Of a stretch of DNA of 64,000 nucleotides, positions 1 to 64,000 are shown piece by piece; the stretch's first letter is position 1, and the number at the start of each line of letters is the position of its first letter. Source of the DNA: Utricularia gibba (lineage: Eukaryota; Streptophyta; Magnoliopsida; Lamiales; Lentibulariaceae); contig NEEC01000002.1 of assembly GCA_002189035.1 (NCBI GenBank), positions 5,479,001-5,543,000 of the forward strand. Reading direction: 5' to 3'. The notes beneath the pieces were generated by a model, which made no database searches, was not told where the DNA came from, and saw only the letters and a list, made by a program, of their open reading frames with translations. Made by a program: the position numbers and the translations under genes.

Positions 1-9
1 CTGTTTCAG

Positions 10-1438
10 GAATAGCCTTACCATGTGGCTCTGATAAGTTGTATTCTGTGAGCTTTGATAATTGTATTCGAGTTTGGGACTGCAACAGTGGAAAGGTAAG
101 AACATGGGTCAATTTAGTGAGACAGAACGATAATATGACGCACTGTATATTGATTTGAACTTCCTACTCATTGTATGCACAGTGTGTTGGTTGCATTGAT
201 ACAAGCGTGGAAGTGCGGTGCGTAGTCACTGAAGGCCCTATGCTCTTTGTGGGGCTTCGGAACGGTGTGAAGGTATATTTTTGAGGGAAAACAACTCATT
301 ATTTGTATGTACACTACTTGTTTTGTCTTATATTATATCAAGTGTTTGATGTTCAACAGGCATGGAATTCACAAAACCAACTTGAGTTTTCTTTGTGCAT
401 CGATGCTTGCGTAGTATCTAGCATGGAGACGGATGATGATAAGCTGTTTGTGGGAATGGAGGTAGGCTGAATGGTGTTGGTTTTTATAGTGGCTTTGTGT
501 GTCCGAAAACTAGCTGCTTATGCATGGTTATGGGCTCCCGGAAATCATGCCTTAGAAGTATGTTTGCATAAACTTTTCGCATCTCTTAGTTTTGAATCCG
601 TTCCAGGATGGTTCCATTTATGTGTGGAAGTGGAGCGCGGAGAAGATTGACTCTGATCCAGTTGCAGTCTTGAAGGGGCATACTGGAGCAGTATGTTCAA
701 TTGTTGTTGCTGCTTTTAGGCGACTTTATACGGGATCAAAAGACTGCACGATAAAGGTATCCGTTTTTGAATGGTCTCTCCTTGCTTGCTGAATCTCCTC
801 ACTTTCGGTTTTGATGTTCAGGCATGGGATCGAGATAGTTTGCAGTGTGTGCAGACACTGTGTGGGCACAAGGGTGATGTGACGTCCTTATTATGCTGGC
901 GATATTTTCTATTATCTGCTTCCTTGGACAAGACAGTGAAGGTTTAGCTCTCTCCATCTTTGTATTTCGCACGTTTTCAACTGTAACGGTCGGCCTCCGG
1001 TGCTTTAGGCCTGGGGACAAACCGAAAAGGGCATCATAGAGGTCCTCCATGAGAAGCAGGAAGACAATGTAAGTGCATGCAATAGCTCCTCCTACTAGTT
1101 GGCTGGCTTTACAATCCATCAATCATAAATCAATTTTGTAGGGCGTGCTTGCTCTCTGCGGCGTATATGATTCGGAGAGGAAGCCTGTTTTGCTGTGCTC
1201 ATGCAGCGACCACACCGTTCGCTTATACGACCTGCCATCGTGAGAATCCGTCTCCCTCATCGTATGGTGTTTTTCATTATGTGTTGTGATTGGAAAGCTG
1301 CGTTTGCATCTCAGGTTCATCGAGAGAGGCAGGATATTTTCTAGAGGAGAAGTCCGCACCATTCACGCAGAACCTCCGATGGGGCTGTTCTTCACTGGTG
1401 ATGCAGCCGGAGACGTCTGTGCCTGGAAGATGATGTAG
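10..1438 (+). CDS. CCCH zinc finger / WD40 repeat protein (ZFWD type), 3' part
   Basis: Exons read as 10-95, 183-272, 360-461, 607-756, 822-941, 1009-1068, 1142-1239 and 1315-1438 (stop TAG), all GT-AG and in frame, giving about 276 residues; the 5' part lies outside the window. The translation has serial WD40 blades with IRVWDC, DGSIYVWKW, TIKAWDRD, TVKAWG and HTVRLYDLPS strands. The ending FFTGDAAGDVCAWKMM matches the C-terminal blade of plant ZFWD proteins, which carry CCCH zinc fingers before a WD40 propeller. The zinc-finger half is not visible, so family membership rests on the propeller sequence. ZFWD proteins are thought to be nuclear RNA- or protein-binding scaffolds; the exact role is unknown. 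Another WD40 subfamily is possible but less likely. Confidence 0.75.
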
Positions 1439-1659
1439 AAGGCTGCTGATAGGTTACAACATTCTTCGAGTCCTTTTTCAAATTTAGATAACATCCATGA
1501 TTAGGCATAGCTTATAATTGATCATGATTAAGTGCTTAGACTATCTTACCGTTGGTAATTCTTCTAGATTTTTCATTACTTTGGATATCAAGCTATAACA
1601 ACATGCATTAGAAATGAGATATATGTTAGGATCACTTTTGAATTTTTAATTGTTCTTTT

Positions 1660-2170
1660 TTTATCTTTTTAATTCTAGATTGAGTGACATTCAACTTCAA
1701 AAAAAAAAATAAAAGAGGAGTGCAAAAGTAAGATATGCTTGGCGAAGCTGTGGGTAGTAATGATCTTACTATAAACCACAAATAAAGTTTCGTAATCCAA
1801 GTATATCTTCTTAAAAGCGGGCTCCATTTCAAAAAAAAAAAAAGCAAAAAAAAAGGCAAAAAAGAAAAAAAAAGAAAAAGAAGAATAGAATAGTCACTTC
1901 AATCTAGAATTCTTCTCTTCTTAATCTAGCAATTAATATCAAGAGTGATTCTGCATTATTTTGTTTCTGATCTTGTTGTTTACGTAGTATACTTTAAATT
2001 GATTGAAAGAGTATAGAAAAAAATAGAAGATATTACTTACCGTAGGAGATGAATAGGTTATCTTGATCGTATATCATGACTTAAGTTTTGCCTATATCAT
2101 GGATTGTTATTCTATTTTCTGTTTGAGGACAAGAATGATTGATTGTAATGAAGTGCATTTTCATAATCAT
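1660..2170 (+). repeat. Dispersed direct repeat, copy 1
   Basis: About 510 bp that recurs in the same orientation at 5110-5620, roughly 80% identical by eye. Shared stretches include AAGATATGCTTGGCGAAGC, TAATCCAAGTATATCTTC, TGTTTCTGATCTTGTTGTTT and CATGGATTGTTATT. No terminal repeats, target duplication or coding potential were found, so the element class is unknown. Confidence 0.7.
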
Positions 2171-3879
2171 TGCTCGGTTCCCTTTTGACTTGGATTTGCA
2201 TAACATGCACTCTATTGGATCCTGTGTGTCATCATCATCTATATAGGCTGGCATGCTGTATTCCTTTTTTGTATCCATCCGCACCACACAAGGGTAGTCC
2301 ATTAAGCCTCAAACCTTAACTACTTTGCGAGTGGTTGTCATCTTTGTGGAAGAGAGGGAGGGATAAGAAGAAGGGGACGAAGCTTTCCACATGATTAGCA
2401 AACATTCCTTGGGCATTTGGAAGTTAATGCCTTGACTTTGTCCTATAAATGAAAAGAAACCCCTCATGCATTTGGAGGGGAAGTTTTGCAAGCCTTTCTT
2501 CTAGGACCGGACCTGTGAGAGGATGCATGAATGGATGGGATGAAAACCCAATTTGTATTCTTAGAGAAGTAAGTTTCCAAAATGTGGTCCAAGGTATTTT
2601 TGTTGTTCCGGGTTTCCTCTTTTCACAAGAGATTGATGGATTGACCTTATTACCCTTTACGAGCGGATAGATAAGCTTGTTAGCATATTGTTCATGGAAA
2701 GAAACTTTTTGCTAAAATATCTATTCCGATACTTCCAGTTTCACATGGAACTACGAATAAGGAATGCATGTATTACATGACAGAAAGCTATAGTGATTGA
2801 TAACACATAATTTTCAATCCACTTTAATTAAGGAAATAGATGTATTTTCTCATTAAAATTAGGTTTTTAGTATGAATCTAGATATTTCTGAGAATGTTGA
2901 TGCAATTTTCATCTTTTATTTAAAATTTGTATTAAATCCATGATTTAGCTCAAATCTTATTCTAACCTCATTTGTCTAAGTATTAAAAACAGTGCATCGG
3001 AAAAGTTACACTCTAAGGGCATGTTTGGTACAAGAGATTATATAATGAGAAAAAATAAATCAAGAAAAATGAGAACTAAGAAATAATTCATCAATGGGAG
3101 ATTGAAATAAAACAAAGAAAAAACATTGAAAAAAAGCAATCAATTACCAATGAGCACAATGGAACACTAGCAGATGAGAAATCGTCGATGTAAGAATTGG
3201 GTGGGAGCCTAGTAAATTATTCGTCAACTCCGCTGATTTTATCCTCCTACTACCCCTCTACTACCCATACCCTTCTAGTCATCAGCCATGGCTTATCCGG
3301 CGCACCGCTAGAAAACAGCACCCTAGCATCTGCCCCCTGCAACCCCGTTGCCGTAGCGCTATTCAGCTCCCATAGTCGGAAAAGATTCCGCACAAAATTC
3401 ACCCAATACTAGAATGAAAAAATGGTGGAGCTAGGGAATGAACAATTTGGGTTAATTCTTTGAGAAAATTAGTTCAATTTATGTGTTAATCGATTTGGGG
3501 GATTTCAATATAATAAATTTAAATTTTTTAATAATTTATTATATATTGTTAAAGTAATATTATTATTGAACTGGGTTTTACTGTGTGAGTCCAATATACC
3601 GAACCGATAAACTATTTGAGTCAAATCTACCAAAATCAAAACTTTATCAAGTCAAATATGTTATTATTAAATATGTTTCTTTTACAATAACAGAAATTCA
3701 TGGTCAAATATGTCAATTCACAAAATATCTGGGTCAAATATGCCCATTCACGAAACTACATGGATCCGTTGTACCTCGTTATGAAAATTTCTAGATCTAC
3801 TATGCCCAAACCCAGGATTTTTAGGTCAAATATATAATTATCTCATCCTTTAAATATGTTGTTTACACCATCTAAGGTC

Positions 3880-4500
3880 ACAGAAAGTGAGACATTTTTC
3901 TATACCTTAGGAGATGAATGGGAGACTTCATTCCCCGAAGGAACCCTCGCCCCTTCATACATACCAAGTTCCATAGAATTCATCATCTCATTTAGTTTCG
4001 AAGCCCCTTACGTGATGAATCCCCTTGCGCCTCCGTATTTCATTGTCTATGGAAGCCGCTTAACCGATGGATCCAGACTTTTGGTGCTATGTACCATTTC
4101 CCTATAGGGAGAATATTTTCTCTCCCGAAAAACTTTAGGTTCTCGACAAAGCCATAGTTGAGGACCACAAAGCTGGTTCGAATGAGACGAAGAAGCAAGA
4201 CGGAGGACAATGCCTTTCGCGGAAGAAAATGAGGTTGATTGGCACAAAACGGGGGATGAACCTGTATATGATGAATATCTAGATTGCATGGGTATCAGAA
4301 GAAACTAATGGAGAGCATGAGGTTGAAGAGCAATCTAGAATTCGAAGCCATTGATGAAGATGGGCACCCCAACATCTGAGTCATTTGTGAGGAGGGCTTT
4401 TGTGACGGCGTCATGATTGGAATTCTGGACTGTTGACATAATATCATTCCACATGCATCAAGAAATGGCTCGCATCGAAGGACAAGTGCCCCCTATGTCG
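3880..4500 (+). repeat. Short copy of the 78-bp-repeat element (+ orientation)
   Basis: A head segment (GTGAGACATTTTTCTAT at about 3888), about 1.6 copies of the 78-bp unit (3930-4065) and a unique tail (about 4065-4450). All three parts match the larger copy at 53.4-56.5 kb in reverse complement. The repeat reads in frame as the PSSIEFII-type peptide. The tail shares GGTTCTCGACAA and AATGCCTTT blocks with the other copy. This copy has far fewer repeat units, so array length differs between copies. The function is unknown. Confidence 0.75.
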
Positions 4501-5109
4501 CATAAGAGTAGATATTTTTTCTGAACCGTGGTTATTTGATCGCCTATTTGCTTTGCTTGCAGTCCCTCTGTTCATCTGAATAACACCACATCAGCAGATT
4601 TGTTCACCTGAAGATTTCCATGAAATTTGGGAGATGCAAATTTGGCACATATATTGATTTTGTCCTCTTCTATGTCTATTTTTTTTATTAATGTTTATCA
4701 TTATCCATACTAAATATTAATCATGCAATAAAATCGTTAATAGACAGTTTTGTATCATCATAACTCATATGTCAATAAAAAACAAATAAACACACAGACG
4801 TATGTCTAACATTGAAGCCTTTAAAATTACCGAATATAGCATGTTCATATTTAATAAAACAGACTATCAATTATCACATAATAATGATAAATACTTTATG
4901 TTTTTTTCCATTTTTTCATGTAAAATTCATTTTTGTGCTTTTTTATTATTTGTGCATAGTTCTATGAAATAGCATAATCATTAATCATTCTTAGTCTAAG
5001 GATTATGTGCACCTATGTTTTCAACTCAAATGTATAATCCAAACCATTTTTGTGATGATGAACCAATTTATCTCACATGCTTGTTAAAAACTTTATTATA
5101 CAAAGTATA

Positions 5110-5620
5110 AATTGATTTTTTAATAAACTCAGTAACATTCAAATTCAAAAAAAAAAGGAGTGCCGATGATAAGATATGCTTGGCGAAGCCGTGGGTAGTA
5201 ATGATATTACTATAAACTAAAAATGAAGTTTCATAATCCAAGTATATCTTCCTCCAAAGTTGGATCTCCATTTCAAACAAAAAAAAAAATAAAAAAGAAA
5301 AAAAAAAGAAAAAAAGGAAGAAAAGAATAGTCACTGCCATCGAGAATTCTTCTATTATTAATCTAATAATTAATATCAAATGTAATTTTGCATTATTTTG
5401 TTTCTGATCTTGTTGTTTGAGTAGTTTACTTTAGATTGTTTAAAAAATATGAAAAAAATATAAGATATTACTTATTATAAGAGATGAATAAATTATCTTA
5501 ATTATGTATTATGATTTAAATTTGGTTTACATCATGGATTGTTATTTTATTTTCATGTTTGAAGACAAGAATGATTCATTGTAATAAAATTTATTTTCCT
5601 AATCATTTTCTATTACCTTA
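5110..5620 (+). repeat. Dispersed direct repeat, copy 2
   Basis: Second copy of the repeat at 1660-2170, same strand, with small indels in the A-rich middle. The spacing of about 3.4 kb and lack of TG/CA ends make an LTR pair unlikely, though decayed termini cannot be excluded. Confidence 0.7.
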
Positions 5621-7399
5621 ATTTTCATAATATTAGATTACTTTGAGATGTTTTGAATAAAAATATAAAAATTGGTGACTTTAAAATGTAGAAAATCAAG
5701 AATGTTTGTACGATATGATAAAATCTTCACTACAAATGAGAAGGTTGATAAGATAAAATAAAATTATAAACATAGATTTTGACCTTCATTTGTGTGGATT
5801 CCAATTATTATAAGGTCTCTTCTTTCCTCATATCTCACAAAGTCTATTCTTTTCTTCTATGTTTTACTATTTACACTCATATAAAAACTATTGATAAAAG
5901 AGTTTATTTTATCTTTGTTGAGGAATTCGATCATTTATGTGGATTCACATAACATGTCATACCAAGTTTCATTTTCCCTTTCCAACACATATGCAGCTGT
6001 TATTCATACGGTATTGCACTTGTATTTATTTTGTAATTTTGAATATTACAAACTAGCATGTTATGTCTAAAACTTGTAGCACAAAATACACATCATTTCT
6101 ATCCATTGATTATTGTCATTGTAATTACGTGGAAATAACACACTAAAGTTTCAGGTACCGAGAATATGCATTGTAATTAACTAGGAATATTGTGATAAAA
6201 AGTATATATAGTACTTCTATGCATCAACAATGTATATTGTAAGTATCTAAAAATAACACAATGAAAATACATTGACACCATCATTTGTGGATATCTAAAA
6301 AAATATGATAAAAATATACGTATTATTATTAGATACAAACAATGTAGATTGTAAAGCTATATCATTTATAACTTATTTTGTAATTTATAATTTAAAGTAA
6401 AATTAAAAATAATTGTTTTACAGAATATCTTTACTTATTCTAAAACTTAACTTTTATTTTTTTTATTTATTCTTTAACTTATTTCAATTTTAATTATTTC
6501 ACCTAGTTATTACACAAATTGAGAAAATATGATTTATTCAATAATTAAGTTGCTTAATTTCAAATTGATTACTTCTATTTATTTTACATCTACTTATACA
6601 ATAACTTTTATGTATGAGTTAAATATAAATTATTGATTAAGTTGCACAAACTATACCATAAGGGCCAATTTTGGTAGAATAGAATTCCTTAATTTTATTT
6701 GGATAGGAAATTGAGAATTCCCTAATATAAACCTACGATTTACGAAGCTAGTGGGTTTTAGTAAAACTCTGGTGATTGATGAGTTTATTAATATCTAGAC
6801 TTTAAATTATTGTTTTTGACATTTTTAATCTTTTTATTGATAAATTTATATTATTCTTCTTTAAAAAAAATCTCGTAACCCTTATCTCGAATACTGACTA
6901 TTGTACTAACATTCTCCATAACACTATCCTACGACCCTTCGACATCAAATTTTCTCTACATTTGAGTCCTCATCTTGCATGAATACACTAGTGCATACTC
7001 CCAAAATATTCTTATCCCCATCTCTCACTTCACTCAAAATCACAAATTTGGCACCTTTTCTCGAACTCCGTTAAGATTTACCAATAGTTTTATTGTCAAT
7101 CACTTCACTTCTTCATGCGACACCCAAACAAAAGTAAACTTAAATTTTAATCTATCTTTTTATGTTGTATTGATTTTTTTTTTTTTGGATTATGTGAATT
7201 ATCTTCTGAAAAAATATGATTTTCTTGGCTATATCTTTTTATTGTTTTGATTATGGTTTTCTTGGAAGATAACATCATGAATGATAATATAGAAGAAGTT
7301 GTGGCTATGATTGTTGTTAGAATTATTGCACTAAATTTGCTATTCATGAAGTATGTTGTTTAAAAATATGCAAAAGAAATTAATGAGTATGATTTATAT

Positions 7400-8560
7400 G
7401 AAAGACTCGGAACTATAAAGTATTCTTATCTACAAAAAATTTCAAGACAAATAGAAAGACCTAGTAGATATGTGCCTGATTTTAATAATACTGTGTTGGA
7501 AAGTGTGAAAATGAACAAAGATACATTTGGACGATTATGTATGTTGCTTCAACATAATGGCTTACATGATGTTAGATTATAAAAGATCAACTTACACAGT
7601 CTTTAGATATTTTAATATTATATTAAATACTCTATTATGATACAAAATGAGTTATTAGTAAGATCATGGCATACAAGTGATGAAAGTGCATCAAGCAGGT
7701 TCAAATATTTCCAGGTATAATTTTTTGTTTATTCATATTGATAATATAAACTAATTCATATTGTCATTTGAATAGAATTGGTTAGTATGTACAATTGATG
7801 AGACATATGTTGAAATACGTGTAAAAGAGTCACTTAAAATGAGATATAGAACTCGTATAGATAGCATTGCAACAAATATAATGGAAGTATGTGACTAACA
7901 CATGAACTTCATATATTTACTTGTTGGTTGAGAAGGTTTTGCAACTGATTGCCGTATTTTGAGATATTCTTTATCTCGATTAAATGGTTTTCATGTTATT
8001 AAAGGTAAACTTTTCTTTTAATTATTGTAATGTATAAGTTATATGTGACATATTTTGTATTATTTATTTAACTTTTCATTATAGGACAATATTATTTGTA
8101 TGATAATAGTTATACAAATTGTGAGAGGTTTTTGAGTTCATATAGAGATGTTCATTATCAATTGAAAGAATAAGGTGAAGATTCATGATGTCCACAAAAT
8201 CCTCGTGAATATTTTAATGAAACATTCTTTAACAAAGAATGTTATTGAGAGAGCTTTTGACATATTAAAAATATGTTAGGCTATTCTAATAAGTTCCTTA
8301 TTCTATCAACTTTGAATATAAAATAAAATTATCATAGCCTGTGCATTACTTCACAATTTTATTTGTTCACAAATAGGTATTGATCCATTAGAAGCATAAA
8401 TAGCCGAGAATCATATGGAAGATGATTTAGATAATCGTGTGGTTGAAGAACAAAAATTCATAACTGGTTTTGAAAACACTGTTGATTGGGATATGTGGAG
8501 AGATAGTTTGGCACAAGATATGTGGAATGAGTACTTAAGAATATGATTGTTTCTTAAATT
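7400..8560 (+). pseudogene. PIF/Harbinger DDE transposase (HARBI1-like) relic
   Basis: Fragments in shifting frames match the HARBI1/DDE_Tnp_4 nuclease in order. They are an N-terminal segment with SYLQKISRQIERPSRY and KDTFGRLCMLLQ, then SWHTSDESASRFKYFQ, the first catalytic-Asp region CTIDETYVEI, YRTRIDSIATNIMEVCD, then DCRILRYSLSRLNGFHVIKG and YYLYDNSYTNCERFLSSYRD (second Asp region). Family members read ALDGTYI and DAGYTN at the two Asp sites, so Asp is kept at the first (CTIDE) but the second reads DNSYTN. Stops and frameshifts are frequent and no frame covers the domain. It is the transposase of the surrounding element and cannot make a full protein. Confidence 0.8.
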
Positions 8561-9148
8561 ATACCCGGGATGCATTGTTTATTTGCATTTAACCCATGCA
8601 TATTGCGATGAATTATTATGTGTTTATTGTCTTGAATGATTAGATGTGAGTTGAATTAATAGGCTTCTCAGTCCACTTTTATTTTTATTACGTTTACTTC
8701 ATCCTTCCCCTTCATCTAATTGTTGTAAAGGTATAAAAATGAGTTCATTCATCATCCATTTCTTGTTTATATTCAATCATATATTTATTTTATTTGTTAA
8801 CTATTTATTTTATAAACTAAATTATATTTATTGTAACAAATACACGATACCCAATAAATGTATTTATTCATCATCCCATGTCTTATTTTCATTTCATTAT
8901 TCATGTAAATAAATAAAATTAATCAAATTTTATCATGTATTCATATACATATTATTTTATAAAGATATCTCCATCTTTAATTGCAAGAATAACACAATTC
9001 AAATAAAATAATGTATAGACACAAATCAACACTTTGAAAAATAATTTTAGAATCTAAACATAAAATAAATAAATATAAATCTCATTATTCATAGGTTCAC
9101 ATTCATCTACATAAAAAAATAGATAAAACATGAAAATGGATAATGACT

Positions 9149-10205
9149 TCAGAATCTAAAGATAGCATTAATATCTTTCATCATAACTATACATCTATGG
9201 TCATCTGCTCTCAGAAATAAATGCATCTTAGCTTGACTAAATATTATTAATTCACCAAACTTCATAAGTGTTAAATCATCTATTTCAAGTGGTAATGAAA
9301 AAATAATATCAGTCACTTGTTCATGTTTTTCCATCATTAATATGTCATGATCAAGTCTCAGTACAAGTCGATCTATTACTTCAGTTGTAACATCATCCAT
9401 TTTTTTCCATTTGGACTACTAATTCTGCACTTTTGGAAGATTCAATCTTCCTCTTCACAGACAACTTGGTTTTTTTATGTAGATAAGTTATGTAACACAT
9501 CATTAGGATGTTCTAAAAACATTGGCTGCAAGGGGGATTATTCAATATCATTAAGATCAATGGAAAGATTATTCTTATCATTTTCATAAGCATCTTCAAC
9601 AAACTTATTGTATCCAACTACAAACTCTCTAGTTGTATGATCTCTTCCAAATATTTCTTCCAAATTCAAAAACAATGGAAATGGTTTATACCTCAATTGT
9701 TTCAATTCTAGAGCATTTTTCAAAGATAAATAAAGTTCCAATAATTAATAATAATGTATTTAATATCATACTATCTCAAATAAAATTTGTATTTGAATTA
9801 TTTCTTGTCAGATTTCTAGTATAGCATCAATCATACAATTTTAGGCATTCCAACCTATTCCAGAATAACTTAATAGATCTAAAATATCATATTACAACTT
9901 TTTCCATGTATGAGACTACGATTCAATATGAGGGACTTCTCGTAAATCTGATTAAGGACATAATTTCAAAAATTCCGCTTCAAGCTAGATATCCTAGACG
10001 AAATCCATTTTCATTTTTCCACCTAATTGATATAATCATACAATATGGTGATAGAAATAACTCTTCTTATATTGTCCACCCTCATTTTTTTTGTTGCCTT
10101 ACCAAAATTTGATGGATTATTATTGCTACCAATCTCTCTACACAAATTCTTGTCATCATTGTTCAATCTAATAGTATTCTTTCTAATATTTCTCCTTTTG
10201 TCCAT
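9149..10205 (-). pseudogene. PIF/Harbinger ORF1 (Myb/SANT-like) relic
   Basis: Broken open segments on the minus strand match the Myb/SANT-like ORF1 of Harbinger elements. A NGFRLGYLA segment (about 9990) corresponds to the domain's GFRPGYL motif, and KQLRYKPFPLFLNLEEIFGR (about 9690-9640) corresponds to the family's RxKPFPxxxDLxxIFGxDRATG block. It is followed by a C-terminal segment (9400-9149) that aligns with the helical tail. ORF1 proteins normally bind element DNA and assist the transposase. Stops and shifts between segments show decay. It is convergent with the transposase relic. Confidence 0.68.
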
Positions 10206-10397
10206 GATTATCTAATGAAGAGAAATGAAAAATAGAAATTACATGGATTGGAAAGTAAAAATTTTTAAGAAAAAATACTTACGAATGTGGCTATAGAGAG
10301 AATTGATAAAACCTACTCCTTTACTTTGCTATGGATGGTATAGGGAACAGGTTGTGGCTTGGGGAAGATATATTAAATAGGAAAGATTATTTAAAAA

Positions 10398-10399
<2 letters not shown>

Positions 10400-10429
<30 letters not shown>
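10400..10429. repeat. (TA)n microsatellite
   Basis: An uninterrupted AT dinucleotide run of about 30 bp inside the Harbinger element near its right end. Confidence 0.95.
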
Positions 10430-10431
<2 letters not shown>

Positions 10432-10800
10432 TTTTTTATTTTTTTATTTTTAATATATCAAATACGAAAATTCTTTAAACCTAATTAAATGTAAACACAT
10501 CAAATATTCCAAATAAATTTAATCCAATTTATTCCAATCTTACCTATCAAAATGGCTCTAAGTGTCTTGAAAAGATATGATAAAAAATCAATATTATTTT
10601 CAAATATCAACAATATTATTTATAAACGTATTAAGAATATAATATAAACAATATATATATTACTTTCATTTAGTAAAGTAATAAATAAATAATACAAATC
10701 TGATTTGTAAACTACATGCCCCACCAAATCCACAGCGAGCTTATCCTGGGGGGCAACAACCTCATCAACCAGAATCCCATACCAACCATTAGGCCTTTGC

Positions 10801-10806
10801 CACGTG
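10801..10806 (+). promoter_or_regulatory. G-box upstream of PSBP
   Basis: CACGTG within the 10-bp palindrome GCCACGTGGC (10799-10808), about 100 bp before the PSBP start codon. G-boxes of this form bind bZIP and bHLH (including PIF) factors and are common in photosynthesis gene promoters. Activity here is inferred. Confidence 0.6.
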
Positions 10807-10907
10807 GCACACAAGGCATGGATCCACGCACTACAGAAGAAGCATGATCGGTGAGCCGAGAGAGCATAGCTTCTGTGTCGCTGGCCCTCATCGGATCGAA
10901 TCGCCAA

Positions 10908-12043
10908 ATGGCTTCCTCCACAGCGCTGTTTCTTCACAGCCACGCCGCTGCCTTCTGCAAACCTGCCGCCGGATCCTCTTCCACCCGCCGTCTAGTGGCG
11001 GGGCGCGTCGTCTGCCAGGCGGCGGAGACCGACGCCACTCTGTCCCGGAGATTGGCTCTGACTGTTCTCATTGGCGCCGCCACCGTCGGATCCAAAGCCT
11101 CTCCTGCTGACGCAGCCTACGGAGAATCCGGTAACTGCCACGTCAAATCAAATAAATTGGCTCCATTTTCCCTCAAATTTGTGTGTTGAATTGAAATGCA
11201 TTGCAGCCAACATTTTCGGGAAGCCGAAAACGAACACGGAGTACAGTCCCTACGCCGGGGAAGGATTCAAGCTTTCGATTCCTTCGAAATGGAACCCGAG
11301 CGGGGAAGTTGAATACCCTGGTCAGGTCCTAAGGTACGAGGACAACTTCGATTCCACCACTAACGTCATCGTTTCCGTCACACCCACCGATAAGAAGTCG
11401 ATCGCCGACTACGGCTCGCCAGATCAATTCCTCTCTCAGGTACCATCCATTTTAACTCTTAACAGGGGACAACCCCATCATTCACTGATATCTCTGTTAA
11501 ATCAGTGGCACGGATGATGGGTGTTATCAGTTCTTGCTTAGTCAGTTTAATTTTCAAAAGCATAAACAGTTCCAGCATTCTGGTAGCTTGTACCCTGCAC
11601 TGATCAGAGATGCAATCAGTAATTGTTAAATCATGTGTTTCAACTGCAGGTGGACTATCTGCTGGGCAAACAGGCCTACTCCGGCAAAACAGATTCAGAG
11701 GTAAAGAAGATGCATCCCTTTTTGATGATTTTCACAAACATAAGTAAGAAATTTTGTCCACTAGAACTGAGTTTTTTGTCAGGGTGGATTTGGGTCGGGG
11801 CTAGTGGCATCTGCAAACATTTTGGAAGCTTCAACTCCTGAAGTTGGTGGGAAGCAATACTACTACTTGTCCGTGCTGACGAGAACCGCCGATGGAACAG
11901 AAGGTGGACGGCACCAGCTTCTCACCGCCACCGTGAGCGATGGGAAGCTCTACATCTGCAAAGCTCAGGCCGGGGATAAGAGATGGTTCAAAGGGGCGAG
12001 GCAGTTTGTTGAGAAAGCAGCTTCTTCATTCAGTGTTGCTTGA
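10908..12043 (+). CDS. PSBP: PsbP, oxygen-evolving enhancer protein 2 (23 kDa)
   Basis: Four exons, 10908-11130, 11207-11439, 11650-11700 and 11783-12043, give 255 residues. PsbP is an extrinsic lumenal subunit of photosystem II that stabilises Ca2+ and Cl- at the oxygen-evolving Mn cluster. Residues 1-69 form a bipartite targeting peptide: a Ser/Thr/Ala-rich chloroplast part, then a twin-arginine signal ([11 protein letters not shown] at 47-48) ending ASPADA before the mature start AYGES. Diagnostic mature motifs are [64 protein letters not shown] and the C-terminal SSFSVA. Length fits the family (about 260). The start is the ATG opening the MASSTALFL transit peptide. It converges with the next gene, and a G-box lies about 100 bp upstream. 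Confidence 0.96.
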
Positions 12044-12663
12044 GTTGGAGTGGTTCTCATGTAATGAATTGCAATGTTGAAAAAATGAGAATATTCAAGA
12101 TACCAAAAAGAAATGTTCAATAAATAAGATGAATGAAAATTCAAAGCGTAGGTATAAAACAAAAAGAAGAATTCAAGATACCAAACTCTTTCGAGTTCTT
12201 ATAATTCTCTTCGAACTACTGTTAAATTCAACAAAAAACTCAGATTCCAAATTTGATTCAAAAATAGAAATTTCAATTGAAATTTTTTCGAATTTAAAAT
12301 GATGTATTAAACAGAAGCAATGGATCAAATCAGCCTACTTCTTCGTTAGAAATACGTACTCCAGTGACGTTTATCCAAAATTAGAAGCATTTGCACACAT
12401 ATCATTACACACTATCGAACACTTCAAAAACTTAATGAAGACCAACTCCAACCAGTAAACATTTATGTGATTTTTATCATATAGCACAAGAAATTCCGGT
12501 CTGACGTAGAAGTCACAGTTCTTACTCATTTTTCACTAGAGCATTTTAGCATCAACGCCTGTGGCATAAACATGTTTACAGACACAGATATTGCATACAT
12601 TTATGTACGTTCTCTGGCTGATGTTACATAACATATTTCTTCTTACATTACCTGGTCTGGTTC
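12044..12663. other. Convergent 3' intergenic region
   Basis: This 620-bp stretch separates the PSBP stop (+) from the stop of the Ole e 1-like gene (-). It should hold both 3' UTRs. No other gene or repeat is seen. Confidence 0.7.
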
Positions 12664-13818
12664 TCAAGTGCAGTATGCCGGAGTGATGGAAGGACGGTAG
12701 ACGAAGGGCTTGACGGTGTGTGATGAGCCGGAGATATGAGTGTACGTGAACTTGACCCCAGTGGTGCCTTCTGGATTATTGCAAAGATCGTTAAAGCTGC
12801 TTATTGGCCGTGCCAGACAGACATCCCACCGTTCACTCTCTGGCATCGTCTCTGCCACGGTGTATACTCCATCTGAATTTGTGAATGCCTGATAATTCAT
12901 GACTTCTCCAGACTTTGTAATACAGAGTACAGCTGCTTCAGCACCTGACAGACAGAAAAAGTTGTTTCAAAATAAATACAAAATAGAGAGACCAATAAAC
13001 ACGCTCCTTTTTTTAATTGGGTCATTCATAGCACACACCAAAGTCCTACTAGGATTCCATCTTTTCCAGGGATAGATGATCCTTTAGCTTGGCATGAGAT
13101 GTTTATGGATAAGCACGATTCAGTGTAGCTTCAAAGCCCAGGGTGCATTCCATTCGCATTACCAATTCCAATAGAGATTTTCTTATTCTCACATTCAATA
13201 ACAACAATACAAATGAGTCTCTTTCAACCAGTTCTCTCGCCTTGCAGCAAAATGATAACACGGTAATCTCACGTTCACTTAACCCAATTACAAAAGCAAG
13301 GATCTACAGCAAAACATACCTTCTAAATCATCATAAACTCAAAGAACGCTCTTAGAAGCAAAAAGAAAACAGTTGAATTGATGGTTCAAAAGCTTGCAAA
13401 AACCCGGAATTCTAAATCTACAGTGAACAAATTTAAAGAGATTGGACAACCACTTGAGTGCAATAAGCTACATAGCTTCATCATAAGAACCCTAATTTAC
13501 TTAATCTACATTGGCCACGTAAACTAGTTCTGAACCATTTCCCCACCATAAGTGTAAAAAAAAATGACACGCAGAAATTATCGTCACCATGACATCAGAA
13601 AACCAAAAATGAAGCAAAAAAAAAATCAAAAGCGCATACAGATAACATAAAGTTTTACCTGGTAGAACATAGTCCTCTGGGCCAATAGAAGAGTCCCCGC
13701 AGAGATCGCACACTACCCTGCCGTGAATCTCGCCGGTCCACGACCTTACGCCTTCGACGACCATCAAAATCGAGAAAAGGATCACAAAAATTGAATTTAT
13801 ATTCCATCCACAGCCCAT
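12664..13818 (-). CDS. Pollen Ole e 1-like (Ole e 1/extensin family) secreted protein
   Basis: Two exons, complement(13659-13818) and complement(12664-12944), with a 714-bp intron, give 146 residues. Residues 5-25 are hydrophobic (INSIFVILFSILMVVEGV) and act as a signal peptide, so the product is secreted. The mature part starts with WTGEIHGRVVCDLCGDSS, the GxVxCDxC pattern of the Ole e 1 fold, and continues with AEAAVLCITKSGE, TNSDGVYTVAE, WDVCLARP, FNDLCNNP and a C-terminal AYCT. The cysteines fit disulfide bonding in this family, whose members are extracellular or cell-wall proteins of mostly unknown function. It is divergent from NTH1 with starts about 550 bp apart. Confidence 0.85.
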
Positions 13819-14371
13819 CTCAATCGCACAACAATCAGCCGAATTGGCACTCAGAGTTCCTCCCGTCAGCCGCCTTCCAGTTCATCGTCCTCAATTTATA
13901 CTCCCACCTTGACACGTAAATTAATTCCGAAGATACGTTTCGGCCTAATAGGCCTTAAACTTAGGACACGGCCCATTTGTCTTCAAAATTGTCGGCCCAA
14001 TAATAACTCATTGGACTCAACATTCTTCAAAGGTTCATATTCATTCAATTAATTTAACAACAATATATCAATATAAAATATAGTATAAAAAAATAAATAT
14101 ATCAGTATTTAAAAAATTATAATTGAATCGTTTTGAATCACGAATAATTTATTATAAAAATTACGCTAAATTCAACACAATGATAATTAAATCAATCGTA
14201 AAAACATGAAATGGTATTAATCGATGAAGAATGAGATATTTGACCTAATGCCTAATGGCTAATGCTAAACTTGTGGATGATTTTTGAATTACGTGCGTGT
14301 CACGAAGCAGCACGATGGAGCGGGGGGGATGGCCTCTTGCTACTAAAATTTCAAATGGTATCTCATGAACG
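13819..14371. promoter_or_regulatory. Divergent promoter region between the Ole e 1-like gene and NTH1
   Basis: This 553-bp segment lies between two divergent start codons and must hold both promoters. AT-rich DNA occupies its centre. No TATA box could be assigned with confidence on either side. Confidence 0.5.
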
Positions 14372-16349
14372 ATGATGGCGTCGCTTCCCCAACTTCAACT
14401 CCTCAGAGATCCTCCACGCCTCGTGTATATAACTTCAGGGCACAAGTCTTTTTTATCTCGCTTGGTCAAAATGCCCCTCACCAGTCTCTCAGCTGCTGCT
14501 TCCAAACGGGAGCCAGCCGTAGACGTTGTCCCAGGTATGAAAAATGTGCACTTGTTTCTACAAGTGATCCCTGATTTGGGCTTTTGGTTACTTTTTTTAT
14601 TGTTATTTCAGATTCTGAACTGGGAGATGGTGATTCTTCCTCTGTGAATGGGCGGAGAAAAAGAGCTAGGAAACCGGTGGAGGCTGTGGTGGTTAAAGAG
14701 GTTTTAACTTTTAAGGTCGTATGAGTAACCGAGAAATGGTTCCCTAGTTTTGCTCTACGTATTTGTGTTTCCTGCCGCAGGAAGCTTCTGTGGCTGCAAT
14801 CGAAGATTTTGCTTTTGGAACGGATACCAGTTTCTTGGGTTCAAGTATGTTCTTTAATTTTTGGGCTCCTGTGCACTGCAGTCTTGTGTTTATTTTGCTG
14901 AGAGATGAGATGCTATTTTACTTTCGGGTTGCGTTTTGACAATGCAAGGGTAATAGAAGTTTGGATTGAAATTTTCATTTCTAGGTACAGTGAAACCGCC
15001 TCCAAACTGGGAAAAGGTTCTTGAAGGAATTCGAAAAATGAGGTCTTCTGAAGATGCCCCGGTTGATTCAATGGGTTGTGAAAAGGCTGGAAATTCCCTT
15101 CCTCCTAAGGTGGCCTAACAAATGTGTTATCTAATCTGTCTTAATGCGTTTTTCTTTTTCACGTTATTCATGCTTATGTTCCTTTGATAATCAGGAAAGG
15201 AGATTCGCAGTGTTGATCTCTTCACTCATGTCTAGCCAAACAAAGGATCATGTCAATAATGGTAACTCATTTTAGTTTCCGTGAAGAGCAGCTCTTTCTG
15301 TTGCTGTCTCTTAGAAACAGTTTTAAAAAATTTGTTTAATGATGAAAACTTACCCTTTTTTCCTTTATTATGTTATTGAACTTTAGGAGCTATTCAAAGG
15401 CTTCTTCAGAATGATCTGCTCACAGCAGAAGCCATCGATAAAGCAACCGAGGCTACTCTCAAGGATTTGATTTATCCAGTGGGTAACTGCTAAACCTACA
15501 ATACTCATTTGATTGACAGTCAGTAGAATCAATTTTTCGTATGGCAGGTGGGATTCTATACAAGAAAAGCAAGTAACATGAAGAAAGTTGCAAAAATTTG
15601 TCTCGAAAAATACAATGGAGATATTCCTAGTACGCTGGAAGAGTTGCTCCAGCTACCTGGAATAGGGCCTAAAATGGCTCATCTGGTGAGTGAACCGCAA
15701 GAAGCCAATGAATAATAACAGTTGCATCACTTTCAAACATGAAGTAAATGTTTATTTGAACTTGTAGGTGATGAATGTTGCATGGGAAAATGTTCAAGGA
15801 ATATGTGTAGACACTCATGTCCATCGGATATGCAATCGGCTCGGGTGGGTTTCACGCCCTGGAACAAATAAGGTGATGTAGTTTTAGGTTCAGGGTTGAC
15901 ATGATAAACTACTAACTTGTTTGACCAACCTATCTCGCACTTGGTTCTTTTTTTTTTTTTTAATGATCAGAGAACTTCCACCCCAGAGCAGACAAGGATA
16001 TCATTGCAACAATGGCTTCCAAAGGAAGAATGGGTTCCCATAAATCCTCTTCTGGTATATCAATGCTATATACGGGCATTTTGCACATCTTACCAGAGAA
16101 AATCATAGACAGACAGAGATGAATCAGTTCTCTTTTTCTTGGCTGCTGCATTTAAAAGAACGCTGCCACGTTTCAGTCTTGATTTTGTTGTCAATGTAGG
16201 TTGGCTTTGGACAGACGATATGCACCCCTCTTCGGCCTCGTTGTTCTGTGTGTGTATTAACTGATCTATGCCCATCGGCGTTCAAAGAAGCTCCTAGCCC
16301 ATCATCCAACACCAAAAATTCAAAGGTAACCAAGAACAAGTCTCCATAA
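14372..16349 (+). CDS. NTH1: Endonuclease III homolog (bifunctional DNA N-glycosylase/AP lyase)
   Basis: Ten exons: 14372-14534, 14612-14715, 14781-14844, 14985-15109, 15195-15261, 15387-15478, 15548-15685, 15768-15872, 15971-16054 and 16200-16349; 363 residues. The enzyme removes oxidised pyrimidines and cuts the abasic site in base-excision repair. The helix-hairpin-helix [12 protein letters not shown] supplies the catalytic lysine (about K247), VDTHVHR supplies the catalytic aspartate (about D266), and four cysteines spaced C-X6-C-X2-C-X5-C (about C322, C329, C332, C338) hold the 4Fe-4S cluster. The Ser/Arg-rich N-terminus could be an organelle transit peptide, as in plant homologs, but I infer this. 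Exon 2 may instead end at 14700, which is also in frame. Intron 6 uses a GTGGGT donor. Confidence 0.92.
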
Positions 16350-16989
16350 GGTGGCTAGAGTTTCTTTTTGGATGTTCAGTTTCACCTCCGATGTTCATGT
16401 CCATGGAAAATCGTGTCTAGTATTTCTGGAGCAAGCTTAGCACAATGCAAGTTTAGCTCGTATTCTGTATTTTTGAAAACCATTGTAATGAAAAGTTTTA
16501 TGGGGTTAGTTTTATAACAGTTAGAAAGGCGTTCTTCACAGTGAAAGGTTTGTGTCTGCACCGTCTTTAAAGATAATAATCTTACAGTGAACAAGCGTTC
16601 ACATGCTACAATGTGATGGATTGGCTCACCACAGTAAAGTTCTTGCCCCATAGGACGGTATGTAGTAATAACAATCATAATAAATAATAGGGAATATATG
16701 AATAGTTCGTTCTCCTGCATGCTGTTCCATCAATCCTATCAAGTTTTTGTAGCAATCCTCTTACAAATCTGCCATGAAAAAGCTGTGCCCGGTGTGTGAA
16801 CTGCTGCCCCTACCGAGCTCGCCTCATACCATCTTCATGTTATTCGTTGTACCATTACGTACCCCTGCTGGATGAGAAGAGCTTGATACTGGCTGTGGCT
16901 GTGGAAGTAGCAAGTAGCCAGATAAAGAGTCAGTGATACATGAATAACGAGCATGCCCAAGTTTCATTGCCGGTGTGAGCCTTTTTAGT
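16350..16989. other. Convergent 3' intergenic region (NTH1 and PIF gene)
   Basis: Between the NTH1 stop and the bHLH gene's likely stop. It should hold both 3' UTRs. A minus-strand open stretch at 16824-17024 ends in a PIF-like Ser/Pro-rich tail and might be an alternative last exon of the bHLH gene, but no splice site joins it in frame. Confidence 0.5.
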
Positions 16990-18641
16990 TTATATGATTT
17001 GCTGGTAATTGAGCATGGTATCAATGAAGTTCTTTGAAGTTTGTCTTAAAAACCAAAAACTGACTTCTTATCAACGGAGTTTTGAATGATTTATACCTGT
17101 GTGGCATTTTGCATCTGATTCTTATGGTGACCAGGCAATATGCCATGCCCCATAGGCGCTTGGTTTGGCATGGAACCTACAGCCATGGCTTGGTTTGGGA
17201 GACACATCAGGTTTTGCATTGGAGGCAATGCCGGTGGCCTAATCCCAAGTCCAGCATGGTAGATGTACTGCTGCTGCGTCCTAGGAAGCATCATTCGTGG
17301 CATTCCACTTCCCATCCACCACTACAAAATTCAATGCCATAAGGTAAAAAAATGCTTTTCTCTGAGCGCTGGATTAGCCTGTTGGATGCTTCTCTTACCT
17401 GAAGCTGTAGTTGCAGGGACTTCATGTATTCGATCGCTTCATCTAACACAGATGCTTTGTCCAGCTGAGAAATGGATATAACAAAATGCTTGATTGCAGT
17501 TCTGATACCTGGAAGCATGATTAGAGATTTTACCTTGTGGGAATGAGGGATCAGTGCCTGTAAAGCGCGCATTTTCTCGTTTATTCTGTCCCTCCGTCTC
17601 TGACACGCCACATGCATGAAAACATGGGAGCTTAAAATCACAGCATAACTTTCACAAAGGGCAGAATGATTATGGCTATGACATTTCCTACCCTCTCAGA
17701 CAGGTTATGCACTTGGGCTACTCGACGTCTTCGTGGAGCTGGCTTCTTCGAGGGGATGCTATTCCCATCTTGTGGTGACTCCATTTCAATAGCCTGCAGA
17801 GGTCCCATTGGTTGCGTTCATCTTAACAGTTATCCAAACAATACCATCAAGTTAGTGTGAGCATACATCACTTTTAAGTTCTTCCGTATCCCTCTTCTTT
17901 CTCTTGTTCGCTGTGTTGTCACTGCTTTGGCTGCTTGTGTTTTGGCAACCATTACCAGATCCTCCAGAGCATGCATTCTCAGTTCCGACCAACTGCTTTT
18001 CAGCAGACAAAGTTTTGCTACAACCCAACCTGGTATTTGCTTCATTCGCAGTTTGGTCCATGGAACCATGGCCAGTCTCCCTTGTCATCAAACAGGGCAT
18101 ACGGAAGCGATGTTTACTGTTACTTCCTTCCCGATTTTTATAAGCAAATTGAAGATCATCCAGAGTCCGATTAACATCCCCTGTTTCAAAGGATCCGAAT
18201 CTTCTTGGTGGCATCAGGATGGGACCTAGAGCTTCAGCAGCAGACTTTCCAGATTGCTGATGGGTTGCTGGGATTTGGGGCAATAAATCTGGGCAGAATT
18301 CCTTGTTGAATGATTCATTTGCAGGGCTCCAGGGAACTGGCGGCAGATCATCATCTTCACCCTCGTCCTCATCATCATCCTCATCAACTTGATTGAACTG
18401 ACAAGAGAATTCGGATGGCTTTTTAGTGGTTTGTCTGTGGAGAACTGCTTCCCCATTATGCCACAAGATCTCCATTAATTCATTCTCTAGTCTGCGTAGA
18501 AGATTTGTGTTCTCGTTAAGATAAAGAACTGCGTTCTTGCAAAAGTCCACATACTCACCCCAAATGTTTCCTCTGAAAGGGCAGTGGGAACTCAGCATCC
18601 ACTTCTGTATGCCAGTCCGTAAGACACCCAGAGCCATCCAT
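16990..18641 (-). CDS. PIF4: Phytochrome-interacting bHLH transcription factor, PIF4/PIF5 type
   Basis: Exons (minus strand): 18641-18559, 18491-17867, 17793-17692, 17599-17534, 17464-17399, 17321-17097 and a tentative last exon 17031-16990; about 402 residues. PIFs are nuclear light-signalling factors that bind G-boxes and are degraded when active phytochrome B binds them. The start gives an N-terminus with the DWHTE and FQRKHLG segments expected of PIF4/5, then the phyB-binding APB motif [17 protein letters not shown] (residues 30-46). The basic region [20 protein letters not shown] has H265, E269 and R273 for G-box contact, followed by the helix [20 protein letters not shown] run of acidic residues ([13 protein letters not shown]) precedes the basic region. 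No PIF1/PIF3-type phyA motif is seen. The 3' end is the weak point. Family is firm; the PIF4 symbol is inferred. Confidence 0.85.
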
Positions 18642-19223
18642 CTACCACGAGAACAGAAGCGAGATCGTCCAATATCTAACGGAACCCAACCATTAAAAAT
18701 GAAATCCAGCAACTATGCAAAGCAAGACACAAGGTGGAAGCCATTGAACTCTATATCAGAATGACCCACAAGTCTTTTAACAAGCTAAAAGCAAAGACAG
18801 CATCCAAACAACACTAAATTCTAGCTCCAGAGCGCATGTATTAAGCCGCCGGTATGGGGTTCACTTAGCCGACAAAGGCTGCAGAGAGAGCTTGAAAAAG
18901 GAGCTAACCGATATATAATTACTAAAACAAGTCAGGTATACTAACCTTGAGGCAGAAGCACTAAGCAAAAGAGGGGGGAAACCGCCGGCTTTGCTTTCCC
19001 TTTAGCACTCAAACTCTCGTCCGAAGAATATAAAAAGCATAGAAACAGTGAGCAGAAAAGCAGCAGATAAAAAGAATACAGAAAAGAAAGCAAAAGGAGA
19101 GAGGAATCTGCAATCGGTAAAGAAACAGCCAACTACCACTTTCCAAACGGATGTGCTTCACTCGTTCAAGAAGCGCCACTTACAAGTGAGCATTAATGCC
19201 TACAGTCACTGTCGTCCTTAGGC

Positions 19224-19229
19224 CACGTG
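19224..19229 (-). promoter_or_regulatory. G-box, proximal, upstream of PIF gene
   Basis: CACGTG in the context GGCCACGTGGAG, about 580 bp upstream of the PIF-type gene's start codon. It could bind bZIP factors or PIFs themselves; function is inferred. Confidence 0.5.
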
Positions 19230-19330
19230 GAGAACGATCACTGGGTGGACCGGATGTCTGGGCCGCAGTTGTGTGATCAGCTTCTGTTTGATAGCTGCCA
19301 TCTTCAATCATTCCTGCTCGCCCAACTTGC

Positions 19331-19336
19331 CACGTG
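19331..19336 (-). promoter_or_regulatory. G-box, distal, upstream of PIF gene
   Basis: A second CACGTG in nearly the same context (GCCACGTGGAG), 107 bp from the first. The shared flanks CCACGTGGAG suggest paired binding sites. Confidence 0.5.
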
Positions 19337-20018
19337 GAGCTGCCTACTCACATTTACTCTAATCAACCCTTCTCTTTGGACTTGAAGTTTCACCTTTGAA
19401 CTCGATAGCCATAAATATATGGGAAAAATCTATGTTCTCCACATGCCGACTTTGGTTCAAAACCCACCTAAGATCTGATTCTCATCTGTAAGTTGGCTGA
19501 AAACAAAGAGAGGATGAGTTCAGAAAAAACCAGATGGCGTTCTCCGACTTCCCAGTGAGTGACCTGTGTTCTGCTGCTATTCAGAATACAATTCAAGGCC
19601 TGGATTTATATTCCACCAGAATAAATAGCAGAAGGACAAGGGGGCTGCTGCTGGACGTCCCGCCCCGCGTAAGGGTCAGAAGAAACGGACTTACGCGAAT
19701 CCTACATCTATCACGGATGGGGGAAGAGTATAAGATTAAGAAGAAATGACCACGTAAAATCTAGTATGAGTCCTTTTTTTATCAGTACGGTGGAGTACCT
19801 TCACAGTAACTATAGAGTTAAACGTGCTTGTCCAAGGATAATGATGTGAGGATGGATGAACCCCTGAAAAGTTAATGTGGTAAAAACGTAAAATCGTAAG
19901 AATTAAGTGCTGAAAGTGAACAATATCATGATACATGTGCGCGGATCGTTACATGCTACACAATGGAATTCACAAGGTTCTCCTAACTTTTTTCTTATCT
20001 AGGCTGGTTTAAAAAAAA

Positions 20019-20036
20019 CACACACACACACACACA
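20019..20036. repeat. (CA)n microsatellite
   Basis: A run of about nine CA units following an A-tract in intergenic DNA. Confidence 0.9.
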
Positions 20037-20726
20037 AACATAGTCTTCCAGTCTGTACTCTTGACCAAAGAAAGGATGAGATGAGAAAACGGATGGCGTT
20101 CTCAGAGGTATCCACCGAAGACCTCTCCGTAGATGAAGTACTGTTTGAGTTGTAAGAGTACTGGAAATTTCACACAAAGATTGATAACGAAAAAGGTCTC
20201 GTTGACATTCAACTGCGTAGAAAAGGGGCGACACTGACGACGAAAAGGTGGTGCAAGGAAGCCATCATACCCTTTGAATGATATGCCTATTTGCTGGCAA
20301 CCCATCTTAGACAATCATATTAAGAATATGGAAACAACATCTCATATGAAATAATATCCCATCTAAAGGCAATTTTCGAACTCTTAAAGATTTCTTCGGT
20401 AGAATTCTAACAGCCACATCATTAGTTAAAACATTATCAACAACAATAGAAAACACCTTACCTCCAATGTCACAATCTCCTATCATCGATTAAGAGAGTT
20501 GGTAACTTTGATGAGGAATGCCAATAAAACAGCCACCTCTTATAGAGCTTTCAATTAGGATTAACAAAATAACTGGTCACACAGTTGTAAGAGCTTTCAA
20601 TTTTGATGAATGTGCAACAGAAACTATGCACAAAGAAACAGATTCAGTATTTTGAAAAAATTATCTACAGACAACAAGAGTAATATCAGTTCTTCCTCAG
20701 TAGTCAAATGTATGTACATCCGTGAG

Positions 20727-22693
20727 TCACATTTGGAAAAGCCAGTGCTTCTTCTTCTGTATCCTAAGAGGAACCTCTGTGAAAAAACGAGCAAGAGCAT
20801 TAGAAACATAGGAAAGCCGATTTCTTCCAAGAGTACATGGAATGTGAAATAGGATGAGGTTTCCTTGCCTCCGGCTGGATATAGTGAGTTATAATGAATT
20901 TCGCTCCAGAAGCTCAGCCACAACTCTGAAATTAGACTTGTGTGAGGAATGGAAACAGTATGTTTCTGATAAACAGATGAGGGTGTACCTCTATATGGAG
21001 CTTTATCTTTTGGGAGAATTTCAATGTAGCAGCTCTCTCTAAAAGAGGTAACCAAGCAAATTTTCACTTCAAACTACAGATGAAAAACAGAACAGTGGAT
21101 TTTCAGGTTGAGGGCCCTTTCAAGTCTACTAAGAAGTGATAACGTGGGTGCGTAAAAGGGCAACGTGAATGAAAAGAAGGAAATAGATGATCAACCATAT
21201 TCTCAGTTCAAACTATGGATTCAAACAAATATGTGGGGATTAAAGATGATCCCTTTTTAATTCTAAATGACCAGCTATAACATGGATCCCTATGAGAGCA
21301 GCTTCAATTGCAAGAACGTAAAAAAGGTGAGCAACACGATTTCTACCCAAACTTCAAGCGAGCTTTACTTACTCTGTCAGATGCTGCCTGGAGAGTGACA
21401 TGATCACCCCATTCTCCCAATCTAGGATACCACAAAATATTGAATCAGTTGCATGATTAATCAATATCAAATAGTATACAGAATATTGAATACAAGGGAT
21501 GAAGTCTAACCGCTTCATCTTCTTCACATATTGCTTATATTTCATCGGTACATAACCTTCATAGAGCTTATGATGATCTTTTAGCTGAAAATGAGAGGCA
21601 GCTGAAACAATATATGGATTTCCCAACAAAAATGCATTTTTTAACACTGCTTTTCATTTTTTAGTGCAACTGACGAAATTATAATTAAGAAATGCGATTC
21701 CAAACCTGTTTGACAACCTCTTTCCTTATATACTTATGGTAATCCGGTTTACGAAATAACTGATCTGCAAGGGCTCTGAACTGTGAAGTACAAATACTGA
21801 ATTAATTATCAAGAGAAAAGGCAACAATAATTGCAAATTTCCTTTAGTTCTTGTGCAAATACAAGAACAGCATGAAGGAAAAAATAGAATAAATTATGCC
21901 TGCAACTGAAAAACATCAATAAAAATTAAAAATGCATTTAACAAGTTTATTTAGGACCAACCTGACAATTTCCATCTCCCTGAATTTGCAATTCCGCCAA
22001 ACAGTATCTGGCTAATCTGATAAATCCATGAACATTAAAAAGAAGAAAAAGCTTCTTAATTATAAAAAATATAAAGGAATAAGTAAACGCATTGCATGAA
22101 CGTAAATTTACAGAGAAAAGGTACAACCTTTCCGCAAGGCTTTCATGGTCAAGGCTTGCATCAGTTGGATCAGGTATATTTTCAATGACCCGCGGTGTGT
22201 GCTGCCAATTTGATAGAATGTAAGTTGGCATATAATAAATGACAAGCATAATACTCCTAGAAAATCCATTACAGAGAAACCTAAATTGCATATAAGTAAC
22301 GAGATCACACAAAAATCTCGCTTCACAATACATTAGGAAGAATTCTATAACATGAACATGAGTTGCGAAAAAGACCACATAGATGCGTCATGTGGACAAC
22401 TGCTTCGTCTTGAAAAAACCCCTACTGAAGTTCTAGAATCCAATGGCAACTCCTTGAGCGATAAGAGCTCAAAATACGCGACCAATTACTAAAAAACGTA
22501 AGGAGACAGCAGTTTCATCATATACCGGTATTGAGTCCAAATGTGAAAGCCTCTTGCCAAGCTTGTTTGCATGCAGTAATCTTTCATCTTCTTCTAATAT
22601 TGCAGCAATTGTATGATCATCATCTGTGTCCTGTGAACTACTATTCCAACTTGAGCTCGAGCTCGCACATTGATTAATGGACGTATCAGTCAT
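20727..22693 (-). CDS. OTU-domain deubiquitinating cysteine protease (OTU12 type)
   Basis: Nine exons on the minus strand: 22693-22526, 22201-22128, 22016-21962, 21780-21706, 21584-21511, 21421-21373, 21073-20989, 20925-20869 and 20776-20727; 228 residues. OTU proteases cleave ubiquitin chains. The catalytic loop IQGDGNCQFRALADQLF gives D95 and C98, EGYVPMKYKQYVKKM and GEWGDHVTLQAASDR are diagnostic of this plant subfamily, and WLSFWSEIHYNSLYP supplies the catalytic His (about H204). The C-terminus QKKKHWLFQM matches the KKKHWLF end of the OTU9-12 group; the size best fits the small members. The last intron must use a GC donor (GAG|GCAAGG) to reach this ending, because reading through gives an unrelated tail. 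The gene lies head-to-tail with the bHLH gene. Confidence 0.88.
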
Positions 22694-23523
22694 CTTTACC
22701 TACCTCAAAAACGAAGCCATAATTGCAAAAATAAGGAAACACAGACAAATTGCATCCAAGAACTAGACGAATCGTCGTAACAGTGGACATATCCAAAACC
22801 CACATAAAAATTTCCATCTTCGAATCCCATTAGAAATCCCAGAATCTAATATCAGACCATGAAAGTCGATCGGGAGCACCTGAAGACGTGATTATCTAAT
22901 TCCAAAGCGACCCAAAGAAGCAAAGAAAAAAGCAACCTACTTAACTGATCTGTGTAAACGCGAAGACACCTTGCGTATGCCCGCCAACGAAAAGGTTGAA
23001 GAGTGCTAAGAATTCAGATATACCTTGAAGTCACGAAGAGAACGGAAACAATTCTGGGTTGCGGAGACGATTAAACCGAAAGGTCACGTAGTTGGAGAAA
23101 CCGATTTCGTCGAGAGCAAATCTGGGGGAGTCACCGGCCACTGCACGGCATCATCCTGAGTTTTTGTTCGACAAAAAATGGACGGCGTCAAAACTCAAAA
23201 GCGTGCTTTCCATTGGGTTATTCAACACAACGTCTTTCTCAGGTTTTTTCAAGGCAAATGTTTCCTTCGAATCATGCCATCTGCACAAACAAACTGCATG
23301 GCAAGAAAAGAACTACAAGAATTTCAGCACCAACAAATCCATCAGTTCATTCTGTTCATCCATCGAAATCACATCTCCCATCACACGGACCCAAAAAACG
23401 AAGCTTTCTTTCCATTTTCTTCGTTTTCAACAATGATAATGAAAGACAGAACAGAGAGTCGGGCAGTGTAGCATTCTCTGGCAGTGTAGCTTATTCATAG
23501 TCCATAGCATTTTAACTTCAAAT
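22694..23523. other. OTU gene leader/promoter and intergenic DNA
   Basis: This separates the OTU start codon (minus strand) from the 3' end of the coiled-coil gene (also minus). It should hold the OTU 5' leader, perhaps with a leader intron, and the coiled-coil gene's 3' UTR. Overlapping short open frames at 23092-23500 on the + strand look non-coding. Confidence 0.6.
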
Positions 23524-26500
23524 CTAGTATCTTTTCCCAAGAATAATGCCAATGATAATGGAAACAATGACCACACCCAGAGCGAACTGGAAGCTGATGG
23601 ACGGGCGGTGTTCAGTGGTGGACGTCTGTGTATGAGAAGAGGCCACCGCTTGAGATGAAACAGTTTCTGTCATCTTCTTGCCCTTCCTTGTCGTAGTACT
23701 TGGAATGGACAAGTCGATTTCCCGCGATTTTACTGTATCAATCTTGTTTTCGTCGATCGAAATACCACTATCCTGCATAGTGGCCATGATATAAGCAGCA
23801 GCATTCAATCGCTAAACAAAAGGTAAGAAAAACAGAATTTTCGCTGCATTCACAGTCCTCGATTCTACTTTTTGCTCTGGTTTTTGGTTCAAAGGTAGAA
23901 ATCAAAACACTAGTGACACCAAAAGTCACTAGCACTTTCTTTTCTCTTTTCTGCTATTGTGTTTTTTTCCCTACTTCACTCCACTGTTTCAACTTTGAAA
24001 ACAGCCAAGTAAGCAATATTCAGAAAGGTAATAATGCTATTCTTTCTTTCTTGCTTACTGATGAAGGCAACATGAGATTTCATGATTCAACATTATTGTG
24101 CAGTCAAACCCCGACTGTCTAGCTAGGTCTTTAAGAAGATTGTCCAGTTTTTAGTTTACCATGGTTATCATATCAGAAAGATATGAGCTTAGTGTAGATT
24201 GATGCATGTATTCAAATTTGAGGTTTAGAGAAGAATCTGCACATGGATCTAGATTTCATTGATCACGGAGAATACAGATACTGAACCAAAATCACAAAGG
24301 ACAAGCAAATGAAAAATGAACTACGTGCATCACAAGCTCCAAAATGTAGTGGAAAAAAGTTACTTAGCAGCAGAACTTGCGCCCCTATAAACACATGAAA
24401 GAAAGCTGACCTTTTCCTTCTTATGAGGCTCAGCATGTTGCAATTTGAGCTCAAGATCCTTGGTGTGCTTACTTAAAAGAATAATTTCATTTCGCATTGC
24501 TTCAATTTTTTCAGCAGAGTTCTTCAATGCAGCTTCATGCTCCAGCTGGTTCTGAGATCTCAGTTCTCTCTGTTGTGATTCAACAAAGATGAATATTAAT
24601 CAGCAATTACTCAGTGTAACATAATATTATGTGAGCATTTGATTGCAGAAAGAAAAATGAGCATGTATTTTCACCAAAGTGATATGTTGTATCTAACTAC
24701 CTCTTCTTTCAATCCAGCCTCTGCATTTGATAGAAGCTCTTCAACCTCCTGCAATTTCTTTTCCAACCCTGCCTTCTCAGAAACCTCACTGCTGATCTTT
24801 TCCAGCTTAGCTCTCAATGATTCTTCATTTAATTCGTGCTCTTTCACCTTCTCTTCAAGATCCATAATTTCATGATGAAGATCCTCCTTGGAACTTTGAA
24901 ATGTCTCAGCTAGCAAATTTTTCTCTTCTATGACAGAAGTTATCTGAAAGATGGAGAGTTTATATAAGTATATCAAAAGGCATGACGGGGAAAGTAACCA
25001 TGCAAAAGTCGATACGAATTAGAACCTGAGATTGCAGCTTCAGTGATTCCGAGGCAAGTCTTGTTTTCAGTTCTTCTACTTCTTTTCTTGCATTATCTAA
25101 CTCTTCCTCTGTGTCGCTCTTCTCGGAGACGATTTGGGACAGCGTCACTTGCAGGTGGCTTAACTCAGTCTTGCATGATGCCAGATCTTGAGAAAGTTTC
25201 TGGTTGTCCTCCAAAAGTGCTTCATTGTCCTTTCTAAATTGACTGGAGCTGGTCTCCAGTTCACTTTTCAGATCCTTTATTTTTGACAGAGATTGCTCCA
25301 ATTCGAGCTCACCGCTTTTCAGCTGCTCAAATGATTCCTTTTCCTTTTCCTTATATATCTTGATGAGTTCCTCCACAGCTGTAAGCTTATCCTGTAACTC
25401 CTTGGCCTCTGAATCCTTCAGAGAAGACTTCTGTGTTACATCCTCCAGCAGTTTTTCTAATTCAGATACACGATACTCAGCAGCAGAATGAAGCTGAGAG
25501 GTCTTAGCGTGCAGTTCTGTTAATTCAGCTATGCTGCTTTTGTGAGAAGAGAGATCCCTGTTAGAGATTTCAATTTCTGAAGCGGTGGCAACTAGTTTCT
25601 CTTCAAGATCTTTAACTAGGATGCTGAGCCGTGCATTGCTTTCCGATAAGATTGTTCTTTCCGATGCATAGGATTCACCCCTGTTTTCAGCATCTATGAT
25701 CTTTTCTTTTAGCTCTTCAATTGTTACCTCTGAAGATTTTAGCCTTGATAAAATGTGCTCCAGCTCTTTGTTTGCATTTTCAAACTTTTCAGTTGTTTCG
25801 GCAAGCTGCACTTGGAAAATATTGACTTGATCCTCAAGAGCCACTACTTGATCTTTCAGAACTTTGGCCTCAGAGTTTTTGCTATTGAAATTTTCAAGAG
25901 CTTCATGAAGTTGAAAATCAAACTCCCTTTTTGAGATTTCGATTTCTGAAGCCTTAGCAGCAAGATTTTCTTCAAGGTCCTTTACCTTTTCACTGAGTTG
26001 TGTGTTACCTTCAGATAAGACAGTTTTCTCCGAAGCATAAGATTGAGCCCTTCTTTCAGCCTCTTCGATCTTGTCCTTTAGTTCCTCAATTAAAGCCTCA
26101 GACGATTGAAGCTTCAATAATATGCTGTCAAGATCCTTTTTTGCAGTTTCAAACTTTTCAGTCGTTTCTGCAAGCTGCACTTGATAAATGTTGACTTGAT
26201 GCTCCAGAGCCGTAGCTTGATCATGCAGCATTTTCGCATCAGAATCCTTCACAGAGTACTGCTGTTTTATGTCTTCCAACTTTGCTTCTAATTCATATAT
26301 ACGGTCTTCTGCTGCAGAATGAAGCTGAGAGGCCTTCGAGTGCAGCTCTGTTAACTCGGTGATGGTGATTTTGTGAGAAGAGAGATCCCTTGTAGAGATT
26401 TCAATTTCACTAGCTTTGGCAACTAAGGTTTCTTCAAGGTCTTTCACCTTGTTGCTGAGTTGCGAAATACCTTCAGACAATGCGGCATTTTCTAAAGAAT

Positions 26501-29500
26501 AGTTTTCATTCCTTTTTTCAGCCTCCGAAAGCTTTACTTTGAGTTCTTCATTTACAGCCTCAGACGATTGAAGCTTCAATAAGATGCTGTCAAGGTCCTT
26601 GTTTGCAGTTTCAAACTTTTCAGTTGTTTCTGCAAGCTGCACTTGATAAATATTGACTTGATCCTCTAGCGCAATCACTTGATCATGCAGAATTTTTGCA
26701 TCTGAATCCTTCACAGAGTACTGCTGTTTTATTTTTTCCAACTGCTCTTCTAATTCACATATACGGTCTTCTGCTGCAGAATGAAGCTGAGAAGTCTTTG
26801 AGTGCAGCTCTGTTAACTCAGTGATGGTGGTCTTGTGAGAAGAGAGATCCCTTGTAGAGATTTCAATTTCAGTAGCTTTGGCAGTTAAGGATTCTTCAAG
26901 GTCTTTCACCTTGTTGCTGAGTTGCAAAATACTTTCAGACAAGACCGTGTTTTCCAAAGAATAGTTTTCATTCCTTTTTTCAGCCTCCGAAATCTTTACT
27001 TTCAGTTCTTCATTTACAGCCTCAGAGGATTGTAGCCGAGATAAAATGTGATCAAGTTCCTTGTTAGAACTTTCAAACTTGTCAACTATTTCTGCAAGCT
27101 GAACTTGATAAAATTGGACTTGATCTTCAAGAGCCACCGTTTTCTCAAGCAGAATTTTGGCCTCAGAATCCTTAGTAGAAGAGTATTGCGTTTTTTCTTC
27201 CAGCTGCGCTGCTAGCTCAGAGATGCGCGCCTCAGCTTCAGAATGAAGCTGTGATGTCTTAGAGTGCAGTTCCGTTAGCTCAACGATTGTGATCTTGTGA
27301 GAAGACAGATCCCTCGTAGAGCTTTCAATTTCTGAAGCTGTAAGAGCTAGTTTTTCTTCAAGTTCTTTGACCTTGCTACTGAGTTCAGCATTGGATTCGG
27401 ATAAGGTGGCCTTTTCTGACTCACTCTTTTTTTCAACCTCCACTATCTTTTCTTTGAGCTCTTCATTTATGACATCTGAAGATTGTAGCTTCGATAGAAT
27501 GTGATCAAGCTCTTTGTTTGCAGTTTCAAGCCTTTCAGATGTTGCTGCAAGCTGCACTTGATAACTGTTAACTTGATCTTGAAGAGCATCAACTTTATCA
27601 TGAAGAAGTTTGGCCTCAGAATCTTTCGACAAGGAATATTGTGTTCTTTCTTCAAGCTGCGCTGCTAATTCTGAGATGCGCGCCTCAGCTTCAGAGTGAA
27701 GCTGAGACGTCTGAGAATGCAGTTCCGTTAGCTCACTGATTGTGATCTTGTGAGAAGACAGATCCCTCGTAGATATTTCAATTTCGGAAGCTGTAGCTGT
27801 CAGTTTTTCTTCCAGGTCTGCGACCTTGCTGTTGAGCTCTGCATTGCGTTCAGATAAGACTGTTTTTTCTAACTCACTCTTTTTCTCAACCTCTTCTATC
27901 TTTTCTCTGAGCTCTTCATTTATGACCTCTGAAGATTGTAGCTTCGATAGAATGTGATCAAGCTCCTTGTTTGCAGTGTCAAGCCTTTCAGATGTTGCTG
28001 CAAGCTGAACTTGATAACTGTTAACTTGATCCTCAAGAGCAATAAGTTTATCATACTGAACTTTGGCCTCAGAATCTCTGGCACTGAAATTTGCAAGAGC
28101 CTCTTGAAGCTTCAGCTCTGACTCCCTAGTCAATGTATCATATGATAGTTGAAGTTCATCACTTCTAGCGGTCACCTTTTCCAAAGCTTTGGTTTGCTGC
28201 TCAAGCTGCTCCTCAGCTACCTTAAGCTTCTCCGCTGCTTCCCTCCCCTTCAAAATGGAAGCTTGAAGCTCATTTTCGATGCTCGCAAGCCTCTGAGATG
28301 AAGCACTCAATTCATCTCGTAAACTGCCAAGTAAAGTTTCAGCTTCAGATAGCTTCTCGCTCGCAACGCCATACTCTTCCTTCAACTTCCTGTTTTCATC
28401 CGCTTTCATGTTTATGCCAACTGTTAGCTCATTTTCCTTTTCTACTGAAGATCTCAAGGCAACATCAAGGTTAGACGCCTTCGTCTGAACTGCTTCTAGT
28501 TCAGCTTCAAGTTCGGAAGCTCTTTTACTGCTTTTCAGTGACTCCTCTTCAACATCTGCATTTTTCTTTTCGAGAGAAATTAGCTTCTCTTCAAGCTCTC
28601 TAGTCCTCTGTTTTTCTGTTTCCAGAAGTAGCTCAAGATCAACCAATTTTTGGCCTGCTTCAACAGCTTTGGAATCTGATGACTGCACCAAATTCTCGAG
28701 TTCAATGCTTCGCTGATGAACAGCATCCGCACGCCCTTCGTGCTCAGTGCATTTCTCAATCCAACTCTTTATTTCAGTCTCGAGATTGAAACCATGAGCC
28801 GTCGAATGGCTCAACTTCATCTCCAGTTCTTCTACTTTACCCTGGAATTCTGCCAACTTTATGCCAAGCTGCTGTTTCTCTGCACCTTTGTTCTCTAGTT
28901 CCCCTTTCAGTTCAGAGACACTTTTTGACAACTCTTCCAGCTCCTTGTGATATCCTTGGCTTTTCAATTCTTCCAAGTTCAGCTTCTGCTCCAGTTCAGC
29001 ATTCCTTTGCTCAGCACCAACGCGGTGTGTTTCGGATTCTTCAAGCTGTGATTTAGCTTCTTCGGTTGCGCGATTCGCAACTTGCAGCAAATCCTCAAGC
29101 TCCGAATTCTTCTGGGTAGCAACCGAGACTGCAATACCCCTTTCATTGTGATGCTCCTCCAAGTCCTTGAGCTTCTGCTCGAGTTCCGTACTCCTGGCCA
29201 CTGATTCGGACAAAAGCAAATCAACGTTGCGGAAATTCTCCTCTGATCGCTGCAGCCTCGCCTCCAAATCATCAGAAGCGTTCTTCAGCTGAGCAGCAGC
29301 CTTCTCAAGCACTTCTACTTGTTCTTTTGTCTTTGCTTCCTGCAATCTCAAGCTTTGTTCGACCTCTTCCCTTGCTTCAGCCTCTTGTTTCAGCTTCAAC
29401 ACCAATTCTTCGAGATGGGAAGCCTTCTCTTGAGCAGACTTCAGCAACGTCTGAAGAGAAGCATTATCATCTCTGGCCTCGGATTCCGCCTTCTTCACTT

Positions 29501-30185
29501 GCTCCAACTCTTTCTTCAACTCAGCAACAGAAGAAGTTAACCTGTTTTCAGAATCTTGCACCTTTGATCGCTCAAGCTCCAAATCGTGTTCCAGCTTTCG
29601 GTTCTTTTCTTCGAGCCCTCCATATTCGCCGTTCAGGGAAACCAACCGATCTTCAAATTGCTTAGCGTCCGCCTTAGCCAACTCAAGTAACTTGGCGAAC
29701 TCCAAGGCCTTTTCACCCTCCGTTTTCGCATGCTCCTCGAACTTGACGGCTTCTTCCTGTGATTTTTTCAGTTTCTCTTGGAGACGATCCAGCAACTCCG
29801 CGTTCTTCTCTTGCTGAGCTTCAAGTTCCTGTCGCAGGTTCTTGATCTCTGCAGCGTGTCTTTCTTCTTCAGCAGCCCTGAGGGCAAGCTGACCCTCCAA
29901 AAGCTTGTTCTTGGACTCGGATTCGCTCAAAAGCAGGGATACGTTGTGGAGCTTCCCCAACAATTCATCATCATCCTTCTTGCTCGCAGTTTCTTGTACT
30001 TCTCTCTCGACCTTTATGAAGTCCTCATCAAGAACTCCCGCTTCTTCATCTTCATCACTGGACGACGAAGAGGAAGAGGAAGAAGAAGAAGTGTCGTTGC
30101 TCTCAGCTTTAGCTTCGACAGAGAGTTTCGTCTCCGTCTCCGCCGCCGCCGCCGCCGCCACACTTGAAGACGTTTGTTCCGCCAT
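23524..30185 (-). CDS. Long tail-anchored coiled-coil protein (PICC/PICL-like), about 1,949 residues
   Basis: Exons (minus strand): 30185-25026, 24943-24701, 24569-24411 and 23811-23524, all in frame. The ATG at 30185 is chosen because the preceding sequence is a splice acceptor (CAG at 30221-30219). The N-terminus is acidic and Ser-rich, with DEDFIKVEREVQE resembling the DGEFIKVEKE motif of Arabidopsis At2g32240 (PICC) and At1g05320. Nearly all the rest is heptad-rich coiled coil without Pro. The last 20 residues contain a single membrane segment, FALGVVIVSIIIGIILG, then KRY, so the protein is tail-anchored, probably in the ER as reported for PICC. Residues of the large exon at about 28055-25400 form six repeats of about 150 residues. 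The role in defence signalling known for PICC is only inferred here. Confidence 0.85.
25400..28055 (-). repeat. Six tandem ~450-bp coding repeats in the coiled-coil gene
   Basis: Each unit encodes QVNxYQVQLA, then KELDHILSKLQSSE, a KVKDLEEKL segment, ASEIEISTRDLSSHK, ELTELHSKTSQLHS and KDSEAK. Marker positions of the TGACTTGATC-like segment are about 28020, 27568, 27113, 26652, 26190 and 25818, so spacing is 452, 455, 461, 462 and 372 bp. The fifth unit is shortened and lacks the ELTELHSKTSQLHS part. The high similarity suggests recent tandem expansion inside one exon. Confidence 0.85.
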
Positions 30186-32210
30186 CACTTGATGGATTTC
30201 GATATCACCACCTTCCACCTGAAAACGTAACTTCCATCACCAACACGACAACCCATGAGAGAGGGTCTCAAATACCAGTTTGCCTTTAGTAAAACTACAA
30301 TTTACTATTTTTTCCTTTTTTGAAAAATAACCTCAAGTTATTTAGCCGATATATATATATATATCTATATACTCCAATATCATTCAAATACCAACTCCCG
30401 GTACCACCTTTTATTACCCCAATTTTCATTTAAAATTGATCGAAAATGACACAACACAATTTCATTTTGGCACATCATGGTCGCGCTTTCGAGCCTGAGG
30501 GTGTTTTCAAGCACTTATTAGGAACAAATCATTGCACCTGGCATCCCCACCAATGAAAAGAGAAGATGCATCCGAACAGAAAGCATTAAACAAGACAAGG
30601 GAAAGAAACGCATGATCAGGTTGGCGAGCAACACAAAATTGCAAGTGATTATGATGATTAATTATCAGTTGAATTCATGAGGTTTGACCGAATATCCACC
30701 CCTACCACGTCAGAGAATATCAACATAGCAGGGCGCAAAGTTAATGCTGCCGCGCAACCCTGACTGACTGACTTGTGCATCAAGAACAAGTGTCACGGTC
30801 ACGTGAGCATGGGTCCCACAAATATCATTATTCTATGTTCACCGTGAGTAATTTAAACGGACCACCCCGGGCCATGTACACTTCCCGTCCCCCCTGTCGT
30901 CTCTTCGTAAAGTTATAATAATTTAAAATAAAATAAACTTTATAGATTTAACTAATTCAATTTACATTATTATTAAACCCAATCAATTTAAATATTAATT
31001 TTAATTCTATTTAAATATTTTTAAAATATAATTCACTCATAAATAAATCAAATCATCCAAAAACACACCAGAATCGCCCACCGAACCCTAATTAATGTTT
31101 GGATTGCCTTCAGAATGCACCAAGTTTGTTACACCATCACAAGGAGTACGACTGTGATGCAACGGCACTACGGTCAGGGATCAAAAGAAACGTGAGCAAC
31201 TTTTGCAACACAACCAGAGATAAGAATGCTTGGGGCTGCCTTGAAAAAATGACCTATTGGGAAATCTCTTTTTTATCCGTAAATTCATATTATAATCGAA
31301 AATTGAGGAATGAGAATGAATAGACTTACTACAAATAGCCAACCTTTTATGACTAGAATAGCAAACAGTATGTATTATATAAAAATATATGACAATAACG
31401 GGAATCAGCAATATAGAATAATCCAGTCCATAATTTTAATAAATTAAAACGTGGAATTAGGTGAACAGGTGGGGTCCATTAGAGTCATGGGAGGGGAATG
31501 GATCACCCCGATGCCTACGCATCCATACAACAAGACGACGGACAGCAAGAATTTGGTGTTGTCAATATTGAACTACAATGGTGCCCTGATGCTAATACCG
31601 ATGTGGTATGGGCAGCTAAAAAAACACTCAATGCGTAGAAGAGGTCACTATGGAATTTACAAACGAAGTATGGGAAAAGAATTTTACGTTTTTTTTCCGA
31701 TTGTATGCAATTTATTTCTATTTTAATCTCATAATACACGAATTAGAAAAGAGCGGCTATTCATGGCAGGGCACAAGAAAAAAAAAAAGAGCTAGCTGTT
31801 TTACCCGATCTACAACAGCTGTACGTAACGCTGATAAAAAAAAATGTAGAATCTAAAAACAAGAGATGAACGTGAAGAGAAAGGCGGTCCAGAAGTTTTC
31901 TGGAAAAGAGTGATGAATTTCTGAAGATCGCTTCAGAGTTTCGATCGGTGGCGGAGTTGATAATCGAATTTAAAGAAGCAACCGGAGGAGGTTGGCGCCA
32001 ACCATCATTCTACCGATTCAAATCAACGGAGGAGTAGAGGAAGAAAGAAAACTCACCGTAGAAGACAAAAACGGAGGTCGCTGACTGGAGTTGCTCCGGC
32101 TGCGCGCAGTGAGAGGGAATGGAAGCGAATTTGACGACGGATTCTCTGATTTGGAATTTCGGCAAACACAAAAGTGATGTGCATTTTGGAGCTATTAATA
32201 GGGGGTGAGA
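30186..32210 (-). other. Leader exon and 1.8-kb leader intron of the coiled-coil gene
   Basis: On the minus strand a GC-rich leader exon (about 32200-32058) ends TCTACG|GTGAGT with the donor at 32056. The acceptor TTTTCAG lies just upstream of 30218, 33 bp before the start codon. The implied intron is 30219-32056 (1,838 bp), AT-rich, with a (TA)n tract at 30350-30364. Nothing else recognisable lies inside. Long 5' leader introns often raise plant gene expression; that role is inferred. Confidence 0.6.
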
Positions 32211-33610
32211 GAGTCAGGAGGGGGCAAACTGGTCTTTCCGTTTTTTCAAGGGTGGACTGGCGGGCCCTCCTTCCCCTTACTTTTTCGTTTCTCCCGTCCA
32301 ATGAATACTATTTTTTTGTTCATTCAAACACGGATCCTCCATAAAACACCCCTGTCGTAAACCGGTCTCTCATGTGGCTTTGACAAACAATTTTTATTTT
32401 AAACAAATACTTAAATGTTAAATTTGGTACCACACCCAATAAACTTCACGTTCATGCTGCGCAGCAAAAGCTGGGATGATTCCCAATGGGTAGCACCGGC
32501 GGTTCGGGAAGTTTCACCATTGGAAAGAAGTGAATTCACCACGCCATGCCATGCTGCGGTTTTGATTTGGAGGGGGGACTGGGTCTGGCTGTCCGGATAG
32601 AGAAATACAAGGAAAAGGCAACATTGGTGGCGGCCACCCCGGCCGACCAAAGCGTGGGCTGGCCCCACTGCCATCCCACCAGATAGTGACTCCCTTTTCT
32701 TGTTTCCTGTTTGTTGAATCAAACATACGATGCAGATTGCAGTATGCACGTACCCCGTCCAAGGCTGACGGCCTCCTTCGACCAGATGAAATGGTCATGT
32801 TTCTTCTCCACATCTTTGACTTTCATTTTTCTTTCCCATTTTTCTTTTTATTAATTGCGTTGACCTGGATGCCAATTTATTTACGCGGACTAGTATTCAG
32901 CCCACCCTGACTGGGAGCGTCCAGACTCCCGCGTGTTTGCGTGAAGATTCCGAGGAGTATAATAATGCATATCGCGTGGAGCCCAAGCACACGCCAACTT
33001 GAAGGGCCTCCCCAGTTTCTCTTCCTGTTCATAGCGCTCCAGGAAGGACACCGCATTGCCCTCATCAGTAGAGATTCCCCTGCCTCGAACTGAATCACCA
33101 CACAACTTCCACCCCATCTAGCAAAACAAGCACATATTCAACCAGGGGCAGCACATTCAGAAAGAGTTCGTAAGGACACAACTCATCCTGAGGGTTGAGG
33201 CGTGTCCAGAACCTGCGACACAAGGCTTCAGCCACAGGGTGAGTAGTCTATCAGGCCTGTGCACTTTTGAAACACAGGCACGCATGCACGCAAAAACATA
33301 TGGAAGCACCGAACTGCATATTGCTGAGTCTGTAGTCTATGAAAACAAACCACCTAACGCGATGACCTGATCTCTTAGTTTGTTTGAAAACATAAATCAC
33401 TACATCAAAAACCTCTTTCCATTTCTAGATAAGAAGAGGCAACACTTGGGATGACGACTACCCAGCTCATGATAATTATTCTACGTTCTGTTGCTACAGT
33501 ACGATAAAACAAAATAGAATCACTCTTCTGTATATTTTCAGTATGTTCACTGACCTTCAGAGGAGAAAATTTCAGCAGCAACCAGCCCCGTGAATATGAT
33601 TCTTGTATTT
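32211..33610. other. Intergenic DNA between the coiled-coil gene and ZW10
   Basis: About 1.4 kb upstream of the coiled-coil gene and downstream of ZW10. It should contain the coiled-coil gene's promoter and the ZW10 3' UTR. Overlapping open frames at 32411-33117 on both strands show no known domain. Confidence 0.6.
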
Positions 33611-36600
33611 TCATATCTCCATTCCAGCATCATCTTCGCGTCTCAGATGTTGTGAGTTCTCTACTCGAAGTAAGCTTTCTTTTCTCAAAGGGGAATCTGT
33701 GAAGATGGCTCGAATGAAATCACTCACCTGCAACAAAAGACTGAATCATTCTTTTGCTTGGTCATTTTTTGCTGCTTCCGACACTAAAAAGACACATGGC
33801 TTACCTCAGATGAAGTGAAGTCACACTCTATAAGTTCACTGCTTTCCCAAGCTTCGGTTATTGCCTTTAGAGGCATGTCCAAAAGTTCTAATAATATGTG
33901 GTTGTTAAAAATGTGGTTTCATGCGCTGTTTGAAGTGGGAAAAAAAACACTCGTACCAGCAAGCTTCCGTAGCTTTCGGATGCACTTGATTAAACGATGC
34001 TTCTTATTGTGTGCATCTTTAGGACTTCCTCCCAGATCAGCTGCTAGCAAGGAATCCAATAAAGACGACAGATGCTCAAACAGGAGATGAATCAATTTTT
34101 GAAGCTGCATCAGAGGACGGAATAGAAAGGAAGCTTCAATAAAAGATAAAAATGCCATGTCCTGATGCGGACCTCCCATCCTATTTTATGTTCAAGGATT
34201 TTATACATACCCTTTCTTAAAAAATTCTACGCGAAGTGGATACTCCGATAAAGAAAAGAGTACAAAATTGTTCAATACATACAATTACCCACCTGGAACG
34301 TTTCTTCAGCTGCCATATCATCCAATAGGAGTATTTCTTTCGTAATTCTGGAGAAGACCTCCTCCAAAATGATGGCCATACTCTTCTCATATGCTGAATG
34401 TAGTAACAGAGGTTCCCAGATGATTCGCACTTTCTCAAGTATGAAAGAAACCTACCAGCACAGGGTAACATTTACCAATGCTGCTTGAAACAAGTGTTAA
34501 GACCAAAATCTAAGACAAAAGCACGTGCTTGATGCAAAGTCGTGCGCGAACTTCACCATAGAAAATGATAACATTTTAATTCAGAAACGAAAATAATAAG
34601 CATCCAAGGACCAGCAATTCCATGCAGCACTCCTGTTCAGCACTGACAATAGAGATGAGGGGTGAATTAGCATTGAACGCCTAGTTCTATTACCTGGTCA
34701 ATAGCAAAGGTAGACGTTTCAAATTGTTTGATCTGGTGTGTATTCTGAAACCCATTTGCTCCATCAATTGCCTGGTACAGATGCATAAAAAAATCATATA
34801 AAAAAACAAGCAATGCATCCAGCTTATTCATACGTCTAAGTGTTTCGTAAAGCACCTGTTCCAAGTTTTTAGTAACGAGTTGAATCTGCTGCTGCAATAC
34901 TTCTTCAGCCATTAATTGGAACTTAGGTGGCATATCAACAAACACGGCAATTTCCTTGACCAAACTGGAAAGAATTCACGATACTGCAGCATTAAGTTAA
35001 GCGTAAATACAGAGCAGACACAAGAGCTTTGAACTGGTCATCAAGCATAGTGCGGAACTGTCTAAAGCAAAATTTAATACTATCCACGTAAAAATGATAG
35101 TTTTGTCTGCAACAGTACACCAGGAAGAAAGCGAATTAAAACAATCAGCTAATTTCCACCTGTAAACCTAAGGCATATATTACATACATGGATGGTTACC
35201 AAGTATCATGACTGAAAAGAACCAAGAGATGACTAGACATCAGCTGCACTATAAGTCACACCATCTGTGACTGGCATCTTGCTTTATAAGCTTTTGATAG
35301 AAATTGGATCATACAAGAACTAAATGAATCAGTCACCATCAGGATAGCCACTACCATTTTTTCAGGAACAAGCCAAAATATTTTCTCCACATAAGACAGC
35401 ATCAAGAAACAAGTCTTCGACAACAGAAATGAGAAGATCCACGCACAAAAATAGGTTGGTGCATGACAAATTATGGGGAAAGTCAAACGCATAATGCATG
35501 TCCTACTCAATTTGAGAAGATCCTCATGCACTAACCTGAAATGCAAGACCAAGGATCTCCTGAGCAAAGTATATACAATCATTATGAATAAGAACGGCAG
35601 CCTGATTTATGGAATCAAGATGCCTGTGAAACTGCAGAAAAAACGAAACAATGTCTATCAATCCATCCACATTTTTCTACATTCTTTCTTTTTAACTAAA
35701 ATAAGATATATTGGACTCCAAGGATGTGCCCTGAACCTACTAACCTTTACAGGTATGATGGCCTCATATAGAGATATAGCATTTCTAGCAGTATGATAGA
35801 ACTCCAAAGCCACTTTTGGAGGTAACAAGCATACATCCTACACATGCAGAATAAAATTCTAGAGACCAATATAATAAAAAGCATAACAATATAAACGAAT
35901 ACCAAGTGTTATCCTGTGACTCACAAACCTTGAGAACATGATGCACGAGCTCCATTAATTGCTTAGATGCTTCAGATACAAAACATTGCTCACGGGAGAA
36001 CAACAAGAAAACTGGACCAGAGAACTCAGCATCAAATTCTTTACACGCTATGTCAGGGAAAGCCTTGATGTGATCCTGCAGGGATTGTCACACATTCTAA
36101 GTACAATATATGTCAATATGAATCAATTACTGTACTATACCTACTTGAGGGATGCTGAAGCTAGATTCTAGCAGTATATTTCTGGCCTTTGCTAAAATAT
36201 TTATCCTCTTTCTTGATGCAAAATGCTCCTCAACGTTGTCAGCAAAAGTGCTCAATTTCCCATCCTTGACATCAGACGAAGATATGAACATAGTTTTCTT
36301 CAAAGCATCCTCAAATTCAATAGTGAGTTTCCTTATCTTCTGAAATTCAACCAACTTGGAAGCATCATCCGTACCACCTGTGTACAAATTGACAAGAAAA
36401 TGAAAACATTCACAAAAATCACCACGATAAGTTATTAAATTTGTAGTCGTATGTCATTTCAGCCTTGAAAGACTCTTTCAAGATGCCTAGGCAACCGTCA
36501 AACGTTATCACAACATTTTGTTACAAAAAGTATAACTGTACAAGAAATACATTCTTTACACCCTAAAAAAATATCTGACCTTTGATAGAAAACTCGAAAT

Positions 36601-38096
36601 TATCATATTTGAGAGCGTAGGCCAAGTTAATCTCCCAAAAACGGACATCCAGGTGCCATTACAAAAGCAAAGAAACTTGTTGATGAATTCAATTATCCTG
36701 ATAAGCGCAGTGTACATTCTTTCCCCTTCCATATTGTTACCCTAGAAAATGAAGATGAAACAATGAAAAAACATGCAAGCGTCGAAGCCATAATCAAAAT
36801 TTTGCAATGTCATATAATAAATAGGGTAATCTGCAGATGTCAGAAATTGCACCTCAGGACCATTTGCTGGAGCCAACACAAGAACAGCTTCAGGGTCATG
36901 GCCGAGGTCCTCATTCAATTCTTCTAAAAATGAAACGGTCGACCCCTGATTCACTACTGGACTAAAAACATATTTTATCATAAAATCCGCAGTTTTAGAA
37001 AGCCCATAGTTTAGCATACCAGCAACCTGAATGAGCATCACAACAAATAAGAAAGTGCTGAAAGCGTTTAAAAAAAATGGAGAAAGACTTGTGGGATTTC
37101 TAATAATATTATATTTATAATTAACTGTAACTCACGTCCATTGCTTTCAAAGCAGTAGAAAGTTCAAGTCCATGAATACCAGCTGCAGCAGTGTGATACT
37201 TCACATGAATTGCGGTTCCTTGCTGTTCATATTGTACAGCGTTCTCCATAAACCGTAAAAGCAACTCTTGAATCTACATCCAAATCAAATGGCTCTAAAG
37301 AACAATCATGAAATTGGATAATAGCACCATACTGCTATATAACAAAACAGACAATACCAAATACGTTACTATGAATGCTACATATAAATATAATGTTTTA
37401 TGATTACATTATTACATTTATTGTGTCTGCTGAAGCTAAGTTAAATGTAGAACTTAAATCCTGAAATCCTAAACATGTGCATTGGAAATGAAAACTGCAC
37501 AGGACAAAGCCTATGATTAAATTGGGAATGATCCCAAGTACCTCTTCAAAGCAGTCAGACCACCGCCGTTTAAGAATCCTGTATACAGCCGGTTGACCCT
37601 GCTCCACCACGTAATCATCATTACCTGTAACTCCGAGAGCTTCCTTCAACTCCATCAACATATGTGCCGCCTCTACCACTCTCCCATTCTTCAAATCGTT
37701 GCCAATCTTCGCCAGCTTTCTATCTAACTCCAAAACCACTTGAAAAAATTCAGCAACTTCCGCTTTCTCCCTGGCCTCACGCTTCTTCTGCACAATCTGC
37801 CGAACGACGCTGCCGACATCTTCCTCAATCGATTGACCCGAAACAAGACTTAGAAGCCCGGAGATTTCTTCCGCAATGCGTTCAAAATTGGAAGCGACGT
37901 CTGAACACTGCTCGAAGATGGCGGAGAAGTCTTCCTGGTGGGAGAGAAGGAACGATCGAACCGTGGACTTGATCTTGAGAGAGTGAGCGTCCAGGCGGGA
38001 GATAAGTAGCCGGAGGTCTGGCGCCCATAGTGGAGAAGAAGGAGACTCCGGCACCGGCAGAAGATCCCGGACATCAATCCTGTCGAAAATGTCCAT
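33611..38096 (-). CDS. ZW10: ZW10/MIP1 homolog (kinetochore and NRZ/Dsl1 tethering subunit)
   Basis: Fourteen exons on the minus strand: 38096-37542, 37273-37136, 37026-36853, 36741-36580, 36377-36145, 36075-35929, 35837-35745, 35631-35536, 34983-34856, 34771-34694, 34451-34293, 34104-33957, 33887-33805 and 33727-33611; about 770 residues. ZW10 helps tether Golgi-to-ER vesicles with MAG2/RINT1 and acts at kinetochores. Recognisable segments are RDLLPVPESPSSPLWAPDLR at the N-terminus, FGRLTWPTLSNMIISSFLSK, FASRKRINILAKARNILLES, ANGFQNTHQIKQFE, VRIIWEPLLLHSAYEKS and the end SDFIRAIFTDSPLRKESLL. Two exons (36377-36145 and 34983-34856) are each one base short of keeping frame; both breaks fit loss of one base in a run. 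All splice sites are otherwise intact. It is either an intact gene with sequence errors or a recent pseudogene. Confidence 0.88.
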
Positions 38097-39212
38097 CCGA
38101 CGGAAGTCCCAGTCCCACCCACCGAAGTTCCGAAGGATCGACGAGCCTCCAGCGGAAGGAAGGCGTTCTTTTTATTTATTATTTATTTAATCAACACAGT
38201 TATTAAACTAAATTAATAAAATTTCACACTAAAAAAAATAAAATCACAATAAAAACAACACAATTTTAGGTCATTATAAATAGTTTAATTCTAAAATTTC
38301 GAAATTACAAAAAAACACTTAACTCTAAAAACACTATAACGAAGATTCAAACAGTTTTTAAATTTTTTTAAAAATGAATTCAATAAAAAAAATTTATATG
38401 GCATTGCAAAATTTTGATTCAAACTCAACAAAAATTTGTGTTAAGAGTTTTTTCACATTCATGTCTCAAATTCGACGAATAGAATGATATTTAAATTAGA
38501 GTTATATTGTATTCACATTTTGTATTATTCAAAATCATGATTTTTATATCGTGTTCATAGCTATTTTTCATATGATATATCATTATAATATTATTATTAT
38601 CAAAATTGGTTAGTTTTGTTAATATGAAAAGTTAAATATGTAATTTTATAAGTTTAATGTCAAATATAAAAAAACAAATTGAATCATTTATAACATAATT
38701 TTAAAATTTAAAATTAATTTTTTTTATACTGATTGTAACTTGGATTGTGGTTATCAAACTCTATGCATAAAAAAAATAATAAAAATGCATGTTAAATTCG
38801 GCAATAACAAAACATCTTTAGTAATTTTAACTGTTAATTTTTTATGCAAACTATGGTAAATGATTTGATTTTTTAATTATGTATATAATTATCTTAATAA
38901 TGTTTATAAAACTCTTTTATTAATTAAACGAATTTGGATTTTTTTCATATATTTAAGCACATTTATATTATTATTATTATTATTATTATTTTAAATAAAT
39001 ATTTCTATAACATATATAATTTTATCAATTACCAAATCTAAATTTTTGTGGTGTATTTGAAATGATTTTTTTTTTTTGGAAAAAAAAAAGAGAGCGAATT
39101 GGTTGAAATCAGCAGTGAGTTGTCCCATAAATTTCACGCCTGTCCCACACCGAAAACATGAATAATGCGCCTATATATATACATAATCCCAACTCAGCAG
39201 TGAGTTGAGCAA
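38097..39212. other. AT-rich intergenic DNA upstream of ZW10
   Basis: The ZW10 promoter is at its left edge. The rest is very AT-rich, with a (TTA)n tract at about 38967-38990. No gene or recognisable element is seen. Confidence 0.65.
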
Positions 39213-39455
39213 ATGGCGAAAGGCGTCATTGACAGCGTGAAGAAGTACTGCAGGAAACTCAAATGCCGCATAAAACCACGGGGAAAAAGCGATGATTCCC
39301 CAGCAACTTCGCCTGTTTTCTGTGACGAGCTTTTCGAGGCATCCAAGCCGACGACGACGCGGACGCGGGTTCTGGACGGCGAGAGCGGCCTCCTCCTCTG
39401 CCACCACATTGCCGCTCAGAGGCATTTCAGTATGCGCCCTAATATTTATATTTGA
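39213..39455 (+). CDS. Small basic hypothetical protein (80 residues)
   Basis: A single open frame starting MAKGVIDSVKKYCRKLKCR, Lys/Arg/Cys-rich at the N-terminus, with no domain I recognise. It is preceded at about 39172-39181 by TATATATATA some 35 bp before the ATG, which could act as a TATA box. A possible donor (TTCA|GTATGC at about 39430) means it might be only the first exon of a larger gene. Its GC content is well above the AT-rich flanks, which favours coding. Weak evidence overall. Confidence 0.3.
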   Translation: MAKGVIDSVKKYCRKLKCRIKPRGKSDDSPATSPVFCDELFEASKPTTTRTRVLDGESGLLLCHHIAAQRHFSMRPNIYI

Positions 39456-40350
39456 GTGACAAATGGATTTGCGTAGCTGCTTAATGGATCTTATTTTTCA
39501 TTTCAACTGGAAGTACTTTTCATCACATGCTTTCATTTGGCCGAAAAAAAAATAGAAATAGAACATCACTTCTTATGTTTAATACTTGTCACTCTTGTGT
39601 GAAATTTAATCATAAGAATTTATTTTTGAGAATTGATTATAAGATTGAAATTATAATTATATTTATTCTTATAAATAATTATACTTAATACTATTATAAA
39701 TAATTTAATTACTTTATTTTTAAATTATAATTTTAATATAAATATATTTAAATTGAAAGTAGTTATATAAATTATAATTTAAAATCATATGGTATTTTAT
39801 AATATAAATGATAAACAATACCTATTTTTTAAAGTTATAAATTTATAAAATATAATTATTAATAATTATATAATTTGTTTATTAAAATTAATTCTCATTT
39901 TTTATACTCATGAATTCATTTTATAATAATCATTTTAAAAAATATTTTCAAATATATATCAACTCTTATTCTATCAAAATTTTAGATTATGTTAAAATCA
40001 ATTTTAAAGTAATTTTTCCAAATGTAACTTCAGTTTTCTCTTTGATCGGTTCTATGGCTTCTTACAAGTGCAACAATGGCAATAGGAGTTAACAAAAGTG
40101 AGCCTAAAAGCCCGTGGAGATCAAAAGCAATTCAATGAGGAAATTAAACAACTTCCTCAAAATCCAAAGTCAACCAATCCTAATATTCTTTTTCAACAAC
40201 GACGAGATAAGAAACCAAAGCCTACAACATAAGAATCCATTCTTTGGGAAAGGAGTTTCTTGATATTGGATCTGCTCTCAAGTGAAACATTTATGTGATT
40301 CAATTCATAGTGAGCCCGTACAGGGCCCACGTTGCTTTAGAAGCCCGGTT
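39456..40350. other. AT-rich intergenic DNA
   Basis: This stretch is strongly AT-rich up to about 40020, then more mixed. No gene, terminal repeats or tRNA is seen. Confidence 0.6.
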
Positions 40351-40368
40351 CCAACAGTATATATAAAA
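40323..40368 (+). promoter_or_regulatory. Promoter of the snoRNA cluster (site II plus TATA box)
   Basis: GGCCCA (site II-like, 40324-40329) followed by the TATA box TATATATAAAA at 40358-40368. Transcription would start near 40395, about 140 bp before the first snoRNA. Site II plus TATA is a common arrangement for plant snoRNA and ribosomal gene promoters. The link to this transcript is inferred from position. Confidence 0.5.
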
Positions 40369-40530
40369 GAGCCCTAGAAGTCTTGGGCGTTCCTGAACTT
40401 TTGAAATCTGTGCCTTGCGGTTCACTCCCTCAGCCGCTCGTGAATTTCAGAAATCTGCCCCGTTCCTTCGTTTTCTTCTGTAGATTAATGTTTCTTGGTT
40501 CGGATTTTTCTCTTTTTCTTGTTTTCGTCT

Positions 40531-40612
40531 GCGTGCAGTGATGATCCAAATTATGTGGACTAGAGTTTCTGATCTTGCAATTGAAGACTAACCCTTGGCT
40601 GTCTGAGTACGC
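40531..40612 (+). ncRNA. C/D-box snoRNA 1 (25S rRNA 2'-O-methylation guide)
   Basis: C box GTGATGA (40538-40544) and D box CTGA (40603-40606) are closed by a 6-bp terminal stem, GCGTGC (40531-40536) with GTACGC (40607-40612). An internal D' box CTGA lies at 40569-40572 and a C'-like TGAAGA at about 40582. The guide before the D box, CCCTTGGCTGT, is complementary to ACAGCCAAGGG of 25S rRNA as I recall it. That would direct methylation of the C paired to the fifth base upstream. The guide before D', GGACTAGAGT, is complementary to ACTCTAGTCC, also in 25S. Box, stem and two guides agree, so this is a strong call. Confidence 0.85.
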
Positions 40613-40713
40613 ATTTTTGTTGTACTAGTTTGCTTTTACTTTTTTATCTTTCTCCAAAATTCGTCTTCTGTCGGGTTTTTCAATCCCATTGCACCCCAAT
40701 TTTCTAGGTATCT

Positions 40714-40797
40714 GGCTTGTGATGATGAACGATTTATCTTAGCGGATTTCAGTGAGATTTTTTCATCAATGATCTGATTGTTACACACACTGAAGCC
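40714..40797 (+). ncRNA. C/D-box snoRNA 2 (candidate)
   Basis: C box GTGATGA (40719-40725) and D box CTGA (40790-40793), with terminal stem GGCTT (40714-40718) and AAGCC (40793-40797). The distance between boxes and the stem fit a C/D snoRNA. The guide before the D box ends TTGTTACACACA; I could not place it on an rRNA with confidence. It lies 101 bp after snoRNA 1 in the same orientation. Confidence 0.65.
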
Positions 40798-40860
40798 TCA
40801 TATAAGTTTCCATTTTTCTGTTATATTAGTTTGGTTAGATTTTTCCATCCACGATATTTT

Positions 40861-40955
40861 TGCAATGATGAGGTTAACCACCATTTTGGTGTTGATGGCA
40901 GTGGATTCATATCCGTGAGCCATTCTTACTAACGACTTCTCCTTCCACTGAGCAT
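40861..40955 (+). ncRNA. C/D-box snoRNA 3 (18S rRNA 3'-end guide)
   Basis: C box ATGATGA (40865-40871) and D box CTGA (40948-40951), with a C'-like GTTGATGG at about 40891. The guide immediately before the D box, ACGACTTCTCCTTCC, is perfectly complementary over 15 bases to GGAAGGAGAAGTCGT near the 3' end of 18S rRNA. The target base paired to the fifth guide position would be an A. The terminal stem is short (TGC with GCA). The long guide match makes this convincing. Confidence 0.8.
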
Positions 40956-40989
40956 TGTAGCTACTGGTCCGTTTTATTTTATTGAAGCA

Positions 40990-41046
40990 GCGTCCATTAC
41001 CAATTCTGGGGGTGACTGGTTCCCCTTGGCATAATGGCTCGGACGC
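40990..41046 (+). ncRNA. Structured RNA hairpin, possible H/ACA snoRNA arm
   Basis: GCGTCC (40990-40995) pairs with GGACGC (41041-41046), and inside it ATTA with TAAT, CCAA with TTGG and GGGG with CCCC form a bulged stem of about 18 bp capped by a 10-base loop. A candidate ACA box lies at 41114-41116, giving a 131-base H/ACA-like span (40989-41119). No ANANNA hinge was found, so the H/ACA label is tentative. Confidence 0.35.
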
Positions 41047-41119
41047 AAGATGGCATTGTGGTTATCCTGATTCATTGGCTTTTCGATTCATGCTTTTGGA
41101 TCCTGGAAACGCCACAAAT

Positions 41120-42040
41120 ATCCTGCTTAAATATGCACAAATTGATTTCGTTGCTTTTCCAATGCGTCGTTTATTACTGGTTAACTCTCACTAAAAGAGT
41201 GAGGGATTTTTATGTTTCAAAAGCATAAACTATAAGCGGCACCTTTTCTTTCACCATGATACTACCTGTCTCCTGTGACATCTCTGTTTCTCTTTCAGCG
41301 CATAACATCAAGCATGATGAATCTGAAAGCTCGAGTCTGGACTTGTAGGGATCAAGGTAACATGCCGTCTGTTTTCGCCCATCGAGAGCAACTAGTCTTT
41401 TTAGCAACCTGACGTGTTGGAGCACTTAAGGCGTGTGTTGCTGTGTTGGTTTTTGGTGTGTTAAAACCATTTGGAATTCTTCAAGGGCATGATAACTCAC
41501 ATACCGTAAACGCTTGTACATGCAGTGAATTTGGACAGCTGATTCCAATGATATGCCTAGGAGCCTTCATGCTACAACTTCATCCATCCTTCGACAGCTC
41601 TAGCCAGGACTCTCTACTGACGTCACCAGCGTGTTTTCGGGTGCATCAAAACATGGCCATTGAGGAGGAGAGCCATGCTTTTTCCGGTGACAACAAAGTT
41701 TTTCCGGCGGTCCTTGGATGGTACTCCGGCGTCTATCCCCGCTTCTAGCACTTCATCGCGCATTCAGTAGATGCCTGCCGCCGGTGATTGACATGTGTGA
41801 CTTGTATTATTACTATTAATATTTGTATTTAGAGTTACTGAGTGACTTTTATTTTACATTTTAATTGTAATATAAATTTATTTTTAGAGTAAATAGAATA
41901 AGACGGGATGCGACTAGGGCTACGCGGACCCAATAGACAGTGTGTTTGGATCAGAGGATTCCTACTGCTTGGGTTCTGCGATAATCCTTTATTTTTTTTT
42001 TTATCGGGTCGTCAAAGAGCATAAAATAAGTTAACTTGCG
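41120..42040. other. 3' part of the snoRNA transcription unit and ATXR3 upstream region
   Basis: It contains a small hairpin (CTCACT with AGTGAG, 41187-41203) and open frames on both strands without known domains, including 41443-41748. It may be the 3' end of the snoRNA host transcript, followed by the ATXR3 promoter near 41900-42000. Confidence 0.45.
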
Positions 42041-42247
42041 ATGCGAGGCGCTCGAATTGAAAAAAACGGGAATTGCTCGCTCACATTCGCTTCCACGCCT
42101 CTCTATTCATTTCTCTCGATCCCTTCTCTGCTTGTAGCTGCTCGGGCCTTCGTCTCTGTCTCCCGGCATATCTCGACCTTCTCCATTGCTGATCTCTTCT
42201 CTCGTTTCACGTACTTCGCGGATCCCACTCCGTCCCCGCTCCCGTAA
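42041..42247 (+). other. Possible upstream ORF in the ATXR3 leader
   Basis: ATG at 42041 opens a 68-codon frame ending at 42247, just before a strong donor (CTT|GTAAGT at 42257). The donor pairs with an acceptor at 42470 to form a leader intron. If transcription starts upstream of 42041, this would be an upstream ORF that could reduce translation of ATXR3. The start site is not known. Confidence 0.3.
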
Positions 42248-42601
42248 GGCCAACTTGTAAGTCTCAGATTCAAAACCCTAAGACCGCCTGGAGAAGTTTG
42301 TTTCTCTTTCCGGTTGACATATCAATCGTTTCAATTATTCGGTGGGGATTTGACGGGTGTTATTGCTGCTCCAAATCCGAGAGCTCTCCAACCTTTTACG
42401 GTAGTGTGGGGGTTTAATTTTATTTGGGTTTTTGGGTAATGGTGTTTCAAATGATTTTGATCTTTTGCAGGTGGTTTTCGTGGTAGCAGGATACGAGAGG
42501 GAGAGCGTACTGGAAATTGAGGTATGAGCATACATAGCCCTGGGGAAGACGAGGATTAGTTATCGTTTGTTGGTGGGGAAAGAGTTCTCTTGGGGCTTTC
42601 C

Positions 42602-45600
42602 ATGGGCGATGGAGGTGTTGCATGTGCGCCTTCTCCTGCCATGGATAAGTTTTCAGTTTGCGGGGGTAGCACCAGCGGCAATACCAAAGTGGGTACTTCT
42701 TCAAAATCCATTAAGCTGGTGAAAGTCGTTAAAGTGGTGAAGGTGGTCAAAGTGAAGAAGAAGATGAAAGTTAAGAAGGATAAGGGCAGTGACGCTGGGA
42801 CGAAAAATCCAACAAGCGTCAATAATGACAATGGTGAGGGCACTTCTAATGGTGATGCTTGCACTGGTGGCAATGCGGAGGAAATGGAAGAGGGTGAGCT
42901 GGGGACTCTACCAGTTGAGAATGGGCAACTTCCTCTAGAAAAGGACCCAGGATGTTATGAGATTAAGAGTGAGCTTGAGCAGGGTGAATCTGTCTCCGGT
43001 CAGTGCCAGAAAAGTGTTGACTTAGACAAGCGAGATAGCAGGACATCTACTGATGACTTGGAGAAGGGGGAGTTTATTCCGGATAGATGTCACAGAAGTG
43101 ATTCTGTAAATAGAATTGATGAACATGGCTTGCCAAAGGCACGGAGATATGATACTGTAAGAGATGAAGGTTCTCGAAGTGATCGTGAACGGAGGGCATC
43201 ATTGATAATGAAATGATCCCGCATTCATCGTGTAAGCATTCTTATGAAAAAGAATTAGGCAGAAGTCCGCATGAAAGGAAGTTTTCTTCCAGATATCTAG
43301 GTGAGAAGACCCCTTGGACATGTTCCAAAGTGGGGGAAGAAAATTCGATGAAGAATGAACAGAACGACACTAAAGGTCATGGAAGGGAATACGTCTCTAG
43401 CAATCGTTTGAAACGTAATGCTGATGATTCTGTCAGTGTCACCAGGAAACACCACACTGGCCATGAGGAGCATTCTAGTTCAAAAACCCGAAGACTTTCG
43501 AATGATAGCAGCCGCTCTTCTTTTTATTCAGATCACCGTTCTGGAAAGTCTGTGGAAAGGCCATTTAAGACAGTTGCTCCTCCATCTAGGAATGCTCAAT
43601 CAGATAAGTATTCCTCAAAATATATAGAGCCTTTGAAAGGTGGTCATGACAAGCACACTAGCAGTCCACATAATCCTCAGAGGTCTCCACGAGATCGGGC
43701 TCAGTTCCACGATTACCGAGACCGCAGCCCAAACTTTTATGAGTCCCATGCTGATCAGAGACATCTGCATGATAGAAATGGGTCTCAGGAGCACACCCGG
43801 CGTCATGACAGCAGCAGGTACAGAAGTCCAAGTTATGTCGAGAGGTCATCTCGTGATCATGGACGAAACCGTGATGGAAGGGAGAAGACACCAACTTCTT
43901 CAGATCGGTCACCATGTTCCAGAGGGCAGTATAGTGATCAGTGGGAAGCACCTAGGAAATCTGGTTCTGGGAGAAGCGGCATATTCAAGGAACCAAGGGG
44001 TCGGGAGGAAAGTGTGAGTCAAGAGAATCAAAGACATCCAAGGAATTTCAAGTCAAGGGAAATGTTGAAAATAGAGATTCCTGCTCTGGAAAACCACTTT
44101 CTCATGACGATGTGACTCCAGTCTTTGATAATGCAGAATATTCCCAGGAAAATGAAGTTACTGTGGAGACAGCTCCCATGGAAGTAGACATGGAAATCTG
44201 CAACACTCCACCTCACGTCCCGGCATCAATGGATACCACTTCTGGAAAGTGGTACTACCTGGATCACTTTGGGATGGAGTGCGGTCCTTCTAATTTGTGT
44301 GATCTGAAAACACTTGTGGATGAAGGATATCTCGTCTCTGATCACCTCATTAAACATTCAGATAGTGATAGGTGGGTAACAGTGGAAAAAGCAGTCTCTC
44401 CAGTGGTTACTGGAATTTCCCTTTCAGTTGTTTCAGACATTGTTACTCAGCTTGCATCTCCTCCTGAGGCTCCTGGCAATCTCCTGGAGGATAGTGGAAA
44501 CATGATGTGTGTGGACGAAATCCTGGGATCTCATCTTGGTATCTCACCAAACAGCCACTTTTCGGACATCAGACCTTTGGAAGATTACCAAATTGACAAC
44601 AGAGTTGGAGCGCTCTTAGGCGATGCTAATTTAATAAGTGGGAAGGAAGTTGAGATTCTTGAAGGTCTGCATGCTATTCTGCAGTATAACTCATTGTGAC
44701 ATTGCATGCTTTGAGTTGGCTTTTAGGGCCTTTTTGAGATTTTTGAATGCTGCAATCCATTGCATTAATATAACTCATTGTGATATATGTATTTTCTAGA
44801 AAATAAGCCATTTAACTGATTTTCTAATTTTGTGGTCGTAAAACAAGGTGTCTTGATATTGTGTATGAGCAGTATTTCGTTCATGCTTTTCAAAGACCAA
44901 CTTTCATTGCTTGAATTCTAATTATATGTATTCTGTCTTGCAGACTTGCTGAGTGTCAAATATGGACAGGGGGGATGGGAGAGAGCACTAAATATTGAAG
45001 GTAGTTAGTTATCCCTAATTGTTGTTACCTTTCCTTTGGGTATTACTTCTTCATTTAAGAACTTGTTTCGTAACTGTTTGTCCATCAAGCAATGCAATTG
45101 GGTGCTTAGCTGGATTCACTAATTAGTACTACCTTGGTTCATGTTGACATCACTATCTTTAGTCTTTGCCTTGCAGTGCTGCAGGATTTGTTGTAGTGAT
45201 GCTTTAGATCTTGCTTGTAGTACAAAGACTTTATGCTGTATTTTCTTTTTATATGCAGTCTTTGTTTATATCTAGCAAAAAGTTTTGTACTTTATTCGTC
45301 AGGGATGTGGGGCTAGTTGTTAGTTTCTAGTGAAAGGGAAGTAAGAGGCGAAATAATGATTGTATCTCTAACCGCAGAACTACTTTCTGAGGACTCCAAG
45401 TCAATCTCAGATATTAATTTCTCCGATGAGATGGATAGTGCGTCTCTTTGTGGTGGCACATCACAGAGTTTTAATGGGAAATGGCCTTGTAAGGGGTGTG
45501 ACTGGAAGTGGAATGAGGAAGCTAATCAGGAACTATGCTGGAAGAAGAAGCTCGTTCTAAATGATGGATATCCACTGTGCCAAGCCCTCAAGTCTGGCAG

Positions 45601-48600
45601 TGAAGATCCCCGTTGGGAGCAAAAGGATGATTTATACTACCCATCACAGAGCAAAAGGCTTGACCTGCCATATTGGGCTTTTACTTGTCCTGATGACTTG
45701 GTTGATCCCTATGGTACAAACAAATCAATGCAGAATAGGTCTGTTGCTGCTCGAGGAGTGAAAGGATTAATGCTTCCTGTGATCAGGATTAATGCGTGTG
45801 TGGTGAAGGACTATGGGTCTTTTGTGTCTGAACCCCGTGGTCAGGTCAGGAGTAAAGACAGATTTTCTTCGAAGCTTCCACGAACAGTTTCAACAGTTGA
45901 TGTGCAGAGGTTATCAATGGATGGTCGGGTAGATGTCTCTCATGAAATGGATTCAGTGGATTCCCAGGAGAAGAGTATATCCATGGATGTTGAAAGGAAG
46001 CCTCTTTGTAAACTAGATGATCTAAAGTTGCCATTAGGTGATTGGTATTATCTTGATGGTGCTGGACAGGAAAGAGGACCATTTACTTTCTCAAAGTTGC
46101 AGATGATGGCTGAAGAAGGTGCAATTCAAATGCACAGCAGTGCTTTTCGAAAAAGTGATAATATTTGGATTCCGGTTTCTGCACAGACCGAGAGCAATGA
46201 AATCAGCAAGGATGAGAAAAAAAGCACCAGTTCCGATTCTTTCTCAGAGATGGGAGCTGTTGCATTGACTGAAGACCATAGAACTGCTAGTTTCCATGGC
46301 TTGCATCCTCAGTTTATTGGATATACACGAGGGAAGCTTCATGAACTAGTAATGAAGTCTTACAAGAGTCGGGAGCTTGCTGCTGCCATAAATGAAGTTC
46401 TTGATCCTTGGCTCAGTGCCAGACAACCGAAGAAGGAAATTGAGAAGTACACTCACAGCACAGGTATTATTCCTCTCCCTCAAGTTACCATGCAGGGTTT
46501 CTTTTTCCCATGAATACCACATTCAGTTTCATGTTTCTTGAATAACATGAAAAAAATATTGCTCCTTCGCATCTCTTGTGAATTTTTCATGCCTTTTTAT
46601 GTTGATCTTGTTTCCATTATGATCTAATTGGCTTTTAAACATTTCCAGTTTTGTTCATGGTTTGTATTTGATTTTGAAAAAGCAATATTGATTTGCAGAT
46701 TGGAAAGCAGCCAGGATTCATGGCTTTGGTGGTGATGATTATGATGACGATGACTTAGTGTTTTCTCACTCTGTCGACTTGGAATATGATGAGTTGTGTG
46801 CGAAATCTACCTTAAAGACTGATGATGAACTATACTCAGATTTTAAGCAGGAAAGCTGGGCTATGCTTGATAGACATGTACTCGCTAGGGTACTTCACTT
46901 CCTGAGAGGTGATGCTAAGTCACTTTTTTATGCTTCTTTGACGTGCAAGCGCTGGCAGTCAGTGGTTACTCTTTATAAAGGAATCTCTAGACGGGTTGAC
47001 TTTTGCTGTATTGGCACTAATTGCTCTGACATTCTGGTCATGAAAATAATGGTATGTTATATTTTTGTTTTGCAATCTCGTTTCTGTTGAAGTTAAAAGT
47101 TACAATTTTTTTCATTGTGTCCTGAAAACATATTATTTCACTGTGCAGAACGATTATAACAAAGAAAAGGTTACATCCTTAGTGTTGCGTGGTTGCACTG
47201 CTGTCAGTTACAACATAGTTGAGGAGTTTCTACCGTCATTTCCAAACTTATCAGTTATAGATATTAGAGGTTGTTCCCAGCTTGATGATTTGGTGCCCAA
47301 GTTTTCTAACATCAATTGGGTTAGAAGTCGTAGTTCTTATTCGAAACACCGTAGTGTTAATCACTTATCCTCTAATGAGACGGATGACTCCAGTGGCCTT
47401 AGGGAATATTTAGAAAGCTCTGATAGGAGAGACTCAGCAACTCAGTTGTTTCGCCGAAGTTTGTATAAAAGATCGAAGCTCTTTGATGCTCGGAAGTCTT
47501 CGGCTATCCTGTATAGGGATGCTGAGTTAAGGCGCTTGGCTGTTAAAAAGTCTGGAAATGCTTACAGGAAATTTGAGAAGTATATAGTGGCAAGTCTAAG
47601 AGATATCATGCGAGAGAATTCCTTTGAGTTTTTTGAGACCAAGGTGCTGTAAGAATATTTAATTTGATTAATGTTCATCGATCATATGGTCTTTGGATTT
47701 TGGTATTTATTTTCCTTTTTTTTTTGCTTAGATTTCCTTTATTGAGGAAAGAATGAGAAATGGCTATTATGCTAGTCGTGGTATAATCTCTGTCAAGGAT
47801 GATATCAGCCGTATGTGCCGGGATGCAATTAGGTAAAACACACTTATATATGGTTACTCTTTCTGCATTTTGTTGATAAAATGTTCGCATTGTCGGATGG
47901 TTCACTAGAAATCTTGTCCTTCATATTATATATTTGTATAGTGGTAGCAACTTAAAAATGTGGTGCATAATCTGGGGTGTATTGTTATGCGCTGTTGACA
48001 TGGTATACATGTATTGTGCTTCAGAGTTAATACTGTTTAAGATGAAAGAGGAATTTTACTTGGTTTTTTATTTTTATGCGTGTTCTTTACTCTACGGATT
48101 CTGGTGGAAGTGTACCATAAATAAGATGAATTTTGTGCAGAATAAAGAATAGGGTAGATGCAAGAGAGATGAATCGTGTTGTGTCATTATTTCTACAACT
48201 AGTCACAAGTTTGGATAAGGGCTCAAAGTTGGATTATGGACGAGATGCTGTGAAAGATCTTAAAGATGAATCACGCTTGGGATTTTCTTCTGTTGCCTCA
48301 AAGTATAAGCAGATTACGAGTAAGGCATTTGAAAGGAAACAGTCCTGCAGGAGCACTGGCAATCATCCCAATGGTCTTTTTGATTCTGCAGACTATGCTT
48401 CCGATCGTGAAATCCGAAGGCGGTTATCCAAATTAAACAAAAAATCATTGGATTCTGGAAGTGACACATCTGATGATTTTGACAAGTCATCTGATGCAAG
48501 TAGGTTTGACAGTGAGAGTTCTGTTTCAGAAACAGACAATGATATTGAGTTGCCATCTGAAGGCGTTTGTGAATCACGAGGGGAGGCATTCTTTGTATCT

Positions 48601-51600
48601 GATGATGGTTTGGATTCCATGCCTGATGAGCGTGAGTGGGGAGCTCGCATGACCAAGACAAGTCTTGTGCCTCCTGTCACAAGAACTTATGAAGTGATTG
48701 ACCAGTATATTATTGTAGATGACGAGGATGAAGTCCGAAGAAAAATGCAGGTTTCCTTGCCTGAGGATTATGCTGAGAAGGTTGCTGCTCAAAAAAATGG
48801 CACCGAGGAGTCTGACATGGAAATTCCCGAAGTGAAGGACTATCGGCCAAGAAAATCTCTTGGTAGTGAGGTTATTGAGCAAGAAGTTTATGGCATTGAT
48901 CCTTATACACACAATCTTCTTCTTGATTCCATGCCTGAGGAATCAGACTGGTCGCTTGTTGACAAGCATTTGTTTATTGAAGAAGTGCTCCTTCGTGCTT
49001 TAAACAAAAAAGTCAGGGAATTCACTGGCTCTGGAAACACTCCCATGATATTTCCTTTAAGATCTGTGTTTGAGGAAATACTGAAAATTTCTGATGAAAA
49101 TAATGACGTAAGAATGGTGCATCTTTGCCAGTTTATAATGAAGGCCATTGATAGTCGGCCAGATGACAATTATGTGGCTTATAGAAAGGTTCACTATCAT
49201 TTTTCGCCTTATTACAGCATTTTCCTCACCTTGTGGTGTAGTTTACTCCGCTGACTGCAATTCCTGTTATCAGGGGCTTGGAGTTGTTTGCAACAAGGAA
49301 GGCGGCTTTGCTGAAGATGATTTTATAGTTGAATTTTTGGGAGAGGTACTGCTACTGTCATTACCTTAAAAACACCATATAGATTTTCCTTATTCAGATT
49401 CAGATATTCTTCAAAATGTTGATATTATTTAGGATGTTTATTTTTTATTTTTAGCTGCGCCGCTCTATAGTGTTTGAAGGCGAAGTATTTTGTCAACTAT
49501 GATTGATTTAGATTGTTACTGGTTGAAAGAGGACCAGTCTATCACTTTGTTAGCATGCACACCAAGGAATCTGTGGAAGCCTGGTGCTAAATGTTTGCAT
49601 GAAAGTTCTACAAAATTATCAACCACTTTGATGCCCGCTCCCCCCTCCCTGTTTCCTGTTGGTTTCATTTCTTGTGTCTAGTAATGTGCATCGTATGCTG
49701 ACATGATGCTATGTTTCCTTCCTCCTGTCGCTGCATCAAAGGTCTATCCCACATGGAAGTGGTTTGAAAAGCAAGATGGGATCCGTGCTTTGCAAAAAAA
49801 TTTTAATGATCCAGCGCCAGAATTCTACAACATATACTTGGAGAGGCCCAAGGTATAATATGCTATAAAAATGATCTAATTCCAAATTCATCCTTGTTTA
49901 GCATGGCAGGCTTTCCCGAGATGATTAATTTTGCCATTTATTTATTTATTTTAGAGATCCTTTTCCTTCTTTTCAGGGTGATGCTGATGGCTATGATCTA
50001 GTTGTTGTTGATGCAATGCACAAGGCGAACTATGCAAGCCGTATTTGTCACTCTTGTCGACCTAACTGCGAAGCAAAGTATGCACATCATTTTCTTCCTC
50101 ATAATTCTTAATAATCTCACACAGTGATGGACAACTTGGTATCATCATTGTTTCTGTGGTGATATGTTTTTTGGTTTGTTTGTTTCATGTGAGAAGGGTC
50201 ACTGCTGTTGATGGACATTACCAAATTGGAATTTATTCTGTAAGGCCAATTGCCTTTGGGGAGGAAGTTACATTTGACTACAATTCTGTGACTGAGGTCA
50301 GTGATATTAAACCTTCAACTCTGTGTTTTTGGTGAACACATTTTTTTATTTTCTATAAATATGTAACCATGACAGAGTAAGGAAGAGTACGAGGCTTCTG
50401 TTTGTTTATGCGGCAACCAGGTTTGCCGTGGAAGTTATCTCAATCTAACAGGCGATGGGGCCTTCCAAAAGGTAATATTTTTCATATACTGTTTTCGTTT
50501 TTCCCAAGGATTTAACTCTTCTCATGTGTTTTTGTCTGATCTTGTTCATGTACCTTTTGGGAAAAAATTAATGTAATGATTTTTCGTAGGTGCTTAAAGA
50601 GCATCATGGATTACTTGATCGGCATTCCTTACTCCTGGAGGCTTGCGAACTCAATGCAGTATCTGAAGAAGATTATATCGATTTGGGCAAAGCCGGGCTT
50701 GGGAGTTGTTTATTAGGTGGTTTACCTGATTGGTTAATTGCCTATACAGCTCGTTTGGTATGCACCAACTTTTTAATATTTTCTTCTGTATATTAAAAAT
50801 AGGCAGAAAAAAACTAAGATTGGTACTTCATTTGTAGGTGAGGTTCATAAATCTTGAAAGGACAATGCTGCCTAACGAGATCCTTAAGCATAATATAGAA
50901 GAAAAGAAGAGATACTTTGCCGAAATAAACATGGAGGTTGAAAATAATGATGCTGAGATCCAGGTATTTAAAATAGAGTACCTTCGTATCTGTTGACTAT
51001 TATCCTCAGGTGCATCTTAAGTAATACTTAATATTAAATATTTGAACTACTGCTGCAGGCGGAGGGTGTTTTCAATCAGAGGCTTCAAAATTTGGCTCTT
51101 ACCATCGACAAGGTAATACTCCGTATTCACCCCCTTGGTGATTTCTTTGGTGTCCCGATGTTCGCATTGATCTGTATCTTCTTGTACTCACAGGTGAGGT
51201 ATGTCATGCGGTGTGTTTTTGGGGACCCCAAAAGAGCACCACCTCCATTGGAAAGGCTTAGTGCTGAAGCAGCTGTGTCATATATCTGGAAAGGAGAGGG
51301 GTCGGTTTTGGAAGAACTTATGCAATCAATAGCTCCTCATATTGATGATTCTGCAATGAGGGACTTCAAGGCGAGGATTTCTGCCCAGGATCCTTCAGAT
51401 TCTCATGATCCAGAGACCAAACTTCGAAAATCGTTGTTGTGGTATTAATCTCTGCAGAGTGCGTTGTAATTCACAAATGCTCTTTCCGCTTTTCATTCTT
51501 TCTGTATTTCAGGTTGAGAGATGAGATCCGGAACCTTCCTTGTACAGCTAAGAGTCGGCACGATGCTGCTGCTGACTTGATACACATATATGCTCATACA

Positions 51601-52251
51601 AAATGCTTTCTAAGAATAAGAGTGAGTGTTATATTGCACTGTATTTTGATGAAAAAATTTCCATTTGATGGTTCTTCTGAGTTACAATGGTTTTCTTGCA
51701 GGAGTACAGACCAGTCACTTCCCCTCCTGTGTATATCACTCCGCTTGATCTTGGCCCAAAGTACGCCGACAAGTTGGTCCTGGTGTTCATGAATACCGCA
51801 AGAAATATGCTGAGAATTACTGTTTAGGCCAACTGATATTTTGGCATAATCAAAATGCTGAGCCAGATGTGATTCTGGGAAAGTCCAGTAGAGGTTGCCT
51901 GTCGTTGCCTGAGATTGGCTCTTTCTACTCCAAAGGGTCAAGCCACTCACGTCAGCTCGTGTATGGTCCGAGGACAGTGAAATGCATGCTCGATAGAATG
52001 GTAAGTTGCTCATGTAATCGAATGCTTTTGTTCTCCCGAGTTAACCGAGTGTATTAATCACGCTCTGTTTACAGGAGAAGCAGCCCCAGAGAGCCTGGCC
52101 GAAGGATAGGATATGGTCATTCAAAAGCTCTCCTACAGTGATCGGCAGTCCGATGTTGGATGCCGTTTTATGCAGGGCCCCTATAGGGAGAGAGGTGGTA
52201 CAGTGGTTACGGCACAGACCCTCGATCTACCAGACGACGCGGGATAGGTGA
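42602..52251 (+). CDS. ATXR3: ATXR3/SDG2 SET-domain H3K4 methyltransferase
   Basis: Nineteen coding exons: 42602-44664, 44944-45000, 45378-46463, 46699-47051, 47149-47643, 47732-47832, 48141-49188, 49274-49345, 49742-49852, 49977-50077, 50197-50296, 50376-50471, 50590-50757, 50838-50963, 51059-51112, 51194-51441, 51513-51621, 51702-52000 and 52075-52251; about 2,288 residues against 2,335 in Arabidopsis. ATXR3 is the main plant H3K4 trimethyltransferase. The N-terminal third is charged and low-complexity. Two GYF-like modules follow (GKWYYLDHFGMECGP and DWYYLDGAGQERGPF), then the SET domain (from about residue 1736) with FIVEFLGEVYPTWKWFEKQD, RICHSCRPNCEAK and TFDYNSVTESK, and a post-SET CLCGNQVCRG. 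Frame breaks near 43210, 44056 and 51776 each fit one missing base. The exon 3 acceptor at 45377 avoids a TAG at 45314. The start follows MGDGGVACAP. Confidence 0.92.
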
Positions 52252-53424
52252 ATGCGTTCTTTCTGCAGCACAACCAATTCCAGTTTAGGGAGTTGTCACC
52301 TTCAGGGTTTATACGGTTGCATTAGATAGTCTGATTTTCATTAGATTTGATCAAGGGGTGATCAATGATATCTTCTGGTAGGTGAGAAACAATCAGTCTT
52401 GGGCGTTAGATCGAGGCCCGCAATTTGTGGTGTACAGTAGTTGTTTTTCATTCTTTTTGGGTTCATATGATGTGTAGCTCTTGCCTTCTTCACTCTTGAG
52501 GTCAAGGTATCATCATTTAGTTTGGGGAGAAGGAATGCGGCTCGCTGGCTTGGAAAAATGGCAGTGAAATTTCATTACAGGTGTAGTAGCATTAAGAACA
52601 CTTTTAGTAGGATTGTTAGAATTATTAATTTGGGTTCATGGAAACTGTAGTAGAAGGATTTGTTTATGAGAATTTAAAAGTGAAAGTTTATTAGATTAAT
52701 AATGTGAAGTACCAATTACACCCTCTTCATTACTTGATAATCTTAGGCAATGAACATTCTCTTCATTATACTAGTAACTCATCTCTAATTCAACATTAGA
52801 TTGAAGAGTTTTGGTGCCATTCGTTTGTGAAAATTTGCCCACAGCATGATGAAAGCAACAAATGTTATTTCTTGATTTTTTTTTAATTTCCATTTATGAT
52901 GCATGGTTGGAAGGGAGGGTGATGGAGTACATAAAATTATGTAATCCCTATTTTAATTTCATGTAGTGCAAATGTTATTTGTAGGGTCATGAGTTATTTT
53001 ATTCATTTTTAAACTATAGTCACTACAAATCTTGGTATGCTTTAAGGTTATAAAATACAATACTTATAGATAATGTAAATATAAAATTTTGATGCTTGAA
53101 ATAATATATGTTGTTAAATTCTTAATCGAATATATAATATAATCACCATTTACTTCATTGAACTTCAAGCAAGAATTGCAATTTTAATAAATAATAACAT
53201 CAACACAATAAAACTAGTCTCAAATTCACATATATGAAAAATTCGAGGTTGGCTTATGATCAAACTAGACCCAAATTGAATAGGTATTGATTAGAGAAAA
53301 ATAGCATTAATCTTCTTCACAACCTCACACAAAAATGGGAAATTGAACAAATGGATGTTTGTGTAATCAGAGTTATAGAATTTAAAAAAGATGACTTTTA
53401 GGTCCAAGTATCATAGGCAATCGA
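52252..53424. other. ATXR3 3' UTR and intergenic DNA
   Basis: The first 400 bp or so are the likely 3' UTR. The rest is AT-rich with no gene or repeat boundary that I can place before the 78-bp array starts. Confidence 0.6.
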
Positions 53425-56400
53425 ACAAATGGATCCATTGGTTAAGTGGCTTCAAATGTGCGTGGTATGATAAACTTAAAGAAACTTGGTAGTGATATAG
53501 GGGCGAGGGAATCTATTGGGTAAGATGCATTGAGTGTGGATGGGACAATGAATTCCATGAAACATGGCACTTACGGAGGGGCAAGGGATGTATTGAGTAA
53601 GGGGCTTCGAATGTGTGTGGGATGATAAACTCCGTGGAACTTGGCACGTTCGGAGGGCGAGGGCAGTGAAGGATTATGATCATGCTGCCATCGTAGAAGC
53701 CCTCCTAACATACGATGCAGATGTTAGGCTGCTCGTTTCATCAATGGCTTCATATTCAAGAATGCTCTTCAATGTCATGTTATACATTAGTTTCTTTTGA
53801 TACCCTTAGAGTAACTTTTCTAGATATTTTTCATGTCCACATTCATCTTTCATTGTGTGTCAATCAACCACATTTTCCTCTACAAAGGCATTATCCTCTG
53901 TCTCGTTTCTCCTCATCTCGATTGAAACAACTTCATGTCCTTTAATAATGGCCTTGTCGAGAACCTCTAGTTCTTTGGTGGAAGAATACTCTTCCTATAA
54001 GGAAATGACACATAGCACAAAAAGATTGAATCCATCAGGTAAGTGACTTCAAATGTGAGTGCTACGATGAACTCCAAGGAACTTGACACATACAGAAAGA
54101 CGATGAGATCAATTGGGTGAGGGGTTTTGAATGTGGGTAGAACAATCAATTTCATAAAACATGAGATGTACTGAGGCCAAGGGGATCCATAGGATAAGGG
54201 GCTTCAAATGTGGACGAGACAATGAACTCCATAGAGCCTTGCACGTATGGAAGGACGAGATGATCTATTGGTTCAGAAACTTCAAATATTGATGGGATGG
54301 TGAACTCCATGGAACTTGGCACATACAAAGGGGAGAGATGATCCACTGGGTAAGGGGCTTCGAATGTGGGTGGTATTATGAATCTCAAGAACCTAACATT
54401 TACAAAGGGGCGAGGTGATCTATCAAGTAAGATACTTTGAATATGGGTAGGACAATGAACTCTAAAACTTGGCACTTACAAAGGGACGAAGGGAGGTATC
54501 AGGTAAAGGGTTTCGAATGTGCATTAGACGATTAACTCTGTGGAACCTTGCACATATGAAGGGACGAGGGAATCAATCACGTAAGAGATTTTGAATGCGA
54601 ATGGGACGTTGAATTCCATAGAACTTAGCACATAATGAGGGATAAGAGGATCCATCAAGTAATGGGCTTTGAGTATGGATAAAACAATGAATTCTGTGGA
54701 ACTTGGCACATACGGAGTGGAGAGATGATTCATCAAGGGGCTTTGAACGTGGATAGGATGATGAACTCCATGGAACTTGGCATGTATGAAGGGGTGTTAA
54801 GTATCATTTTATTATTTATTATATATTATTATGTGTTAATCTAGTATTAAGTCGTCTAAATTAGGAGTTATATTCATAAGTATTTTATTTTATTAGAAAA
54901 ATCATATTTTTGTTATTTGTACATATTTTTGTTGTCTTTTCGTGTATATTCACCCAAAGTAGCAGGAGTCAGCCTTGGAGTGTTACAAGAGATTAGATAC
55001 TGACATTTCATGACTTGCACGTGACTTGGAGCAATTGTGGGCAGAAGACTGATACTAGTCAAAACCCTTGACTTATGACATACCAGAGTCTACATTAATA
55101 ATTGAGCACTTACTAGCATGCATGGGAAAGTTGGCTGCACATGCAAGACAGAAAGAATTACGAAAAGGGAGCAAAGGAAGTTAATGCATGTGGGAATAAA
55201 TTAAAGTAAAGTTAGATCACTTTGAATGGGGACCTTTTCGCACTTGCTTTTTTTCGCACTTGAACTTGTTCTTTCCTCTCCGTCAAAGGGAGGACGAACA
55301 CTTTATCTTTCTGTTTTCATGGTCATTCATGGCTAATCCTTTTTAGTTTATAGAAATATATGAATTTTCCTTCTAAGTCTTGAGCATCAATCTTGCTTGC
55401 TGAATTTCTTTCGGATTTCTCATATTTCTATGCATCAGGTTATAGCCTTTCTATAACCCTCTTAGTTACGATCTATGAGCAACAGGCCATTCCTTGCGGA
55501 TTTTGATGAAGACCAAGGTGAAGAGCACTATCTCCAACCCTTTGATTCAACCGAGATAGCGAATTGTTTGTCATCGGGATACCTTGGTAGTGGATGGGTA
55601 ATGACCTCATACCTGCCACTGGTCATTGATAACAGTTGGGCACACACATAGAATTCGGTTTTGAGAGCAACCGACAGCAATCTTCTTGTCATCTCATTCG
55701 TCCAAGGGGGAATCACATGAGGATATTCTTGTGCGCCATTGTCAGTCATAGTGTAAGGGAGAATAGGTTATTCCTTGCTCCTATAACCAGTTATTCGGAA
55801 GGAACCAGTGAAAGCCGAAATGAGGATAGACAAAGGAGGAAATAGAATCTCATTTTGAGGAACTGCTTCTCTTAGTGTAGGTCTATTACTTACGTTGTAT
55901 TTTGTATTTCAATAGTTTTCAAAACCTCTTTTACAAAATTGTGACAATTTGTAAAAGTTTAGCACAAAAGACTTTTCACAAAACTCAACTACATGAGATT
56001 GACACTCATACTACGCTTATTTATGTTTTATTTTTTCTAAATTAAATATGTTGAGGAAACATCACACAAGGGATGAGAAGATGCATAAGGTAAGAGGTTT
56101 TGAGTGTTAGTGGGACAATGAACTCTGTGGAACCTGGCACGTACAGAGGGATGAGAGGATCCATCAAGTAAGAGTCTTTGAATGTGAGTGAGACAATGAA
56201 CTTTGTGGAAGCTAGCATGTATGATGGTGTGAGGGGATCCTCGATAAGGGGCATCGAGTGTGGGTGGGATGATGAACTTCATGGAACTTGGTATATACGA
56301 AAGTGTGAGGGGATTCATTTGGTAAGGGGTTTCGAATGTGGGTAGAACGATGAACTCCATAGAACTTGGCATGTACGGAGGGGATGGAGGATCCAGAGGG

Positions 56401-56528
56401 TAAGCGGTTTTGAGTGTAAGTTGGACGATGAACTCCATAGAACTATGCATGTACGGAGAGTCAACGACATCCATCGTAAAATGAAGTCTCCGATCGATAT
56501 CTTAAGGGATAGAAAAATGTCTCACTCT
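53425..56528 (-). repeat. 78-bp tandem-repeat element, about 18 units, interrupted
   Basis: Units of 78 bp are recognisable by GAACTCCATGGAACTTGGCA-like and GGGGCTTCGAATGTGGG-like segments. They form array A (53425-53665, about 3 units), a unique segment (53665-54025), array B (54025-54794, about 10 units) and array C (56069-56470, about 5 units). A head segment ends at about 56525. A solo LTR splits B from C. Since 78 is 26 codons, the minus strand reads as a 26-residue repeat built on PSSMEFIV and TFEAPYPMDPL, open for up to about 145 residues. A short inverted copy lies at 3880-4500. No known protein family is recognised. Confidence 0.85.
54795..56068 (+). mobile_element. Solo LTR, copy 1 (1,274 bp), inserted in the 78-bp array
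   Basis: Begins TGTTAAGTATCATTTT and ends ATCACACA. It is flanked by AGGGG (54790-54794) and AGGGA (56069-56073), a 5-bp target duplication with one mismatch, and the 78-bp unit reads on across it. It is the same family and orientation as copy 2, sharing GTTAAGT...CATTTT starts, the GTTGAGGAAACA end and many internal blocks, but lacks about 140 bp present there. The TATA box of copy 2 is degraded here. No internal retrotransposon sequence accompanies it. Confidence 0.82.
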
Positions 56529-56730
56529 CTATTGACCACAATCAACGTGCCTACAATCAATAATGTCTCTATGGAATGATTGAGATAATCTGCATATTTC
56601 CATACTTAAATAAAGTTACTAAAATCAATTGTTTTATCTTTCTTATATGTAGTCTTTTCGATTTTATGCTAGAGACTCTTTTTCAGTTGCATAATTTTTG
56701 TTCTCTTTTCTCTTGATTGAGACATTATCA

Positions 56731-56743
56731 TGGTATCAGAGTC
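56731..56743 (+). other. Copia primer-binding site (initiator tRNA-Met type)
   Basis: TGGTATCAGAGTC, complementary to the 3' end of initiator tRNA-Met and typical of plant Copia elements. It marks the junction between the 5' LTR remnant and the internal region. Confidence 0.75.
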
Positions 56744-57123
56744 TTTATCATGATGGATGGGTGTGATTCTGCCTTGCAAGCAGCGGCAGCCAAAACTGCC
56801 AAAAAGACATTAACTAATGTCTTTGAGAAAACTTTTCTAGCACTTTAGTCGCAAAATTTTGCCTTTGAACATTCAAAGATTTCACGTCATTCTTCAAATA
56901 TGTCTACCCTTCTTCCAAGAGATCATCCTGGAACTCTTTTGTCCACCATCAGATTGCGAGGGGACAACTATGATGAATGGGCTCAAGCAATGCATGCAGC
57001 ACTCAGTAAAGAAAAAATTTGGGTTTGTGGATGGATTCATCTCTGAACCTTCTGCTACTATATCAATGGAGAATTGGAGAAATTAAATTCAATAATGTTT
57101 TCATGGATTCTCAACACCATAGA

Positions 57124-58582
57124 TGTTAAGTGTCATTTTCTAGTTATTTATTAGGTATTATTATATGTTAATTATGTATTAAGTTACCCAATTAAGAATT
57201 ATATTGATAAGTAATTGATTTTACTTAGAAAAATCATATTTCCTATTTTGTATATATTTTCTATCTTTTTTCGTGCTCTTTGACCAAGACATGTCAGGAG
57301 ACTGTTGTGGAGTGTTGTAAGAGGCCATTCGATCGGTAACTCTGTTCTCGCACTCTAGGCTGCCTTTTTACTGGCTTTCCATAGTAGTACACTAGTGCAA
57401 GAAAAGTAGGTTTATAATGAGAAGGGTTTGAAGATGCTCTTTAGTGGCGGGACAGGCCGGAATGCGGTAGTTCATACTCTGACTTTTCGTGCCTTGTACG
57501 CGACTTGAAACGATTGTATGCGAAAGATTAACACTGGTTAAGGCCGCTGACTTACAGCATGTTAGAGTCTACAGCAATGATTGAGCGCTAACTTGCACGC
57601 AAAGGAAAGTTGCTGGCGCACGCAAGACAGAAGGAATGATGGGAAGGGGACCCAAAGGAGTTAATGCACGTGGGGAGTGATATAAAAGCCACTTGGAGCA
57701 CTTAGTTTCGGACTTTTGAACGGAGACTTTTGAACCTTTGTTGCTAGATTTAGAACTTTTGAGTTCTTCCTCCCCTCAAGGAGGAAGAACACTTAGTTTC
57801 CAATTTTGTTTCTATTTTCATGGCCCTTTATGGCTAAAACCCTTTAATTTTTGGAAGAAGATGAAGTTTCCTTCCAAGTCCTGAGCAATACACTCGGTTC
57901 TACGCTGAATTTATTTCGGATTTCGCATACTTTCACGCATCTTGTTGCAGTTTTTTTATAACGACTCCTAGTCAAGGTCCATGAGTAGCAGGCCACTCCT
58001 CATGGATTTTGGTGAAGATCAAGGTGAAGAGAACCAACTCCAACTTTGTCAATTCGAGGGAAGTAACAGATTGTTTGTGGCCTAGGTACCGTGACAGTGG
58101 ACATGTTGTGACCTCGGACTTGCCATTGGTCATTGGCAACAGTTGGGCACACGTGCGCATTTCGGTTTTGAAGGCAATCAAAGGCAATTCTCTTGTCTTC
58201 CTAATCGTTCAAGGGGGAATCATATGAGGCTATTCTCGTGCCTCCTTGTCAGTCAAAGTGTAAGGGAGAATAGACTATTCTTTGCTCCTATAACCAACTA
58301 TTCGGAAGAAATCAGTGAGAACCGAGGCAAGGATGGACAAAGAAAGGAGATGAAATCTCATTCCCAAGAACTGCGTCCCGTAGTCAAGGCTCATCACTTA
58401 GGTTGTAACTTTTATTTCTGCACCTCAAAAACCCTCTTTTGAAAAATTGTGACATTTTGTAAAAGTTCCTTAGAAAACACTTTTCACGAAAAAAAAGTCC
58501 CTAAGATCGATATTCACACTATGTTTTTTTGGTGTTTTACGTTTTAAATATTTAAAATTTGTTGAGGAAACAACACACAACA
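57124..58582 (+). mobile_element. Solo LTR, copy 2 (1,459 bp), inserted in the Copia gag
   Basis: Begins TGTTAAGTGTCATTTT and ends CACACAACA, so TGTT and AACA form matched ends. A perfect 5-bp target duplication ATAGA flanks it (57119-57123 and 58583-58587). The interrupted Copia gag reads FSWILNTID before it. A TATA box (TATAAAA, 57681-57687) lies inside. Direct target duplication plus absence of any internal region shows a solo LTR formed by recombination between two LTRs. Superfamily cannot be set from an LTR alone. Confidence 0.88.
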
Positions 58583-61254
58583 ATAGAGCTAGATCTTCGT
58601 TTATTGACAATCACAAATCTTGTGAAATTGTTATGAGATGATTTGCGACAAAGATTCCGCATCAGTAATCGACCACACATCCACCAAATCAAGCATGCAC
58701 TCGTAAATTATTGTGAAAGTAGGGAAAGTGTAGCAGTACTTTGGTCGTATGAAGAAACTCTGGGATGAGTATGTCCTTCTCGATGGCCTCCTGTCATGTA
58801 CTTATGCGAACTGCAAGTGTAATATAAGTCGTGCCTTCACTCAAAAAAGGGAGTAGAAGAAGATTCACTAGTTTCTTATGGGGTTCGATGATACGGTATT
58901 CTAAATTGTGTGCTCCCAAATCTTGGAAGTGGAACCATTGAGATCCTTCAACCAAATGTATAATCATATAATCTGGGAGGAGCAACATTGCAATATTAAA
59001 CAACATGATGAGCCAAGAGTCAATGTCGTGGCTCTGACAACACACCACTCTAATGGTCATCCCTCTTATTCAGTCAAAAGTGAAAAGCCATGTGACATTT
59101 GCGGTTTTCCTGGGCATGAGAAAGCTGGTTGTTTTGATGTAGGATATGTGGATTGGTAGGGAGACAAACCACGTTTTGCCCTTAATGATAGAAGTGGTCT
59201 AATGCAAATAGAGGGAGATGCTACATCATCCAGTACTGAAAACAGGGGCACCGCGATTGTAATATGTAAAAGGAAATCTATCTTAGAGGGAAAGGTGGAA
59301 ATTGAAGAAAACAGAATGACAGTCCTACAATCGAATATACCCCTGTTCAAGCAAATGCAGTCACAAGAATCGAACGTATTTCATTTACTCCTCTTATTTC
59401 TTTAATTAATGATGATAGGAAACATGTGACCTCTCTGAGTGTTATTTTCTCAATGGCGAAAATTATAGAAATTTTTGTCTCAAAAGGATGATAAAAAAAA
59501 ACTATCAAGTATATTTTTGTCTCATTGGATTTTGGACAATGAGGCATCTGATCCTATGATTGATCAACCTAATCTATTGACCGATTTGTGTGGTACACAT
59601 TCTTGCTCGATTACTATTTCTGATGATGGTCGAGAGGTCTCTAGCATATCTAGAATGGTGAATATTGGAGATGCTTTTGTCCTATACAATGTGTTTTACA
59701 TGCTCAATTTTAACTACAACTTGAATTCTTTCTATTTGTTGTTGCATGATCGACACTATCTTATTTCTCTATATGAATCTATTATCATTATTCAAGATTG
59801 AGTCTCGGACATGATAATTGGGATTGATGAGCTAGTCGGCCATGCTTATCGGCTCATTTTGGTGACATCTTCATTTGTAGGTTCTACGAATGTTGCAGTC
59901 AACCCAAACTTGTGGCTATCGGTCATCTTGGCTTTAGTGCATGATCACTTTGTCATCTTCAATATTTGTTGTTATTACAAATATCATCGAATTTCAAAAT
60001 TTTGATCCGTGTTTATCAATCATCCTGGCTATGGTATTCTAAATTTTCTCTATAGAATTTCCTTTTCTCATACTTTGGTACACGATCGCTTTGCCATTTG
60101 CGATATTTGTTGTTATTCCAAACATCATCGATTACATTATCATGTTTCTTCTAGCCATGTGAGTACCTCATTTGATTTAGTTCATTGTGATTTATGGAGT
60201 CCATTGCACATCCGCATCATGTGGGGCCAAGTATTTTCTTACATTTGTTAATGATCATTCCTAAGTCGTTTTCGTTTATCTATTAGTGGAGAAAACCAAG
60301 ATCTCTCTTATTCTTAGTTAGTTTTGTGCTATAATCTCTACCCAATTTTGTCACACCATCAAAGTTTTTCGAATTGATATTGGGACTGAATTCCACCCTT
60401 TGACCGGCTATTTTCAAGATAATGGTATCATTCAAAAATATTCTAATGTTTGGTACCCTATAGCAGAACATGCGTATGGAATGAAAACATCAATAAATTT
60501 TGAATGTGGCTCATGCCTTGCAGTTTCAAGCCTATTTACCTAGGCATTTTTAGAAGTAATATGTCCTCACTATAGTTTATCTCATCAATCGCAACCCATC
60601 TATGCTACTCCGTGGCTGTAGTCCGTTTGAAATATTGTATAATTAGCCTACTACTATGACTCACTTGTAGGTCTTCATGTGCCTTGCATATGTTTCTCAT
60701 ATATCCAAAGATTCAAACAAATTTGGTGCTCACAGTTACAATTGTATCTTTCTGGGCTTCTACTAAGGTTAAATATTTGAAATTCTTAAATCTTGATTCA
60801 CATGCTATCTTTCACTCAGATGATACTTTTCAATGAATCCTCTTTTCCATCTCATTCTAGCTTCGTTGATAGGGGGAGTGAGGCAGCTATTGAACCATCT
60901 TGTTTGAACCCCAATGTTACTCCTCATATGACCACCGACGAGCCCGATGGAACCTACGGGCCAATCTACCTTCTATCCAACACAAGCCAGACTCTCATCA
61001 TCTTCAGGCCCTACTTTGGGCCCTAATGGACCAACTGACCTATCTGTTGCTTTTGAACTAGATGAGATTTCTCTAGAAATCGTTACTACAACCACTGTTG
61101 ATGAAAGCTTGGCAAGTGATGTACCACTCATGAAAGCCCTACCTATGCCAATTGAACTAGTGTGGCACAGCGATTGGCAATGTAATGGCCATAGTCAACA
61201 AATTTAACAGCTGGCTCTATGGAAGGATTGAGACTCAATTGCTTTGTGGGGGAG

Positions 61255-64000
61255 TATTGGCCACAAATTAGGGATATTATGGTGAAAGAACAATTCATTT
61301 TCGAATCGTGTTTGATTCGATTAAAATCGTTTATTTTCTATTAAATAGTATAATTGAACAAATACGAACAAAATTTATGTTCGATTACTTAAATGAACGA
61401 ACATAAACGAACAATTGAACATAATCAAACATAATTGAATATATTTAATTATATATATATAAGTTATTAATTATGTAATAAATAACATAACAAATATTAA
61501 ATTAAAAAAACTCTCCCCTTACCCTCCAACCCTAGCGCACGACACCCCCCATTCTAATCCCTTCCATTCAATCAAATACCCCAACATATATTGTTTATAA
61601 ATGAAGATTGATGAGGTGATGTGATGATTATTCATTTTTTTTTTGATTTTGTAGTATATTAAACCGATTAGTATAATCGACGACTTTATTATCTATCAAT
61701 GTTTTACTCTATTCTTTCAATTCGAAAAAACATGCTCTGATGCATATATACTTTAACTTTTTCGTTTCTCATTTATTCATTATTTTTATAGTGATATGAT
61801 TACGAATTTCTTCAATTGAAGAAGAGGAAGAGAATCCGAAAGGAATAGAAGTAGAAAAGCCTTTTGAAAAAGAAAAAGAAAGAAGACATCTAAAGTATGG
61901 GAGGCAATGAAGGAAGTTATTAGTGAAAATGACTCAAAGATTGCAAAATGCACATTATGCAAACAACAATTTAATCTGCTAGCATGTGGAACAATAACTT
62001 AGTTGCATAGACACTTGAAAGATTGTGCTCCAAGACATGAATGCATGGTTCAAAGCAAAAATTTACATCAACAGGTGCTGTCTTTTTCTAGTGATGGTAT
62101 CTTTAATCTCTTATCTTTTAATTATGATCATGCTAAAGTGAGGGAACTTGCTACTCATATGATTCTTGCTCATAAATATCCTTTTAAGAGGATGGAGCAT
62201 GTGGTTTTTAACAAGTTCTTGAATGCAATTTCCCTATTTTATGTTAAGATTATTAGACAAGAAGTAAAAAATGATTGTCATGCTATAAATAAATTGGAAA
62301 AAAGCAAGTTGAAGATATTGTTGAAGGATGTTGAGAGAATTTCTATTACAACTGATTTGTGGTAATCTGGTCAGAAATTGCAATATATGGTTTTAATATG
62401 ATATTTTTTGGATCATAATTGGAGCTTACAAAAACGTGTGTTGAATTTTTGCAATGTGCCACCTCCCCATATAGGAGTTATTATTGCAGATGCTCTGATG
62501 AATTGTTTTACTGATTGGGGATTGAAAATAAAGTATGCAATATCACCGTTGATAATACTGTTTATAATGATGTATGCATACGGATGTTCAAAGAGAGTTT
62601 TTTGGTGGGAAAGAATTTTTCTATTAAAGGTTAGTTATTTCATGTTCGTTGTTGTGCTCATATATTAAATCTTTTGATATAAGATGGTTTGAATGATATT
62701 GATGATGTTGAATATATTAGAGATGGACTCAAATATTTGAATAGTTTAGAGGCTCGTTTGATATAATTTGGAAAAATAAAAAAAATGTTACAATTGCCTA
62801 TCAAAAAATTTGAATTGCCCTATTTGACTTGAAAGTTAAAGATGTGATTATGAGATATAAAAAAAGAAATATTGGTTTTCGTTATGTTCATACTACTGAT
62901 GATTGGTTGCAAGTGCAGCAAGTATGTGATTTTTTTTACTTGTTTTTATGTGTTAACGAACATTATTTCAACTTTAGATTACCCAACCTCTAATCTTTTT
63001 TTCACAGAGCTTTGTAGATTGAAAGAACGTTTGGTTGAGAAAAGTTTAGATCTAATGCTCGTGTAAGGGCTATGGCTTTCAGTATGAGTTTGAAATTTGA
63101 TAAGTATTGGGGTGAATGCTATATGGTAATAGCATTAGGAGTAGTTTTAAATCCTATATTCAAATTGGAGCTGTTGGAATTTACTTTTCCAATATTAGAT
63201 GAGGAGGATAAGACACATGAGAACATTGAGGAAGTCAAGAAAGTATTGACTGATTTATATAATAAGTATGCACTGTTTTATACGCCATCTCAGTCTACTC
63301 AAGTACAAACTTATCTACTTGTCAGATGATACTATCCCTTGTGATCTTAGTGATGCTAATGTTGCATCAAAGTTTGATATTTTGAATTGGTGGAAAATAA
63401 ATAGTGTGAAATATTATATCTTAACCAACATTGAAATACATATTTTGGTTATTTCTATGACATATATTGCATCATAAGCTACTTTCTTGGTGGTCGAGTT
63501 ATTGATGATTTTCAATCAAATTTATCAACTTAAACTTGTGAAATATTACTTTGTGCTAGTGATTGGGTGAAATGAATTCATGGAATAAAGAAATCTACAC
63601 GTGTAAGTAATCTTACTTTGCATATTTACTTCAATATATTTAAATTTTTTGTTTAATAACAATTATATTTTTGTGAAGCAAGTCGGACTTCAATGAGAAC
63701 AATAGAGTTGCTATAGCAGCACAAGTGTTGGAGCAAATACAGAACAAGAAGAAGAACAAGAATATGATACTTATATTTCATTTTCAGAATAAATATTAGT
63801 TCATTTTGTTTGTTATTTATTTTATAAAAAAATATGAATAATAATAACCTTTTATATTTAAATTTGAATTTTATAAATATATTTCTAATTTTAAATTAAT
63901 TTTGAATATAAAAAATTATAATAATTTATAAATTTATCTTTATTCGTGAACGTTTGTGAATGTGAATATTAAATAAACGAACATGAATAAAAATCTTGTT
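61255..64000 (+). mobile_element. Copia 3' LTR start, then hAT element running off the window
   Basis: A Copia 3' LTR start (TATTGGCC at 61255) gives way by about 61320 to AT-rich DNA with repeated ACGAAC motifs. Similar GAACG and ACGAAC motifs recur in reverse near 63930-63990, as expected for subterminal repeats of a hAT element. The right terminus lies outside the window. The transposase relic is inside. Confidence 0.6.
61890..63580 (+). pseudogene. hAT (BED zinc finger, RICESLEEPER-like) transposase relic
   Basis: Segments match in order: a BED-type finger (KCTLCKQQF then LHRHLKDC), ELATHMILAHKYPFKRMEHV, KLKILLKDVERISITTDLW, the DHNWSLQKRVLNF segment, RCCAHILNLLI (in a shifted frame), DYPTSNLFF, MSLKFDKYWGE and GGRVIDDFQSNL near 63490 from the hAT dimerisation region. 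These are hallmarks of plant hAT transposases. Stops such as the one after TTDLW and several frameshifts break the frame, so no full protein can be made. Confidence 0.8.

Follow-up and report, generated by a model that had tools for sequence, protein, structure and literature searches.

The question raised by this locus is whether a short tract of the window, by which is meant the whole 64 kb stretch of DNA that was analysed, holds a polycistronic cluster of snoRNA genes with a promoter of its own and, if so, which guide RNAs the cluster encodes. Small nucleolar RNAs (snoRNAs) direct the chemical modification of rRNA. The entire window was scanned with the Rfam 15 covariance models (4227 families) at their curated cut-offs. 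Exactly four matches exceeded the cut-offs, all on the + strand and all inside the interval singled out by a preliminary description of this DNA. A fifth member, snoR137, had been overlooked in that description and was found only in a permissive Rfam scan. Together with the promoter elements, the members of the cluster are as follows.

40324..40329, - strand: site II element TGGGCC, promoter-like (pattern match; putative function)
40358..40367, + strand: TATA box, TATATAAA / TATATATAAA, approximately 160 bases 5' of the first snoRNA (pattern match)
40529..40614, + strand: C/D snoRNA snoZ157/R69/R10 (RF00333), unit 1; 70.6 bits, cut-off 55, E 2e-13
40713..40798, + strand: C/D snoRNA snoR11/Z151 (RF00349), unit 2; 85.1 bits, cut-off 50, E 5e-15
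40859..40956, + strand: C/D snoRNA snoZ152/R70/R12 (RF00350), unit 3; 65.5 bits, cut-off 50, E 2.8e-10
40999..41123, + strand: H/ACA snoRNA snoR80 (RF01224); 93.1 bits, cut-off 45, E 2.1e-14
41166..41283, + strand: decayed H/ACA snoRNA, snoR137 relic (RF01433); 34.3 bits in the permissive scan, below the cut-off of 44

The locus is very probably an independent RNA polymerase II polycistron of three C/D snoRNAs and one H/ACA snoRNA. Such a gene would start from the TATA/site II promoter at approximately 40320-40367, and one precursor would carry the three C/D guides (Z157/R10, R11/Z151 and Z152/R12) and the H/ACA guide snoR80. The window locus is one of two duplicate clusters, the fifth member, snoR137, having been lost here and kept in the other cluster on C304. 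The cluster is of a mixed C/D and H/ACA type, with four intact genes and a fifth that has decayed. It is ordinary in that the locus is new while the families and the gene arrangement are known; its single feature of mild novelty is that, once the cluster had been duplicated, snoR137 decayed in one of the two copies.

The preliminary description had placed three C/D units in a single orientation within approximately 430 bp, and had named a scan with Rfam covariance models as a check. The scan agrees with it, assigning all three units to plant C/D snoRNA families above their cut-offs with E-values (5e-15, 2e-13 and 2.8e-10 in the 64 kb scan) far beyond chance, and the ends originally given for the units (40531-40612, 40714-40797 and 40861-40955) lie 1-3 bases from those of the covariance models. 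Pattern matching located the C boxes (RTGATGA) of Z157/R10, R11 and Z152/R12 at 40538, 40719/40722 and 40865, and their D boxes (CTGA) at 40603, 40790 and 40948, respectively. In unit 1 the C box reads GTGATGA and CTGA occurs both at 40569, as D', and at 40603, as D; the C, D' and D boxes previously described for this unit therefore stand, whereas the stem of 6 bp attributed to it does not, the terminal stem being 7 bp. The terminal stems of R11 and Z152/R12 comprise 5 and 3 pairs, that of Z152 being weak. The window copies of RF00333, RF00349, RF00350 and RF01224 all match their families over the full length above the curated cut-offs, and their divergence is ordinary.

With 2000 shuffled guides as a control, the guides were paired with generic plant rRNA segments, which stood in for the species' own rRNA. 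Pairings of 15, 13, 12, 11 and 11 bp with these segments were obtained. The longest belongs to the D guide of unit 3 (Z152/R12), which pairs with the 3' end of generic plant 18S over an unbroken 15 bp with no G-U; none of the 2000 shuffles reached 15, in keeping with the perfect 15-base match to the 18S 3' end claimed beforehand. The two 25S guides ascribed to unit 1 were also recovered against the generic plant 25S segments, the D' guide pairing over 12 bp (two G-U) and the D guide over 11 bp, lengths equalled by 36 and 50 of 2000 shuffled guides, respectively. In unit 2 (R11), the D guide forms 11 bp with generic plant 25S, and a stretch 5' of a possible D' box forms approximately 13 bp with the same 25S region.

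According to the D+5 rule, the target of unit 3 would be an A whose distance from the 3' end of 18S is 51 bases, corresponding to A1758 if 18S is 1808 nt in length, and 18S A1758 is the predicted target of this D guide, assigned by counting only. A1758 of Arabidopsis 18S was found to be methylated by RiboMeth-seq, in a table that gives this position to SnoR23 and gives 25S A945 and A2127 to SnoR12, with SnoR11 absent (PMC8053127). Since A1758 goes to SnoR23 there, names cannot be equated across catalogues; the transfer of Arabidopsis target numbers by way of snoRNA names was dropped because of this mismatch between the Rfam names and those of the RiboMeth-seq table, and only A1758 is therefore claimed. 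A search of the literature under the Rfam names of these snoRNA families found nothing.

Exact 18S and 25S patterns gave no match in the genome assembly, where rRNA is masked or decayed, and a BLAST-type genome search for rDNA recovered only a decayed copy in which 18S is mostly masked. In this copy, on C1 (2502-3500 of the piece read), the 18S 3' end almost directly abuts 25S-like sequence, and several C-to-T and G-to-A changes are present relative to generic plant 18S.

The promoter described 5' of the units, comprising a site II element and a TATA box, was found at 40324 (- strand) and 40358-40367. Just past the TATA box, at 40370, lies a telo-box-like heptamer, AGCCCTA, which is common to the C304 duplicate, and a AAAGCCCTAG / AGAGCCCTAG stretch near the TATA box is likewise common to the two clusters. 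No exact telo-box was detected by pattern matching in either snoRNA cluster. Site II together with TATA is the promoter signature of plant polycistronic snoRNA clusters, and plant polycistronic snoRNA genes are mostly independent Pol II units in which a single precursor is cut and trimmed (PMC4660826). In the TeloSII clusters of Arabidopsis and rice, as in the window cluster, several snoRNAs share an orientation downstream of site II and TATA elements, the spacers are non-coding, the members come from catalogued families, and the genome carries duplicates of the cluster (PMC4660826, PMC5122169). The window cluster differs from them in being without an exact telo-box and in that one member, snoR137, has decayed. 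From the families present and these plant precedents, we infer that the members of the cluster may share transcription and processing and may direct modification of their targets.

The structured hairpin reported 3' of the C/D units proved to be a misreading of the H/ACA snoRNA snoR80, whose score of 93.1 bits exceeds the cut-off of 45. In the Rfam alignment, the position of the ACA box, expected three bases from the 3' end, is occupied by AUA in the window, in which it differs from RF01224, and by AGA in the duplicate (2429-2556 of C304:2766000-2772000), so that the 3' box of snoR80 is non-canonical in both copies. Variants of the ACA box are known in other H/ACA RNAs. On single-sequence folding, the window snoRNAs other than the snoR137 relic were no better than shuffles, as is usual for C/D snoRNAs; the result is uninformative for snoR80.

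Judged from its sequence, the window snoR137 is a relic and not a working member of the cluster. The C304 copy is intact, with a score of 102.7 bits against the covariance model cut-off of 44 that the window copy falls below. In the model alignment all seven pairs of the basal stem of the 3' hairpin are broken in the window copy, and deletions of 11 and 9 bases are present in this hairpin relative to the intact duplicate. With RF01433 the relic shares its position after snoR80 and the conserved right arm (CTACCTGTCTCCTG), both of which are common to the intact duplicate, but its score is below the cut-off and the basal stem of the 3' hairpin is gone. The two copies were compared by separate alignment, since a global alignment of the clusters misplaces snoR137 owing to a difference in the length of the preceding spacer; the local alignment score was 80, compared with 30 for the best of 500 shuffles. 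The spacer between snoR80 and snoR137 is approximately 200 bases in the C304 cluster and 42 in the window.

One further cluster is present in the genome, on C304 (2766000-2772000), and contains the same five snoRNAs in identical order. Genome-wide family searches placed snoR11 at two positions and snoR137 at two positions, which are the two clusters. With identity counted over all alignment columns, the window and C304 copies are 94% identical for Z157, 94% for R11, 91% for Z152 and 84% for snoR80, compared with 28, 48, 74 and 62% for the spacers and 40% for the promoter/leader; it follows that selection kept the RNAs and not the spacers. There is a low probability that the window cluster consists of unexpressed pseudogenes in the course of being lost, all of the work being done by the C304 cluster and the loss of snoR137 being the first sign. 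The broken snoR137 would fit such a history, as would the single site II element detected by pattern matching, compared with three in the duplicate. The other four snoRNAs, however, retain their boxes and guides, and their conservation (84-94%) while the spacers diverged (to 28-74%) indicates that constraint persisted long after the duplication.

A further alternative concerns the gene that lies downstream of the cluster.

42590-47652, + strand: exons of an ATXR3/SDG2-type histone H3K4 methyltransferase (GYF_ATXR3 domain, E 2.5e-31)

The ATXR3 reading frame begins near 42603 on the same strand as the cluster, and a splice-site-like TTTCAG occurs between them at approximately 41299. Both would suit a cluster hosted in the ATXR3 5' leader, or in a leader intron, from which the snoRNAs would be freed when the pre-mRNA is spliced or processed. 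ATXR3 is nevertheless an unlikely host, and markedly so. The C304 cluster, with intact snoRNAs and site II elements of its own, is not beside ATXR3, which is single-copy, with one match in the genome. Judged by eye, the neighbours of the C304 cluster resemble genes for a transporter and for a glycosidase-like protein, and ATXR3 was not recognised by eye in the stretches of flanking sequence that were read. In addition, ATXR3 has its own leader, containing an exact telo-box, AAACCCTAA, at 42273, approximately 1 kb past the snoR137 relic. An independent TATA/site II unit is favoured because the intact C304 copy does not adjoin this single-copy gene, which has its own 5' leader.

The remnant hairpin of snoR137 was more stable than 200 of 200 shuffles on single-sequence folding (z -3.06), and snoRNA-miRNA dicistrons have been described in Arabidopsis (PMC4660826). 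That the window snoR137 took on a new role after the duplication, its refolded remnant yielding a hairpin-derived small RNA, is extremely improbable. A tRNA-snoRNA dicistron was rejected because no tRNA gene was found in the 64 kb window.

The finding contributes a pair of correctly positioned five-gene snoRNA clusters to a plant genome; annotation built on proteins would overlook such loci. It leaves existing knowledge of snoRNAs unchanged, and provides a clean, small example of duplicate clusters losing one guide RNA unequally. Elsewhere in the window, at 37404-38096 on the - strand, lies an N-terminal exon of a ZW10-type vesicle tethering/kinetochore protein with a Zw10_N domain (E 5.1e-10).
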